Assembly: GCF_000959525.1 (NCBI RefSeq)
Contig: NZ_CP009832.1
Coordinates: 2,356,001 to 2,420,000, forward strand
From: Burkholderia multivorans ATCC BAA-247
GTDB lineage: Bacteria; Pseudomonadota; Gammaproteobacteria; Burkholderiales; Burkholderiaceae
Length of the DNA: 64,000 nt
Direction: 5' to 3'
Translations under genes and position numbers: made by a program
The notes under the pieces: model-generated
The model's input: the letters and a program-made list of their open reading frames with translations, nothing else
Databases searched by the model: none
Told to the model about the DNA's origin: nothing
Shown: positions 1 through 64,000 of the stretch, piece after piece
Numbering within the stretch: position 1 is the first letter of the stretch
Layout of the letters: each line of letters starts with the position of its first letter

Positions 1-1255
1 CAAGCTCTTCAAGCTTCGCATCCAGCTTCGTCAACCACTGCCGGCGCTCGGCGTCGTACCTGTGACGATTGTAAACGCCGCCGACTCCGGGCAGCATGTG
101 CCCGATGATCGCCTCACCGACCTCGTATGGGCAGCCGAGCGCCGCCAGCATGGTGCGCGCTGTCCGACGCAGGTCGTGAGGTGCCCAATGCGTAACGGGT
201 AGCCGCGGCCGAGACTGCTCCGGCCGCGTTTCGCTGTAGGGCATATGGAAATGAACCGCCTGCCCAAACACCTTTTGCTGCATCGGTCCGCCCCTTTCCG
301 CCGGAAATAGCCATCCCTTGCCATAACGCGCGAGCCGGCGGCGCACGATCGCTTCTGCTCGGCCGATCAATGGCACTCGCAGGTCGGTAGCGTTCGCATG
401 CCGTGCGTTCTTCGTCTTTGCCTTGGGAATCGTCCACCACAGGCCGTCTGGTTCGTCGCTAATCTCGGCGCCCTCCATCGAAGCAATCTCTGCGCCGCGC
501 GTTCCGGTCCAGAGGTAAAGAGTCAAAGCGTCCTCAACGTTGCGGCTGAAGTTCGGCAACCAGTTTATTAACGCCCCAACCTCACCCTCATTCAGAAACC
601 GCTTTACGGTCCCGACGGGCTGCCCCTGAATACGCTTGCCATTGCTCCTCAGCCTACCGCGCATAATTTGGCGCCACCAGTTCGGCGTCGACTCTGGAAT
701 CTTGCCGGCGTCTAACGCGTAGTCCCATGCCGCGCCCAGCTCGAGCCGGAGCTTCGACGCTTGCACCGGAATGTGCCGAAAGGCGTCGATTTTGGCGAAC
801 GCACGCTCGCGCGTCACCTCGGCAACCGGCAAGTCGGCGATGTCTTCGATCATGGTTCGGAACATGCGGGCGACCTCAGTCGCTCCCTTGACGCCTCGAT
901 TTACATCTATGTGGCCTTTCAGATATGCCGCACATATTTCGCGCACGGTCGGCGAATCCCCTTGCTGTACCATTACGCCGACAGAACCGTGTGCTTGCCG
1001 CTTCTTCAGCGCCGGATCGTTGCCTGCGTTGCGCTCGTCCCTCAAGCGCTCCCACTCAACGGCCGCCGCGGCGATCGACAGCGCGGGCCATTCGCCGATC
1101 TTGATTTGTCGCATACGTCCATCGACGGGCGACTTGTAACGGTAAATCCAGCTACGGCGCGACGTAGTCGCCTGCAGCCGAAGACCCGGACATCCGTCAA
1201 TATTCAGGTGTGCACCGGGCAAAAGTTGCTTTGCCGTACGGGCGTCAAACCGCAT
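1..1255 (-). CDS. P4-type tyrosine recombinase (integrase), 3' end beyond window
   Basis: I translated this frame by hand. It is open from ATG 1253-1255, directly preceded by an in-frame TGA, to the left edge (418 codons, no stop inside). The first ~100 residues resemble the arm-DNA-binding domain (DUF4102) of P4-like integrases, including GLRLQ, WIYRYKSP and IGEWPALS. The C-terminal catalytic domain carries all the expected residues: R253 in TGTRGAE, H360 and R363 in HDLRR, H386 in IIGHM, and nucleophile Y395 in GVYNRHRY. It would integrate and excise a genomic island or satellite at a specific attachment site. A GAGG Shine-Dalgarno lies just upstream. It is divergent from mutS, with about 160 bases between the start codons, so the element edge lies in or beside the mutS 5' end. 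It appears functional. Only the last residues are unseen. Confidence 0.93.
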   Translation of the reverse strand, partial: MRFDARTAKQLLPGAHLNIDGCPGLRLQATTSRRSWIYRYKSPVDGRMRQIKIGEWPALSIAAAAVEWERLRDERNAGNDPALKKRQAHGSVGVMVQQGDSPTVREICAAYLKGHIDVNRGVKGATEVARMFRTMIEDIADLPVAEVTRERAFAKIDAFRHIPVQASKLRLELGAAWDYALDAGKIPESTPNWWRQIMRGRLRSNGKRIQGQPVGTVKRFLNEGEVGALINWLPNFSRNVEDALTLYLWTGTRGAEIASMEGAEISDEPDGLWWTIPKAKTKNARHANATDLRVPLIGRAEAIVRRRLARYGKGWLFPAERGGPMQQKVFGQAVHFHMPYSETRPEQSRPRLPVTHWAPHDLRRTARTMLAALGCPYEVGEAIIGHMLPGVGGVYNRHRYDAERRQWLTKLDAKLEEL

Positions 1256-1263
1256 TCAGACCT

Positions 1264-1338
1264 CAGCGTAGGTTTCTGCCATACGCTGGGGTAGCCCGGC
1301 GTAGGCTCGTGTTGTGACAGAGGCAAAAAGCTACGCTG
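1264..1338. repeat. Clustered CAGCGTA repeats upstream of integrase (candidate arm-type sites)
   Basis: CAGCGTA occurs at 1264-1270 on the + strand and, as TACGCTG, at 1282-1288 and 1332-1338 on the - strand. A degenerate GGCGTAG lies near 1299-1305. The first copy abuts the integrase ribosome-binding site. Short repeats in both orientations beside an integrase gene are typical of arm-type sites for the integrase or of excisionase/repressor sites. This assignment is inference. Confidence 0.5.
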
Positions 1339-1357
1339 ACAACGGAAATTTCGCAAG

Positions 1358-1369
1358 ATGTCGCGACAT
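1358..1369. promoter_or_regulatory. 12-bp perfect palindrome between int and mutS
   Basis: ATGTCGCGACAT at 1358-1369 is a perfect palindrome. It is flanked by the near-repeats GGAAATTTCG (1344-1353) and GGAAATTCG (1372-1380). It lies about 45 bases upstream of the mutS start in AT-richer DNA. It could be an operator, a recombination core, or part of the promoter reading into mutS; the sequence alone does not decide. Confidence 0.4.
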
Positions 1370-1414
1370 GGGGAAATTCGATAGCGGATACCCCAAAACG
1401 GACGGAATGCCTTG

Positions 1415-4102
1415 ATGGATAAGGACGTGCAGGAAATTACGGAAGTGAAACAGCAGCTTACGGAAGCCGCAATAAGCAATCATACGCCAATGATGCAGCA
1501 GTACCTACGCATCAAGGCCGAGCATCCCGACACGCTCGTCTTCTACCGGATGGGCGATTTCTACGAGCTGTTCTTCGAGGACGCCGAGAAGGCCGCGCGC
1601 CTGCTCGACCTGACCCTCACGCAGCGCGGCGCATCGGCAGGCAATCCGATCAAGATGGCCGGCGTGCCGCACCATGCGGTCGAGCAATATCTGGCGAAGC
1701 TCGTGAAGATGGGCGAGTCGGTTGCGATCTGCGAACAGATCGGCGATCCCGCGACGTCGAAGGGCCCCGTCGAACGCAAGGTCGTGCGTGTCGTCACACC
1801 GGGCACGCTGACGGACGCGGCGCTGCTGTCCGACAAGAACGACGTATACCTGCTCGCGATGTGTACCGGGCACAACAAGCGCGGCGTGGCGGTCAACATC
1901 GGCCTCGCATGGCTGAACCTCGCGAGCGGCGCGCTGCGGCTCGCGGAAATCGAACCGGACCAGCTCGGCGCGGCGCTTGAGCGGATCCGGCCGGCCGAAA
2001 TCCTGACGGCCGACGGCGCGACCGACGCGATTCCGGCCGGCGCAGGCGCGATCAAGCGCGTGCCTACATGGCACTTCGATATTGCTTCGGGTACGCAGCG
2101 TCTGTGCGAGCAGTTGGACGTCGCGAGCCTCGATGGATTCGGTGCGCATTCGCTGACAAGCGCGTGCGGCGCGGCTGGCGCGCTGCTGCTGTATGCGGCC
2201 GCGACGCAAGGCCAGCAACTGCGTCACGTGCGCAGCCTGAAAGTCGAAAACGAAAGCGAATACATCGGCCTCGATCCCGCGACGCGCCGCAATCTCGAAC
2301 TGACCGAAACGCTGCGCGGCACCGAGTCGCCGACGCTCTATTCGCTGCTCGATACCTGCTGCACGACGATGGGCAGCCGCCTGCTGCGCCACTGGCTACA
2401 TCATCCGCCGCGCGCGTCCGTCGCCGCGCAGTCGCGCCAGCAGGCGATCGGCGCGCTGCTCGATGCGCCGGCGGACGCCAGTCTCGACGCGCTGCGCAGT
2501 GCCCTGCGCCAGATTGCCGACGTCGAACGGATCACCGGGCGTCTCGCGCTGCTCTCGGCGCGGCCGCGCGACCTGTCGAGCCTGCGCGATACGTTCGCCG
2601 CACTGCCGGCGCTGCGCGAGCGCATCAAGCCGATCGTCGCGAACGCCGATGCGCTTGCGCGCCTGGACGCGGCGCTCGCCCCGCCCGCCGAATGCCTTGA
2701 CCTGCTGACGACCGCGATCGCACCCGAGCCTGCCGCGATGGTGCGCGACGGCGGCGTGATCGCGCGCGGCTACGATGCCGAGCTCGACGAGCTGCGCGAT
2801 ATCTCCGAGAACTGCGGACAGTTCCTGATCGATCTCGAAGCACGCGAGCGCGCACGCACCGGCATTGCGAACCTGCGCGTCGAATACAACAAGGTGCACG
2901 GCTTCTATATCGAAGTCACGCGCGGCCAGACCGACAAGGTGCCCGACGACTACCGGCGCCGCCAGACGCTGAAGAATGCGGAACGCTACATCACGCCCGA
3001 ACTGAAGACGTTCGAGGACAAGGCCCTGTCCGCGCAGGAGCGCGCACTGTCGCGTGAGCGCGCACTGTACGACTCGGTGCTGCAGGCGCTGCTGCCGTTC
3101 ATTCCGGAATGTCAGCGCGTCGCCTCGGCGCTTGCGGAACTGGATCTGCTCGCCGCGTTCGCCGAGCGCGCACGCGCGCTCGACTGGGTCGCGCCGACGT
3201 TCACCGACGAAGTCGGCATCGAGATCGAACAGGGCCGGCATCCGGTCGTCGAAGCGCAGGTGGAGCAGTTCATCGCGAATGACTGCCGGTTCGGCGCCGA
3301 GCGCAAGCTGCTGCTGATCACGGGCCCGAACATGGGCGGTAAGTCGACGTTCATGCGGCAGACGGCGTTGATCGCGCTGATGGCCTACGTCGGCAGCTAC
3401 GTGCCGGCGAAGTCCGCGCGCTTCGGCCCGATCGACCGGATCTTCACGCGCATCGGCGCAGCCGACGATCTGGCAGGCGGCCGCTCGACGTTCATGGTCG
3501 AGATGACCGAGGCCGCCGCGATTCTCAACGACGCAACGCCGCAGAGCCTCGTGCTGATGGACGAGATCGGCCGCGGCACGTCGACGTTCGACGGTCTCGC
3601 ACTCGCCTGGGCGATTGCGCGCCACCTGCTCGCACACAACGGCTGCTATACGCTGTTCGCGACGCACTACTTCGAACTCACGCAACTGCCGCTCGAATTC
3701 CCGCAGGCGGCCAACGTGCATCTGTCGGCCGTCGAGCACGGGCACGGGATCGTGTTCCTGCACGCGGTCAACGAAGGGCCGGCAAATCAGAGCTACGGGC
3801 TGCAGGTCGCGCAGCTCGCCGGCGTGCCGGCGCCGGTGATCCGCGCGGCACGCAAGCATCTGGCGCACCTCGAACAGCAGTCGGCGGCACAGCAAACGCC
3901 GCAGCTCGACCTGTTCAGCGCGCAGCCGGCGCCCGGCGATCTCGAGTGTGCGGATGCGCCCGTCGTCCCCGACGCACCGCATCCGGCGCTCGAGAAGCTG
4001 CGCGAAATCGATCCGGACGATCTGAAGCCGCGCGAAGCGCTCGACCTGCTGTACGAGCTGCGCGCACTCGTGCGGGACCACGATGGCGACGCACGCGCGT
4101 GA
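1415..4102 (+). CDS. mutS: DNA mismatch repair protein MutS
   Basis: MutS is the mismatch-recognition ATPase that starts methyl-independent strand repair together with MutL. The protein is about 895 residues, near the family length. Visible parts are HTPMMQQYL and the mismatch-wedge motif GDFYELF (Phe49, Glu51), the connector and lever domains, Walker [10 protein letters not shown] (around 637-645), Walker [12 protein letters not shown], and a C-terminal segment with the clamp-type QLDLF motif. ATG 1415 is preferred. TTG 1412 and the internal ATG 1490 (MMQQYL) are alternatives. The first ~25 codons, [12 protein letters not shown] onward, do not resemble the short N-termini I know from other MutS proteins and are AT-rich, so this start is probably supplied by the adjacent integrated element. 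The ATP-binding and mismatch-binding regions are intact. Confidence 0.97.
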
Positions 4103-5345
4103 GCGCGTGATGCCCCGCCTGCCGGCGTGCGCGATGGCTGCGCTCGCCGCAGCGGCAATCGTGCTGTCGCCGGCCCGCGCGCATGGCGCGCCGGCCGCGC
4201 GCGCGGCCGCACCCTACTCGTTCGCGGTCGTATCGGGCGTCATGAGCACGCCCGCCGACGAGCCCGCCGCGCAACGCATGCTCGAATCGATCGCACGCGA
4301 ACGCAATCTCGCGTTCGTCGTCTATGCAGGCAACCTGAAGGGACCGAAAGAAGCGTGTCGCGACGCGATCTATACGCAGCGCAGTGCGATCCTCGACGCG
4401 TCGCGCGTGCCGCTCGTATTCGTCCCCGGCCACGACGACTGGGTGACCTGCGGGACACCGACGGGCGGGCATTACGATCCGGTCGAGCGACTCGACTTCC
4501 TGCGGCAGACGCTGCTCGCCGAATCTGCGCTGCCCGATCGCAACGCATTGCCGATCACGCGCGAAAGCGAAGTCGCGCGGTTCCGCCCGTATCGCGAAAA
4601 CGCGCGCTGGATGCAAGGAGACGTCGTCTACGTCGCGCTGAATGCGCCCGCGCCGAACAACCACTTTCTGACGGCCGGCGGCCGCAACGGCGAATTCGAG
4701 GATCGCGTGATCGCCAACGCGTTCTGGGTCGACCATGCGGCCGAATACGCGAAGCGACGCGATGCGCGCGCGATGGTGGTGATTTTCGAAGGCGATCCGC
4801 AGTTCGATCGCTATGAACGCGCGGAACGCTTTGCGTGGCTGCGCTTCAACCGGCCGCGCGTGCGCGACGGATTCCGCGAGCTGAAACGCACGTTGGTCAA
4901 GGCAGCGGCGACATTCCGCGGGCCGATCCTCGTCATTCATGCGAGCGCGGAACCGCTCGCGAACGGCTTTCTGATCGACCGTCCGCTGCGCGCAGACGAT
5001 GGCGAACCGGTGGGAAATGTGACGCGCGTCGCGATCGGCCCGCGTCAGCCGGCGAATCAGTGGGTCAAGGTGAGCGTGTCGCCGGCGCGGCAGACGCCGT
5101 TCGGCGTGAGCTTGCAGACGGTGCCGAAGAACGTGCCGGTGCCGCCCTCGCTGCCGCTCGTCCCGCACGACGACGTGCCGTTGCCGCAAATGCCGGAGAT
5201 CCCGGCATTGCCTGCGCTGCCGGACTCGTCGTCGGTCGCGCCGCCGCTGCAGGGCGACGGCACGGCGCCCGGCAGCGCATCATGGCCGGCGCCGCCGCAG
5301 GCGACGCCAGGCGAACCGGCGAGCTCAGTGCAGCGTGCGTCCTGA
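4083..5345 (+). CDS. Exported protein with degenerate metallophosphoesterase-like fold
   Basis: This 420-residue protein overlaps the 3' end of mutS by 20 bases. A likely N-terminal signal peptide (hydrophobic [10 protein letters not shown], then ARAHGAP) points to export; ATG 4110 would give a tighter signal peptide start. The middle has the spacing of a calcineurin-like phosphoesterase: VVYAGNLKG, then FVPGHDDW, then LNAPAPNNH. The usual metal ligands (GD, GNHD) are partly replaced, so activity is uncertain. The last ~90 residues are proline-rich ([19 protein letters not shown]), suggesting a wall-spanning or flexible tail. The function is unknown. It may be co-transcribed with mutS through the overlap. 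Confidence 0.8.
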
Positions 5346-5882
5346 CGGCGACGCGTCGTTCGGGCGATCGTCTTCGTCGTCTTCGTCCTCGTCGACGATC
5401 TCCAGCCCTTCCGCGCCGTGCACGTGCTCGTGTTCGATCTCTTCCTCGGTCGCTTCACGCACGTCCTTCACGGTCAGCGCGAAACGCAGCGCCATGCCGG
5501 CGAGCGGATGGTTGCCGTCGAGCACGACCTTGTCTTCGGCGATGTCGGTGACCGTGTAGATCAGCGAGTCGACTTCCTCGTCGCCGTCTTCCGGCGTGCC
5601 TTCGAACTGCATGCCCACTTCGAGCGGCTCGGGAAAACGGTCGCGCGGCTCGATCTTCACGAGTTCGGGATCGTAGTCGCCGAACGCGTCCTGCGGCTCG
5701 AGCTGGATCTGCGTCTGGTAGCCGGGCTCCTGGCCATCGAGCTGTTCCTCGATCTTGGGGAACGTGCCATCATAGCCGCCGTGCAGATAGACCATCGGCT
5801 CGTCGCTTTCCTCGATCAGATTGCCTTGCGCATCCGACAGCTTGTAAGCGATAGACACGACAGTGTTTTTTGCGATTTTCAT
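5325..5882 (-). CDS. slyD: FKBP-type peptidyl-prolyl cis-trans isomerase, SlyD-like
   Basis: A 185-residue SlyD-type chaperone and prolyl isomerase. The N-terminal FKBP half has YKLSDAQGNLIEES and the inserted IF (insert-in-flap) chaperone domain (PQDAFGDYDPEL, GMQFEG), then returns to FKBP with HPLAGMALRF. The tail is acidic (EDEDDEDD) with three histidines in HEHVH, a reduced version of the metal-binding His/Cys tail of Escherichia coli SlyD. It acts in the cytoplasm on folding intermediates and possibly in nickel handling. It is convergent with the upstream phosphoesterase-like gene, with which its 3' end overlaps by 21 bases, and head-to-head with the hydroxylase gene at 5915. Confidence 0.93.
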   Translation of the reverse strand: MKIAKNTVVSIAYKLSDAQGNLIEESDEPMVYLHGGYDGTFPKIEEQLDGQEPGYQTQIQLEPQDAFGDYDPELVKIEPRDRFPEPLEVGMQFEGTPEDGDEEVDSLIYTVTDIAEDKVVLDGNHPLAGMALRFALTVKDVREATEEEIEHEHVHGAEGLEIVDEDEDDEDDRPNDASPSGRTLH

Positions 5883-5906
5883 CCAATTCTCCCAAATACA
5901 AGTCTC

Positions 5907-5912
5907 ATTATA
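5907..5912 (-). promoter_or_regulatory. -10 box TATAAT for slyD
   Basis: On the - strand TATAAT lies 24 bases upstream of the slyD ATG, with a GGGAGA ribosome-binding site in between. It sits only two bases before the ATG of the divergent hydroxylase gene, so the two 5' ends share about 32 bases. Confidence 0.55.
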
Positions 5913-5914
5913 CG

Positions 5915-7141
5915 ATGCGCAACCGGTCTCAAGCCGAACCGCGGAACGCCGCTGCCGCGCCGCTCGGCGCGCCGCCCCCCGATCTTCCCACTCCGCTGCT
6001 CGGCGGTCTCACCCCGGCGCAATTCATGCGCCGCTACTGGCAGAAAAAGCCGCTGCTGATCCGCCAGGCGATGCCCGGCGTAAAGCCGCCCGTCACGCGC
6101 GACGCACTGTTCGACCTAGCTGCAGACTATGACGCCGAATCGCGACTGATCACCCATTTTCGTAACAAGTGGCAACTGGCGCACGGTCCGTTCGAGCCGG
6201 GCTCGCTGCCGGCCGTGACGCGCGATGCCTGGACGCTGCTCGTGCAGGGGCTCGACCTGCACGTCGACGCGGCGCGCGCGCTCCTCGACCGGTTCCGCTT
6301 CATCCCCGACGCGCGTCTCGACGACCTGATGATCTCCTACGCGACGAACGGCGGCGGTGTCGGCCCGCACTTCGATTCGTATGATGTATTCCTGCTGCAG
6401 GTCGAGGGCCGGCGGCGCTGGCGCATCGGCGCGCAGCAGGACCTGTCGCTGCAGCCCGGCGTGCCGCTGAAGATTCTCGCGAACTTCGAGCCGACCGACG
6501 AATGGGTGCTGGAGCCGGGCGACATGCTCTATCTGCCGCCGCATATCGCGCACGACGGCGTCGCCGAAGGCGAATGCATGACCTGCTCGATCGGCTTTCG
6601 CGCGCCGTCCGCCGGCGAACTGGGCGCGCAGTTCCTGTATTACCTGGCGGAGCGCGGCGGCCTTCGCGACAGCGGCGCCGACGACCTCTACCGCGACCCG
6701 AAGCAGCCTGCGGTCGCCGCGCCGGCCGAACTGCCGCCGGCGATGGTCGCGCGCGTCGCCGAGATCGTCGATGCGATTCGCTGGCGCAAGCGCGACGTCG
6801 CGGAATTTCTGGGCTGCTACCTGAGCGAACCGAAGTCGAACGTGGTGTTCGAGCCGCCGGCACGGCCATTGTCCGAAGCCGCATTCGTTGCGCAGGCATC
6901 ACGCCGCGGCATCCGTCTCGACAGACGCGCTGCATTGTTGTATAACGCGCGCTCGTACTTCATCAACGGCGAGGAAGGACCGCTCGAGGAGGCCGGAGAA
7001 TGGCTGCCCGAGCTGGCAAATCAGCGCCAGATGGAGGCGAAACGGTTTGTAACACTATCCCGGGTTCCCTCCATGACAGCCCTGCTGCACGAGTGGTATC
7101 GTGCGGGCTGGATACGGGTCGGAAACCGGAATGAGTGGTAG
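5915..7141 (+). CDS. JmjC-type cupin, ribosomal protein arginine hydroxylase (RoxA/YcfD family)
   Basis: An Fe(II)/2-oxoglutarate oxygenase of 408 residues. YcfD/RoxA family members hydroxylate an arginine of ribosomal protein L16. The facial-triad motif HxD is at H152 and D154 (GPHFDSYD), the distal histidine is H210 in LYLPPHIAHDG, and QVEGRRRW follows the first motif as in the family. The C-terminal part (from ~240) matches the dimerisation and winged-helix region, with KPKSNVVF-like and YNARSYFING segments. ATG 5915 is chosen because upstream in-frame codons would overlap slyD; no good ribosome-binding site is visible. It is slightly longer at the N-terminus than E. coli YcfD because of an Ala/Pro-rich leader. 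Confidence 0.88.
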   Translation: MRNRSQAEPRNAAAAPLGAPPPDLPTPLLGGLTPAQFMRRYWQKKPLLIRQAMPGVKPPVTRDALFDLAADYDAESRLITHFRNKWQLAHGPFEPGSLPAVTRDAWTLLVQGLDLHVDAARALLDRFRFIPDARLDDLMISYATNGGGVGPHFDSYDVFLLQVEGRRRWRIGAQQDLSLQPGVPLKILANFEPTDEWVLEPGDMLYLPPHIAHDGVAEGECMTCSIGFRAPSAGELGAQFLYYLAERGGLRDSGADDLYRDPKQPAVAAPAELPPAMVARVAEIVDAIRWRKRDVAEFLGCYLSEPKSNVVFEPPARPLSEAAFVAQASRRGIRLDRRAALLYNARSYFINGEEGPLEEAGEWLPELANQRQMEAKRFVTLSRVPSMTALLHEWYRAGWIRVGNRNEW

Positions 7142-7229
7142 CCGAACTGTTCGCCCATATGAATCAAATTTTGTATGGGAAAGACAACGTATTGACCCCG
7201 CATTTGTCGACGGTCGATAGGAAAGTGCA

Positions 7230-7235
7230 TATAAT
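7230..7235 (+). promoter_or_regulatory. -10 box TATAAT upstream of Ala/Ser-rich lipoprotein gene
   Basis: A perfect TATAAT at 7230-7235 would give a leader of about 125 bases before the lipoprotein start at 7367. No convincing -35 is seen; TTGTCG at 7204-7209 is 20 bases away. Confidence 0.4.
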
Positions 7236-7366
7236 TTCCGCCCAAGCCGTAGGGAAGATTCACGCTCTAGAAGTGCGTCTCCACCAGCGGCCCAGGTCGG
7301 TGTTGGAGCACATTACCGGTATTGTTTCGCGCTGTTGCTTACCTTTAACCATAAAAGGACGTGATC

Positions 7367-7630
7367 ATGAAGAAATCCCTCCTCGTAGCTTCCCTGTTGG
7401 CTGCTGTTGCACTGGCTGCTTGCAACAAGAGCGCTGACCAAAGCGCTTCGTCGGCTGCTAGCGACGCTGCTGCTGCCGCTTCGTCGGCTGCTTCGGCAGT
7501 TGCCGGTGCTGCGAGCGATGCAGCTGCTGCTGCTTCGTCGGCGAGCGCTGCTGCGAGCGATGCAGCTGCTGCTGTGGCGTCGGCTGCTTCGGCAGAGACG
7601 GCTGCTCCGGCTTCGGGCGCAAGCCAGTAA
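7367..7630 (+). CDS. Small Ala/Ser-rich lipoprotein
   Basis: An 87-residue protein starting MKKSLLVASL with a clear lipobox (VALAAC), so it is probably lipidated on Cys and anchored in a membrane. The mature part is almost wholly Ala, Ser and Asp in repeating units such as SSAASDAAAAA and SSASAAASDAAAA, likely helical. ATG 7367 has AAAAGGA upstream; GTG 7361 is an alternative. Codon choice (GCT, GCA, TCG) is less GC-biased than that of its neighbours, which fits a highly expressed gene or repeat expansion. A strong intrinsic terminator follows. The role is unknown; a structural envelope role like that of Lpp is only a guess. Confidence 0.82.
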   Translation: MKKSLLVASLLAAVALAACNKSADQSASSAASDAAAAASSAASAVAGAASDAAAAASSASAAASDAAAAVASAASAETAAPASGASQ

Positions 7631-7646
7631 GCGTCAGCATCAGCTG

Positions 7647-7677
7647 AAAAAAAACCGGCCCGAGGGCCGGTTTTTTT
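7647..7677. terminator. Bidirectional intrinsic terminator
   Basis: The stem AACCGGCC / GGCCGGTT (7653-7660, 7665-7672) has a 4-base loop, an A-run on the left and seven Ts on the right. It serves the lipoprotein gene and the convergent hydrolase gene ending at 7746. Confidence 0.9.
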
Positions 7678-7745
7678 GTGTCCGTCGTTTTTGCAATCGC
7701 GCTCGGACCACGTGCTGCGGCGCCCCACCCTGCTCCTGCGCAGGT

Positions 7746-8522
7746 TCAGCCGAGCATGAGCCAGTCGAAGCCGGCCTCCTGCGTCGCGACGACCACGTCG
7801 TCGCCGTCCGTGCCGAGCACGTCGGCCAGCGCCGCGCGCGCGAGTTCCGGCCGGTTGTTCTGCTGACTGAGGTGAGCCGCAACGAGATGCTGCAGACGGC
7901 TGCGTTCCAGCGACGCCAGAATGCCCGCTGCCGCGTCGTTGCTCAAGTGCCCGTGCGTGCCGCCGATTCGCGCCTTCAGCGACTGCGGATAGCGGCTCGC
8001 GGCGAGCATCGCGGTGTCGTGGTTGGATTCGAGCACCAGCGCGTCGCAGCCGCTCAGCACGGCCGTGATGTGCGGCGTCGCCATGCCGACATCGGTCAGC
8101 ACGCCGAGCCGTCGGCAACCGTCCATGAACACGAATTGAAGCGGTTCGCGCGCGTCGTGCGGCACCGTATAGGGCATCACAGCCAGATCGCCGATCGCGG
8201 CCGTTTCGTCGCCCCACAGCACGCGCAGATCGACGTCGGCTTCGTCCGCCCCCGCCGCGCGCGCAGTGCCCCAGCTCATGTAGAGCGGCAGCGATGCGCG
8301 CCGCGCGAGCGTCAGTGCGCTGCCGACATGGTCGCTATGTTCGTGGGTGACGAGGATCGCGTCGAGATCGTCGACGCAGAGATTCAGGCGGCCGAGCCGG
8401 CGCTCGACCTCTTTTGCGGAAAAGCCGCAGTCGAGCAGCACGCGCGTGGTCGTCGTGCCGCTCGTGGCCTCGACGACCAGCGCGTTGCCTTCGCTGCCGC
8501 TTCCCAGGCTGGCGAATCGCAC
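7746..8522 (-). CDS. MBL-fold metallo-hydrolase, WalJ/YycJ-like
   Basis: A 258-residue metallo-beta-lactamase-fold protein. The metal-binding motif is HEHSDH (H60, H62, D64, H65); further ligands appear in PHDAREP, LESNHD and AAHLSQQNNRP. It starts GTG (8522), five bases from the bamC stop, so it is probably translationally coupled to bamC. The family includes WalJ/YycJ, a probable nuclease of Gram-positive bacteria. In Burkholderia the substrate is unknown. The fold call is firm and the function is open. Confidence 0.85.
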   Translation of the reverse strand: MRFASLGSGSEGNALVVEATSGTTTTRVLLDCGFSAKEVERRLGRLNLCVDDLDAILVTHEHSDHVGSALTLARRASLPLYMSWGTARAAGADEADVDLRVLWGDETAAIGDLAVMPYTVPHDAREPLQFVFMDGCRRLGVLTDVGMATPHITAVLSGCDALVLESNHDTAMLAASRYPQSLKARIGGTHGHLSNDAAAGILASLERSRLQHLVAAHLSQQNNRPELARAALADVLGTDGDDVVVATQEAGFDWLMLG

Positions 8523-8526
8523 GCGC

Positions 8527-9672
8527 TCAGTTCAGCTGCGCGTGGAGCAGCGAAATGATTCGCTTCGCATCCGACGAGTTGTCGACCTGGCCGTTCGCAT
8601 CGACGACCGCGACCTGCGTGCCGCCGTTGCCCTGCGCGCGCACGTTGACCAGGAACTCCCTGCCCGGCTTCGCGGCCGACGGGCCGCCGTAGAACAGCTT
8701 GCCGAACAGGCCGTCGCGCTTGAGCTCTTCCATCGAGTTCGCGTAACGGACCGTGTACATGCCCTTCTCGCGGTCGCGGTTGTCGACCGTGAAGTTCGTC
8801 CGGTCGAGCGCGAGGCCGACGCGCAGCCACGCACGATCGAACGATTCCGCCAGTTGCAGCGTCGCCGCGCCGTCGCTCGTGTCGGCCACTTGCGCGGGCG
8901 CGGTGGCCGGACGCGCATCGGTCAGCAGCTGCTTCGCCTGCGCATCGGTCAGCCCGAACTTCTGCATCAGCTTCGTCAGGAACACCGCTTCGAGCACGGG
9001 GTTACGCGGACGCTCTTCCCAGCGCGACGACGTGCCGCCCTGCGGCCCGACCATCATTTCCTCCATCGCGCTGTGCGTGATCGAGATGTCGGTGTTGCCG
9101 CCCGACGTACGGCTCACCAGTGTGCGGAAGCGGTCGCGCGTGCCGGACGAGTACGCGAAGTCGATCACCTTGCCGATCGTGCGGCGGAACCAGTCGTCGG
9201 GAATGTTCGCGCGGTTCTCGGCCCAGTCGGTGACCATGATGCCGGTCGACGGCGCGTCGGTCTTCAGCGAGAAGCCGTTCTCCTGCCAGAACTCCTTCAG
9301 GATCGGCCACAGCTGCTCCGGCGTGCGGCCGTCGACGACGAGCCAGCGGCGGTCGCCGTCGCGCTCGATGTGCATGCCGAGCGGATCCTGCGCGTTCGGA
9401 ATGCCGTCCGTCGCGTTGCCCGCCGCGGTGGTGGCGCGCGGCGGCAGCGTGCCGAGCCCGGCGTTGGTCGGCGGCGCGACGAACTGCTGTGTGGTCGGCA
9501 CCGGCTTCAGGTCGCTCGGCACCGCGAGCGGCGGCGCCGAACCCGTGTTCTTGTAGTTGACCCGGTCGGGAGCCAGGTAGTCGTTCAGCGTATCGCAGCC
9601 GGCGAGCGCGCCCAGCGCAAGCACCATCACCGACATCTGGATGGCGCGAGAGGAAATGGCGAAACGTTTCAT
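8527..9672 (-). CDS. bamC: Outer membrane protein assembly factor BamC
   Basis: A lipoprotein of the BAM complex, which folds beta-barrel proteins into the outer membrane. The signal peptide MKRFAISSRA ends in the lipobox ALAGC (Cys26). Two helix-grip domains follow: the first includes RRWLVVDGRTPEQLWP, the second LQLAESFDRAW and FLVNVRAQGN. It is 381 residues long, close to beta-proteobacterial BamC proteins. It lies downstream of dapA on the same strand, the same dapA-bamC (dapA-nlpB) arrangement as in E. coli. Confidence 0.93.
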   Translation of the reverse strand: MKRFAISSRAIQMSVMVLALGALAGCDTLNDYLAPDRVNYKNTGSAPPLAVPSDLKPVPTTQQFVAPPTNAGLGTLPPRATTAAGNATDGIPNAQDPLGMHIERDGDRRWLVVDGRTPEQLWPILKEFWQENGFSLKTDAPSTGIMVTDWAENRANIPDDWFRRTIGKVIDFAYSSGTRDRFRTLVSRTSGGNTDISITHSAMEEMMVGPQGGTSSRWEERPRNPVLEAVFLTKLMQKFGLTDAQAKQLLTDARPATAPAQVADTSDGAATLQLAESFDRAWLRVGLALDRTNFTVDNRDREKGMYTVRYANSMEELKRDGLFGKLFYGGPSAAKPGREFLVNVRAQGNGGTQVAVVDANGQVDNSSDAKRIISLLHAQLN

Positions 9673-9783
9673 GAAATCCTTCGTCTTGCTAGAACGCTCG
9701 TCAGGAGCGGCGCCGGACGGAGCCGGCCGGTGCGGGTTGATCAGGGGTCGAGCCGGCGGCCGCAGGACGCGGCCGCCTCCGTG

Positions 9784-10689
<906 letters not shown>

Positions 10690-10735
10690 GAAACGCGATT
10701 GATTGTGTACCGGTAAACGTTGAGATTGTAGCGGA

Positions 10736-11338
10736 TTAGCCGGGCAGTCCGTAACGTGGAATTCCCGCCCCCGCCTTCGGGGTCGCGTCCTCGCGCACCG
10801 CGCAGATGCGCTGAACGAACGCTTCGCGCGGCGCCGCGACGAAACCGTCTTCGTACGCGACCACCCGTAGATGGCCGCGCACGGCGTCCAGCAGCTCGCC
10901 CGGCGCAAGCAGGAACGCGGGGTTGGACGGTTTGCCGACCGTTTCGTTTCCGCGCGCGAACGTTTCGTAGATCAAAACGCCGCCCGGCTCGAGCGCGTCG
11001 AGCAGATGGGGCCAGAGCGGACGATGCAGATAATGCGTGACGACGACGGCCGCGAACCGCGCATCGGCCGGCAAGGGCCATGGCGCGCCTTCGAGATCGG
11101 CATCGCGCGCATCGACGCCGGGAATTGCGCCCAAGACGGAGAGCGCCGCCGGATCGCGGTCGAGCGCGACGACCGGATGCCCGCGCGACGCAAACCAGCG
11201 CGCATGGCGGCCGCCACCCGCCGCGACGTCGAGTACCGCGCCGTGCGCGCGCACGAGCGCCGACCAGCGCACGACCCAGCGCGACGGCTCGGTGTGGGCG
11301 ACATGACCGCCCGCGGCGGCAAGGATCGGTTCACGCAT
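10736..11338 (-). CDS. Class I SAM-dependent methyltransferase
   Basis: A 200-residue Rossmann-fold methyltransferase. Motif I is [14 protein letters not shown], followed by VVALDRDP (the acidic residue binding the SAM ribose) and [16 protein letters not shown]. It resembles TehB and small-molecule methyltransferases; the substrate cannot be told. It ends 46 bases before the dapA start and follows trpS after 4 bases, so it may be co-transcribed with trpS. Confidence 0.85.
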
Positions 11339-11342
11339 GCGA

Positions 11343-12545
11343 TCAGGTGTACGACAGACCCATCGCGTCGCGCACGTCGCGCATCGTTTCGGTCGCGTGC
11401 TTGCGCGCCTTGTCGCAGCCGTCCGCGACGATGGCGCGCAGCAGCGACGGATCGTCCATGTATTTCTGCGCGCGCTCGAGCATCGGCTGCTGCTCGCGCA
11501 GGATGCCTTCGATCACGGGCTGCTTGCAGTCGAGACAGCCGATGCCGGCCGAACGGCAGCCCTTCTGCACCCACTCGTGCGTCGCTTCGTCGGTATAGAC
11601 CTGGTGCAGCTGCCACACCGGGCACTTGTCGGGATCGCCCGGATCGCTGCGGCGCACGCGCGCCGGATCGGTCGGCATCGTCCGGACCTTCTTCGTGATC
11701 GTCTCGGCGTCTTCGCGCAGGCCGATCGTGTTGCCGTACGACTTCGACATCTTCTGCCCGTCGAGGCCCGGCATCCGCGACGCTTCCGTCAGCAGTGCCT
11801 GCGGCTCGACGAGGATGATCTTGCGCGCACCTTCCAGATAGCCGAACAGGCGCTCGCGATCGCTCATCGACAGGCTCTGCGATTCCTGCAGCATCGCCCG
11901 CGCCTGTTCGAGCGCCTCGTCGTCGCCTTCCTGCTGATACGCGTTGCGCAGCTCGTGGTAGAGCTTGGCGCGCTTGCCGCCGAGCTTCTTCGCGGCTTCG
12001 AGCGCCTTCTCCTCGAAGCCCGGCTCGCGGCCGTACAGATAGTTGAAGCGGCGTGCGATCTCGCGTGTCATCTCGACGTGCGGCACCTGGTCCTCGCCGA
12101 CCGGCACGAGCGAGCCGCGGTACAGCAGGATGTCGGCGGCCATCAGCACCGGGTAGCCGAGGAAGCCATAGGTCGACAGATCCTTGTCCTTCAGCTTCTC
12201 GATCTGTTCCTTGTAGGTCGGCACGCGTTCGAGCCAGCCGAGCGGCGTGCTCATGCCGAGCAGCAGCGCGAGTTCCGCGTGCTCGGGCACCTTGCTCTGG
12301 ATGAACAGCGTCGCCTGCGCGGGATCGATGCCGGCGGCGAGCCAGTCGATCAGCACGTCCCATACGTTCTTCTCGATGACCTCGGGCGTCTCGTAGTGCG
12401 TCGTCAGCGCATGCCAGTCGACGACGCAGAAGAAACACGGGTACTCGGACTGCAGTTTCACCCAGTTTTTCAGCACGCCGTGGTAATGGCCGAGGTGCAG
12501 CGACCCGGTGGGTCGCATGCCGGAGAAGATACGATCTGGGAACAT
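11343..12545 (-). CDS. trpS: Tryptophanyl-tRNA synthetase
   Basis: A class I aminoacyl-tRNA synthetase that charges tRNA(Trp). The HIGH-type motif is LHLGHYHG near residue 17, and KMSKS is intact in GQKMSKSYGN. The protein is 400 residues, longer than the ~330 of E. coli TrpS, with a C-terminal region containing GCRSAGIGCLDCK, a cysteine pair known in one TrpRS subclass. The start is ATG 12545 (MFPDRIFSGMRPTG). It is closely spaced after the M50 protease gene. Confidence 0.96.
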   Translation of the reverse strand: MFPDRIFSGMRPTGSLHLGHYHGVLKNWVKLQSEYPCFFCVVDWHALTTHYETPEVIEKNVWDVLIDWLAAGIDPAQATLFIQSKVPEHAELALLLGMSTPLGWLERVPTYKEQIEKLKDKDLSTYGFLGYPVLMAADILLYRGSLVPVGEDQVPHVEMTREIARRFNYLYGREPGFEEKALEAAKKLGGKRAKLYHELRNAYQQEGDDEALEQARAMLQESQSLSMSDRERLFGYLEGARKIILVEPQALLTEASRMPGLDGQKMSKSYGNTIGLREDAETITKKVRTMPTDPARVRRSDPGDPDKCPVWQLHQVYTDEATHEWVQKGCRSAGIGCLDCKQPVIEGILREQQPMLERAQKYMDDPSLLRAIVADGCDKARKHATETMRDVRDAMGLSYT

Positions 12546-12553
12546 GATTGTCG

Positions 12554-13216
12554 TTAGAAAAGCAAGGCCAAAGGAGTCAGGATGGCGTTCAGGACGTCCG
12601 CGCCGACGTTGACGAGCGGACGCAGCCAGAAATTCGTCAGCACGCCCGTCGCAACCAGCACGAGGACGATGATGAAACCGTACGGCTCGATACGCGACAG
12701 CGCGATCGATTGTTTCGGCGGCAGCAGCGCCGCGAGGATGCGGCCGCCGTCGAGCGGCGGCAGCGGAAACAGGTTCAGCACGCCGAGCACGAGGTTCGCG
12801 CTGACGCCGGCGAACGCCATCCGCGTGAAAAACGGCTCGTCGACGCCCGCCGCGCGCAGCAGGACGCCGATCACGCCCCACGCCAGCGCCTGCACGAAGT
12901 TGCACGCCGGGCCCGCGAGCGACACCCACAGGCTGCCCCAGCGCGGATCGCGCAGGTTGCGGAAGGCGACGGGCACCGGCTTCGCATAGCCGAACAGGAA
13001 CATGCCGCCGGTCAGGAAATACATCGCGAGCGGAATGGCGATCGTGCCGAGCGGATCGATGTGCCGCATCGGATTGAACGACACGCGCCCCATCATGTAG
13101 GCGGTGTTGTCGCCGAGCAGGCGGGCGGCATAGCCGTGCGCCGCCTCGTGCAGCGTGATCGCGAAGATCACGGGCAGCGCGTAGACGGCGATGGTCTGTA
13201 TCAGGGAAGCATCCAT
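12554..13216 (-). CDS. Site-2 protease family (M50) membrane protein
   Basis: A 220-residue multi-spanning membrane protein. The zinc site HEAAH (H23, E24, H27) lies in the first membrane segment, and the second metal motif is PLPPLDGGR near residue 170. Four or more hydrophobic segments are visible. This small M50 subfamily lacks the PDZ domains of RseP, and its substrate is unknown. It sits in the YciO-M50-trpS run on one strand. Confidence 0.9.
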   Translation of the reverse strand: MDASLIQTIAVYALPVIFAITLHEAAHGYAARLLGDNTAYMMGRVSFNPMRHIDPLGTIAIPLAMYFLTGGMFLFGYAKPVPVAFRNLRDPRWGSLWVSLAGPACNFVQALAWGVIGVLLRAAGVDEPFFTRMAFAGVSANLVLGVLNLFPLPPLDGGRILAALLPPKQSIALSRIEPYGFIIVLVLVATGVLTNFWLRPLVNVGADVLNAILTPLALLF

Positions 13217-13264
13217 ATCGCGTTATTGTAACAAGCGCCTCCGCGCAAAAATGAAACGGCGCGC

Positions 13265-13897
13265 TTACGGCGCGGTGAGCCCGAACGGCTCGAGTGCGCC
13301 GCGCCCTGCGCGCACGAGTTGCGGCACGTCGCCGGTCAGGTCGATCACCGTCGACGGTTCGCGCGGACACGCGCCGCCGTCGATCACGAGATCGACCTGC
13401 TTTTCGAGCCGCGCGCGGATGTCCTCGGGATCGTTGAGCGGCTCGTCGTCCGGCGGCAGGATCAGCGTCGTGCCGAGCAGCGGCTGGCCGAGCGATTCCA
13501 GCAGCGCGAGCGTGATCGCGTGATCGGGCACGCGCAGCCCGATCGTCTTGCGCGACGGGTGCGACAGCCGGCGCGGCACTTCCTTCGTCGCCTGCAGGAT
13601 GAACACGTACGGCCCCGGCGTGACCGACTTGATCTGCCGGTACTGGCGATTGTCGACCATCGCGAAGTTCGCGAGCTCCGACAGATCGCGCACGAGCAGC
13701 GACAAATGCTGCTTTTCGTCGAGGCCGCGAATGCGGCGCACGCGCTCGACCGCGTCCTTGTCGTCGAGGTGGCACGCGAGCGCATAGCTCGAATCGGTCG
13801 GCATCGCGACCACGCCGCCCTTGTTGACGATCTCCACCGCCTGCTTGATCAGGCGCGGCTGCGGATTATCCGGATGAATCCTGAAGAACTGGGACAT
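13265..13897 (-). CDS. YciO-like protein of the Sua5/TsaC family
   Basis: A 210-residue YrdC-fold protein. It has the YciO-type PTDSSYAL motif near residue 35, followed by KQHLSLLVRD, TPGPYVFIL, RKTIGLRVPDH and a C-terminal STVIDLTGD. Sua5/TsaC enzymes make threonylcarbamoyl-AMP for tRNA t6A. YciO is a paralogue whose role is less certain, and the genome probably has a separate TsaC. The protein binds nucleotide and RNA by family inference. Confidence 0.87.
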   Translation of the reverse strand: MSQFFRIHPDNPQPRLIKQAVEIVNKGGVVAMPTDSSYALACHLDDKDAVERVRRIRGLDEKQHLSLLVRDLSELANFAMVDNRQYRQIKSVTPGPYVFILQATKEVPRRLSHPSRKTIGLRVPDHAITLALLESLGQPLLGTTLILPPDDEPLNDPEDIRARLEKQVDLVIDGGACPREPSTVIDLTGDVPQLVRAGRGALEPFGLTAP

Positions 13898-13972
13898 GGG
13901 AGCACGTAAAGAGAAGGAGTTCGGACGCCGGCACGGGCCGCGGCACGCACGGCCGCGTGCCGCGGCGGCGCA

Positions 13973-14812
13973 TCAGAGCCAGCGTGCCCAGACCGGTTTG
14001 AGATCGGACGGCAGCGGCGGCAGGCCGCCGAGCTCGACGCGGCCCTCGCCGGGCGCGTGAAAGTCCGACCCGCGCGACGCTTCGAAACCGAAGCGGCGCG
14101 CCACATCGGCGTATTCGCGATACTGATCCGGCGTGTGGCTGCCCGTCACGACTTCGATCGCGCGGCCGCCGAGATCGATGAATTCGCCGAAAAACGCGTC
14201 GAATTCGACCGGCGTATAGCGGTAGCGGCCCGGGTGCGCGACGATCGCCTCGCCGCCCGCGCCGCGAATCCATTGCACGGCGTCCGACAGCGTCGCCCAG
14301 CGGTGCGGGACGAAGCCCGGCTTGCCGTCGCCGAGCAGGCGGTCGAACACGTCGGCCGTCGATTCCGCGTAGCCGTTCTCGACGAGAAAGCGCGCGAAGT
14401 GCGTGCGCGAGATCAGGTCCGGGTTGGACACGTACTTCAGCGCGCCGTCGTACGCGCCCGGGATGCCGAGCGTCGCAAGCTGTGCGCCGATCGCCTGCGC
14501 GCGCGCCGCGCGGCCGTGGCGCGTGCGGAACAGCCCGTCGACGAGCGCCGCGTTCTCCGGATCGATGTTCAGGCCGACGATGTGCACGGTACGCGACGCC
14601 CACGTGACCGAAATCTCGACGCCGCTCAGGTAGCGCATGCCCAGCGCTTCGGCTTCGGCGCGCGCCGCCGCCTGGCCGCCGACCTCGTCATGATCGGTGA
14701 GCGCCCAGAGCGTCACGCCGCCGTCGTACGCGCGGCGCGCGACGTCGGCGGGCGACAGCAGCCCGTCGGAAACATTGGAATGGCAGTGGAGATCGGCGTT
14801 CATTGTCGGCAT
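13973..14812 (-). CDS. PHP-domain phosphatase, 3',5'-nucleoside bisphosphate phosphatase/RNase AM-like
   Basis: A 279-residue PHP-domain protein. Metal ligands are visible in DLHCHSNVSDG, ALTDHDEVGG, GVEISV, IVAHPGRY and GSDFHAPGEG. Members (YciV/Rnm) remove phosphate from pAp and trim 5' ends of RNA. The start is ATG 14812, with ATG 14803 (MNADLHCH) as an alternative. It lies just upstream of the yciO-like gene, an association also seen in E. coli, where yciV and yciO are neighbours. Confidence 0.9.
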   Translation of the reverse strand: MPTMNADLHCHSNVSDGLLSPADVARRAYDGGVTLWALTDHDEVGGQAAARAEAEALGMRYLSGVEISVTWASRTVHIVGLNIDPENAALVDGLFRTRHGRAARAQAIGAQLATLGIPGAYDGALKYVSNPDLISRTHFARFLVENGYAESTADVFDRLLGDGKPGFVPHRWATLSDAVQWIRGAGGEAIVAHPGRYRYTPVEFDAFFGEFIDLGGRAIEVVTGSHTPDQYREYADVARRFGFEASRGSDFHAPGEGRVELGGLPPLPSDLKPVWARWL

Positions 14813-14930
14813 GGCAGGTGAAGCTTCATTCTACTGCAATGCGGCATTGCGCCGCCCGCCTGTCGGCGCGCCTGTCCGCCCGCCTCTGCGCGCGCCGGCT
14901 CGGCCGTCACGCCGCCTGCCGGCCGCGCCG

Positions 14931-15821
14931 CTACGCGCAGAACGCCTCGATCAGCGCCGCAATCTGCTCGGGCTGGTCGTGATGCACCATGTGGCCCGCA
15001 TCCTCGACCAGTTTCTCGCGCCAGTCCGGGAATGCGCGGAAACGCGCCTTGAACTCGGGCAGCGGGATGTCGCCGGCAAGCTGCGCAAGCGTCGGCGAAT
15101 TGACGGCCTCGACGTGCAGCACCTTCGCGCTGACCTTCGCCCAAATCGCCATCACCTCGTCGAGCCGGTACAGCAACGGCCCCGGCAGCTTGTGCGCGGG
15201 ATCGGCGAGCAGATGGTAGAGGCCGTCGTCGCCGCGCTTCGACCAATGCGCGGCGAGAAACGCCGCGCGTGCCGGTGCGAGACGCGGATTGGTCTTGATC
15301 AGTCGCGCGGCAACCTCGTCGAGCGACGCGTACGCGCGCAGCGCCGGCGGCTCGCGCAGTTCGTCGAGCCAGCCGCGCAGCCGGCGCGGCGCCTGCTCGG
15401 CGCGCGCGGGCGCGAGCCCGAAGCCTTCGAGATCGACGACGCGCCGCACGCGCTCGGGACGCGCGCCCGCATAGAGACACACGACGTTCGCGCCCATGCT
15501 GTGGCCGACCAGGTTCACGGCGCCGGTCGGCGCATAGTGGTCGACGAGCGCGTCGAGGTCGGCCAGATAGTCGTGGAACCAGTAGTGACCGCCGCCCTGC
15601 CGCGCGACCGGCCAGTCCGACAGCCCGAAGCCGCGCGCGTCCGGTGCGATCACCTGCCAGTCGCCCGCAAGCGCATCGACGACGAACTGGAACGAAGCGG
15701 AGACATCCATCCAGCCGTGCAGCATGAACAGCGTCGGCGCATCGGGCCGGCCCCAGCGCCGCACATGCAGCCGGACGCCGCGCACGGTAACGAAATCGGA
15801 AACGGAACTCGAGGCATTCAT
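14931..15821 (-). CDS. Alpha/beta-fold hydrolase
   Basis: A 296-residue hydrolase. The nucleophile elbow is GHSMGAN, the oxyanion region is MLHGWMD, and the final His is in DAGHMVHHDQPEQ. A central lid domain follows the nucleophile. The start is ATG 15821 (MNASSSVSDF); the same frame is open much further upstream, but that stretch overlaps the DUF455 gene. The substrate is unknown; the sequence resembles the haloalkane dehalogenase/epoxide hydrolase type of lipase-like hydrolase. Confidence 0.88.
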   Translation of the reverse strand: MNASSSVSDFVTVRGVRLHVRRWGRPDAPTLFMLHGWMDVSASFQFVVDALAGDWQVIAPDARGFGLSDWPVARQGGGHYWFHDYLADLDALVDHYAPTGAVNLVGHSMGANVVCLYAGARPERVRRVVDLEGFGLAPARAEQAPRRLRGWLDELREPPALRAYASLDEVAARLIKTNPRLAPARAAFLAAHWSKRGDDGLYHLLADPAHKLPGPLLYRLDEVMAIWAKVSAKVLHVEAVNSPTLAQLAGDIPLPEFKARFRAFPDWREKLVEDAGHMVHHDQPEQIAALIEAFCA

Positions 15822-15949
15822 TGCGGCCGCCAAAAAAAGAATGATCGTTCGATTATAGCGATCGCGGAGGCCGGCACGCGCCGGGGCACGGCGTTCCGCG
15901 CGCGTGTCGAGGCACTTCTCTAGCCTGACGAGAACGACGCGCGGCCGCG

Positions 15950-16798
15950 CTACTCGCCCGCCGGCCCGGCCGCGGCGTCCTGCGCGGCCAACTCGTCCAG
16001 TTCGGCCGGCTCGAAGCCCGCGCTGCGGCGCGCGTCGAAGTTGAACGGGCCGCGCAGCCGCGGCGCGCGGTACTGCTCGGCCAGCAGCCGGTAAGTCGGC
16101 ACCGGATCGCGCCCGGCGGCCGCGCACAGGTGACGGAACCAGCGATTGCCGATCGCGACATGCCCGATCTCGTCGCGCAGGATCACGTCGAGAATCGCGG
16201 CCGATGCGTGATCGCCCGCCTGCGCGAGCCGTGCGCGGATCGGCGGCGACGCGTCGAGGCCGCGCGCTTCGAGCGTACGCGGCACGAGCGCCATGCGTGC
16301 GAGCACGTCGTCCTTGGTCCGTTCGCACATCTCCCACAGGCCGTTGTGCGCCGGAAAATCGCCGTACGCATGGCCGAATGCCGCGAGCCGATCGGCCAGC
16401 AGCGTGAAGTGATAGGCCTCCTCGGCCGCCACTTTCAGCCAGTCCGCATAGAACGCGTCCAGCTGGCCCGCGAAGCGCCAGACTGCGTCGAGCGCGAGGT
16501 TGATCGCATTGAATTCGATATGCGCGAGCGCATGCAGCAGCACCGCGCGCCCTTCGGGCGAGCGCATGCTGCGCCGCTCGAGCTGGCGCGGCTCGACGAG
16601 CGGCGGACGCGCCGGACGTCCGGGCAGATCGGCCGGTTCGGGCAGCGCGAGCGACGATGCGATCGCGGCCTGCCCGGCCTGGAGCGCGTCGTACAGCGCA
16701 CGCACGCGCTCGGCCTTCGCGGCGGGCGCGGATTCACGCAGCGCGGCGAGCGCGGCGCGGCGCACGCATTGCGTCGCATCGGGAAAAGAAGACGCCAT
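15950..16798 (-). CDS. DUF455 ferritin-like protein
   Basis: A 282-residue, mostly helical protein of the DUF455 family, related to ferritin-like di-iron proteins such as MiaE. Candidate iron ligands occur in HIEFNAINLALDA, EEAYHF and RDEIGHVAIGNRW, matching the E..ExxH pattern. The start is ATG 16798 (MASSFPDAT). It is divergent from the carbonic anhydrase gene across 147 bases. The biochemical role is unknown. Confidence 0.88.
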   Translation of the reverse strand: MASSFPDATQCVRRAALAALRESAPAAKAERVRALYDALQAGQAAIASSLALPEPADLPGRPARPPLVEPRQLERRSMRSPEGRAVLLHALAHIEFNAINLALDAVWRFAGQLDAFYADWLKVAAEEAYHFTLLADRLAAFGHAYGDFPAHNGLWEMCERTKDDVLARMALVPRTLEARGLDASPPIRARLAQAGDHASAAILDVILRDEIGHVAIGNRWFRHLCAAAGRDPVPTYRLLAEQYRAPRLRGPFNFDARRSAGFEPAELDELAAQDAAAGPAGE

Positions 16799-16854
16799 GT
16801 TCGAAAACGGGGACACTGTCGCGCCGCGCGCGCGAGCGCGCACACGCGACGGTT

Positions 16855-16860
16855 TACAAT
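16855..16860 (+). promoter_or_regulatory. -10 box TACAAT upstream of gamma carbonic anhydrase gene
   Basis: TACAAT at 16855-16860 lies in the divergent region about 85 bases upstream of the GTG start. No clear -35 is visible. Confidence 0.35.
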
Positions 16861-16945
16861 ACGGACTTTCGCTGCGGCGCGACCGGCGCACCGCGCAGAC
16901 GCGCCATTCTACCGGCGCCCATCATCGAAGAGACAAGGAGACTCC

Positions 16946-17470
16946 GTGACGATCTACAAGCTGGGCGATACGGCCCCGACGATCCACGAAAGCGTGTTCG
17001 TCGCCGATACGGCGGCCATCATCGGCAAAGTCGTGCTCGAGGAAAACGCGAGCGTGTGGTTCGGCGCGACGATTCGCGGCGACAACGAGACGATCACGGT
17101 CGGCGCGGGCAGCAACGTGCAGGAGGGTGCGGTGCTGCATACCGACCCCGGCTATCCGCTGACGATCGCCGAAAACGTGACGATCGGCCACCAGGCGATG
17201 CTGCACGGCTGCACGATCGGCGAAGGTTCGCTGATCGGAATTCAGGCGGTGGTCTTGAATGGAGCGGTGATCGGCCGCAACTGTCTGGTCGGCGCCGGCG
17301 CCGTGGTGACGGAAGGCAAGACGTTCCCGGACAACTCGCTGATTCTCGGCGCACCGGCGAAAGTCGTGCGCGAGCTGTCGGCAGACGACATTGCGCGGCT
17401 GCGCGCGAACGCGAAGACGTATGTCGAGCGGCGTGCGCATTTCAAGGAGCAACTCGTGCGGATCGGCTGA
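16946..17470 (+). CDS. Gamma carbonic anhydrase family protein
   Basis: A 174-residue left-handed beta-helix protein with hexapeptide repeats. The three zinc/iron histidines are in AVLHTD and IGHQAMLHG, and the subunit-contact Arg/Asp are in IRGDNE. Such proteins may hydrate CO2 or be inactive scaffolds (YrdA type). It starts at GTG 16946 with AAGGAG upstream. hslO begins 25 bases after its end, so the two are likely co-transcribed. Confidence 0.92.
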   Translation: MTIYKLGDTAPTIHESVFVADTAAIIGKVVLEENASVWFGATIRGDNETITVGAGSNVQEGAVLHTDPGYPLTIAENVTIGHQAMLHGCTIGEGSLIGIQAVVLNGAVIGRNCLVGAGAVVTEGKTFPDNSLILGAPAKVVRELSADDIARLRANAKTYVERRAHFKEQLVRIG

Positions 17471-17495
17471 TCGGCACGGATTTCAAGGAACAAGA

Positions 17496-18446
17496 GTGAG
17501 CGACCAGTTACAGAAATTCATGTTCAACGCAGCGCCCGTGCGCGGCGAGATCGTTTCGCTGCGCAACACGTGGCACGAAGTGCTCGCGCGGCGCGACTAT
17601 CCTGCCCCGGTGCGCACCGTACTCGGCGAGATGATGGCCGCGTGCGCGTTGCTGTCCGCGAACCTGAAGTTCAACGGCACCCTCATCATGCAGATCTTCG
17701 GCGACGGGCCGGTGAAGATGCTGGTCGTCCAGTGCAGTTCGGATCTGTCGATGCGCGCCACCGCCAAATTCTCGGGCGACGCCGCGCAAACGATCGGCGA
17801 CGATGCGACCTTCGCAACGCTCGTCAATGCGAGCGGCCACGGCCGCTGCGTGATCACGCTCGATCCGGCCGACAAGCAGCCGGGTCAGCAGCCGTATCAG
17901 GGCATCGTGCCGCTGAACGGCGCCGACGGCCCGCTCGAATCGGTGTCGCAGGTGCTCGAACACTACATGCACCACTCGGAGCAGCTCGACACGCGGCTGT
18001 GGCTCGCGGCCGACCGCGATCGCGCGGTCGGGATGCTGCTGCAGAAGCTGCCCGGCGACGGCGGCATCGTGCCGCGCAACGCGGAGACGGACATCGACAC
18101 GTGGGAACGCGTGTGCACGCTCGGCGGCACGCTGTCCGCGAAGGAGCTGCTCGAGGTCGAGCCCGAGGTCGTGTTCCGCCGGCTCTTCTGGCAGGAAAAC
18201 GTCCAGCACTTCGAGCCGGCCGGCACGCGCTTCCAGTGCACCTGCTCGCGCGAGAAGGTCGGCGCGATGCTGCGCATGCTCGGCCGCGACGAAGTCGACA
18301 GCGTCATCGCCGAACGCGGTCACGTCGAGATCCACTGCGAGTTCTGCAACCAGCGCTACGAATTCGATCCGGTCGACGTCGCGCAGCTGTTCGCGGCACC
18401 CGAACTCGCGAGCGGCATCACGCCCGCCGCCGAGCAGCGTCACTGA
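17496..18446 (+). CDS. hslO: Redox-regulated chaperone Hsp33
   Basis: A 316-residue cytosolic holdase activated by oxidation. The C-terminal redox switch is intact: CTC in FQCTCSREK and CEFC in IHCEFCNQRY, the zinc-binding CxC...CxxC pattern. The N-terminal domain matches the family throughout (KMLVVQCSS, RATAKFSG). It starts at GTG 17496 after CAAGGAACAAGA. Confidence 0.95.
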   Translation: MSDQLQKFMFNAAPVRGEIVSLRNTWHEVLARRDYPAPVRTVLGEMMAACALLSANLKFNGTLIMQIFGDGPVKMLVVQCSSDLSMRATAKFSGDAAQTIGDDATFATLVNASGHGRCVITLDPADKQPGQQPYQGIVPLNGADGPLESVSQVLEHYMHHSEQLDTRLWLAADRDRAVGMLLQKLPGDGGIVPRNAETDIDTWERVCTLGGTLSAKELLEVEPEVVFRRLFWQENVQHFEPAGTRFQCTCSREKVGAMLRMLGRDEVDSVIAERGHVEIHCEFCNQRYEFDPVDVAQLFAAPELASGITPAAEQRH

Positions 18447-18570
18447 AGCGCGCGCCCGCACCGCGCGGGCGCATAATGACGCACGAGAGCGCCGCACTGC
18501 GGTCAGGCGCCCGGGCCTCGGCCCGCGGCGCCGATCGTTTCCCGCCGGCGGCGCGCTGCAGGAGAATCGC

Positions 18571-18918
18571 ATGAACCGCCCGTTTCGCCTCTTCGTCCTG
18601 ACGAGCGCCGCCGCCGGCACGCTCGCCGTTGCCGGCTGCGCAGTGCAGCCGTCGTCCACGATCCTGAGCCGGCTGCCGGAGCCGGGCGCATCGTCGGGGC
18701 AGCCGCCCGTGCTGTCGGCCGCCGAGCGCAAGCGCTACGACGAAATCGACAAGCAGGTGCTGCGCGACCAGAACAACGCGATGGCAGCCGAGGCCGCCGC
18801 CCGCGCGTGGTCGTACTATGCGGCGCCGCCCGTCACGGTGTACGGCGGGTATTACGGCGGATGGGGCAATCGCTGGGGAACCGGCATCAGCTACGGCTAT
18901 CCGGGCTGGTGGTGGTAA
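18571..18918 (+). CDS. Hypothetical lipoprotein with Gly/aromatic-rich tail
   Basis: A 115-residue protein with a signal peptide and lipobox (AVAGC near residue 23). After a helical stretch (AAERKRYDEIDKQVLRDQ) the end is rich in Tyr, Trp and Gly (YGGYYGGWGNRWG, YPGWWW), which suggests an envelope-exposed, low-complexity tail. I do not recognise a function. GGAG precedes the start, and a strong terminator follows. Confidence 0.8.
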   Translation: MNRPFRLFVLTSAAAGTLAVAGCAVQPSSTILSRLPEPGASSGQPPVLSAAERKRYDEIDKQVLRDQNNAMAAEAAARAWSYYAAPPVTVYGGYYGGWGNRWGTGISYGYPGWWW

Positions 18919-18960
18919 CGCCCACCGGAATCGCCGCCGATTGACACTCGGCAGGAAATA

Positions 18961-18988
18961 AAAAAGCGCGGCATTTCCCGCGCTTTTT
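18961..18988. terminator. Bidirectional intrinsic terminator
   Basis: AAAAAGCGCGG (18961-18971) pairs perfectly with CCGCGCTTTTT (18978-18988) across a 6-base loop. It lies between the lipoprotein gene and the convergent ftsB. Confidence 0.92.
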
Positions 18989-19010
18989 CAATGGATCGGC
19001 TCATGCGCAC

Positions 19011-19436
19011 TCAATGATGCGCGGCCTTACCCTTGTCGCCGCCGTGATGCCGCGACGGCTTCGCGATCGACTGCGGGTTCGGGACCACGCGCACCGGCGC
19101 CGCCGAGACGACGCCGCGCGTCGACGTATTCGACGGCGTGTTGCTGACCGGCGCGGGCGGCGCATTCGGCGACACGAACTGCACGAACACTTCGCCGTCC
19201 TTCACCATCCCCATCTCGTAACGCGCGCGCTCCTCGATGGCGGCCGTGCCGCTCTGCAGATCCTGCACTTCGCCTGCGATGCGCTCGTTGCGCAGCTTCT
19301 CGTCCGCATTCTTCTGAAGCTGGTCGTCAAGTTGCTGACGCAACTCGTGCACCCGCAGCCAGCCGCCGTGTCCCCACCATAGGGGGTACTGAATGAGCGC
19401 CAGCAGGACAATCAGGACGACAGTGACAAGCCGCAT
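19011..19436 (-). CDS. ftsB: Cell division protein FtsB
   Basis: A 141-residue bitopic membrane protein of the FtsQLB divisome complex. It has one N-terminal membrane segment ([17 protein letters not shown]), a coiled coil ([17 protein letters not shown]) and the conserved end of the periplasmic domain ([18 protein letters not shown]). The tail beyond residue ~100 is longer than in E. coli FtsB (103 aa) and is low-complexity. It follows eno, as in many proteobacteria. Confidence 0.94.
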
Positions 19437-19517
19437 GTAGAAGACGCAGATATAAGAAGCGCCGCTCCGCGCGTCGGCACAGAGCGGCGTCGAGATGACG
19501 AACCCGATAGTAGCGCG

Positions 19518-20831
<1,314 letters not shown>

Positions 20832-20907
20832 TCAAGCTGCGACGGCCTGCGCGCCGGGACTGCTTTCGCTACTGACGCCCGAAGCCGCCGCAAGGTTCAT
20901 TCGGTCT

Positions 20908-23471
<2,564 letters not shown>

Positions 23472-23590
23472 TCAGCAATCGACGCGGTGATCGCGCCCCT
23501 TCGCGCTGTGCCGCGCGCGGGCGCGTCAGCCGCGCGGACCGGCCGCGACCGGCGGCCCGTGCCGGCCTGCGGCGCGGCCGGCGCCGCGCG

Positions 23591-24421
23591 TCACGCGCTC
23601 TGTGCGAGCGGCAGCACCGCTTCGTCCGCGCGCAGCGAATTCAGCATCCGCTGCAATGCGCGGGCGGTCTCGAGCGGGCGCTCCATCGGGAACAGGTGGC
23701 TGCCCTCGATCCATTCGATGCGCCCGCGCGCCGCGCGCCGCGTCGCGTCGAGCCCGACCTGCCGCACCTCGCGCGAGCGCGTGCCGGCCAGAAAGCCGAG
23801 CGGTACCGGCGCGCCGTGCGCGAGCCGCGGCCCCAGCGTGTGCGGCAGCGTCCGGTAGATGAGGTATTCGATCTGCCGATCGAACGCGAGCGCGCGCGTG
23901 CCGTCGGCGTCGACCTGCGGAATGCCGTAGTCGATGTAGTCGGCGAGCATCCGTTCGTCCCAGCGCGCAAACGCCGGCTTCTCGCGAAAGTGCCGCCACG
24001 CTTCGTCGCGGTTCGCCCAGTGCGTGCGGCGGTTGCGCGTCGCGGCGGCCGGCGACAGCCGCTCGTCGAGCCCCGCCCACTGCGTCGCGCGCAGCGCGCC
24101 GGCACGCCACCCGGCGATGATCGGCGAATCGAGCATCACGACGCCGCGCACCCAGTGCGGCTTCTTCAGGGCCGCCATCAGCGACAGGTATCCGCCGAGC
24201 GAATGGCCGACGAGCCAGACGGGACGCTCGTAGCGGCTGCCGATGTCGTCGAGCAGTTGCTCGACGAGATGCGGCCAGTCGCGCGTCACCGGATAGCGAC
24301 GGTCGTGGCCGATCCGCTCGATGTAGCGCAGCTCGTAATCGTCCGCGAGTTCGGCAAAGAGCGTCCGGTACGTCGAGGCCGGAAAGCCGTTCGCATGTGA
24401 AAAATGCAGAATGTCCTTCAA
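23591..24421 (-). CDS. Alpha/beta-fold hydrolase
   Basis: A 276-residue hydrolase with nucleophile elbow GHSLGGY, oxyanion segment HFSHANGFPAST and a final His in GSHLFPMERP. The protein is similar in outline to serine esterases; the substrate is unknown. It lies downstream of comEC on the same strand with about 50 bases between. Confidence 0.86.
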   Translation of the reverse strand: MKDILHFSHANGFPASTYRTLFAELADDYELRYIERIGHDRRYPVTRDWPHLVEQLLDDIGSRYERPVWLVGHSLGGYLSLMAALKKPHWVRGVVMLDSPIIAGWRAGALRATQWAGLDERLSPAAATRNRRTHWANRDEAWRHFREKPAFARWDERMLADYIDYGIPQVDADGTRALAFDRQIEYLIYRTLPHTLGPRLAHGAPVPLGFLAGTRSREVRQVGLDATRRAARGRIEWIEGSHLFPMERPLETARALQRMLNSLRADEAVLPLAQSA

Positions 24422-24472
24422 ACGCCGTTGTCTCCTGTGTCGCCGCCCGCCCCGCGCCGTCGCATGCCTGCG

Positions 24473-26929
24473 TCAGCGGTCCATCCAGTACCGGCGTCGC
24501 TCATCGCGGTAGCGCGCGAATCCGAATCCGCGCTCGGCCGGCCCGACGTCGAAGCGCACCGCGCCGTCGCGATCGGTGCGCGGCAACGGAATGCCACGCG
24601 CCGCATAGCGCGCGATGACCGTGCGGTGCGGGTGCCCGAAATGGTTTCGATAGCCTACAGGAAATACCGCGACGCGCGGCCCGACCGAGTCGAGGAAAGG
24701 CTCGACCGACGAGGTCCGGCTGCCGTGGTGCGGAACGACGAGGATCTGCGCGGCCAGCGCGTCGCGCATCGTGTCGACGAGCCGGCGCTCCGCATACGCG
24801 TCGATGTCGCCGGTCAGCAATGCCGACGTGGCGCCCGCGTCGATGCGCAGCACGCACGACTGCCGGTTCGACGGCCCCGCGCGCGGGCCGCCCGGCGGCC
24901 ACAGCACCGTGAAATCGACACCGTCCCAGCGCCAGCGCTGCCCCGCCGCGCACGGCACGCGGTCGGCCACGCCGGCCGCCTGCGCGTCGCGCCATCGCGC
25001 GTGGCCGGCCGGAATGCCGGCCAGCAGCTGCCGCACCTCGGCCGCGCCGTAGACGGCCGGCGCGCCGCCCGTATGGTCGCTGTCCGCGTGACTCAGCACG
25101 AGCGTATCGAGCGTGCGGATGCCGCGCGCACGCAGCGACGGCGCGACGATCCGCTGCCCGGCGTGCGTCGATTCGGCGCCCGGCCCCGCATCGAACAGCA
25201 GCGTGCGGCGCGCCGTTTCGACGAGCACCGACGTGCCCTGCCCGACGTCGAGCACGGTCAGCCGGAACGCGCCGATCGGCGGTGCGTCGGGCGCGGGCGC
25301 GACGAGCGGCAGCCACGTGAGCGGCGCCGCCCAGCGCAACGGCCAGCCGCGCGGCATCAGCATCCAGACGACGCCGACGCACGCGAGCACGAGCACGGGC
25401 GCGTCCGGCATGCGCAGCCACATCACGCCGGCCGGCCACGCGGCAAGCCGTGCCAGCAGCGCCATCATCGGTTCGAGCGACGCATGCGCGAGCCGCAGCA
25501 TCGCCGCGTCGAGCGGCGCGGGCAGCACGAGGCCGGCAAGCACTGTCGGCGTCACGACGAAACTGACCCACGGAATCGCGAGCGCGTTGCCGAGCGGCCC
25601 CGACAGCGAGATCTGCGCGAACCATGCGGCCGTCAGCGGTGCGAGGCCGATCGTCACCGCATACTGCACGCGCGCGGCGTCCGCGAGGCGGTGCAGCGCA
25701 CGCATGGTCCACCCATGCAGCCGCTGCATGACGCCGGGCGGTTCACCCTCGCTGTCGTGTTCGCGTACCGCGCGCCAGCCGGCCACGGACAGCAGGATCA
25801 CCGCGACCGCACCGAACGACAGCCAGAAGCCGGCCGACAGCACGGCCCACGGATCGGCGAGCAGCACGCCGCCGAGCGCCGCGCACAGCACCGCGGACGT
25901 CGGCACGCTGCGGCCGGCCAGATACGCGACGCCGCCCGCGGCGATCATCCACCACGCGCGTTGCGCGGGCACGTTGAATCCCGCTAGCGCCGCGTAGCCG
26001 CCGGCCGCGGCAAGCGCCGCCAGCGCGGCGACGTACGGTGCGGGCACCACGAGCGTCGCGGCCCGCCCGCGCCGGTGCAACCGACGCCACACCGCCGACG
26101 CGAGCGCGCCCGCCAGTGCGCCGACCAGCCCGACGTGCAGCCCCGAGATCGCGACCAGATGACTCGTGCCGGTATCGCGCAGCACGCGCCAGTCGTCGTC
26201 GCCGATTGCCGACTGGTCGCCGATCGCGAGCGCGGCGACGATGCCGCGATGTCGCGCGTCGTCACCGAGCGCCGCGGCGATGCGTGCACGCAATATGTCG
26301 CGCAGCCGGTCGACGGACGCGCGCCAGCCCGATGCGCGCGCATCGATCAGCACCGCGCGCGACGGCGCGCTCACGTAGCCGACCGCGCGAATGCCGGCCG
26401 CGAGCCATGCGGCCTCGGCGTCGCGCACGCCGGGATTCGCCTCGGCGTGCGGGCGCTTCAGGCGCACGACGAACTGCCAGCGCTGCGCGGCGCGAAAGTC
26501 GGGCACGGCCGGCGCGCGATCGTTTCGCCACGATAGGCGGATCAACGGCGGGAACCGCGCGAGCCGCGCGTCATTCGACTCGACTGCGAACAGCAATCGC
26601 GCGCCCGTTTCGTCGACAATCGGCAGCCCCCGGATCACGCCCGTCACGACGATGTCGCGCCGCTCCCATTCGACCGGCAGCACGTCGCGCAGCCGCCATT
26701 CGGCGCGCGCGGCCGCGTAGCCGAACCCCGACACGCACGCCGCGACCGCACACAGTGTCCATCCCGGCACACCCTTCGCGCAGCGCCGCCAGCGCCGACG
26801 TGCCAGGTACAGCGCCGCGCAGGCGCCCAGCACCGCCGCGCCGGCCGCCCACATGCGCGGGCCGGGCAATGCCGCCTGCCGCTGCAGCACAACGACGCCG
26901 AGCGCAAACGCCATCCACCACCCACGCAT
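24473..26929 (-). CDS. comEC: DNA internalisation competence protein ComEC/Rec2
   Basis: About 818 residues. The N-terminal part (DUF4131) has several membrane segments. The competence channel domain has GDQSAIGDDDW and SGLHVGLVGAL. The C-terminal MBL-like domain (LSHADSDHTGG, VPHHGSRTS) probably degrades the non-transported DNA strand. The family forms the inner-membrane channel for natural transformation. ATG 26929 (MRGWWMAFAL) follows a strong AAGGAGG and is preferred over ATG 26983. Confidence 0.93.
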   Translation of the reverse strand: MRGWWMAFALGVVVLQRQAALPGPRMWAAGAAVLGACAALYLARRRWRRCAKGVPGWTLCAVAACVSGFGYAAARAEWRLRDVLPVEWERRDIVVTGVIRGLPIVDETGARLLFAVESNDARLARFPPLIRLSWRNDRAPAVPDFRAAQRWQFVVRLKRPHAEANPGVRDAEAAWLAAGIRAVGYVSAPSRAVLIDARASGWRASVDRLRDILRARIAAALGDDARHRGIVAALAIGDQSAIGDDDWRVLRDTGTSHLVAISGLHVGLVGALAGALASAVWRRLHRRGRAATLVVPAPYVAALAALAAAGGYAALAGFNVPAQRAWWMIAAGGVAYLAGRSVPTSAVLCAALGGVLLADPWAVLSAGFWLSFGAVAVILLSVAGWRAVREHDSEGEPPGVMQRLHGWTMRALHRLADAARVQYAVTIGLAPLTAAWFAQISLSGPLGNALAIPWVSFVVTPTVLAGLVLPAPLDAAMLRLAHASLEPMMALLARLAAWPAGVMWLRMPDAPVLVLACVGVVWMLMPRGWPLRWAAPLTWLPLVAPAPDAPPIGAFRLTVLDVGQGTSVLVETARRTLLFDAGPGAESTHAGQRIVAPSLRARGIRTLDTLVLSHADSDHTGGAPAVYGAAEVRQLLAGIPAGHARWRDAQAAGVADRVPCAAGQRWRWDGVDFTVLWPPGGPRAGPSNRQSCVLRIDAGATSALLTGDIDAYAERRLVDTMRDALAAQILVVPHHGSRTSSVEPFLDSVGPRVAVFPVGYRNHFGHPHRTVIARYAARGIPLPRTDRDGAVRFDVGPAERGFGFARYRDERRRYWMDR

Positions 26930-26986
26930 CCCGCCTCCTTGCCGAACCGGCGCCGCGCTTGCGCATGCGGCGCTCTGCGGCAACGA

Positions 26987-27775
26987 TTATGCGGACGAAA
27001 GCGCGAGGCGCGGCAGCGCGGCGAGCGCGTTAGCCGAAGTGGATAGGGACAGCGCGTGCGCGTCGATGCCGCGCAGTTCGGCGAGCACGTCGCCGATGCG
27101 CGGAATCTGGTCGGGCGTGTTGCGCGACTTGTATGCCCATTCGGGCGCGATGTCGGGCGCGTCGGTCTCGACGACGATCGCGTCGAGCGGCAACTGCGTC
27201 GCGAGCCGGCGGATCTGCCGCGCGCGCTCGAACGTCACGTTGCCGCCGAAACCGAGATGCAAGCCATGAGCGAGATACGCTTCGGCCTGCTGGAAGCTGC
27301 CGTTGAACGCATGCGCGATGCCGCGCCGCACGCCCGCGCGCCGCAGGCCCGCGAGCACGCGATCCTGCGACTTGCGGACATGGCACAGCACCGGCAGGTC
27401 GAATTCGCGCGCGAGCCGCAGCTGCCCCTGATAGAAGAGTTGCTGCCGGTCCTCGTCGAGGCCCGGCACGAAATAGTCGAGGCCGATTTCGCCGATTGCG
27501 ACGAAGCGCGGATCGTCGATGCTCGCCTCGATCTCCATGCGCAGCCGGTCGAGATCCTCGTCGCGCGCTTGCGGCGTAAACAGCGGATGAATGCCGAGCG
27601 CATAGACGGCGCCCGGCGTGCGGTGCGCGAGCTCGCGCACGGTCGTGAAATTGTCGCGCCCGACGCTCGGAATCACGATGCGCGACACGCCGGCCGTGCG
27701 TGCCGCGTGCGCGACCGCGTCGCGGTCGCCGTCGAATTCGGCGGCATCGAGATGACAATGCGTGTCGATCCACAT
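26987..27775 (-). CDS. TatD-family deoxyribonuclease
   Basis: A 262-residue TIM-barrel metal-dependent hydrolase. Ligand motifs are THCHLD, IGEIGLDY, CHVRKS and VETDAPD. It is a TatD/YcfH-type 3'-5' DNase, possibly linked to DNA repair. The start is ATG 27775 (MWIDTHCHL). It lies upstream of comEC on the same strand. Confidence 0.92.
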   Translation of the reverse strand: MWIDTHCHLDAAEFDGDRDAVAHAARTAGVSRIVIPSVGRDNFTTVRELAHRTPGAVYALGIHPLFTPQARDEDLDRLRMEIEASIDDPRFVAIGEIGLDYFVPGLDEDRQQLFYQGQLRLAREFDLPVLCHVRKSQDRVLAGLRRAGVRRGIAHAFNGSFQQAEAYLAHGLHLGFGGNVTFERARQIRRLATQLPLDAIVVETDAPDIAPEWAYKSRNTPDQIPRIGDVLAELRGIDAHALSLSTSANALAALPRLALSSA

Positions 27776-27854
27776 GTCGGCACTCCTGCATCCCGTGCGC
27801 CGCGCCGCCGCGCCGAGCCGCACGCGGCAGGCCCGGCACGCGGGCGTTCGTCGT

Positions 27855-28613
27855 TTACACCGGCAGCGCCGGCTCCTCGTGCAGCACGCCGTCGCGCAGC
27901 CGCATCGTGCGGTCGCAGCGCGCGGCAAGCTCCGGATCGTGCGTGACGATCACGAAGCTCGTGTCGAGCGTCTCGGACAGCTCGAGCATCAGGTTGAACA
28001 CCGTGTCGGCCGTCGTGCCGTCGAGGTTGCCGGTCGGCTCGTCGGCCAGCACGCAGGCGGGCTTCGTCACCAGCGCGCGCGCGATCGCGACGCGCTGCCG
28101 CTCGCCGCCCGACAGCTCGCCGGGCCGATGCTTCGCACGCGGGCCGAGCCCCACGCGTTCGAGCATCGCGCGTGCCTGCTCGCGTGCGTCTTCGGTCGCC
28201 ATCCGGCGGATGCGCAGCGGCATCGCGACGTTGTCGAGCGCGCTGAATTCCGGCAGCAGATGGTGAAACTGATACACGAAGCCGAGCGCGCGATTGCGCA
28301 GGTCGTTGCGTTCGCGTTCGGCCAGTTGCGTAAACGGCTTGCCGAGCAGCGAGACCTCTCCTGCGCTCGGCTCGTCGAGGCCGCCCAGCACGTGCAGCAG
28401 CGTGCTCTTGCCGGAGCCCGACGCGCCGACCACCGCGAGCTTCTCGCCGCGCCGCACCGCGAGTTCCGTGTTGTTGAGCACCTGCACGTTGAAGCCGCCC
28501 TGCACGAACGCTTTCGTGATGCCGCGCGCCTGAAGCACGTATTCCTGCATACCTGCCGAATCCTGTTTGAGGTGTTGTCGTGAATCCGCGAAGGCGGTGG
28601 CGTGATCATTCAT
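27855..28613 (-). CDS. lolD: Lipoprotein-releasing ABC transporter ATPase LolD
   Basis: A 252-residue ABC ATPase. Walker A is GASGSGKST, signature [15 protein letters not shown], Walker [14 protein letters not shown], and the H-loop His is in VTHDPE. With its permease partner it extracts lipoproteins from the inner membrane for LolA. It overlaps the permease stop by 8 bases (28606-28613). ATG 28550 (MQEYVLQA) is an alternative start closer to the family length. Confidence 0.95.
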
Positions 28614-29859
28614 AGCGCAGCGCCTCCGCCGGCTTCACCTTCGCGCCGCGCCAGCTCGGATAGAGCGTCGCAACCGCCGACAGCGCGAACGCGATCAGGC
28701 CGATCTTGATCACGTCGCTCGCGACGAGTTCGGACGGCAGTTCGCTGATGAAATACACGGACGGCGGCAGGAACTGCACGCCGAACAGATGCTCGATCAT
28801 CGGGATCAGCCACGGAATGCTCCACGCGATCAGGCAGCCGAGCGCGACGCCCGACGCCGTGCCGACGAAGCCGATCGTCACGCCCTGCACGACGAAGATC
28901 TTCATGATCGAGCCGGGCTGCGCGCCGAGCGTGCGCAGGATCGCGATGTCGGCCTGCTTGTTGGTGACCGTCATCACGAGCGACGACACGAGGTTGAACG
29001 CCGCCACCGCGATGATCAGCGTGAGGATGATGAACATCATCCGCTTCTCGATCTGCACGGCCGAGAACCAGGTCTTGTTCTGCTGCGTCCAGTCGCGGAT
29101 GTAGAGGCTGCCCGACAGCGTATGCGACAGCTCGAGCGCGACCTGCGGCGCCTTCTGCATGTCCTTGAGCCGCAGCCGTACGCCGGTCGGCGCGGACATC
29201 CGGAACAGCGCCTCGGCGTCGCGGATGTCGATCATCGCGAGCGTGCTGTCGTATTCGTAGTGGCCGGACTCGAACACGCCGACGACCGTGAACTGCTTGA
29301 GCCGCGGCATCATCCCGGCCGGCGTGATCGAACCTTCGGGCGCGACGAGCGTGATCTTGTCGCCGACGCTCACGCCGAGATTGCCCGCGAGCGCGTCGCC
29401 GAGCACGATGCCGAACTGGCCCGGCACCAGCGCGCTCAGTTGCCCGGCCTTCATGTCCTTGCCGATGTCCGACACCTGCGGTTCGAGCGACGGCTCGATG
29501 CCGCGCAGCATCACGCCGCTCACCGCATCCTGGCGCGTGAGCAGCGCCTGCGCTTCGACGTACGGCGCGGCGCCGATCACCGACGGGTTGCGGCGCGCTT
29601 CCTGCGCGGTCAGTTGCCAGTCGGGCATCGAACCCGTCGGCGAGAAGATCTCGACGTGCGCGAGCACCGACAGCATGCGGTCGCGCACTTCCTTCTGGAA
29701 GCCGTTCATCACCGACAGCACGACGATCAGCGCGGCAACGCCGAGCGCGATCCCGAGCATCGAGACGAGCGCGATGAAGGAAATGAAGCCGTTGCCGGTC
29801 GTGCGTTTGCCGGCGCGCGTATAGCGCCAGCCGATTTGCCATTCGTACGGAAGTTTCAA
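28606..29859 (-). CDS. Lipoprotein-releasing ABC transporter permease LolC/LolE
   Basis: A 417-residue membrane protein with an N-terminal membrane segment, a long periplasmic domain (MacB-like) and three C-terminal membrane segments (FtsX domain). It has the LolC/E start pattern [13 protein letters not shown] and [17 protein letters not shown]. Only one permease gene lies beside lolD, so a homodimeric (LolF-like) transporter is likely unless another copy sits elsewhere. Confidence 0.93.
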
Positions 29860-30011
29860 GCGAATCCTTTCTGCTGGTTACGGCGGGAGGGCGGCCGGCG
29901 CGCGGCACGCTGCGGCCGCAACGCCGCCGGCCGCGGACGCGGGTCGAAAAACGGCCGCCGGACGCGACCGGGCCGTCGGCCGGCCCGATCACGCGCGCAG
30001 TTTGCCATACA

Positions 30012-31088
30012 ATGCGCAGCATCATGCACGACCGACGTCTCCATTTTCTCGTTCCGTTCGCGCTGCCGTCGGCGGCCGATGCGGCCTCGTCCCTGCACAC
30101 GCTGGACAGTCCCGCGCTCGAAAAGTTGCTCGCGCGCGCGAGCGTCGTCGAGCGCGTGGCCGGCGAGGACTTCCAGCGCACGCTGCCGCACGAGCGCTGG
30201 CTGGCGCGCCAGTTCGGCGCGACGCACGGCAGCGCCGCCGACGAGGCGCCGCTCGCGCCCTACATGCTGCTCGCCGACGGCGGCGAGCCCGGCACGCAGC
30301 CGTGGGCCTGCGTCGAGCCCGTTCACGTCGAAATCGCGCACGACCATCTGGTGCTCGTCGACCCGGCCGCGCTCGCGCTCGACGACGGCGACGCCGCCGC
30401 GCTGCTCGCCGTCGCACGGCCGCTGATCGAGGAGCTCGGCGTGCGCGTCGAAGCGCCGACGCCGGCGCGCTGGTATCTGTCGAGCGATCAGCTCGCGCAT
30501 CTGGCCGGCGCGGCACCGCTGCGCGCAAGCGGCCGCAACATCGAAATCTGGCTGCCGCACGAGGCGCACACCGGCGAGCGCTCGCGGATGTGGATGAAGC
30601 TGCAGAACGAAGTGCAGATGGCGTGGTTCCAGCACCCGGTCAACGAAGCGCGCGAAGCGCGCGGGCTGCCCGCCGTCAATTCGATCTGGTTCCACGCACA
30701 GGGCACGCTGAAACCGGTCGGCAAGCCGTTCGCGCGCGTGCTGTCCGCGTCGCCGGCCGCACTCGGCCTCGCGCGTGCAGCCGGCATCGATGGCGGCGCG
30801 CCGCCCCGCGCATTCGATGCGCTGCCGGCCGCCGAGGGCGCGACGCTCGTCGAGCTGACGCCCCTCACTACCCCGTTTATCGAACAGGACTGGGCACGCT
30901 GGCACGATGCGCTCGCCGCGCTCGAGCGCGACTGGTTCGCGCCGGCGCTCGCCGCCCTGCAGCGCGGCGAACTGGCCGGTATCGACGTCACGCTGTGCGG
31001 CGACACGAGTTCGGCCACGCTGCGCGCGACGCGCGGCGCACTGCGCAAGTTCTGGCGCCGCCGCGCGCTCGCCTCCCTGTTCGAATAA
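30012..31088 (+). CDS. RpfE-like regulatory protein of unknown function
   Basis: A 358-residue soluble protein. I recognise it as the family named after RpfE of Xanthomonas, sometimes annotated as phosphoglycerate mutase-like. Conserved-looking segments are LPHEAHTGERSRMWMKLQNE and NSIWFHAQG. It lies directly before recJ, with 17 bases between, the same neighbourhood as in Xanthomonas. ATG 30024 (MHDRRLHF) is an equally good start. No catalytic residues can be assigned. Confidence 0.8.
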   Translation: MRSIMHDRRLHFLVPFALPSAADAASSLHTLDSPALEKLLARASVVERVAGEDFQRTLPHERWLARQFGATHGSAADEAPLAPYMLLADGGEPGTQPWACVEPVHVEIAHDHLVLVDPAALALDDGDAAALLAVARPLIEELGVRVEAPTPARWYLSSDQLAHLAGAAPLRASGRNIEIWLPHEAHTGERSRMWMKLQNEVQMAWFQHPVNEAREARGLPAVNSIWFHAQGTLKPVGKPFARVLSASPAALGLARAAGIDGGAPPRAFDALPAAEGATLVELTPLTTPFIEQDWARWHDALAALERDWFAPALAALQRGELAGIDVTLCGDTSSATLRATRGALRKFWRRRALASLFE

Positions 31089-31105
31089 GCCCCACCCGAT
31101 ACCGA

Positions 31106-32803
31106 ATGACCCGCATCGTTACCCGTCCCGTCGCGCCCGCCGACGCCGAAGCGCTCGCGCGCCACGGCCTGCATCCGGTGCTCGCGCGCCTGTACGCGTC
31201 GCGCGGCGTGCAATCGCCCGCCGACATCGAGACGGCGCTCGCGCGCCTCGTCCCGCCGACCGAACTGAAAGGCTGCGCCGACGCCGCCGCGCTGCTCGCC
31301 GACGCGATCGCCGAGAAGCGGCGCCTGCTCGTCGTCGCCGACTACGACTGCGACGGCGCGACCGCCTGCGCGGTGGCAGTGCGCGGGCTGCGCATGTTCG
31401 GCGCGCAGATCGACTACCTGGTGCCGAACCGCTTCGAATACGGCTACGGGCTCACGCCCGAAATCGTCGAGCTGGCCGCCGCGCGCAAGCCCGACCTGCT
31501 GATCACCGTCGACAACGGCATTGCGAGCGTCGCCGGCGTCGAAGCGGCGAACGCGCGCGGCATCGACGTGCTCGTCACCGACCACCATCTGCCCGGCGAA
31601 GCATTGCCGCCCGCGCGCGCGATCGTGAACCCGAATCAGCCCGGCTGCGCGTTTCCGAGCAAGCACATCGCGGGTGTCGGCGTGATGTTCTATGTGCTGC
31701 TCGCGCTGCGCGCCGAGCTGCGTCGCCGCGGCGCATTCGCGAGCAAGGCCGCCGAGCCGCGCCTCGACGGGCTGCTCGACCTCGTCGCGCTCGGCACCGT
31801 CGCCGACGTCGTCCGGCTCGACGGCAACAACCGCGTGCTCGTCGCGCAGGGGCTGCAGCGCATCCGCAACGGCCGCATGCAGCCGGGCATCGCCGCGCTG
31901 TTCCGCGCGGCAGGACGCGACGCCCGCACCGCGTCGGGCTTCGATCTCGGCTTCGGCCTCGGCCCGCGGCTGAACGCGGCCGGCCGGCTCTCCGACATGT
32001 CGCTCGGCATCGAATGCCTGATCACCGACGACATCGGCCGCGCCTGGGCGCTCGCGCAGCAGCTCGACACGATGAACCGCGAACGGCGCGAGATCGAGGC
32101 CGGCATGCAGCAGCAGGCGCTCGCCGATCTCGCCGACGTCGATCCGGCCGATGCGTGCTCGATCACGCTGTTCAATCCCGAATGGCACCAGGGCGTGATC
32201 GGCATCGTCGCCGGCCGGCTCAAGGAGAAGTTCCACCGGCCATCGTTCACGTTCGCGCACGCGGACGAGCACGGCACGCGCGTGAAGGGCTCCGGGCGAT
32301 CGATTCCGGGCTTCCATCTGCGCGATGCGCTCGACCTCGTCTCGAAGCGCGAGCCGGACCTGCTCGTCGCGTTCGGCGGCCATGCGATGGCAGCCGGCGT
32401 CACGCTCAACACCGACAACGTGCCGCGCTTCGCCGCCGCGTTCGAGGCCGTCGCTCGCGAATGGCTGTCCGACGACGCGCTCGCGCGCGTGATCGAGACC
32501 GACGGCGAACTCGAGGACGCGTACTTCACGCCGCAGTTCGTCGGCCTGCTCGACGAGGCGGTCTGGGGCCAGGGCTTTCCGGCCCCGCTTTTCTCGGGCG
32601 AGTTCGACGTCGTGTCGCAAAGCCTCGTGAAGGACAAGCACCTGAAGCTGCAGCTCGCGCGCGGGCGCCAGCGCTTCAACGCGATCTGGTTCAACCGGAC
32701 CGAGCCGCTGCCGGCGAGCGCGCTGCTCGCGTATCGGCTCGTCGCCGACACGTGGAACGGCGTCACGCGCGTGCAGCTGATCGTCGAGCACGCGGACGCG
32801 TGA
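31106..32803 (+). CDS. recJ: Single-stranded-DNA-specific exonuclease RecJ
   Basis: A 565-residue 5'-3' exonuclease used in recombination and mismatch repair. DHH motifs are intact: [15 protein letters not shown] and TDHHLPG. The DHHA1 domain ([24 protein letters not shown]) and the C-terminal OB fold follow. The start is ATG 31106 (MTRIVTRP), shortly after the RpfE-like gene stop. Confidence 0.97.
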
Positions 32804-32896
32804 CGGGCACCGCGGCCTGGCGCGATGCCGCGCCGGACGGGCCCGCCGCGGCCGCCCGCATTCGATCGGCGCCACCGGGAGCCTCTGCCGATCGGC

Positions 32897-32902
32897 TATA
32901 AT
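32897..32902 (+). promoter_or_regulatory. -10 box TATAAT upstream of prfB
   Basis: A perfect TATAAT lies 37 bases before the prfB ATG. No consensus -35 is apparent. Confidence 0.45.
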
Positions 32903-32938
32903 TCCGCTTTTTTACGAAGCACGAAAAGCGAAACGATC

Positions 32939-34043
32939 ATGGAAGCGGAACGTCTCAACGCGATCGAAAGCTCCCTGCTCGACCTGCGCACGCGCGCGGG
33001 CGAGCTTCGGGGGTATCTTTGACTACGACGCCAAAGCAGCGCGTCTGACCGAAGTCAACAAGGAACTCGAAGACCCGAACGTCTGGAACGATTCGAAGAA
33101 CGCCCAGGCGCTCGGCCGCGAAAAGAAGCTGCTCGAAGGCGTCGTCACGACGCTCACCGAACTCGATAACGACCTGCGCGACGCGCTCGACCTGTTCGAG
33201 CTTGCACGCGAGGAAGGCGACGAGGACACGCTCATCGCCTCCGAAGAGGACGCCGCGAAGCTCGAAGCGCGCGTCGCCGACATCGAATTCCGCCGGATGT
33301 TCTCGAACCCGGCCGACCCGAACAACTGCTTCATCGACATCCAGGCCGGCGCCGGCGGCACCGAGGCCTGCGACTGGGCGTCGATGCTGCTGCGCCAGTA
33401 CCTGCGCTACTGCGAGCGCAAGGGCTTCAAGGCCGAAGTGCTCGAAGAATCCGACGGCGACGTCGCCGGGATCAAGAACGCGACGATCAAGGTATCGGGC
33501 GAATACGCATACGGCTACCTGCGCACGGAAACCGGCATCCACCGGCTCGTGCGCAAGTCGCCGTTCGACTCGTCGGGCGGCCGTCACACGTCGTTCTCGT
33601 CGGTGTTCGTCTATCCGGAAATCGACGACTCGATCGAAGTCGAGATCAATCCGGCCGACCTGCGGATCGACACGTACCGCGCATCGGGCGCGGGCGGCCA
33701 GCACATCAACAAGACCGACTCGGCGGTGCGGATCACGCACATGCCGACCGGCATCGTCGTGCAGTGCCAGAACGACCGCTCGCAGCACCGCAACCGCGCG
33801 GAAGCGATGGCGATGCTGAAGTCGCGCCTGTACGAAGCCGAGCTGCGCAAGCGCCAGGCCGAGCAGGACAAGCTCGAATCGAGCAAGACCGACGTGGGCT
33901 GGGGTCACCAGATCCGCTCGTACGTGCTCGACCAGAGCCGCGTGAAGGATCTGCGTACGAACGTCGAAATGAGCAACACGAAGGCGGTGCTCGACGGCGA
34001 TCTCGACGACTTCATCAGCGCGAGCCTCAAACAGGGCGTGTAA
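32939..34043 (+). CDS. prfB: Peptide chain release factor 2, with programmed +1 frameshift
   Basis: RF2 reads UGA and UAA stop codons. It is encoded in two frames: ATG 32939 to TGA 33020-33022 (27 sense codons), then a +1 shift continues at GAC 33021 to 34043, for a protein of about 367 residues. The second frame holds the SPF codon-recognition motif (KSPFDSSGG) and GGQ (GAGGQHINK) that triggers hydrolysis. The shift is autoregulatory: low RF2 slows UGA decoding and favours slippage. It lies between recJ and lysS. Confidence 0.97.
33008..33023 (+). promoter_or_regulatory. RF2 programmed frameshift site
   Basis: CGGGGG (an internal Shine-Dalgarno-like stimulator), then TAT, slippery CTT, stop TGA and C. 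This is the arrangement conserved in bacterial prfB genes; tRNA slips from CTT to TTT so that GAC is read next. Confidence 0.96.
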
Positions 34044-34115
34044 GCGCCGCGGCGCGGCCGGGCCGCGCCGCCCTTCCCGTTTGCGTTGCCGCACCCATTC
34101 CGAATTCCGACCATC

Positions 34116-35642
34116 ATGACCGAACCGACCCAAACGCAGCCCGCCGTCGCGGCGGACGAAAACCAGATCATCGCCGAACGCCGCGACAAGCTCCGCGCCT
34201 TGCGCGAGCAAGGCGTCGCCTATCCGAACGACTTCCGCCCGACGCACCGCGCGGCCGAGTTGCAGGCGAAATTCGCCGAGTCGGACAAGGAAGCGCTCGA
34301 AGCGAACCCGTTCGAGGTCGCCGTCGCGGGCCGGATGATGCTCAAGCGCGTGATGGGCAAGGCGAGCTTCGCGACCGTGCAGGACGGTTCGGGCCAGATC
34401 CAGTTCTTCGTGACGCCGAACGACGTCGGCGCAGAAACCTACGACGCGTTCAAGAAGTGGGACCTCGGCGACATTGTCGCAGCGCGCGGCGTGCTGTTCC
34501 GCACCAACAAGGGCGAGCTGTCGGTCAAGTGCACGGAGCTTCGGCTGCTGTCGAAGGCGCTGCGTCCGCTGCCCGACAAATTCCACGGCCTGTCCGACCA
34601 GGAAATGCGCTATCGGCAGCGCTACGTCGACCTGATCGTCACGCCGGAGACGCGCGACACGTTCCGTGCGCGCACGAAGACGATCGCATCGATCCGCAAG
34701 TTCATGAGCGATGCCGAGTTCATGGAAGTCGAGACGCCGATGCTGCATCCGATTCCGGGCGGCGCCGCGGCGAAGCCGTTCGTCACGCATCACAATGCGC
34801 TCGATATGCAGATGTTCCTGCGCATCGCGCCGGAGCTGTACCTGAAGCGGCTGATCGTCGGCGGTTTCGAGCGCGTGTTCGAGATCAACCGTAATTTCCG
34901 GAACGAAGGCGTGTCGCCGCGCCACAATCCGGAATTCACGATGATGGAGTTCTACGCCGCGTACACCGACTATCGCTGGCTGATGGACTTCACCGAGCAG
35001 CTGATCCGCCAGGCCGCGATCGATGCGCTCGGCACCGCGACGATCCAGTACCAGGGCCGCGAGCTCGACCTCGCGAAGCCGTTCCATCGGCTCACGATCA
35101 CGCAGGCGATCCAGAAATACGCGCCGCAGTACACCGACGGTCAGCTGTCCGACGACGCGTATCTGCGCAGCGAACTGAAGCGCCTCGGCGTCGACGTCAC
35201 GCAGCCCGCGTTCCTGAACGCCGGCATCGGCGCGCTGCAGCTCGCGCTGTTCGAAGAAACGGCCGAATCGCAGCTGTGGGAGCCGACGTTCATCATCGAC
35301 TACCCGGTCGAAGTGTCGCCGCTTGCACGCGCATCGGACACGGTGCCGGGCATCACCGAGCGCTTCGAGCTGTTCATCACCGGCCGCGAGATCGCGAACG
35401 GCTTCTCGGAGCTGAACGATCCGGAAGATCAGGCCGCGCGCTTCAAGAAGCAGGTCGAGCAGAAGGATGCGGGCGACGAGGAAGCGATGTACTTCGACGC
35501 CGACTATATCCGCGCGCTCGAATACGGGATGCCGCCGACCGGCGGCTGCGGGATCGGCATCGACCGTCTCGTCATGCTGCTGACCGACAGCCCGACGATC
35601 CGCGACGTGCTGCTGTTCCCGCACCTGCGTCGCGAAGACTGA
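34116..35642 (+). CDS. lysS: Lysyl-tRNA synthetase (class II)
   Basis: A 508-residue class II synthetase. It has an N-terminal OB anticodon-binding domain, motif 2 ([20 protein letters not shown]) and motif 3 ([13 protein letters not shown]). The start is ATG 34116 (MTEPTQTQP), 72 bases after prfB. The prfB-lysS pairing is the same as in E. coli. Confidence 0.97.
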
Positions 35643-36002
35643 CGGTTGGCGCGGTTGCGTGCGCCGCCGCTGCGGCGCACGCGCGTCAGCTTTGTAACGG
35701 CGCGTAAATCCTGCTGGCCGAGACGCGCCGGCCCTCGATCCTCCCCCGTTTTATTCGCTTCACCGGCGTCGCGCGCGCCCGGCCGCCCTCTCCTTCGCCG
35801 CCCCGGCATACGGGCGCGATCGCTGCAATTCGTTACACCTTGATACGGCACGCCGTTTGCGCGTGGACGACACTCCCGATGCGTCACCACGCATTGCAAC
35901 GGGGCCGGCACGGCGGCATGCACGCCGCGTCCGATCGATCCCGACGCGTGGGATCCGCTTCAGCGCTGCTGCGCAACGCGGATCGACCCTCGGAGAGCCA
36001 AA
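35643..36002. other. Intergenic region lysS to glycine-zipper gene
   Basis: No gene is supported in these 360 bases; the open frames crossing them are GC-rich shadows. A hairpin sits near its left end (35657-35682). The rest shows no clear promoter, repeat or RNA gene to my eye. Confidence 0.6.
35657..35682 (+). terminator. Hairpin after lysS, possible terminator
   Basis: GCGTGCGCCGC (35657-35667) pairs perfectly with GCGGCGCACGC (35672-35682) around a 4-base loop, 15 bases after the lysS stop. There is no T-run, so termination is uncertain. Confidence 0.45.
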
Positions 36003-36725
36003 ATGGACAATCAGAATCAGACCACACCGCAAAAGCAACGCCTTCATCCGCTGATCGCCACGGCCGCGGGTGCCGTGATCGTCGCGAGTCTCGCGGCAAC
36101 GGCCGCGATCACGGGCGTATTCCCGAAAGCGAACAGTACCGGCGAGCAGAACGGGCAGACCCAGGCCGCGCTGATCGCCTCGCAGCCGGCCGTCGATACG
36201 GCGGCGGCCGCAAGCGCCGCGCTCGCCGCGCAGGCGCAGCAGCAGGCGGCCGAACAGGCTGCGCAGCACAAGGCCGCGGCCGCTCAGCCCGAGCCGAACC
36301 CGGCGCCGCGCCCGGTTCACCGGCGCCATACGCCGGCGCCGCAGCCGCCGCAGTATGCACAGCAGCCGTCCGCGCCCGCGCAAGCCGCGTACTGCCAGTC
36401 GTGCGGCACGGTCGTCGCGATCACGCAGACGCGTACGGCCGGCCAGAGCTCGGGTATCGGCGCGATCGGCGGCGCGGCCGCGGGCGGCCTGCTCGGCAAC
36501 CAGTTCGGGCACGGCAACGGCCGCACCGCGATGACGATCATCGGCGCGCTGGGCGGCGGTCTCGCCGGCAACCAGGTCGAGAAGCAGGTTCGCGCGGAAA
36601 CCGACTATCAGGTGCAAGTGCAGATGGAGAACGGCGCGACGCGCACGTTCACATACCGCAACCCGCCGCCGTTCGGCCAGGGTCAGCGCGTACGCGTCGA
36701 GAACGGCACGCTGGTCGGTGCATGA
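36003..36725 (+). CDS. Glycine-zipper 2TM envelope protein
   Basis: A 240-residue protein. One membrane segment (IATAAGAVIVASLAATAAI) follows a short basic N-terminus, then a long Ala/Gln/Pro-rich linker. The C-terminal half has the glycine-zipper pattern (GAIGGAAAGGLLGNQ, GALGGGLAGNQ) of the SlyB/Rick_17kDa family and a conserved YQVQVQMENG end. It is likely an envelope integrity protein. It has GGAGAGCC before ATG 36003, and a strong terminator follows. Confidence 0.87.
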   Translation: MDNQNQTTPQKQRLHPLIATAAGAVIVASLAATAAITGVFPKANSTGEQNGQTQAALIASQPAVDTAAAASAALAAQAQQQAAEQAAQHKAAAAQPEPNPAPRPVHRRHTPAPQPPQYAQQPSAPAQAAYCQSCGTVVAITQTRTAGQSSGIGAIGGAAAGGLLGNQFGHGNGRTAMTIIGALGGGLAGNQVEKQVRAETDYQVQVQMENGATRTFTYRNPPPFGQGQRVRVENGTLVGA

Positions 36726-36770
36726 TCGTCGCGGCCGCCCGCACGGCGGGCGGCTACGCGCTGAGGCAAT

Positions 36771-36810
36771 AAAAAACGGCTCGTGACGCAGGTCACGAGC
36801 CGTTTCTTTT
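36771..36810. terminator. Bidirectional intrinsic terminator
   Basis: AAACGGCTCGTGAC (36774-36787) pairs perfectly with GTCACGAGCCGTTT (36792-36805) with a 4-base loop, flanked by an A-run and a T-rich end. It closes the glycine-zipper gene and the convergent isc operon. Confidence 0.93.
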
Positions 36811-36828
36811 GCGCGAAGCGCGGGGACG

Positions 36829-37038
36829 TCAGTCTTCGTCGTCGAAGTCCGATTCGTCGATCCAGTGCGCCTGGATCGCTTCGAGGATTTTCTCGCCGGA
36901 GCGGTTCGGATCGTCGTCGAACCCGTCGAGCGCGATCACCCACGCGCGCAGATCGACGAAATTGATCCGCTGCGGATCGACATCCGGATGCTTATCTGCA
37001 AGCGCGATCGCGATTTCGCGCGAATCGGTCCATTTCAT
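36829..37038 (-). CDS. iscX: Fe-S cluster assembly protein IscX
   Basis: A 69-residue acidic protein that binds IscS and iron and tunes cluster assembly. Family features are KWTDSREIAIAL, HPDVDP and IQAHWIDE. It is the last gene of the isc operon, at the usual place after fdx. Confidence 0.95.
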   Translation of the reverse strand: MKWTDSREIAIALADKHPDVDPQRINFVDLRAWVIALDGFDDDPNRSGEKILEAIQAHWIDESDFDDED

Positions 37039-37105
37039 GGCCTGCTCTCCCGTATCGATGGCGGGCCGGCCCGGCAGACAGGCCGCCTGTCGCCCCGCCC
37101 GTCCG

Positions 37106-37447
37106 TCAGTGATTTTCCTTCGCGTGATTGATCGAGTACTTCGGAATCTCGACCACCAGATCCGAATCCTCCTTGACGATCGCCTGACACGACAGGCGCG
37201 ACGTCGGTTCGAGCCCCCACGCCTTGTCGAGCAGATCGTCCTCGTCCTCCTCGGACGGATCGAGTTCGTTGAAGCCTTCGCGGATCACCACGTGGCAGGT
37301 CGTACACGCGCACGACTTCTCGCACGCGTGCTCGATCTCGATGCCGTTGTCGAGCAGGTTGTCGCAAATACTCTTGCCGGGCGTCGCGTCGATCACCGCG
37401 CCGTCCGGGCACAGTTCGACGTGAGGCAGCACCACCAGTTGAGGCAT
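37106..37447 (-). CDS. fdx: ISC-system [2Fe-2S] ferredoxin
   Basis: A 113-residue adrenodoxin-type ferredoxin that donates electrons for cluster assembly. The cluster cysteines are in CEKSCACTTCH and LSCQA. It lies between hscA and iscX. Confidence 0.96.
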   Translation of the reverse strand: MPQLVVLPHVELCPDGAVIDATPGKSICDNLLDNGIEIEHACEKSCACTTCHVVIREGFNELDPSEEDEDDLLDKAWGLEPTSRLSCQAIVKEDSDLVVEIPKYSINHAKENH

Positions 37448-37536
37448 GTCCGTTCCGTCAGTCAGAGTGCGGCGACGCGCGCCGCACGGTTCAATATCGC
37501 ACGGGCCGTCGGGCCCGCGCGCGAGTCGTCGTTCGT

Positions 37537-39405
37537 TCAGATCTCGTCGAGCCGCCGGCCCGACAGCGCGCGCTTGATGCTCTTGTCCATCCGGCGCGCC
37601 GCGAATTCGTCGGTGCCGTCGGCGAGCGCCTTGGTCGCCGCTTCGATCGCGTCCGCGTCGTCGCCCTGCGCGATCGTGCGCAGCGCCGCGACGCGCGCAT
37701 CGATTTCCGCGCGCTCCGCGGCATCGAGCAGTTCGCCGTCGGCCGCGAGCGCGGCCTGCGTCGCCTCGATCATTCGCTCGGCCTCGACCTGCGCCTCGCG
37801 CAGCGCACGTGCGCGCATGTCGACTTCGGCCGTCTTGAAGCTGTCCTCGAGCATCTTCGCAATGTCGTCGTCGGCGAGGCCGTACGACGGCTTCACGACG
37901 ACCGACGCCTCGACGCCCGAATGCTGTTCGCGCGCGAACACCGAGAGCAGCCCGTCCGCATCGACCTGATACGTGACGCGAATGCGCGCCGCGCCGGCCG
38001 TCATCGGCGGAATGCCGCGCAGCTCGAAGCGCGCAAGCGACCGGCAGTCGGCGACGAGCTCGCGCTCGCCTTGCACGACGTGAATCGCCATTGCGGTCTG
38101 GCCGTCCTTGAACGTCGTGAATTCCTGCGCGCGTGCGATCGGAATCGTCGAATTGCGCGGAATGATCTTCTCGACGAGTCCGCCCATCGTCTCGACGCCG
38201 AGCGACAGCGGAATCACGTCGAGCAGCAGCCAGTCGTCGCCGCTGCCGCGATTGCCGGCGAGCAGATCGGCCTGGATCGCCGCGCCGAGCGCGACGACCT
38301 GGTCCGGATCGAGGTTGACGAGCGGCGGCTGGCCGAAATACTTCGCGACCGCCTCGCGGATCACCGGCATGCGCGTCGCGCCGCCGACGAGCACCACGCC
38401 CTTGATGTCGGCCGGCGTCACCTGCGCATCGCGCAGCGCCTTGCGCGTCGGCGTCAGCGTGCGCTGCACGAGCGGCTCGACAAGCGTCGCGAACGTGTCG
38501 TGCGAGATCGTCTGCGCGAGATGCGTGCCGTTCGACAACGTGACGTCGAGCGCCGCCTCGGGTGCCGACGACAGCGCCTCCTTCAGCACGCGCACGCGAT
38601 CGAGCAGCAGGCGCACGTCTTCGGGCGCGAGCGTCTTCGCGTCGAGACCGGCCTGCGCGAGCACGTGATCGAACAGCGCGTGATCGAAATCGTCGCCGCC
38701 GAGCGCGGAATCGCCGCCCGCCGCCAGCACTTCGAACACGCCCTTCGTGAGCTTCAGGATCGACAGGTCGAACGTGCCGCCGCCGAGGTCGTAGACGGCG
38801 TAAAGCCCTTCGGCCGCATTGTCGAGACCGTATGCGATCGCCGCCGCGGTCGGCTCGTTCAGCAGACGCAGCACGTTCAGGCCGGCGAGCCGCGCGGCAT
38901 CCTTCGTGGCCTGACGCTGCGCGTCGTCGAAGTAGGCCGGCACCGTGATCACGGCGCCGACGAGCTCGTCGCCGAGCGTGTCTTCGGCACGTTGCCGCAG
39001 CGTCGCGAGAATCTCGGCCGACACCTCGACCGGGCTTTTCACGCCGTCGACCGTGCGGATCTGCACCATGCCCGGCGCATCGACGAATTCGTACGGCGCG
39101 TTCGCCGCCCCTTCGACTTCGGCCTTGCCGCGCCCCATGAAGCGCTTGACCGACACGATCGTGTTGCGCGGATCGGTGGCGGCCTGCGCCTTGGCGTCGT
39201 GGCCGATACGGCGGCCGCCGTTCTCGAGATAACGGACCACGGACGGCAACAGCACGCGGCCCGCGTCGTCCGGCAGCACTTCGGGCACGCTGTTGCGCAC
39301 GGCCGCGACGAGCGAGTTCGTCGTGCCGAGATCGATCCCGACGGCGAGCCGCCGCTGGTGCGGCGCCGGCGCCATGCCCGGTTCGGAAATTTGCAGTAAA
39401 GCCAT
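37537..39405 (-). CDS. hscA: Fe-S cluster assembly chaperone HscA
   Basis: A 622-residue Hsp70 paralogue that, with HscB, transfers clusters from IscU. It has [12 protein letters not shown], the ATPase motifs [12 protein letters not shown] and LVGGATRMP, and a substrate-binding domain. It lies after hscB, with about 50 bases between. Confidence 0.97.
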
Positions 39406-39459
39406 CTTGGTTCGTTCGGGCGCTCGGCCCGTTTGCTGCGCGTGCCGCGAGGCACGCGG

Positions 39460-39999
39460 TTAAGTTTCGAGGCGCTCGATCTGCGCGCCCACTTCAGACG
39501 CGACGCGCTCGATGAACATCAGCTGGCGCACGGCCTCGGCGGCCGCCTGATCGGCGCCGCTGTCGAGCAGCGTGCCGAGCCGCTCGAGACGCGCGCGCTT
39601 CTCGTCGCGCAGTTCCGCAAGCAGGGCGTCGAGCGCATCGACGTTGCGGGCTGCCGCGGCGTCTTCGATGCTTTCGCGCCATTCCATCTGCTGCATCAGG
39701 AACGCGGGCTCCATCGCAGTGTTGTTCTCCGCGCCGATGTCGACGCCGCGCAGCGACAACAGATAGGTCGCGCGCTTCAACGGATCGCGCAGCGTCCGGT
39801 ACGCTTCGTTCGCGCGCGTCGCCCACTGCATCGCGATGCGCTTCTGCGCGTCGCCGGCCGCGGCGAAGCGGTCCGGATGCACCTGCGTCTGCACGGCCCG
39901 ATAGGCGGCGTCGAGCGCCGCTTCGTCGAGCGCGAACTGCGCCGGCAGATGAAACAGATCGAAATGGCTGTCTTTCAGCGAGACCATCGTCGCGTTCAA
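39460..39999 (-). CDS. hscB: J-domain co-chaperone HscB
   Basis: A 179-residue J-protein. The J domain carries the HPD motif ([10 protein letters not shown]) near residue 42, and the C-terminal helical domain docks IscU. ATG 39987 (MVSLKDSHF) is an alternative start. It follows iscA but lies past a probable terminator. Confidence 0.95.
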
Positions 40000-40032
40000 T
40001 TCCGGTTCGTCGTGCGGCGAACGCCGCCCATT

Positions 40033-40054
40033 AAAAAGGCGGCCCGTGCCGCCT
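40033..40054 (-). terminator. Probable internal terminator between iscA and hscB
   Basis: Read on the - strand, AGGCGGC and GCCGCCT form a perfect 7-bp stem with a 4-base loop, followed by TTTTT. It lies about 30 bases after the iscA stop and would reduce read-through into hscB-hscA-fdx-iscX. Confidence 0.7.
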
Positions 40055-40081
40055 CTTGCCCGCGTCGCGCGGAGATCCGCG

Positions 40082-40405
40082 TCAGACGCGGAAGGATTCG
40101 CCGCAACCGCACTCGTCCTTCACGTTCGGGTTGTTGAACTTGAATCCTTCGTTCAGGCCTTCGCGCGCGAAGTCGAGCTCGGTGCCGTCGATATACGCGA
40201 GGCTTTTCGGGTCAACGACGACCTTCACGCCATGGCTCTCGAACACCTGATCCTCGGGGGCAAGCTCGTCGACATACTCGAGCTTGTACGCGAGCCCCGA
40301 GCACCCGGTCGTGCGAACGCCGAGCCGCAGGCCCAGGCCCTTGCCGCGACGGACCAGGTATTTCTGGACGTGCTGTGCTGCTTTTTCGGTCAGTGTAATT
40401 GCCAT
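40082..40405 (-). CDS. iscA: A-type Fe-S carrier protein IscA
   Basis: A 107-residue A-type carrier. The three cysteines are in TTGCSGLAY and the C-terminal DECGCGESF. The start is ATG 40405 ([10 protein letters not shown]). Confidence 0.97.
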
Positions 40406-40467
40406 GATGTCCTTGCCGCGGCGCGCCGTCGGCACGCCGCGATTCCCTTCACAAGCCGCTCGATGCG

Positions 40468-40875
40468 TCAGGCCGCTGCCTGATCGTCCTGCTTCGTGTC
40501 GTGGCGCTTCTTGTAGTCGGCCACGGCTGCCTTGATCGCGTCTTCCGCGAGGATCGAGCAGTGGATCTTCACCGGCGGCAGCGCGAGTTCTTCGGCGATC
40601 TGCGTGTTCTTGATCGCGAGCGCTTCGTCGAGCGTCTTGCCCTTCACCCATTCGGTGACGAGCGAGCTCGATGCGATCGCGGAACCGCAGCCGTAGGTCT
40701 TGAACTTCGCGTCTTCGATCACGCCATCCGCGCCGACGCGAATCTGCAGCTTCATCACGTCGCCGCAGGCCGGCGCGCCGACCATGCCCGTGCCGACCGC
40801 ATCGTCGTCCTTCGCGAACGAACCGACGTTGCGCGGGTTTTCGTAGTGATCCAGAACCTTGTTGCTGTAAGACAT
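40468..40875 (-). CDS. iscU: Fe-S cluster scaffold protein IscU
   Basis: A 135-residue scaffold on which clusters form with sulfur from IscS. Ligands are in [11 protein letters not shown] (with the conserved Asp), YGCGSAIAS and [10 protein letters not shown]; the HscA-binding LPPVK motif is present. Confidence 0.97.
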
Positions 40876-40945
40876 GACTCAGACTCCTTGACTCGTTACG
40901 TCTGCGTGCGCGAATCCGCCCGCGGGTATGTTCGATATGCGGTGC

Positions 40946-42169
40946 TCAGTGTGCGGCCCATTCGATCGTCGACAGATCGATGCCTTCCTGGTGCATTTCC
41001 CAGAGCGGCGACAGCTCGCGCAGCTTCGCGATCTTGCTGTTCAGCAGTTCGATCACGTAGTCGACTTCCTGCTCCGTCGTGAAGCGGCCGACCGTGAAGC
41101 GGATCGAGCTGTGCGCGAGCTCGTCGTTGCGGCCGAGCGCACGCAGCACGTACGACGGCTCCAGCGACGCCGACGTGCAGGCGGAACCCGACGACACCGC
41201 GACGTCCTTGATCGCCATGATCAGCGACTCGCCTTCGACGAAGTTGAAACTGATGTTGAGGTTGTGCGGGATACGGTGCTCCATGTCGCCGTTCACGTAC
41301 GTTTCCTCGATCTGCGACAGGCCACGCAGCAGCTTGTCGCGCAGCATGCGGATGCGCTCGTTCTCGGTCGCCATTTCTTCGCGCGCGATGCGGAACGCTT
41401 CGCCCATGCCGACGATCTGGTGCGTCGGCAGCGTGCCCGAACGCATGCCGCGCTCGTGGCCGCCACCGTGCATCTGCGCTTCGATGCGCACGCGCGGCTT
41501 GCGACGCACGTACAGCGCGCCGATGCCCTTCGGGCCGTACGTCTTGTGCGCCGAGAACGACATCAGATCGACCTTCAGCTTCGCGAGATCGATCTCGACC
41601 TTGCCGGTCGCCTGGGCGGCATCGACGTGGAACACGATGCCCTTCTCGCGGCAGATCTCGCCGATCGTCTCGATGTCCTGGATCACGCCGATCTCGTTGT
41701 TCACGTGCATCACGGACACGAGGATCGTGTCGGGGCGCAGCGCGGCCTTGAACACGTCGAGGTCGAGCAGTCCGTTTTCCTTCACGTCGAGATACGTGAC
41801 TTCGAAGCCGTCACGCTCGAGCTCGCGGCACGTGTCGAGCACGGCCTTGTGCTCGGTCTTCACCGTGATGATGTGCTTGCCCTTGCCCTTGTAGAAGTTC
41901 GCGGCGCCCTTGATCGCAAGGTTGTCCGATTCCGTGGCGCCGGACGTCCAGATGATCTCGCGCGGATCCGCGTTCACGAGCGCGGCCACCTGCTCGCGCG
42001 CCTCCTCGACCGCGCGCTCGGCATCCCAGCCGTACGCATGGCTGCGCGACGCCGGGTTGCCGAACTGTTCGCGCAGGTACGGCACCATCTTGTCGACCAC
42101 GCGCGGATCGACGGGCGTCGTGGCGCTGTAATCCATGTAGATGGGCAGGTGGAGGGTCTGTTGAGTCAT
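40946..42169 (-). CDS. iscS: Cysteine desulfurase IscS
   Basis: A 407-residue PLP enzyme that provides sulfur for Fe-S clusters and tRNA thiolation. The PLP lysine is in [10 protein letters not shown], and the mobile-loop cysteine in [16 protein letters not shown]. It follows iscR. Confidence 0.98.
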
Positions 42170-42230
42170 CTGTCGCTCCGGGATTCTGTGCAGGGACGAT
42201 ATGCGTTATAGGGTGTGGCGCGGTTCGCGC

Positions 42231-42770
42231 TCACGAACTCGCGATGTTGAACACCGAATTGGGACCGAGCGGCATCGTGCGCACCGGCTCGGCCGGCGCG
42301 GCGACGGGCTCCGGCGCGCGCCGGTCGCGCAGCACCGCGGGCGCGCCTTCGCGTGCGCGCTGCTGATCGACGAGATCCTGCAGCGACACGGAATCGAGGT
42401 ATTCGACCATTTTCTGGTTCAGCGTCGACCACAGCTCGTGCGTCATGCAGTGGCCGTCCGGCTGCTTCGAGCCGTCGCACGTGCCCTTGCCGCCGCATTG
42501 CGTCGCGTCGAGCGGTTCGTCGACCGCGATGATGATGTCGGCAACGGTCACGTCCTGCGCGCGTCGCGCGAGGTTGTAGCCGCCGCCCGGGCCGCGCACG
42601 GATTCGACGATTTCATGCCTGCGCAGCTTGCCGAACAGCTGTTCGAGATACGAGAGCGAAATCCGCTGGCGCTGGCTGATGCCTGCAAGCGTCACCGGGC
42701 CCTGCTCCTGGCGCAGTGCCAAGTCGATCATCGCCGTGACGGCGAAACGGCCTTTGGTGGTGAGTCTCAT
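42231..42770 (-). CDS. iscR: Fe-S responsive Rrf2 regulator IscR
   Basis: A 179-residue winged-helix repressor that carries [2Fe-2S] and controls the isc operon. The N-terminus (MRLTTKGRFAVTAMIDLAL) and wing residues match IscR. Cluster cysteines are in CGGKGTC and then GHCMTH, with about four more residues between the second and third Cys than in E. coli. The His ligand follows in MTHELW. Its own promoter carries two likely IscR boxes. Confidence 0.96.
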   Translation of the reverse strand: MRLTTKGRFAVTAMIDLALRQEQGPVTLAGISQRQRISLSYLEQLFGKLRRHEIVESVRGPGGGYNLARRAQDVTVADIIIAVDEPLDATQCGGKGTCDGSKQPDGHCMTHELWSTLNQKMVEYLDSVSLQDLVDQQRAREGAPAVLRDRRAPEPVAAPAEPVRTMPLGPNSVFNIASS

Positions 42771-42787
42771 GGTGTCTAGGGGACTGC

Positions 42788-42839
42788 AATCTTGACGATT
42801 TTGGTCAAGTATAAATATTTGACGATTTTAGTCAAGTAT
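42788..42839 (-). promoter_or_regulatory. iscR promoter with two tandem Type 1-like IscR boxes
   Basis: Box 1 lies at 42788-42812 and box 2 at 42815-42839. Each has the - strand pattern ATACTTGAC...GTCAA around an A/T-rich centre, as in Type 1 IscR sites; box 2 matches the consensus I remember at about 23 of 25 positions. On the - strand TTGACT (42830-42835) and TATACT (42808-42813), 16 bases apart, form the -35 and -10, both inside the boxes. This predicts autorepression by cluster-bound IscR. Confidence 0.85.
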
Positions 42840-42887
42840 CCATGTCTTCGGCAGGGTATTCGCAGATCGCTGAATACCGCGCCGCGT

Positions 42888-43370
42888 TCAGCGGGCGAGG
42901 CGCGCGCGCAGCGTGTCGAGCAGGCCCTCGCACGCGCGCTCGACCTGGTCGAGCACCTGTTCGAAGCCCTGCGCGCCGCCGAAATACGGATCGGCCACCT
43001 CGGTTTCGGTCGCGTCGGGCGCGAATTCCATCAGCAAGCGCACCTTGTCGCGATGCGCGGGCGGGCAGCGCCGCCGCAATTCCGCGAGATTGGCTTCGTC
43101 CATCGCGAGCAGCAGGTCGAAGCGCTCGAAATCGTCGGCGCTCACCTGCCGTGCACGCAGCGTCGACAGATCGTAGCCGCGCGTGCGCGCCGCGGCCTGC
43201 GCGCGCGTGTCGGGCGGCTCGCCGACGTGCCAGTCGCCGGTGCCGGCCGAATCGATCTCGATATGGTCGGCCAGCCCTGCCGCGTCGACCTGATGCCGCA
43301 TGACGCCCTCCGCGGTGGGCGAGCGGCAGATGTTGCCGAGACAGACGAAACAGATCGCAACGCGGGTCAT
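42888..43370 (-). CDS. Low-molecular-weight protein-tyrosine phosphatase
   Basis: A 160-residue LMW-PTP. The active-site loop C10LGNICRS (Arg16) is at the N-terminus, and the general-acid Asp is in ADPYFGG. It could be a tyrosine phosphatase linked to exopolysaccharide or a stand-alone housekeeping enzyme; no kinase is nearby. It lies upstream of the isc promoter region, read leftward. Confidence 0.93.
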   Translation of the reverse strand: MTRVAICFVCLGNICRSPTAEGVMRHQVDAAGLADHIEIDSAGTGDWHVGEPPDTRAQAAARTRGYDLSTLRARQVSADDFERFDLLLAMDEANLAELRRRCPPAHRDKVRLLMEFAPDATETEVADPYFGGAQGFEQVLDQVERACEGLLDTLRARLAR

Positions 43371-43471
43371 CGCACTATCGGAAAGCCGCGGCGGACCGCG
43401 TGGAGGAAGAACGCGCCATTATACAAAGGCGCCCGAGATCGCGCCGTCGCGCCATGCGACGGCGACCTGTA

Positions 43472-43699
43472 CTACAGCGTCTTCGGGGCGGCGAGCACGA
43501 CGTCGCCGGAGGCGGCCGGCAACGGCTGCGACGCGTCGCCGACGAGACCGAACGACACGGCGCGCGCCAGTTCGGCGGAAGCCTGATGAACCGCGACCGG
43601 ACCGCGCGACGGCGCGTTGTCCATCGCGTGCAGATAAGCGGCCGCTGCAAGCGGTACGACGATTGCAAGCGGCCAGTACGTCGCTATTGTCTTTCTCAT
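43472..43699 (-). CDS. Small exported or membrane-anchored protein of unknown function
   Basis: 75 residues: a basic N-terminus, one hydrophobic segment (WPLAIVVPLAAAAYL), then a short Ala/Val-rich tail. A GAGG ribosome-binding site precedes the ATG, which supports a real gene. I do not recognise the family. Confidence 0.6.
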   Translation of the reverse strand: MRKTIATYWPLAIVVPLAAAAYLHAMDNAPSRGPVAVHQASAELARAVSFGLVGDASQPLPAASGDVVLAAPKTL

Positions 43700-43828
43700 G
43701 ATGCGGACCTCGTTGACCTGATGCCCCGGAAACCCGATTCCGGGGAGTACAGGACGTATTCTATAGACCGCATCTATCAGGATAAATACGCAAATAGTGA
43801 ATGCAGTGTTGCGTCGCGATGAACAGTA

Positions 43829-45241
43829 TCAGCCGAGATGGCTTTGCGACGCCGCGTACAGCTCGCGGAACGTGCGCCCCGTCGGCGTCGGCATGTCGCG
43901 CGTGTCCATCCAGCCGCCCATCATCGGCAGCCGTCGCAGCATCCCGCCGTCGCCGCCGAGCCGCTCGAGAATCCGCACCGCCAGCTTCGTCGTCAGCGCG
44001 TACAGCATCGGACGGCGCGCGAGGAAGCCCCACGCGGCAAGCGCCGCGCGTTCGCGCCACGGCCGCAGGTGACGCTCCACCTGCTTTTCGCGCAACGTGC
44101 GCAACAGGTGCGACAGCGGAATCCCGACCGGGCACACGCTGTCGCATTCGCCGCAGAGCGTCGCCGCCTGCGGCAGGTCGAGCGCGCGGTCGAGCCCCAC
44201 GTAGCTCGGCGTCAGCACCGATCCCATCGGGCCGGGATACACCCATCCGTAGGTGTGGCCGCCGACCTTCTGATACACGGGACAATGGTTCATGCACGCG
44301 CCGCAGCGGATGCAGCGCAGCATTTCCTGGAATTCGCCGCCGATGAGGCCGGTGCGTCCGCCGTCGACCAGCACGACGTAGTTGTGCTCGGGGCCGTCCT
44401 CGTCGCCGGGCCCGCGCGGGCCCGTCAGCAGCGAGAAATAGTTCGACGTCTTCTGGCCGGTCGCGGAGCGCGGCAGCAAGCGCATCGCGGTCGCGAGATC
44501 CTCGAGCGTCGGCAGCACCTTCTCGATGCCCGTCACCGCGACATGCACGCGCGGCATCACCGTGCACATCCCCTCGTTGCCCTCGTTCGTGACGAGCGCG
44601 ACCGAGCCGGTTTCCGCGATCACGAAGTTGCCGCCCGTCACGCCCATGTCGGCCGACAGGAAGTGCGGGCGCAGCATCTCGCGCGCCTCGCGCGTCATGT
44701 CCGGGATCTCGGTCAGCCGCTCGCGCCGGTGCGTGCGCGCGAACAGATCGGCGATTTCGTCCTTGTCCTTGTGGACGACCGGCGCAATGATGTGGCTCGG
44801 CGGCTCGTTGTCGTTGATCTGCAGGATGTATTCGCCGAGGTCCGTCTCGATCGACTGCACGCCCATCTCGGCGAGTACCGCGTTCACGTGCATTTCCTCG
44901 GACACCATCGACTTCGTCTTGATGACCTTCTTCACGTCGTGACGGCGCGCGATGTCGGCGACGAGCCGCGCCGCGTCGGCCGTCGTTTCGGCGAACAGCA
45001 CAGTCGTGCCGCGGCGCGTCGCTTCGCGCTCGAAGGCCTCGAGCCACACGTCGAGATTGTCGAGCGCGCGGTTGCGGCGCGCCTTCAGCGCCGCGCGCGT
45101 CGCCGGAAAGTCGATCGCCGTCATCGCGTCCGCGCGCGCGGACACGAACTTCGTCGACAGTTTCTTCAGGTTCTGCTGCAGACGCTGATCCGCCAGCTTC
45201 TGGCCGGCGCGCGCCTTGAAGTGCATCGATTGGACTTGCAT
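43829..45241 (-). CDS. lutB: L-lactate utilisation iron-sulfur protein LutB
   Basis: A 470-residue protein of the LutB/YkgF type with an N-terminal LUD domain and two 4Fe-4S motifs, CIRCGACMNHCP and CGECDSVCPVG. LutABC together oxidise L-lactate to pyruvate. It follows lutA on the same strand, with about 34 bases between. No lutC follows. Confidence 0.93.
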   Translation of the reverse strand: MQVQSMHFKARAGQKLADQRLQQNLKKLSTKFVSARADAMTAIDFPATRAALKARRNRALDNLDVWLEAFEREATRRGTTVLFAETTADAARLVADIARRHDVKKVIKTKSMVSEEMHVNAVLAEMGVQSIETDLGEYILQINDNEPPSHIIAPVVHKDKDEIADLFARTHRRERLTEIPDMTREAREMLRPHFLSADMGVTGGNFVIAETGSVALVTNEGNEGMCTVMPRVHVAVTGIEKVLPTLEDLATAMRLLPRSATGQKTSNYFSLLTGPRGPGDEDGPEHNYVVLVDGGRTGLIGGEFQEMLRCIRCGACMNHCPVYQKVGGHTYGWVYPGPMGSVLTPSYVGLDRALDLPQAATLCGECDSVCPVGIPLSHLLRTLREKQVERHLRPWRERAALAAWGFLARRPMLYALTTKLAVRILERLGGDGGMLRRLPMMGGWMDTRDMPTPTGRTFRELYAASQSHLG

Positions 45242-45275
45242 CGCGGTATCGGGGGAAAGTGAGCGGAACCGGGCG

Positions 45276-45998
45276 TCAGACGTCGCCCGCCAGCACCTGC
45301 GCGACGTGCAGCACGCGCGTATCGCGGTCGCCGGTACGGCGCAACCGCCCTTCGATGTTCAGCATGCAGCCGAGATCGCCGAGCACGACCGTGCCGGCGC
45401 CCGACGCGCGTACGTTCGCGCACTTCTCGTCCGCGATCGCCGCCGAAATGTCGCCGTACTTGACCGCGAACGTGCCGCCGAAGCCGCAGCAATGCTCGCA
45501 GTCCTTCATCTCGGTGACCGCGACGCCGCGCTGCGCAAGCAACGCGCGCGGCTGCGCCTTCACGCCGAGTTCGCGCAACCCGGAACACGAGTCGTGATAG
45601 GTCACGGGCCCCGCGAACTCGCCGGGCGCCAGCGCGACCTTCGCGACGTTGACGAGGAAATCGGTCAGCTCGTAGACCTTCGGCTGCAGCCGCGCATAGC
45701 GGGCCATCAGCTCCGGATCGTCGCGGAACAGGTCGCCGTAGTGCGCGCGAATCATCCCGCCGCACGACCCGGACGGCGCGACGACATAGTCGAACTGCTC
45801 GAACTCGCGCAGCATCTTTTCGGCGAGGTCGCGCGCGAGCGCGCGCTCGCCCGAGTTGTAGGCAGGCTGGCCGCAGCACGTCTGCGCGGGCGGCACGAAT
45901 ACCTCGTAGCCCGCGTCGCGAATCAGCTTGAGCGCCGAGAAACCAATTTCGGGACGCATCAGATCGACCAGACAGGTCACGAACAAACCGACTCGCAT
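45276..45998 (-). CDS. lutA: Lactate utilisation (Fe-S)-binding protein LutA
   Basis: A 240-residue YkgE/LutA protein with two CCG repeats (QTCCGQPAYN and EHCCGFGG), each part of a Cys-rich domain that binds an Fe-S or heterodisulfide-type cluster. It is the first gene of the lutA-lutB unit and divergent from the IclR regulator. Confidence 0.93.
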   Translation of the reverse strand: MRVGLFVTCLVDLMRPEIGFSALKLIRDAGYEVFVPPAQTCCGQPAYNSGERALARDLAEKMLREFEQFDYVVAPSGSCGGMIRAHYGDLFRDDPELMARYARLQPKVYELTDFLVNVAKVALAPGEFAGPVTYHDSCSGLRELGVKAQPRALLAQRGVAVTEMKDCEHCCGFGGTFAVKYGDISAAIADEKCANVRASGAGTVVLGDLGCMLNIEGRLRRTGDRDTRVLHVAQVLAGDV

Positions 45999-46123
45999 AC
46001 GCGCTCCTCCGGGAAAACGGCCCTCATTATCCGCCGTTTGGCCGACAAGACCAACGCCGGCGCGTGCCCCTGCCGCAAACGAGGACTTCCTCGAACAGCG
46101 TTCGCTTTTTTCACCATACGAGA

Positions 46124-46129
46124 TACAAT
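46124..46129 (+). promoter_or_regulatory. -10 box TACAAT upstream of iclR-type gene
   Basis: TACAAT at 46124-46129, with TTCGCT at 46101-46106 as a weak -35 at 17 bases. It lies in the lutA/regulator divergent region. Confidence 0.4.
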
Positions 46130-46172
46130 CGGTTCAACACCGCTTGCCGCGTCAACTGATTCTCCCGCCGAC

Positions 46173-46982
46173 ATGAACCAACCCACCCCGGATTCCAAAA
46201 CGTCGATCCAGGTGATCGAACGCATGATGAGGCTGCTGGACGCGCTCGCCGCTCACAGCGATCCCGTCAGCCTGAAGGAACTCGCGCAGCGCACGGAACT
46301 GCATCCGTCCACCGCGCATCGCATCCTGAACGACATGGTGACCTGCCGCCTCGTCGACCGCTCCGATCCCGGCACGTACCGGCTCGGCATGCGGCTGCTC
46401 GAACTCGGCAACCTCGTGAAGGCGCGCCTGTCGGTGCGCGACGCGGCGCTGATGCCGATGCGCGAACTGCACCGCCTCACCGGCCAGACGGTCAACCTGT
46501 CGGTCCGGCAAGGCGACGAGATCGTCTATATCGAGCGTGCGTATTCGGAGCGCTCGGGCATGCAGGTCGTCCGCGCGATCGGCGGCCGCGCGCCGCTGCA
46601 TCTGACCTCCGTCGGCAAGCTGTTCCTCGCGGCCGACGAAACGTCGCGCGTCCGTGCGTACGCGACGCGCACGGGGCTGTCCGGCCACACGCAGAACAGC
46701 ATCACCGATCTGACCAAGCTCGAGCGCGAGCTGACGCTCGTGCGCCAGCAATCGTGCGCGCGCGACAACGAGGAGCTCGAGCTCGGCGTGCGCTGCATCG
46801 CGGCCGGCATCTACGACGATTCGGGCAAGCTCGTCGCGGGGCTGTCGCTGTCGGCGCCGGCCGATCGTCTGCAGGATGCGTGGATCAGCCAGCTCAGCCG
46901 CACCGCGCTGACGATCTCAGAAGCGCTCGGCTACCGACCGGAAGTCGTGAAGGAAGCGGAAGGCCTGCAACGGCAGGCATGA
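46173..46982 (+). CDS. IclR-family transcriptional regulator
   Basis: 269 residues. The N-terminal winged HTH (LKELAQRTELHPSTAHRIL) is followed by the IclR effector-binding domain (RAIGGRAPLHLTSVGKLFL, GVRCIAAGIYDDSG). ATG 46173 is chosen from the family N-terminus. It is divergent from lutAB and probably controls it. A terminator follows. Confidence 0.93.
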   Translation: MNQPTPDSKTSIQVIERMMRLLDALAAHSDPVSLKELAQRTELHPSTAHRILNDMVTCRLVDRSDPGTYRLGMRLLELGNLVKARLSVRDAALMPMRELHRLTGQTVNLSVRQGDEIVYIERAYSERSGMQVVRAIGGRAPLHLTSVGKLFLAADETSRVRAYATRTGLSGHTQNSITDLTKLERELTLVRQQSCARDNEELELGVRCIAAGIYDDSGKLVAGLSLSAPADRLQDAWISQLSRTALTISEALGYRPEVVKEAEGLQRQA

Positions 46983-47007
46983 TGCGCCGCCGCAGGCGCC
47001 GGAATGC

Positions 47008-47037
47008 AAAAAGCCTCGCTGTCGCGGGGCTTTTTTT
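47008..47037 (+). terminator. Intrinsic terminator of the IclR-type gene
   Basis: An 8-bp stem with one G-T pair (AGCCTCGC / GCGGGGCT, 47012-47019 and 47024-47031), a 4-base loop and seven Ts. It lies shortly after the regulator stop. Confidence 0.85.
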
Positions 47038-47088
47038 CGACTTCGGGCGCGGCAACTGCAGCGGCAGCGCCGCGTCGCGCGATCGGGT

Positions 47089-48234
47089 TCAGGTGCCGCC
47101 GGCCGGCGTGTTGGCCGCGGTCAGGCGCTCGCCGCCGCCGGCGTCGAGCCAGTTGCGCAGGCGCGACGCATCGGCGAAACGCGAATACTTGCCGAACGAA
47201 TCGAGCAGCACCATCACGACCGGGCGGCCGTGAATCGTCGCCTGCATCACCAGGCATTCGCCGGCCTCGTTGATGAAGCCCGTCTTCTGCAGACCGATAT
47301 CCCACGAGCCGTTGCCGCGGATCAGCGCGTTCGTGCTGTTGTAGACGAGATTGCGCTTGCCCGTATAGACCTCGTAGGTGCGATCGGTCGAGAACTTGCG
47401 GATCAGCGGATACTGATACGCGGCGTTGACCATCTTCACGAGATCGCGCGCGCTCGACACGTTCGAGCTCGACAGCCCCGTCGAATTCTCGAAGTGCGTA
47501 TCCGTCATCCCGAGCGCCTTCGCCTTCGCGTTCATCGCCGCGATGAAGGCCGGACGGCCGCCCGGGTAATAGCGCGACAGCGCGGCCGCCGCGCGGTTTT
47601 CCGACGCCATCAACGCGATGTGCAGCATGTCTTCCCGCGACAGCACCGAGCCGACCGACAGGCGCGAGCCCGTGCCCTTCTCGTAGTCGCGGTCTTCGTC
47701 GGTGACTTCGATCTGCTCGGTCATCGGCGCTTTCGAATCGAGCACGACCATCGCGGTCATCAGCTTCGAGATCGACGCGATCGGCACGACGGCGTGCGAG
47801 TTCTTGTCGAACAGCGGCTCGCCGGTGTTCTGGTCGACGACATACGCGACGCTCGAACGCAGCGCGAGCGCGTCCGGCGTGTCATGCAGGCCGAAGGCCT
47901 GGCCGACCGTCGGCTGACGCGGCTGGAACGCAACGCGGCGCACCGCGCCATGGTGGCCGCCGCGCACGTTCGCCGCGAGCGTCACGCGCTTGCGCGACGC
48001 CTTCGCGCGCGGCGCCTCGGCCGCAGCGACCTTCGCGGATTTGCCGGATGCCGCCTTCTGCTTCGCGGGCGAAGCGGCTTTCTTGGCGGCGTGGTGAGTC
48101 TTCGCAGTGGCGGCAAAGGCGTCAGCGGGCGTGACGGACGCGGCGGTCGCGAGCAGCGCGACGGCGACCGACACAGCCGTGCCGAGCGTCATGCTCTGCA
48201 ACAATCTGCGCGGTGAAAACGATTCGGCTTTCAT
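47089..48234 (-). CDS. pbpG: D-alanyl-D-alanine endopeptidase (PBP7/PbpG-like)
   Basis: A 381-residue periplasmic SXXK peptidase. A signal peptide (ending ADAFA) is followed by a Lys/Ala-rich basic stretch that could contact peptidoglycan, then the S-x-x-K motif in ASISKLM, SSN in GLSSSNVS and KTG in LQKTGFIN. It trims peptidoglycan cross-links. Its promoter is at 48270-48298. Confidence 0.93.
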   Translation of the reverse strand: MKAESFSPRRLLQSMTLGTAVSVAVALLATAASVTPADAFAATAKTHHAAKKAASPAKQKAASGKSAKVAAAEAPRAKASRKRVTLAANVRGGHHGAVRRVAFQPRQPTVGQAFGLHDTPDALALRSSVAYVVDQNTGEPLFDKNSHAVVPIASISKLMTAMVVLDSKAPMTEQIEVTDEDRDYEKGTGSRLSVGSVLSREDMLHIALMASENRAAAALSRYYPGGRPAFIAAMNAKAKALGMTDTHFENSTGLSSSNVSSARDLVKMVNAAYQYPLIRKFSTDRTYEVYTGKRNLVYNSTNALIRGNGSWDIGLQKTGFINEAGECLVMQATIHGRPVVMVLLDSFGKYSRFADASRLRNWLDAGGGERLTAANTPAGGT

Positions 48235-48269
48235 TGGGGTCTGGACAAAGCGGGCGGGAGGGTTCCGCC

Positions 48270-48298
48270 AGTGTAGTTAAAGCTGAAAAAAAGAGCAA
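48270..48298 (-). promoter_or_regulatory. pbpG promoter
   Basis: On the - strand TTGCTC (48293-48298) and TACACT (48270-48275) are 17 bases apart, upstream of the pbpG ATG at 48234. Confidence 0.6.
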
Positions 48299-48736
48299 TA
48301 TTAGGCACTTACCGAGCGTCGTTAAACCGAATTGTAAGCGTCCGCCAACATTCGGTCGATCGACCTGCGCGCTTCCATCGAAAAAAATCATCGATACGGC
48401 GCGACAGCGGCCGTCTCCCGATTACCGCACGGTTAATTGAGATAACGTCACTTCGGGGGCGTTTTAAAGCGGGGTTACTACGTAGTCCGCGCCAGGCCTG
48501 CCGCGGCGCGGGCTCGGCACGGGCGAAGGCACGTCGCCACGGGCGCGTGTGTCGAAACGGCGCGCATTTCGACACGGACATAAGCATAACGTTCCACGCG
48601 CGTGCGCGGTGTACCTGCGCGCGATCATGGTGCGCCGCGCGCCGGGGCACGCGCCGTGCACCAGGGTGGACAGCCGCTGAAACCGATTCCGGAACGCGGC
48701 GGTAAGCCGTTGTTTTGTCGATAATTTGTCGTTATT
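48299..48736. other. Intergenic region between pbpG and the phasin gene
   Basis: No gene is supported here. The left half is less GC-rich than the neighbourhood. A 9-bp inverted repeat with a 9-base loop lies at 48549-48575 (GTGTCGAAA / TTTCGACAC). Short open frames on the - strand here lack a start signal or family match. Confidence 0.55.
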
Positions 48737-48749
48737 GTGCAATGCACAA
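48737..48749. promoter_or_regulatory. Palindrome TGTGCAATGCACA upstream of phasin promoter
   Basis: A perfect 13-bp inverted repeat (TGTGCA-A-TGCACA) ending 8 bases before the -35. A related TTGCACAAAGCA follows downstream of the start site. It is a candidate operator, for example for a PhaR-type regulator of phasin genes; that link is inference. Confidence 0.5.
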
Positions 48750-48756
48750 AAAATGC

Positions 48757-48784
48757 TTGACAAGGTTTTTCTCTGCCCTAAAAT
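48757..48784 (+). promoter_or_regulatory. Phasin gene promoter
   Basis: A consensus TTGACA (48757-48762) and TAAAAT (48779-48784) with a 16-base spacer. This strong sigma-70-type promoter implies a leader of about 95 bases. Confidence 0.8.
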
Positions 48785-48884
48785 AGGCTCCATTGCTGCG
48801 TTGCACAAAGCACGTCGCCGCAAGATTCCCCAGCGCAGTGCCCTTTACCCCGCGATCGACGCGATCGCTTTCCAGGAGCTTGAC

Positions 48885-49451
48885 ATGTCCTTGCTGACCC
48901 CCGAGCAAATCGCCGCCGCCCAAAAAGCCAACCTCGAGAGCCTGTTCGGTCTGACCACCAAGGCGTTCGAAGGCGTCGAAAAGCTGATCGAACTCAACCT
49001 TCAGGTCGTGAAGTCGACGCTGGCCGAAGGCCAGGAAAACGCGCAGCGTCTGCTGTCGGTGAAGGATGCGCAGGAGCTGATCGCGCTGCAGGCGAGCCTG
49101 ACGCAGCCGGTCGCGGAAAAGGTGCTGTCGTACGGCCGTCATCTCTACGAAATCGCGTCGGCCACGCAAGCCGAGTTCGCGAAGGTTGCCGAAGCGCAAT
49201 TCGAAGAGCAGAACAGGAAGGTGCAGGCGCTCGTCGACAACGTCGCGAAGAACGCACCGGCCGGTTCGGAAACGGCTGTCGCCGCGCTGAAGTCGGCGCT
49301 GAACGCCGCGAACACGACGTACGAAACGGTCCAGAAGGCCACGAAGCAGGCCGTCGAGATCGCCGAGACGAACTTCAACGCAGCCGCTGCGGTCGCGTCG
49401 AAGGCTGCGACCGCCGCTGCGTCGCGCCGTACGAGCAAGCCGGCCGCGTAA
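48885..49451 (+). CDS. Phasin family protein
   Basis: A 188-residue helical protein of the phasin_2 family that coats polyhydroxyalkanoate granules. It begins [20 protein letters not shown], continues with amphipathic helices ([18 protein letters not shown]), and ends in an Ala/Lys-rich tail ([12 protein letters not shown]) seen in other Burkholderia phasins. AGGAG precedes ATG 48885. Codon use and the strong promoter suggest high expression. Confidence 0.94.
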
Positions 49452-49472
49452 GCGTCCTCTGCTCCCGGAAAG

Positions 49473-49496
49473 AGCCGCGCACTGCGCGGCTTTTTT
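49473..49496 (+). terminator. Intrinsic terminator of the phasin gene
   Basis: AGCCGCGC / GCGCGGCT with a 3-base loop, then six Ts. Confidence 0.92.
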
Positions 49497-49541
49497 CATT
49501 TCCGCAGCTCGCGCAGGGACCGGCGAGCGCCCGCCCCAACG

Positions 49542-49579
49542 AAAACGCCGCCTGCCGGAAAGCCCGGGCAGGCGGCGTT
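49542..49579 (-). terminator. Hairpin after lpdA, probable terminator
   Basis: AACGCCGCCTGCC (49544-49556) pairs perfectly with GGCAGGCGGCGTT (49567-49579). On the - strand a short T-run follows. It lies about 30 bases after the lpdA stop. Confidence 0.75.
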
Positions 49580-49611
49580 CGTTTCGACCGGCGCGCGGCC
49601 GGTCGTGCGCG

Positions 49612-51387
49612 TTACTTCTTGCGCTGCGGCGGCAGGTCCGTACAGACGCCTTCGTACAGTTCGGCAGCCATGCCGATCGATTCGCCGAGCGTCGGGTGCG
49701 GGTGAATCGTCTTGCCGATGTCTTCGGCGTCCGCGCCCATTTCGACCGCGAGGCACACTTCGCTGATCAGATCGCCCGCGTTCAGGCCGACGATACCGCC
49801 GCCGATCACGCGATGCGTCTCCTCGTCGAAGATCAGCTTCGTGAAGCCTTCGTCGCGGCCGTTGGCGATCGCGCGGCCCGATGCGGCCCACGGGAACACG
49901 GCCTTGCCGTACTTGATGCCTTCGGCCTTGCACTGGTCTTCCGTCTTGCCGGCCCACGCGACTTCCGGATCCGTATAGGCGACGGACGGAATCTGCAGCG
50001 CGTCGAAGTACGCCTTTTCGCCGTGTGCGGCTTCGGCGGCGACGTGGCCTTCATGGACGGCCTTGTGCGCGAGCATCGGCTGGCCGACGATGTCGCCGAT
50101 CGCGAAGATGTGCGGGACGTTCGTGCGCATCTGCTTGTCGACTTCGATGAAGCCGCGGTCCGTGACGGCGACGCCGGCCTTGTCGGCACCGATCTTCTTG
50201 CCGTTCGGGCTGCGGCCGACCGCGACGAGCACGAGGTCGTAGCGCTGCGGTTCCGCCGGCGCCTTCTCGCCTTCGAACTTCACGTAGATGCCGTCTTCCT
50301 TCGCTTCCGCGCCGACCGTCTTGGTCTTCAGCATCACGTTGCCGAAGCGCTTCGCGTTGTACTTTTCCCAGACCTTCACGAGATCGCGGTCTGCGCCCAT
50401 CATCAGGCCGTCCATCATTTCGACGACGTCGATTTCGGCGCCGAGCGTCGAATAGACCGTCGCCATTTCGAGGCCGATGATGCCGCCGCCGATCACGAGC
50501 ATCCGCTTCGGCAGCTGGCGCAGCTCGAGCGCACCCGTCGAATCGACGACGCGCGGATCTTCCGGCATGAACGGCAGCTTCACGGCCTGCGAGCCCGCGG
50601 CGATGATCGCCTGCTTGAACTTGACGACCTTCTTGCCGTTTTCGCCCTGCACTTCCATGTGGTGCGGATCGACGAACGTGCCGACGCCGGTCACGACTTC
50701 GACCTTGCGCGCCTTTGCCATACCGGCGAGGCCCGTCGTCAGCTTCTTGACGACGCCGCCCTTGAAGTCGCGCAGCTTGTCGAGATCGACCTGCGGCTTG
50801 CCGAACGAGATGCCATGCGCCGCGAGCGCCTCGGCTTCCTCGACGACGAGCGCCGTGTGCAGCAGCGCCTTCGACGGGATGCAGCCGACGTTCAGGCACA
50901 CGCCGCCGAGCGTCGGGTAGCGCTCGACGAGCACCGTCTTCATGCCGAGGTCGGCCGCGCGGAACGCGGCCGAGTAGCCGCCGGGGCCGGCGCCGAGCAC
51001 GAGCATGTCGCACTCGATGTCGGCTGCGCCCGCATAGCTGCCCGCTTGCGGCGCGGGTGCCGGTGCGGCTGCGGGGGCGGCCGCCGGCGCGGCTGCGGCG
51101 GGCTTGGCCGGCTCCGGCGCTTTCGCCGGTGCCGGGGCGGCTGCGCCTTCCGCTGCTTCGACGAGCGCGATGATCGTGCCTTGCGAGACCTTGTCGCCGG
51201 CCTTGATCTTGATTTCCTTGACGGTGCCGGCGACGTCGCTCGGCACTTCCATGGAGGCCTTGTCCGATTCGAGCGTGATGAGCGTCTGCTCTTTTTCGAT
51301 CACGTCGCCCGGCTTCACGTTGACTTCGATGACATCGACGCCGCTGAAATCGCCGATATCCGGAACCTTGACTTCGATGAGACTCAT
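49612..51387 (-). CDS. lpdA: Dihydrolipoyl dehydrogenase with N-terminal lipoyl domain (PDH E3)
   Basis: 591 residues: a lipoyl domain (lysine in [11 protein letters not shown]), an Ala/Pro linker, then the FAD/NAD flavoprotein. The redox disulfide is [10 protein letters not shown], the FAD motif [10 protein letters not shown], the NAD motif [10 protein letters not shown], and the catalytic His/Glu in HPHPTLGE. Fusion of lipoyl domain and E3 is usual in beta-proteobacterial PDH. The start is ATG 51387. Confidence 0.96.
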
Positions 51388-51514
51388 ATACGTCCCCTTC
51401 TTGTTTAGCTGCAGAGAGAGGAAGGGAAACTCGCATTGAACTACGGCCTGACCGGAGCACGCCGACACCGGCAGTACCCCCTTTGCCGTCCGCCCAAGGA
51501 CGCGCCTTTCTTTT

Positions 51515-51550
51515 GGTTACTTTTCTTTGGCAAGACAAAGAAAAGTGACC
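51515..51550. repeat. Inverted-repeat hairpin between aceF and lpdA, candidate dispersed element
   Basis: GGTTACTTTTCTTTG (51515-51529) and CAAAGAAAAGTGACC (51536-51550) pair at 14 of 15 positions around a 6-base loop. Its sequence is AT-rich in a GC-rich neighbourhood and has no T-run. It resembles a dispersed hairpin I recall from beta-proteobacterial intergenic regions. Confidence 0.6.
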
Positions 51551-51659
51551 GCCGCCCCGCGCAGGGGCGACGCCGGCAGACCGTCAAGAAAGCGAGTTCA
51601 ACGACAGGGCGCGGATCACCGACATGCGGCCCGCGCCCCTGCGAGCACCCCTCAGCTCA

Positions 51660-53327
51660 TCAAAGAATCACCCGACGGAAGTCGCCGAGCAACGACCCCA
51701 GATACGCATTGAACCGCGCGGCCTCCGCGCCATCGATCACACGATGGTCATACGACAGCGACAGCGGCAGCGTCAGACGCGGCACGAACTGCTTGCCGTC
51801 CCACACCGGCTTCATCTGGCCGCGCGACAAGCCGAGGATCGCGACTTCCGGCGCGTTGATGATCGGCGTGAAATGCGTGCCGCCGATCCCGCCGAGCGAC
51901 GAGATCGAGAAGCAGCCGCCCTGCATCTGGTCCGGCTTCAGCTTGCCTTCGCGCGCGGCCTTCGACAGCTCCGCCATTTCCTTCGCGATTTCGACGAGGC
52001 CCTTCTTGTCCGCATCGCGGATCACCGGCACGACGAGACCGTTCGGCGTGTCGGCCGCGAAACCGATGTGGTAGTACTGCTTGAACACCAGGTTGTCGCC
52101 GTCGAGGCTCGCGTTGAAGGTCGGGAACTTCTTCAGCGCGGCGACGACCGCCTTGATCACGAATGCGAGCATCGTGAACTTCACGCCCGCCTTCTCGTGC
52201 TCCTTGTTCAGCTGCACGCGCAGCGCTTCGAGATCGGTGATGTCGGCTTCGTCGTTGTTCGTGACGTGCGGAATCATCACCCAGTTGCGATGCAGGTTCG
52301 CGCCCGAGATCTTCTTGATGCGCGACAGCGGCTTCGACTCGAACGGGCCGAACTTCGAGAAGTCGACCTTCGGCCACGGCAGCAGGTTCAGCTCGCCGCC
52401 GCCGGCCGGCGCGGCCGCTGCGGCCGGCGCCGCCTGCTGGCCCGTCATCACGCCCTTCACGAAGGCCGTGACGTCTTCCTTCGTGATGCGGCCCTTCGGA
52501 CCGCTGCCCTGCACGCGCGACACGTCGACGCCCAGTTCGCGCGCGAACTTGCGCACCGACGGCGACGCGTGGCTCGCACGGTGTTCGCCCGACGGCGCAG
52601 CAGCGGCCGGCGCGGCAGCCGGTGCCGCGGCCTTCGCCGGTGCCGGTGCGGGCGCGGCAGCCGGAGCGGCGGCGGCCGGTGCCGGCGCCGGTGCGCTCGC
52701 CTGCGGCGCCGCAGCGGCCGGCGCTGCGCCGGCGGCCTCGAGCAGCACGATCAGCGTGCCTTCCGACACGGTGTCGCCCACCTTCACCTTGATGTCCTTC
52801 ACGACGCCGGCGGCCGGGCTCGGCACGTCCATCGTCGCCTTGTCCGATTCGAGCGTGACGAGCGACTGCTCCTTCTCGACCGTGTCGCCGACCTTCACGC
52901 CGATCTCGATCACCGGCACGTCCTTGTAGTCGCCGATGTCGGGCACCTTCACTTCGAGCGTGCCGCCCGATGCGGCGGGCGCGGCGGCCGGTGCGGCAGC
53001 AGCGGGGGCCGCGGCAGCCGGTGCCGACGCGGACGCCTGGGCCGGTGCGGCCGCCGGCGCAGCGGCGCCGTTCGGCTGCGCGGCGGCGCCGCCTTCGAGC
53101 AGGATGATCAGCGTGCCTTCCGACACGGCGTCGCCCACCTTGACCTTCACTTCCTTGACCGTGCCCGCGGCGGGGCTCGGCACGTCCATCGTCGCCTTGT
53201 CGGACTCGAGCGTGACGAGCGACTGCTCGGGCTCGACCGTGTCGCCCGCTTTCACGAGCACCTCGATGACGGGCACGTCCTTGTAATCGCCGATATCCGG
53301 CACCTTCACTTCGATCGCTTGACTCAT
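51660..53327 (-). CDS. aceF: Dihydrolipoyllysine-residue acetyltransferase (PDH E2)
   Basis: 555 residues. There are two lipoyl domains (each with [15 protein letters not shown]), a peripheral subunit-binding domain ([26 protein letters not shown]) and a catalytic domain with [13 protein letters not shown]. Long Ala/Pro linkers join them. The start is ATG 53327 (MSQAIEVKV). It is about 70 bases downstream of aceE. Confidence 0.97.
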
Positions 53328-53394
53328 CTGTCTGTGTCTCCAGGACCGCGCGCCTCCCCGCGAGGCGGCGCGCGGCATCACGCGGCGCGTGTCG

Positions 53395-56091
<2,697 letters not shown>

Positions 56092-56214
56092 TCTCGTCTC
56101 CTGGGTCCTGGAATGTGAGGATCGCTCTCGTGCAGACGACGCGGCGCGGCCGGCTGCGGGCAAGCTCAGCGGATTGTAATGAGCGTGCCGGGCCGCACGC
56201 AACAAAATTTTCGA

Positions 56215-56237
56215 ATTATGAGATCTTTTCTCGTAAT
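56215..56237. promoter_or_regulatory. Imperfect inverted repeat in the aceE/kinase divergent region
   Basis: ATTATGAGA (56215-56223) and TCTCGTAAT (56229-56237) pair with one mismatch across 5 bases. The site lies in an AT-rich stretch 124 bases from the aceE ATG, where an operator for either gene would be expected. Confidence 0.45.
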
Positions 56238-56351
56238 GCGGAATATTGCTGCGCTGCACCCATGCTGCGGGGCGCTGCGGCCCGCGCCGGCCGCATAAAT
56301 CCGTTTCGGCTCAACATATCGGGTATAGGTTTTCCATGTATTGCGCTGCGC

Positions 56352-56357
56352 TACAAT
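56352..56357 (+). promoter_or_regulatory. -10 box TACAAT abutting the kinase start codon
   Basis: TACAAT ends 6 bases before ATG 56364, which would place the transcript start at or near the ATG. No Shine-Dalgarno is visible. Confidence 0.4.
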
Positions 56358-56363
56358 CCTGCC

Positions 56364-58880
56364 ATGTTGACCGATCGGCTTTTCGCACGCTCGGCGCGAC
56401 CGTCGGGCCCGCCGGCGGAGTCGCAGCCGTCCCGTTGGCACCACGGACCGTGGTGGTCCAATTCCTATTTGCTGACGCCGCTGCTGTCGATCCTCGTGTT
56501 CCTCGTGGTGATGAGCCTCATTCTATGGAGCCTCAACCGCCGGGAACAGCAGCAGCAGGAAGACACGCTGTTCCGTAACGTCGCGTGGGCGCAGCAGCAG
56601 ATCCGGCTGTCGATGACGGGCGCGCAGGAACAGCTGCAGGCGCTGTCGCGCGACCTCGCATCGGGCCGCCTCGACCAGAACGCGTTCCAGATGGCCGTCG
56701 CGGACGTCATGCAGACGCATCCGGAAATCCTCTATCTGAACTGGTATACGGCGCCCGGCGTGCAGCGCTGGCCGACCGTGCATCCGCCGCTGCTCGGCCA
56801 GCGGCTCGCGAAGCCCGGCGACGCGCAGCTGCAGGACGCGGTGCGCGGCGCCTACGACGAAGCGCGCAGCTCGCGCCGCCAGGCGTATTCGCCGCTGATC
56901 TACGACGACTTCGGCAACGGCTACATCACGCTGCAGACGCCCGTGATGCGCGGCGACCGCGACTATCTCGGCTCGCTCGCCGCGGTGTTCTCGGTCGAGG
57001 GCATCCTGAAGCACGACATCCCGCAGGAACTGTCGTCGAAGTACAAGATCTCGATCACCGACGCGAACAACCGCGAACTGTCGTCGACTTCCACGCGCCC
57101 GCGCCTGCCGCGCGACTCGCACTACGACCTGCCGCTCGATCCGCCCGGCCAAGGGCTCACGGTGCGCGTCTACGCGTTCCCGCAGCTCACGAACCTGACC
57201 AACAACACGCTCGTGTGGCTCGTCGCCGGCCTGTCGTGCTTCGTGCTGTGGAGCCTCTGGAGCCTGTGGAAGCACACGCGCCAGCGCTTCGAGGCGCAGC
57301 AGGCGCTCTACGCGGAAGCGTTCTTCCGCCGTGCGATGGAAAACTCGGTGCTGATCGGCATGCGCGTGCTCGACATGCACGGCCGCATCACGCACGTGAA
57401 CCCCGCGTTCTGCCGCATGACGGGCTGGGACGAAAGCGATCTGGTCGGCAAGGTCGCACCGTTCCCCTACTGGCCGCGCGACGCGTATCCCGAAATGCAG
57501 CGCCAGCTCGACATGACGCTGCGCGGCAAGGCGCCGAGCTCGGGCTTCGAACTGCGCGTGCGGCGCAAGAACGGCACGCTGTTCCACGCGCGGCTCTACG
57601 TGTCGCCGCTGATCGACAGCTCGGGGCGCCAGACCGGCTGGATGTCGTCGATGACCGACATCACCGAGCCGAAGCGCGCGCGCGAGGAGCTCGCGGCCGC
57701 GCACGAGCGCTTCACGACGGTGCTCGAAAGCCTCGACGCCGCGGTGTCGGTGCTCGCGGCCGACGAAGCCGAGCTGCTGTTCGCGAACCGCTACTACCGC
57801 CACCTGTTCGGGATCCGCCCGGACGGCCATCTCGAGCTGTCGGGCGGCGGCTTCGACCGCGCGCAGGCGTCGTCCGATTCGATCGACATGGTCGATGCGT
57901 TCGCGGGCCTGCCGGCCACCGCGCTGACGAACACCGCGGCCGACGCGCAGGAGGTGTACGTCGAAAGCATCCAGAAATGGTTCGAGGTGCGCCGCCAGTA
58001 CATCCAGTGGGTCGACGGCCACCTCGCGCAGATGCAGATCGCGACCGACATCACGACCCGCAAGAAGGCGCAGGAACTCGCGCATCAGCAGGAAGAAAAG
58101 CTGCAGTTCACGAGCCGGCTGATGACGATGGGCGAAATGGCGTCGTCGATCGCGCACGAACTGAACCAGCCGCTCGCGGCGATCAACAACTACTGCTCCG
58201 GCACGCTCGCGCTCGTGAAGAGCGGCCGCGGCACGCCGGAGATGCTGCAGCCGGCGCTCGAAAAGACCGCCCAGCAGGCGCTGCGCGCGGGCATGATCGT
58301 CAAGCGGATCCGCGAATTCGTGAAGCGCAGCGAGCCGAAGCGCCAGCCGGCGCGCGTCGCGGACATCGTCGCCGATGCGGTCGGGCTCGCCGAAATCGAG
58401 GCCAGGAAGCGCAGGATTCGGATCGTCACCGAAATCCTCGCAAGAATGCCTATTATTTATGTCGACCCCGTGCTGATCGAGCAAGTGCTCGTGAACCTGA
58501 TGAAGAACGCGGCCGAAGCGATGGCAGACGTGAAGCCGCCGTCGGCCGACGGCGTGATTCGCGTCGTCGCCGACATCGACGCCGGCTTCGTCGACATTCG
58601 CGTGATCGATCAGGGGCCCGGCGTCGACGAAGCGACGGCCGAGCGCCTGTTCGAACCGTTTTACAGCACCAAGTCCGACGGCATGGGCATGGGGCTGAAC
58701 ATCTGCCGTTCGATCATCGAATCGCATCGGGGGCGCCTGTGGGTGGTCAACAACGTCGAGCCGGACGGCCGCATTTCCGGCGCGACGTTCCACTGCAGCC
58801 TGCCCATTGGGGAACCCGCTGATCTCGGCCAAGGGGGGTCCGAGACATCGGCATCACATACCGTTACGGGAGAACTATGA
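56364..58880 (+). CDS. PAS-domain sensor histidine kinase, FixL-like
   Basis: An 838-residue membrane kinase. It has one membrane segment near residue 35 (LLSILVFLVVMSLIL), a periplasmic domain of about 230 residues, and a second membrane segment (TLVWLVAGLSCFVLWSLW). Two PAS-type regions follow (FFRRAMENSVLIGMRVLD, then FANRYYRHLFGI). The kinase core has phosphoacceptor His598 (IAHELNQP), the N-box NLMKNAAEAM and G-box GMGMGLNICRSII. A heme-ligand His as in rhizobial FixL is not evident, so FixL-like refers to the kinase and its FixJ partner. The real start is ATG 56364. Confidence 0.92.
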   Translation: MLTDRLFARSARPSGPPAESQPSRWHHGPWWSNSYLLTPLLSILVFLVVMSLILWSLNRREQQQQEDTLFRNVAWAQQQIRLSMTGAQEQLQALSRDLASGRLDQNAFQMAVADVMQTHPEILYLNWYTAPGVQRWPTVHPPLLGQRLAKPGDAQLQDAVRGAYDEARSSRRQAYSPLIYDDFGNGYITLQTPVMRGDRDYLGSLAAVFSVEGILKHDIPQELSSKYKISITDANNRELSSTSTRPRLPRDSHYDLPLDPPGQGLTVRVYAFPQLTNLTNNTLVWLVAGLSCFVLWSLWSLWKHTRQRFEAQQALYAEAFFRRAMENSVLIGMRVLDMHGRITHVNPAFCRMTGWDESDLVGKVAPFPYWPRDAYPEMQRQLDMTLRGKAPSSGFELRVRRKNGTLFHARLYVSPLIDSSGRQTGWMSSMTDITEPKRAREELAAAHERFTTVLESLDAAVSVLAADEAELLFANRYYRHLFGIRPDGHLELSGGGFDRAQASSDSIDMVDAFAGLPATALTNTAADAQEVYVESIQKWFEVRRQYIQWVDGHLAQMQIATDITTRKKAQELAHQQEEKLQFTSRLMTMGEMASSIAHELNQPLAAINNYCSGTLALVKSGRGTPEMLQPALEKTAQQALRAGMIVKRIREFVKRSEPKRQPARVADIVADAVGLAEIEARKRRIRIVTEILARMPIIYVDPVLIEQVLVNLMKNAAEAMADVKPPSADGVIRVVADIDAGFVDIRVIDQGPGVDEATAERLFEPFYSTKSDGMGMGLNICRSIIESHRGRLWVVNNVEPDGRISGATFHCSLPIGEPADLGQGGSETSASHTVTGEL

Positions 58881-59515
58881 ATAGTCCTGTCACCACCACC
58901 CAGGAAACCGTCTTTGTCGTCGACGACGACGAGGCCGTGCGGGACTCGCTGCGCTGGCTGCTGGAGGCGAACGGCTATCGCGTGCAATGCTTCTCGAGCG
59001 CGGAGCAGTTTCTCGACGCGTATCAGCCCGCGCAGCAGGCCGGCCAGATCGCGTGCCTGATCCTCGACGTGCGGATGTCGGGCATGAGCGGCCTCGAACT
59101 GCAGGAGCGTCTGATCGCCGACAATGCCGCGCTGCCGATCATCTTCGTCACCGGTCACGGCGACGTGCCGATGGCCGTGTCGACGATGAAAAAGGGTGCG
59201 ATGGACTTTATCGAGAAACCGTTCGACGAAGCGGAACTGCGCAAGCTCGTCGAGCGGATGCTCGACAAGGCCCGAAGCGAAAGCAAGAGCGTGCAGGAAC
59301 AGCGCGCGGCGAGCGAGCGCCTGTCGAAGCTGACCGCGCGCGAGCAGCAGGTGCTCGAACGCATCATTGCCGGCCGCCTGAACAAGCAGATCGCCGACGA
59401 TCTCGGGATCAGCATCAAGACGGTCGAAGCGCACCGCGCGAACATCATGGAAAAGCTCAACGTCAACACGGTAGCCGACCTGCTGCGCCTCGCGCTGTCG
59501 AAGAAGCCCGCCTGA
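58877..59515 (+). CDS. FixJ-family response regulator
   Basis: A 212-residue regulator: a receiver domain with D64 (LILDVRMSG), acidic pocket DDD16-18, and EKPFDE near residue 110. The LuxR-type HTH includes [12 protein letters not shown] and [18 protein letters not shown]. It overlaps the kinase stop by 4 bases (ATGA), so it is translationally coupled. It is a DNA-binding output for the kinase. Confidence 0.95.
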
Positions 59516-59565
59516 ACACGCGGCGCGCACGCCGGGCCGCGCGGCCCGGTGCGCCCGCTCCCCTT

Positions 59566-59601
59566 CCGCCCCGAGCGATACGGCCCTCTCGCTCGGGGCG
59601 G
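59566..59601 (+). terminator. Hairpin after fixJ-type gene, possible terminator
   Basis: CCGCCCCGAGCGA (59566-59578) pairs perfectly with TCGCTCGGGGCGG (59589-59601) across 10 bases. No long T-run follows, so its role is uncertain. Confidence 0.5.
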
Positions 59602-59677
59602 CGTTGCTTGCGGCGCCCGTGCGCGCCGATCATGACGCATTCCGCGCATTCGCTGTCGGACCGCGACAGGCGAACGG

Positions 59678-59683
59678 TATAAT
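59678..59683 (+). promoter_or_regulatory. -10 box TATAAT upstream of folD
   Basis: A perfect TATAAT about 70 bases before the folD ATG; no consensus -35 visible. Confidence 0.4.
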
Positions 59684-59753
59684 TGCGTGCTTTGCTGCGG
59701 CGTTTCCCGACGCCGCACGCCCGCATTCCAACTTCCCGGCAGAACCCACCACC

Positions 59754-60611
59754 ATGACAGCCCTCCTCATCGACGGCAACGCCCTCTCGAAGACCTTGCG
59801 CGCGCAGGCCGCCGAACGCGCCGCCGCCCTGACCGCCCGCGGCCACCAGCCCGGCCTCGCGGTGATCCTCGTCGGCGACAACCCGGCGAGCGAAGTCTAC
59901 GTGCGCAACAAGATCAAGGCGTGCGAGGACAACGGCTTCTTCTCGCAAAAGGACGCGTACCCGGCGACGCTGTCCGAGGCCGACCTGCTCGCGCGCATCG
60001 ACGAACTGAACCGCGATCCGAAGATTCACGGGATCCTCGTGCAACTGCCGCTGCCCGCGCATATCGACAGCCACAAGGTGATCGAGGCGATTGCGCCCGA
60101 GAAGGACGTCGACGGCTTTCACGTCGCCAACGCCGGCGCACTGATGACGGGCAAGCCGCTGTTCCGCCCGTGCACGCCGTACGGCGTGATGAAGATGTTC
60201 GCCGCGCACGGCATTGCGCTGCAGGGTGCGAACGCGGTCGTGATCGGCCGCTCGAACATCGTCGGCAAGCCGATGGCGATGCTGCTGCTCGAAGCGGGCG
60301 CGACCGTGACGATCTGCCACAGCAAGACGCGCGACCTCGCCGCGCATACGCGGCAGGCCGACATCATCGTCGCCGCGGTCGGCAAGCGCAACATCCTGAC
60401 CGCCGACATGGTGAAGCCGGGCGCGACCGTGATCGACGTCGGGATGAACCGCGACGACGCAGGCAAGCTGTGCGGCGACGTCGATTTCGCGGGCGTGAAG
60501 GAAGTCGCCGGCTACATCACGCCGGTGCCGGGCGGCGTCGGGCCGATGACGATCACGATGCTGCTGATCAACACGCTCGAATCGGCCGAGCGCGCCGCCG
60601 CGGCCGCCTGA
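59754..60611 (+). CDS. folD: Bifunctional methylenetetrahydrofolate dehydrogenase/cyclohydrolase
   Basis: A 285-residue enzyme of one-carbon metabolism. It has the catalytic Tyr and Lys in [10 protein letters not shown], plus [26 protein letters not shown] and the end [12 protein letters not shown]. The start is ATG 59754 (MTALLIDGN). Confidence 0.97.
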
Positions 60612-60751
60612 CCCCATGCCCGCCGGCGCGTGTGCGCGCCGGCTTCCTGCCGGCCGCCGCTCGGCGGCCCCCGCGCGAGCGCCGCTCGCCGCGCGCCTCG
60701 CCCATTGCGCAGTGCGTACGCGCCGCGCATCCGACCCTGCCTCAATCGCGC

Positions 60752-60766
60752 CGTTAGAAACTAACG
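60752..60766. promoter_or_regulatory. Inverted repeat CGTTAG-AAA-CTAACG upstream of prlC
   Basis: A perfect 6-bp inverted repeat with a 3-base centre, 100 bases before the prlC ATG. AATAAT at 60791-60796 may be the -10 box. A candidate operator. Confidence 0.4.
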
Positions 60767-60865
60767 ATTGGAAAGCGCGCGACGCGCCCCAATAATGTCG
60801 GTATCGGCGCGCCTCGCGCCTCACCGTTTTCATCCCGGTTCATCCGGCAACAGACAGGGAGTCTT

Positions 60866-62953
60866 ATGTCCGACAGCGCCCACACCAATCCGCTCCTCGA
60901 TTTCTCCGGCCTGCCCCGCTTCGGCGAGATTCGCCCCGAACACGTGACGCCCGCGCTCGACGCACTGCTCGATGCCGCCAATCGAGCGGTCGAAACCGCG
61001 AGCGCGCCGGCGACGCCCGCAACCTGGGCCGACGTCGTCGAAACGGTCGAGCGTGCGACCGAGCCGCTCGGCCGCGCATGGGGTATCGTCGGCCACCTGA
61101 ACGCGGTCGCCGATACGCCCGAGCTGCGCGCCGCGTACGGCGAAAACCTGCCGCGCGTGACCGAGTTCTGGTCGAGCGTCGGCCAGAATCTCGCGCTCTA
61201 CGACAAGTACAAGGCGATCGCGGCCGGCGCCGAATATGCGACGCTGTCCGCCGAGCGCAAGAAGATCCTCGACAACGCGCTGCGCGACTTCCGCCTGTCG
61301 GGCGCCGAGCTGCCCGAAGACCGGAAGCCGCGTTTCGCGGAACTGCAGGAGCAGCAGGCCGCGCTGGCGAAGGCGTTCTCCGATCACGTGCTCGACGCGA
61401 CCAACGCGTATGCGTACTTCGCGCACGACGAAGCCGAACTGGCCGGCCTGCCGGGCGACGCGATCGAAGCCGCGCGCGAAGCGGCGCAGAAGGACGGCAA
61501 GGAAGGCTGGAAATTCACGCTGCACTTTCCCTCGTATTTCCCGGTGCTGCAGTACGCGGACAACCGCGCGATGCGCGAGGCGCTGTACCGCGCGTATGCG
61601 ACGCGCGCCTCGGAGCTCGGCCCGCAGTACGGCGGCGGCAAGGCCGAATGGGACAACACCGCGATCGTCGCCGACGAACTGAAGCTGCGCCGCGAAGAGG
61701 CGCAGATGCTCGGCTACCGTAACTTCGCCGAAGTTTCGCTCGCGCCGAAGATGGCCGAGTCGCCGCAGCAGGTGATCGCGTTCCTCGAGGATCTCGCGAC
61801 GCGCGCGCGTCCGCACGCGGAAAAGGACTGGGACGAGCTGCGCGCGTTCGCCTCGAAGGAACTCGGCCTCAGCGAACTCGCGCCGTGGGACGTCGCGTAC
61901 GCGGCCGAGAAGCTGCGCCAGCAGCGCTATGCGTTCTCGGAAAACGAGGTCAAGCAGTACTTCCCGGAACCGGCCGTGCTGAAGGGTCTGTTCACCGTGA
62001 CCGAGACGCTGTTCGGCGTGCAGATCAAGCCGGACGATGCGCCGGTCTGGCACAAGGACGTGCGCTTTTTCCGCGTCGAAAACCGCGACGGCTCCCTCGT
62101 CGCGCAGTTCTATCTCGATCTGTACGCACGCGAAGGCAAGCGCGGCGGCGCGTGGATGGACGACGCGCGTTCGCGCGCGAAGCGCGGCGACGGCGTGCAG
62201 ACACCGGTCGCGTATCTGACCTGCAACTTCTCCGCGCCGGTCGGCGGCAAGCCCGCCTGCTTCACGCACGACGAAGTGATCACGCTGTTCCACGAATTCG
62301 GCCACGGGCTGCATCACATGCTCACGCGCGTCGACGAGCTCGGCGTGTCCGGCATCAACGGCGTCGAATGGGATGCGGTCGAGCTGCCGTCGCAGTTCAT
62401 GGAGAACTTCTGCTGGGAATGGGACGTGCTGTCGTCGATGTCGTCGCACGTCGATACAGGCGCGTCGCTGCCGCGCGCGCTGTTCGACAAGATGATCGCC
62501 GCGAAGAACTTCCAGAGCGGGCTCGGCACGCTGCGCCAGATCGTGTTCTCGATGTTCGACATGCTGCTGCACGTCGATTTCGATCCGGCCGGCGCGCTCG
62601 CCGTGAACGACTTTGCGCGCGACATCAACGAGCGCTATCACGTGATCCCGCAGGCACCGTTCTCGCGCTGGCCGAACACGTTCAGCCACATCTTCGCGGG
62701 CGGCTACGCGGCCGGCTACTACAGCTACAAGTGGGCCGAAGTGCTGTCCGCCGACGCGTATGCGGCGTTCGAGGAAGCGGCCGCCGCGAACGGCAGCGTG
62801 CTCGATGCGGCAACCGGCACCCGCTATCGCCGCGAAATCCTCGAGGTCGGCGGCAGCCGCCCGGCGATGGATTCGTTCAAGGCATTCCGCGGCCGCGAGC
62901 CGAAGATCGACGCGCTGCTGCGTCATAACGGGATGGCCGCGCCCGCGCACTGA
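60866..62953 (+). CDS. prlC: M3-family oligopeptidase A
   Basis: A 695-residue zinc metallopeptidase that degrades cytosolic peptides, including cleaved signal peptides. The zinc motif is HEFGHGLHH near residue 475, with the distal Glu in NGVEWDAVELPSQFMEN. The length fits OpdA/PrlC. Confidence 0.95.
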   Translation: MSDSAHTNPLLDFSGLPRFGEIRPEHVTPALDALLDAANRAVETASAPATPATWADVVETVERATEPLGRAWGIVGHLNAVADTPELRAAYGENLPRVTEFWSSVGQNLALYDKYKAIAAGAEYATLSAERKKILDNALRDFRLSGAELPEDRKPRFAELQEQQAALAKAFSDHVLDATNAYAYFAHDEAELAGLPGDAIEAAREAAQKDGKEGWKFTLHFPSYFPVLQYADNRAMREALYRAYATRASELGPQYGGGKAEWDNTAIVADELKLRREEAQMLGYRNFAEVSLAPKMAESPQQVIAFLEDLATRARPHAEKDWDELRAFASKELGLSELAPWDVAYAAEKLRQQRYAFSENEVKQYFPEPAVLKGLFTVTETLFGVQIKPDDAPVWHKDVRFFRVENRDGSLVAQFYLDLYAREGKRGGAWMDDARSRAKRGDGVQTPVAYLTCNFSAPVGGKPACFTHDEVITLFHEFGHGLHHMLTRVDELGVSGINGVEWDAVELPSQFMENFCWEWDVLSSMSSHVDTGASLPRALFDKMIAAKNFQSGLGTLRQIVFSMFDMLLHVDFDPAGALAVNDFARDINERYHVIPQAPFSRWPNTFSHIFAGGYAAGYYSYKWAEVLSADAYAAFEEAAAANGSVLDAATGTRYRREILEVGGSRPAMDSFKAFRGREPKIDALLRHNGMAAPAH

Positions 62954-62979
62954 CGGGCCGCGCCGCGTCGCCCCCGCAC

Positions 62980-63005
62980 AGGCACCGCTTCGGCGGTGCC
63001 TTTTT
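62980..63005 (+). terminator. Intrinsic terminator of prlC
   Basis: AGGCACCGC / GCGGTGCCT with a 4-base loop and five Ts. It ends at the first base of the dinB stop codon on the other strand. Confidence 0.9.
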
Positions 63006-64000
63006 CATTGCGCGCGCGATTCGTCGTCGAACAGCGAGAACTGCCCGTGGCGCTCGGGCGTGTTTTCGTCGATGCGCACGCCGACGCCGAGCAGCCGCAC
63101 CGCCTGCGCGCGCCGCAGCAGCCCTTTCGCGAGCAGCGCGACGGCCGTATCGGCATTCGTGGCGTCGGCCACGCATTCGACCGTCGTGCGCTGAAAATCC
63201 GCGAAGCGGATCTTCACGTACAGCTTGCGGATCGCACGTGCGGCGCCTGCGCGGGCGATCCGCGCATCGAGCTGCACGACGAGCCGGCGGATCTCGTCCG
63301 CGCACTGCTCGAGGGTGGTCAGATCGGTCACGTAGGTCGTCTCGACGCTGACCGACTTGCGCTCCTGATCGGCCTGCACCGGCCGTTCGTCGATCCCGCG
63401 CGCGAGCTCGTACAGCCGCCGGCCGAATGCGCCGAATTCGCGATGCAGATCGATCAGCGACCAAGTCCGCAGCTGTGCGCAGGTCTGGATTCCGAGCCGG
63501 TCGAGCCGCGTGGCCGTGACCTTGCCGACGCCGTGCAGCTTGCGCACCGGCAGCGCGGCGACGAAGGCGTCGACTTCGTGCGGCCGCACGACGAATAGAC
63601 CGTCGGGCTTGTTCCAGTCGGAGGCGATCTTCGCGATGAACTTGTTCGGCGCGACGCCGGCCGACACCGTCACGCCGACCGTCTCGTACACGCGCTGCCG
63701 GATCTCGCGCGCGATCAGCGTCGCGCTGCCCTGACAGCGCTCGGAGCGACTCACGTCGAGATAGGCTTCGTCGAGCGACAGCGGTTCGACGTCGGCGGTG
63801 TAGTCGCGGTAGATCGCCATGATCTGCCGCGATGCGGTGCGGTACTTGTCCATCGCGCTCGGCAGGATCAGCAGATCCGGACACTTGCGCATCGCCAGCG
63901 CCGACGACATCGCCGAGTGCACGCCATAGCGCCGCGCCTCGTAATTGCACGTCGCGATTACGCCGCGCTGGTCGAGCCGGCCGCCGACCGCGAGCGGACG
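63005..64000 (-). CDS. dinB: DNA polymerase IV, 5' end beyond window
   Basis: A Y-family translesion polymerase, 331 codons visible and open to the right edge. The upstream residues (CNYEARRYGVHSAMSS) continue the family match, so the ATG lies outside. The catalytic DE is in SLDEAYLDVS. The helix-hairpin-helix (LHGVGKVTATRL) and little-finger domain follow; the C-terminus ends FSLFDDES. It is convergent with prlC. Confidence 0.95.
   Translation of the reverse strand, partial: RPLAVGGRLDQRGVIATCNYEARRYGVHSAMSSALAMRKCPDLLILPSAMDKYRTASRQIMAIYRDYTADVEPLSLDEAYLDVSRSERCQGSATLIAREIRQRVYETVGVTVSAGVAPNKFIAKIASDWNKPDGLFVVRPHEVDAFVAALPVRKLHGVGKVTATRLDRLGIQTCAQLRTWSLIDLHREFGAFGRRLYELARGIDERPVQADQERKSVSVETTYVTDLTTLEQCADEIRRLVVQLDARIARAGAARAIRKLYVKIRFADFQRTTVECVADATNADTAVALLAKGLLRRAQAVRLLGVGVRIDENTPERHGQFSLFDDESRAQ

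Follow-up and report, generated by a model that had tools for sequence, protein, structure and literature searches.

A prophage inside mutS of Burkholderia multivorans and small mutS-leader units possibly moved by its kind of integrase

The window, i.e. the whole 64-kb stretch of DNA analysed here, opens with a P4-type integrase that faces mutS, and this is very likely explained by a prophage inserted in mutS together with small units, found in many Burkholderia genomes, that may be moved by this kind of integrase. That a temperate phage sits in mutS is nearly certain, and this part is carried, at the level of sequence, by both att copies, the displaced native start, a new in-frame start with codon-position bias, phage genes and relatives without the element. 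The small units likely move as wholes, and this integrase family is somewhat more likely than not their mover. The units are best read as integron-like cassettes, mobilised in trans, which would restore mutS on insertion.

The integrase contains the Pfam domains Arm-DNA-bind_3 and Phage_integrase, and the residues R253, H360, R363, H386 and Y395 are all present, i.e. the enzyme is intact as proposed in the original prediction. It starts at 1255 on the minus strand, 160 bp from the mutS ATG at 1415 (about 160 bases had been predicted), so that a tyrosine integrase directly adjoins mutS, as in elements of the kind described by Chu et al. 2017. ARAGORN finds no tRNA in the 64-kb window, hence none between the two genes, and a tRNA as the att site is ruled out. 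The G+C content, counted by hand before as 58 and 75 of 120, is recomputed as 48.3% at 1381-1500 and 62.5% at 1501-1620, while native mutS has ~66-69%. A boundary inside the first mutS codons had been proposed from this step, and an exact 23-bp core, which recurs beside a displaced native start, is indeed located there, see Table 1. The core covers the codons of TPMMQQY and most of the one after, so the insertion falls within the HTPMMQQ motif. mutS could alternatively start at a TTG at 1412. No sigma-70-like promoter is recognised ahead of the new start in 1200-1520, and the reading of a consensus promoter was dropped. The integrase is predicted to bind at the three right-arm sites of Table 1.

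Table 1. Features at the window-side junction between the element and mutS (positions in the window).
Feature	Position	Strand	Remark
P4-type tyrosine integrase	2..1255	-	418 aa in window; stop left of window, 424 aa total
Putative right-arm integrase site GCGTAGG	1266..1272	-	GCRTAG at -218 from core in 7/10 phage-type right ends
Putative right-arm integrase site GCGTAGG	1299..1305	-	GCRTAG at -185 in 7/10 phage-type right ends
Putative right-arm integrase site GCTACGC	1330..1336	+	CTAYGC at -153 in 7/10 phage-type right ends
Element-supplied mutS start, 23 codons in frame	1415..1483	+	Codon-position bias
attR core, 23 bp	1484..1506	+	Identical to far copy
Native remainder of mutS, MutS domains I-V	1507..4102	+	

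When positions 1-4500 of the window are searched against the source genome, a short match is obtained at C3:2310939. Here lies the far att repeat that was expected to the left of the window: the core is identical to C3:2310946-2310968 in 23/23 bases (31/34 when extended), and this copy is found 46,538 bp upstream of the mutS core in the same genome. The far core is preceded by the displaced native 5′ end of mutS, which then runs into element DNA, and it is followed by both CTACGC sites (+34 and +46) of a left end. Joining the left flank to mutS restores the native start in frame, with no frameshift. The element boundary lies inside mutS and not merely beside it.

Comparison with relatives leads to the same picture. 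mutS is present in 65/65 genomes of the genus, and up to 12 kb upstream of it were taken for 60 of them; with the source genome the comparison covers 61 (G148, G293, G382 and G399 were left out). The phage-type (MDKDV-type) start of mutS occurs in ten of the 61. Six of these, the source genome included, have a full-length integrase upstream, G073 has a mosaic upstream region, and G223, G328 and G338 have integrase fragments only in the 12 kb. The original prediction had suggested a comparison with island-free Burkholderia, and the element is absent from relatives: in G358, which serves as a near-empty reference, native upstream DNA continues up to 206 bp before the mutS core, while the corresponding native DNA of the source genome ends at L009:6546, 50.9 kb from the core. 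An integrase-mutS arrangement native to the species, without any island boundary, is contradicted by this comparison and by the 51/61 genomes that lack the phage-type start, and we give it practically no chance. Among the ten phage-type starts (26 codons, three of them before the ATG) the differences at the three codon positions are 149/122/330, summed over all 45 pairs, which are not independent, and this third-position excess is as expected of translated sequence. dN exceeds dS in 4/45 pairs (G000-G338, G367-G398, G134-G328 and G328-G398).

Ten proteins of the element were scanned against PHROGs and nine matched: two tail proteins, a tape measure, baseplate, portal, terminase, primase/helicase, repressor and the integrase, while the protein at L009:13755-15455 has no PHROGs match. 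Part of the tail region resembles sheath and tube DNA of phage PS17. Packaging, tail/baseplate, replication and repressor genes thus occur together, and the element, as known here from its genes, is a temperate contractile-tail phage. The proposal of an integrative element at the 5′ end of mutS therefore stands as regards integration and mutS as the att site; it is however a tailed prophage, and a generic island is ruled out by the phage proteins.

Almost certainly, the phage's own P4-type integrase inserted the phage at codons 13-20 of the native mutS frame. A crossover in the 23-bp core severed the native leader and the first 12 codons, now found at attL 46.5 kb upstream, and mutS received the leader and 23 codons of the element instead. 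On excision, the native start would again be joined to mutS in frame. The integrase is presumably active and excision clean.

The original prediction also held the use of mutS to be unusual for a Gram-negative island, but it has been reported already: as far as the consulted passages of PMC2612704 and PMC5296598 go, mutS of Burkholderia, Vibrio, Escherichia and Pseudomonas harbours prophages and other elements, which supply the gene with a start. In these passages Chu et al. 2017 (PMC5296598) describe mutS elements in hundreds of beta- and gammaproteobacteria, Vibrio among them, with sizes from 4 to >150 kb (one of 7 kb has few genes), as well as a prophage in mutS of B. multivorans CF2 whose excision was detected without a frameshift. 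As described there, these elements and the source prophage have in common the integrase beside mutS, the insertion in HTPMMQQ, the supplied start and the displaced host start. According to the passages of Tuanyok et al. 2008 (PMC2612704) considered here, mutS is used by GI8c of B. pseudomallei MSHR305 and Bt-GI4 of B. thailandensis E264, a putative prophage at mutS with the 15-bp repeat ACGCCGATGATGCAG, of which 14/15 bases are as in the source core; these passages mention neither a supplied start nor cassettes. SpyCI of Streptococcus pyogenes, in the parts of PMC3430984 and PMC4689407 used here, likewise occupies the 5′ end of a mismatch-repair gene and blocks transcription until excised, but the host is Gram-positive and the gene is mutL. 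A prophage in mutS with a supplied start is already described for related bacteria, and alone it is a further well-documented case of a phage taking over the front end of a mismatch-repair gene.

The core is, however, found in far more places than the prophage. A degenerate pattern of the 23-bp core matched 57/65 genus genomes, many of them several times, in tandem and on other replicons. The extra cores lie in a repeat of ~150 bp consisting of a mutS-like leader, a start codon (the start is mostly MSTQP.. or MTTLS..), the core, CTGCGCCTTATCTGACAAGG and CTACGC sites. A sequence model of this repeat matched 64/65 genomes, and among the matches listed there are ≥2 in 53/65 genomes, with a maximum of 13; in many genomes the mutS leader is itself among them. 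For the analysis of units stricter filters were applied: a profile search finds 164 repeats in 98/102 stretches, which were chosen because they hold mutS or a repeat. These define 66 intervals between neighbouring repeats, with lengths of 453-5370 bp (median 1129 bp) and 55.7% G+C, where an interval need not equal one unit and L134 and L155 come from two strains of one species. No phage record holds the repeat, while five plasmid records do, all from Burkholderia and with second and third chromosomes among them. The exact junction is carried by B. puraquae, Burkholderia sp. BCC1644, B. lata, B. ambifaria, B. stagnalis and B. arboris; the carrier in B. ambifaria is a scaffold labelled plasmid.

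The small units and the far core of the prophage share a left end, i.e. the core followed by CTACGC at the fixed distances +34 and +46. Fifty-seven left ends outside mutS have an exact 15-bp core. CTAYGC stands at exactly +34 or +46 in 48 of them and at both places in 25, so that nine have the motif at neither place and 32 are without at least one of the two sites. In the remainder of these left ends (57 x 160 bp) it occurs five times, and at mutS proper in 0/50. A full-length leader precedes 40 of the 57, and 17 do not follow one. The pattern of core and double site, with up to two mismatches allowed, occurs in 23/47 genomes of the genus vs 1/282 other genomes of the family, and its reversed control in 0/329. 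At the right end, a unit has a mutS-like leader and a core in place of the phage right arm. Phage-arm motifs upstream of the unit cores show no enrichment at right ends and were dropped as a candidate; the right end looks like attB and not like an attR with element arm sites, as a cis-mobilizable element would have. The units do agree with such elements in being without a P4-type integrase of their own: with a profile of 25 related P4-type integrases, searched in six frames at E 1e-3 for P4-type relatives only, 65/66 intervals give none and one (L135) gives a fragment. A strong RNA hairpin at the left end, considered with regard to the foldable attC site of integron cassettes, has no support in the two left ends folded, which fold no better than shuffles.

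Homologous contents in different surroundings speak for units that move. In 25/32 homologous interval pairs there is no similarity on either flank up to 1.2 kb beyond the repeats, and a flank is common to the other 7/32; the pairs are not independent, 15 of them coming from one six-member family. Both flanks are shared by L134 and L155, from two B. arboris strains, and the L240/L241 pair matches on both sides too. Four members of this family, namely L132 (G252), L229 (G134), L242 (G343) and the mutS locus of G395, show 95-99% identity within the unit and have no flank in common. In the mapped cases the homology of a unit begins at the core and stops ~80 bp inside the next left end, itself conserved. 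G252 and B. pyrrocinia BX1 have the left flank and first unit in common and then diverge, and G252 and G283 have different contents at the same off-mutS place. At two off-mutS sites, empty versions were not found, and homology in most other species stops ~60-160 bp short of the core. The pattern of shared insides and unrelated flanks is best explained by units that move whole, with their boundary at the core. An explanation without cassette movement is that full elements (phages or islands) inserted at mutS in succession and then lost most of their DNA, so that the units are what is left of them. Elements are known to accumulate in tandem at a single att site (PMC3146451, in the part used here), the three genomes with a phage-type start but integrase fragments only are what such decay would leave, and so is the fragment in L135. 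Against decay speak the right ends, which have the form of a mutS-like leader and carry no phage right-arm sites, and the nearly identical units in unrelated contexts in four genomes, with homology from the core on in the mapped cases; we regard decay as improbable.

We propose instead, as the likeliest mechanism, that an integrase of this kind joins a circular unit, made up of leader, core and left arm, to leader-core-mutS, whereby each insertion would leave mutS a new front end. Such a reaction, between a circle of the left-junction type and leader-core-mutS, is suggested because the unit right ends lack phage arm motifs, and the integrase would for the same reason have to act with one arm only. 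An in-frame ATG within 30 codons of the core, with no stop codon between the two, is kept in 41/51 distinct full-length non-mutS leaders, and mutS of G268 itself begins with a cassette-type leader, so that at the level of sequence such a leader fronts mutS in this strain. The units could also have spread by RecA-dependent homologous recombination between leader repeats and not by integrase. This would fit the leader of G155, which matches the displaced leaders of G313, G032, G093 and G273 at 81-88% over 119-135 bp, but it does not explain the fixed distance of CTAYGC in 48/57 left ends, as these sites are outside the leader and absent from 50/50 mutS proper; we consider spread by RecA unlikely.

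Integrons are arrays of one- or few-gene units with low G+C, mixed cargo and a shared recombination site at the unit ends. The units described here are like integrons in these traits; however, their presumed mover is a P4-type phage integrase and not IntI, and the site is a mutS leader with paired direct arm sites. McMurdie et al. 2011 (PMC3146451) describe, in the part considered, ssrA islands of Dehalococcoides, 15 of which are without integration modules and may move with neighbours. Like the units, these stand in tandem between repeats of one essential gene, but they use the 3′ end of an RNA gene, with the repeats within 100 kb of it. In the units, the repeat is instead a copy, from leader to codon, of the 5′ end of a protein gene, the right ends are without element arm, and arrays are also found far from mutS. 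Arrays, or mutS-leader repeats on other replicons as seen here, find no mention in the passages of Chu et al. 2017 (PMC5296598) considered here; the screen of that study was for integrases next to mutS and would pass over units without one. In the literature searched (PMC, with most subscription journals outside its coverage) no description of mutS-leader cassettes was found.

Taken to its full extent, the proposal is a Burkholderia cassette system, towards which we lean slightly: its recombination site would be a phage-type left arm joined to a copy of the front of mutS (leader, start codon and first codons), P4-type phage integrases at mutS would collect, stack and redistribute small units, some of them anti-phage-like, across replicons, and mutS would stay functional as each unit brings a front end. 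If true, it would be a second route, besides integrons, for one recombinase to stack small gene units, and the system would itself account for the tolerance of insertions in a key repair gene. It would also tie defence genes (Septu) to the units and predict the mover integrase and its short sites.

The Septu pair is that of the source genome, where PtuB- and PtuA-like genes (PADLOC E 2.5e-106 and 5.7e-163) occupy the left end of the element. In the second repeat of this genome (L009:13607-13745) the core is damaged, and no arm pair follows the repeat, so the true left end of the phage may be the first repeat, and the Septu genes may then be enclosed within the phage. After the last repeat seen before the prophage, G134 has one of the two sites and G367 no site at the exact place.

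The cargo of the units is mixed. Besides PtuAB, it includes an AriA/AriB-like pair, a RES-domain protein and an MrcB_N/HNH protein in G398, ATPase-Toprim-like proteins in G273 and G288, a TrlF-like ATPase (as annotated) in B. pyrrocinia and a Schlafen-AlbA_2 protein in G395. PADLOC was run on 18 chosen proteins, some from outside the 66 intervals (e.g. L009:6761-9082 and L133:525-1331), and with limits of 0.001 and 1e-6 eight matched and ten did not; as the proteins were not randomly chosen, no defence fraction is claimed. AAA ATPases match many PADLOC models weakly. The other cargo consists of 2′-5′ RNA ligase-like, transglutaminase-like, glyoxalase-like and tetrapyrrole methylase-like proteins, together with unknowns.

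The own-genome DNA around the far core (L009) holds a stretch upstream of the displaced native mutS start which matches a unit in the array of the fetched stretch L133 at 84% and is preceded by a weak leader fragment (E 0.007). This stretch is probably an older unit. The Septu genes at the far end of the prophage, PtuB and PtuA, are possibly now locked into it.

Coordinates of features around the far core and of a recurrent small cargo protein
Feature	Position	Position in own-genome contig	Surroundings
Older unit (probable)	L009:9349-9767		
PtuB and PtuA (Septu) genes	L009:11152-13304	C3:2311152-2313304	Flanked by the far core and the second, damaged leader repeat
Small protein MKSLLIL...	L132:5296-5850 (genome G252)		

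The small protein MKSLLIL... and its relatives are encoded by ORFs of 109-155 aa found in six units of different genomes; the single member scanned had no Pfam match.

In genera of the family other than Burkholderia, relatives of the P4-type integrase (56-65%) also adjoin mutS (stretches L017-L020, L022, L027, L030 and L036). Near mutS in genome G073 (L040), the C-terminal part of the integrase is 88% identical and the N-terminal part 50% identical, and this protein looks like a mosaic. A related integrase (58%) in L021 (G011:C2) adjoins, instead of mutS, a gene that by eye looks like GTP cyclohydrolase II (ribA). Further mutS front ends (MENTPVS..., ...SPGVSVANH) occur in genomes G199, G318 and G348 and in G401, the last with a 57% integrase upstream of mutS.
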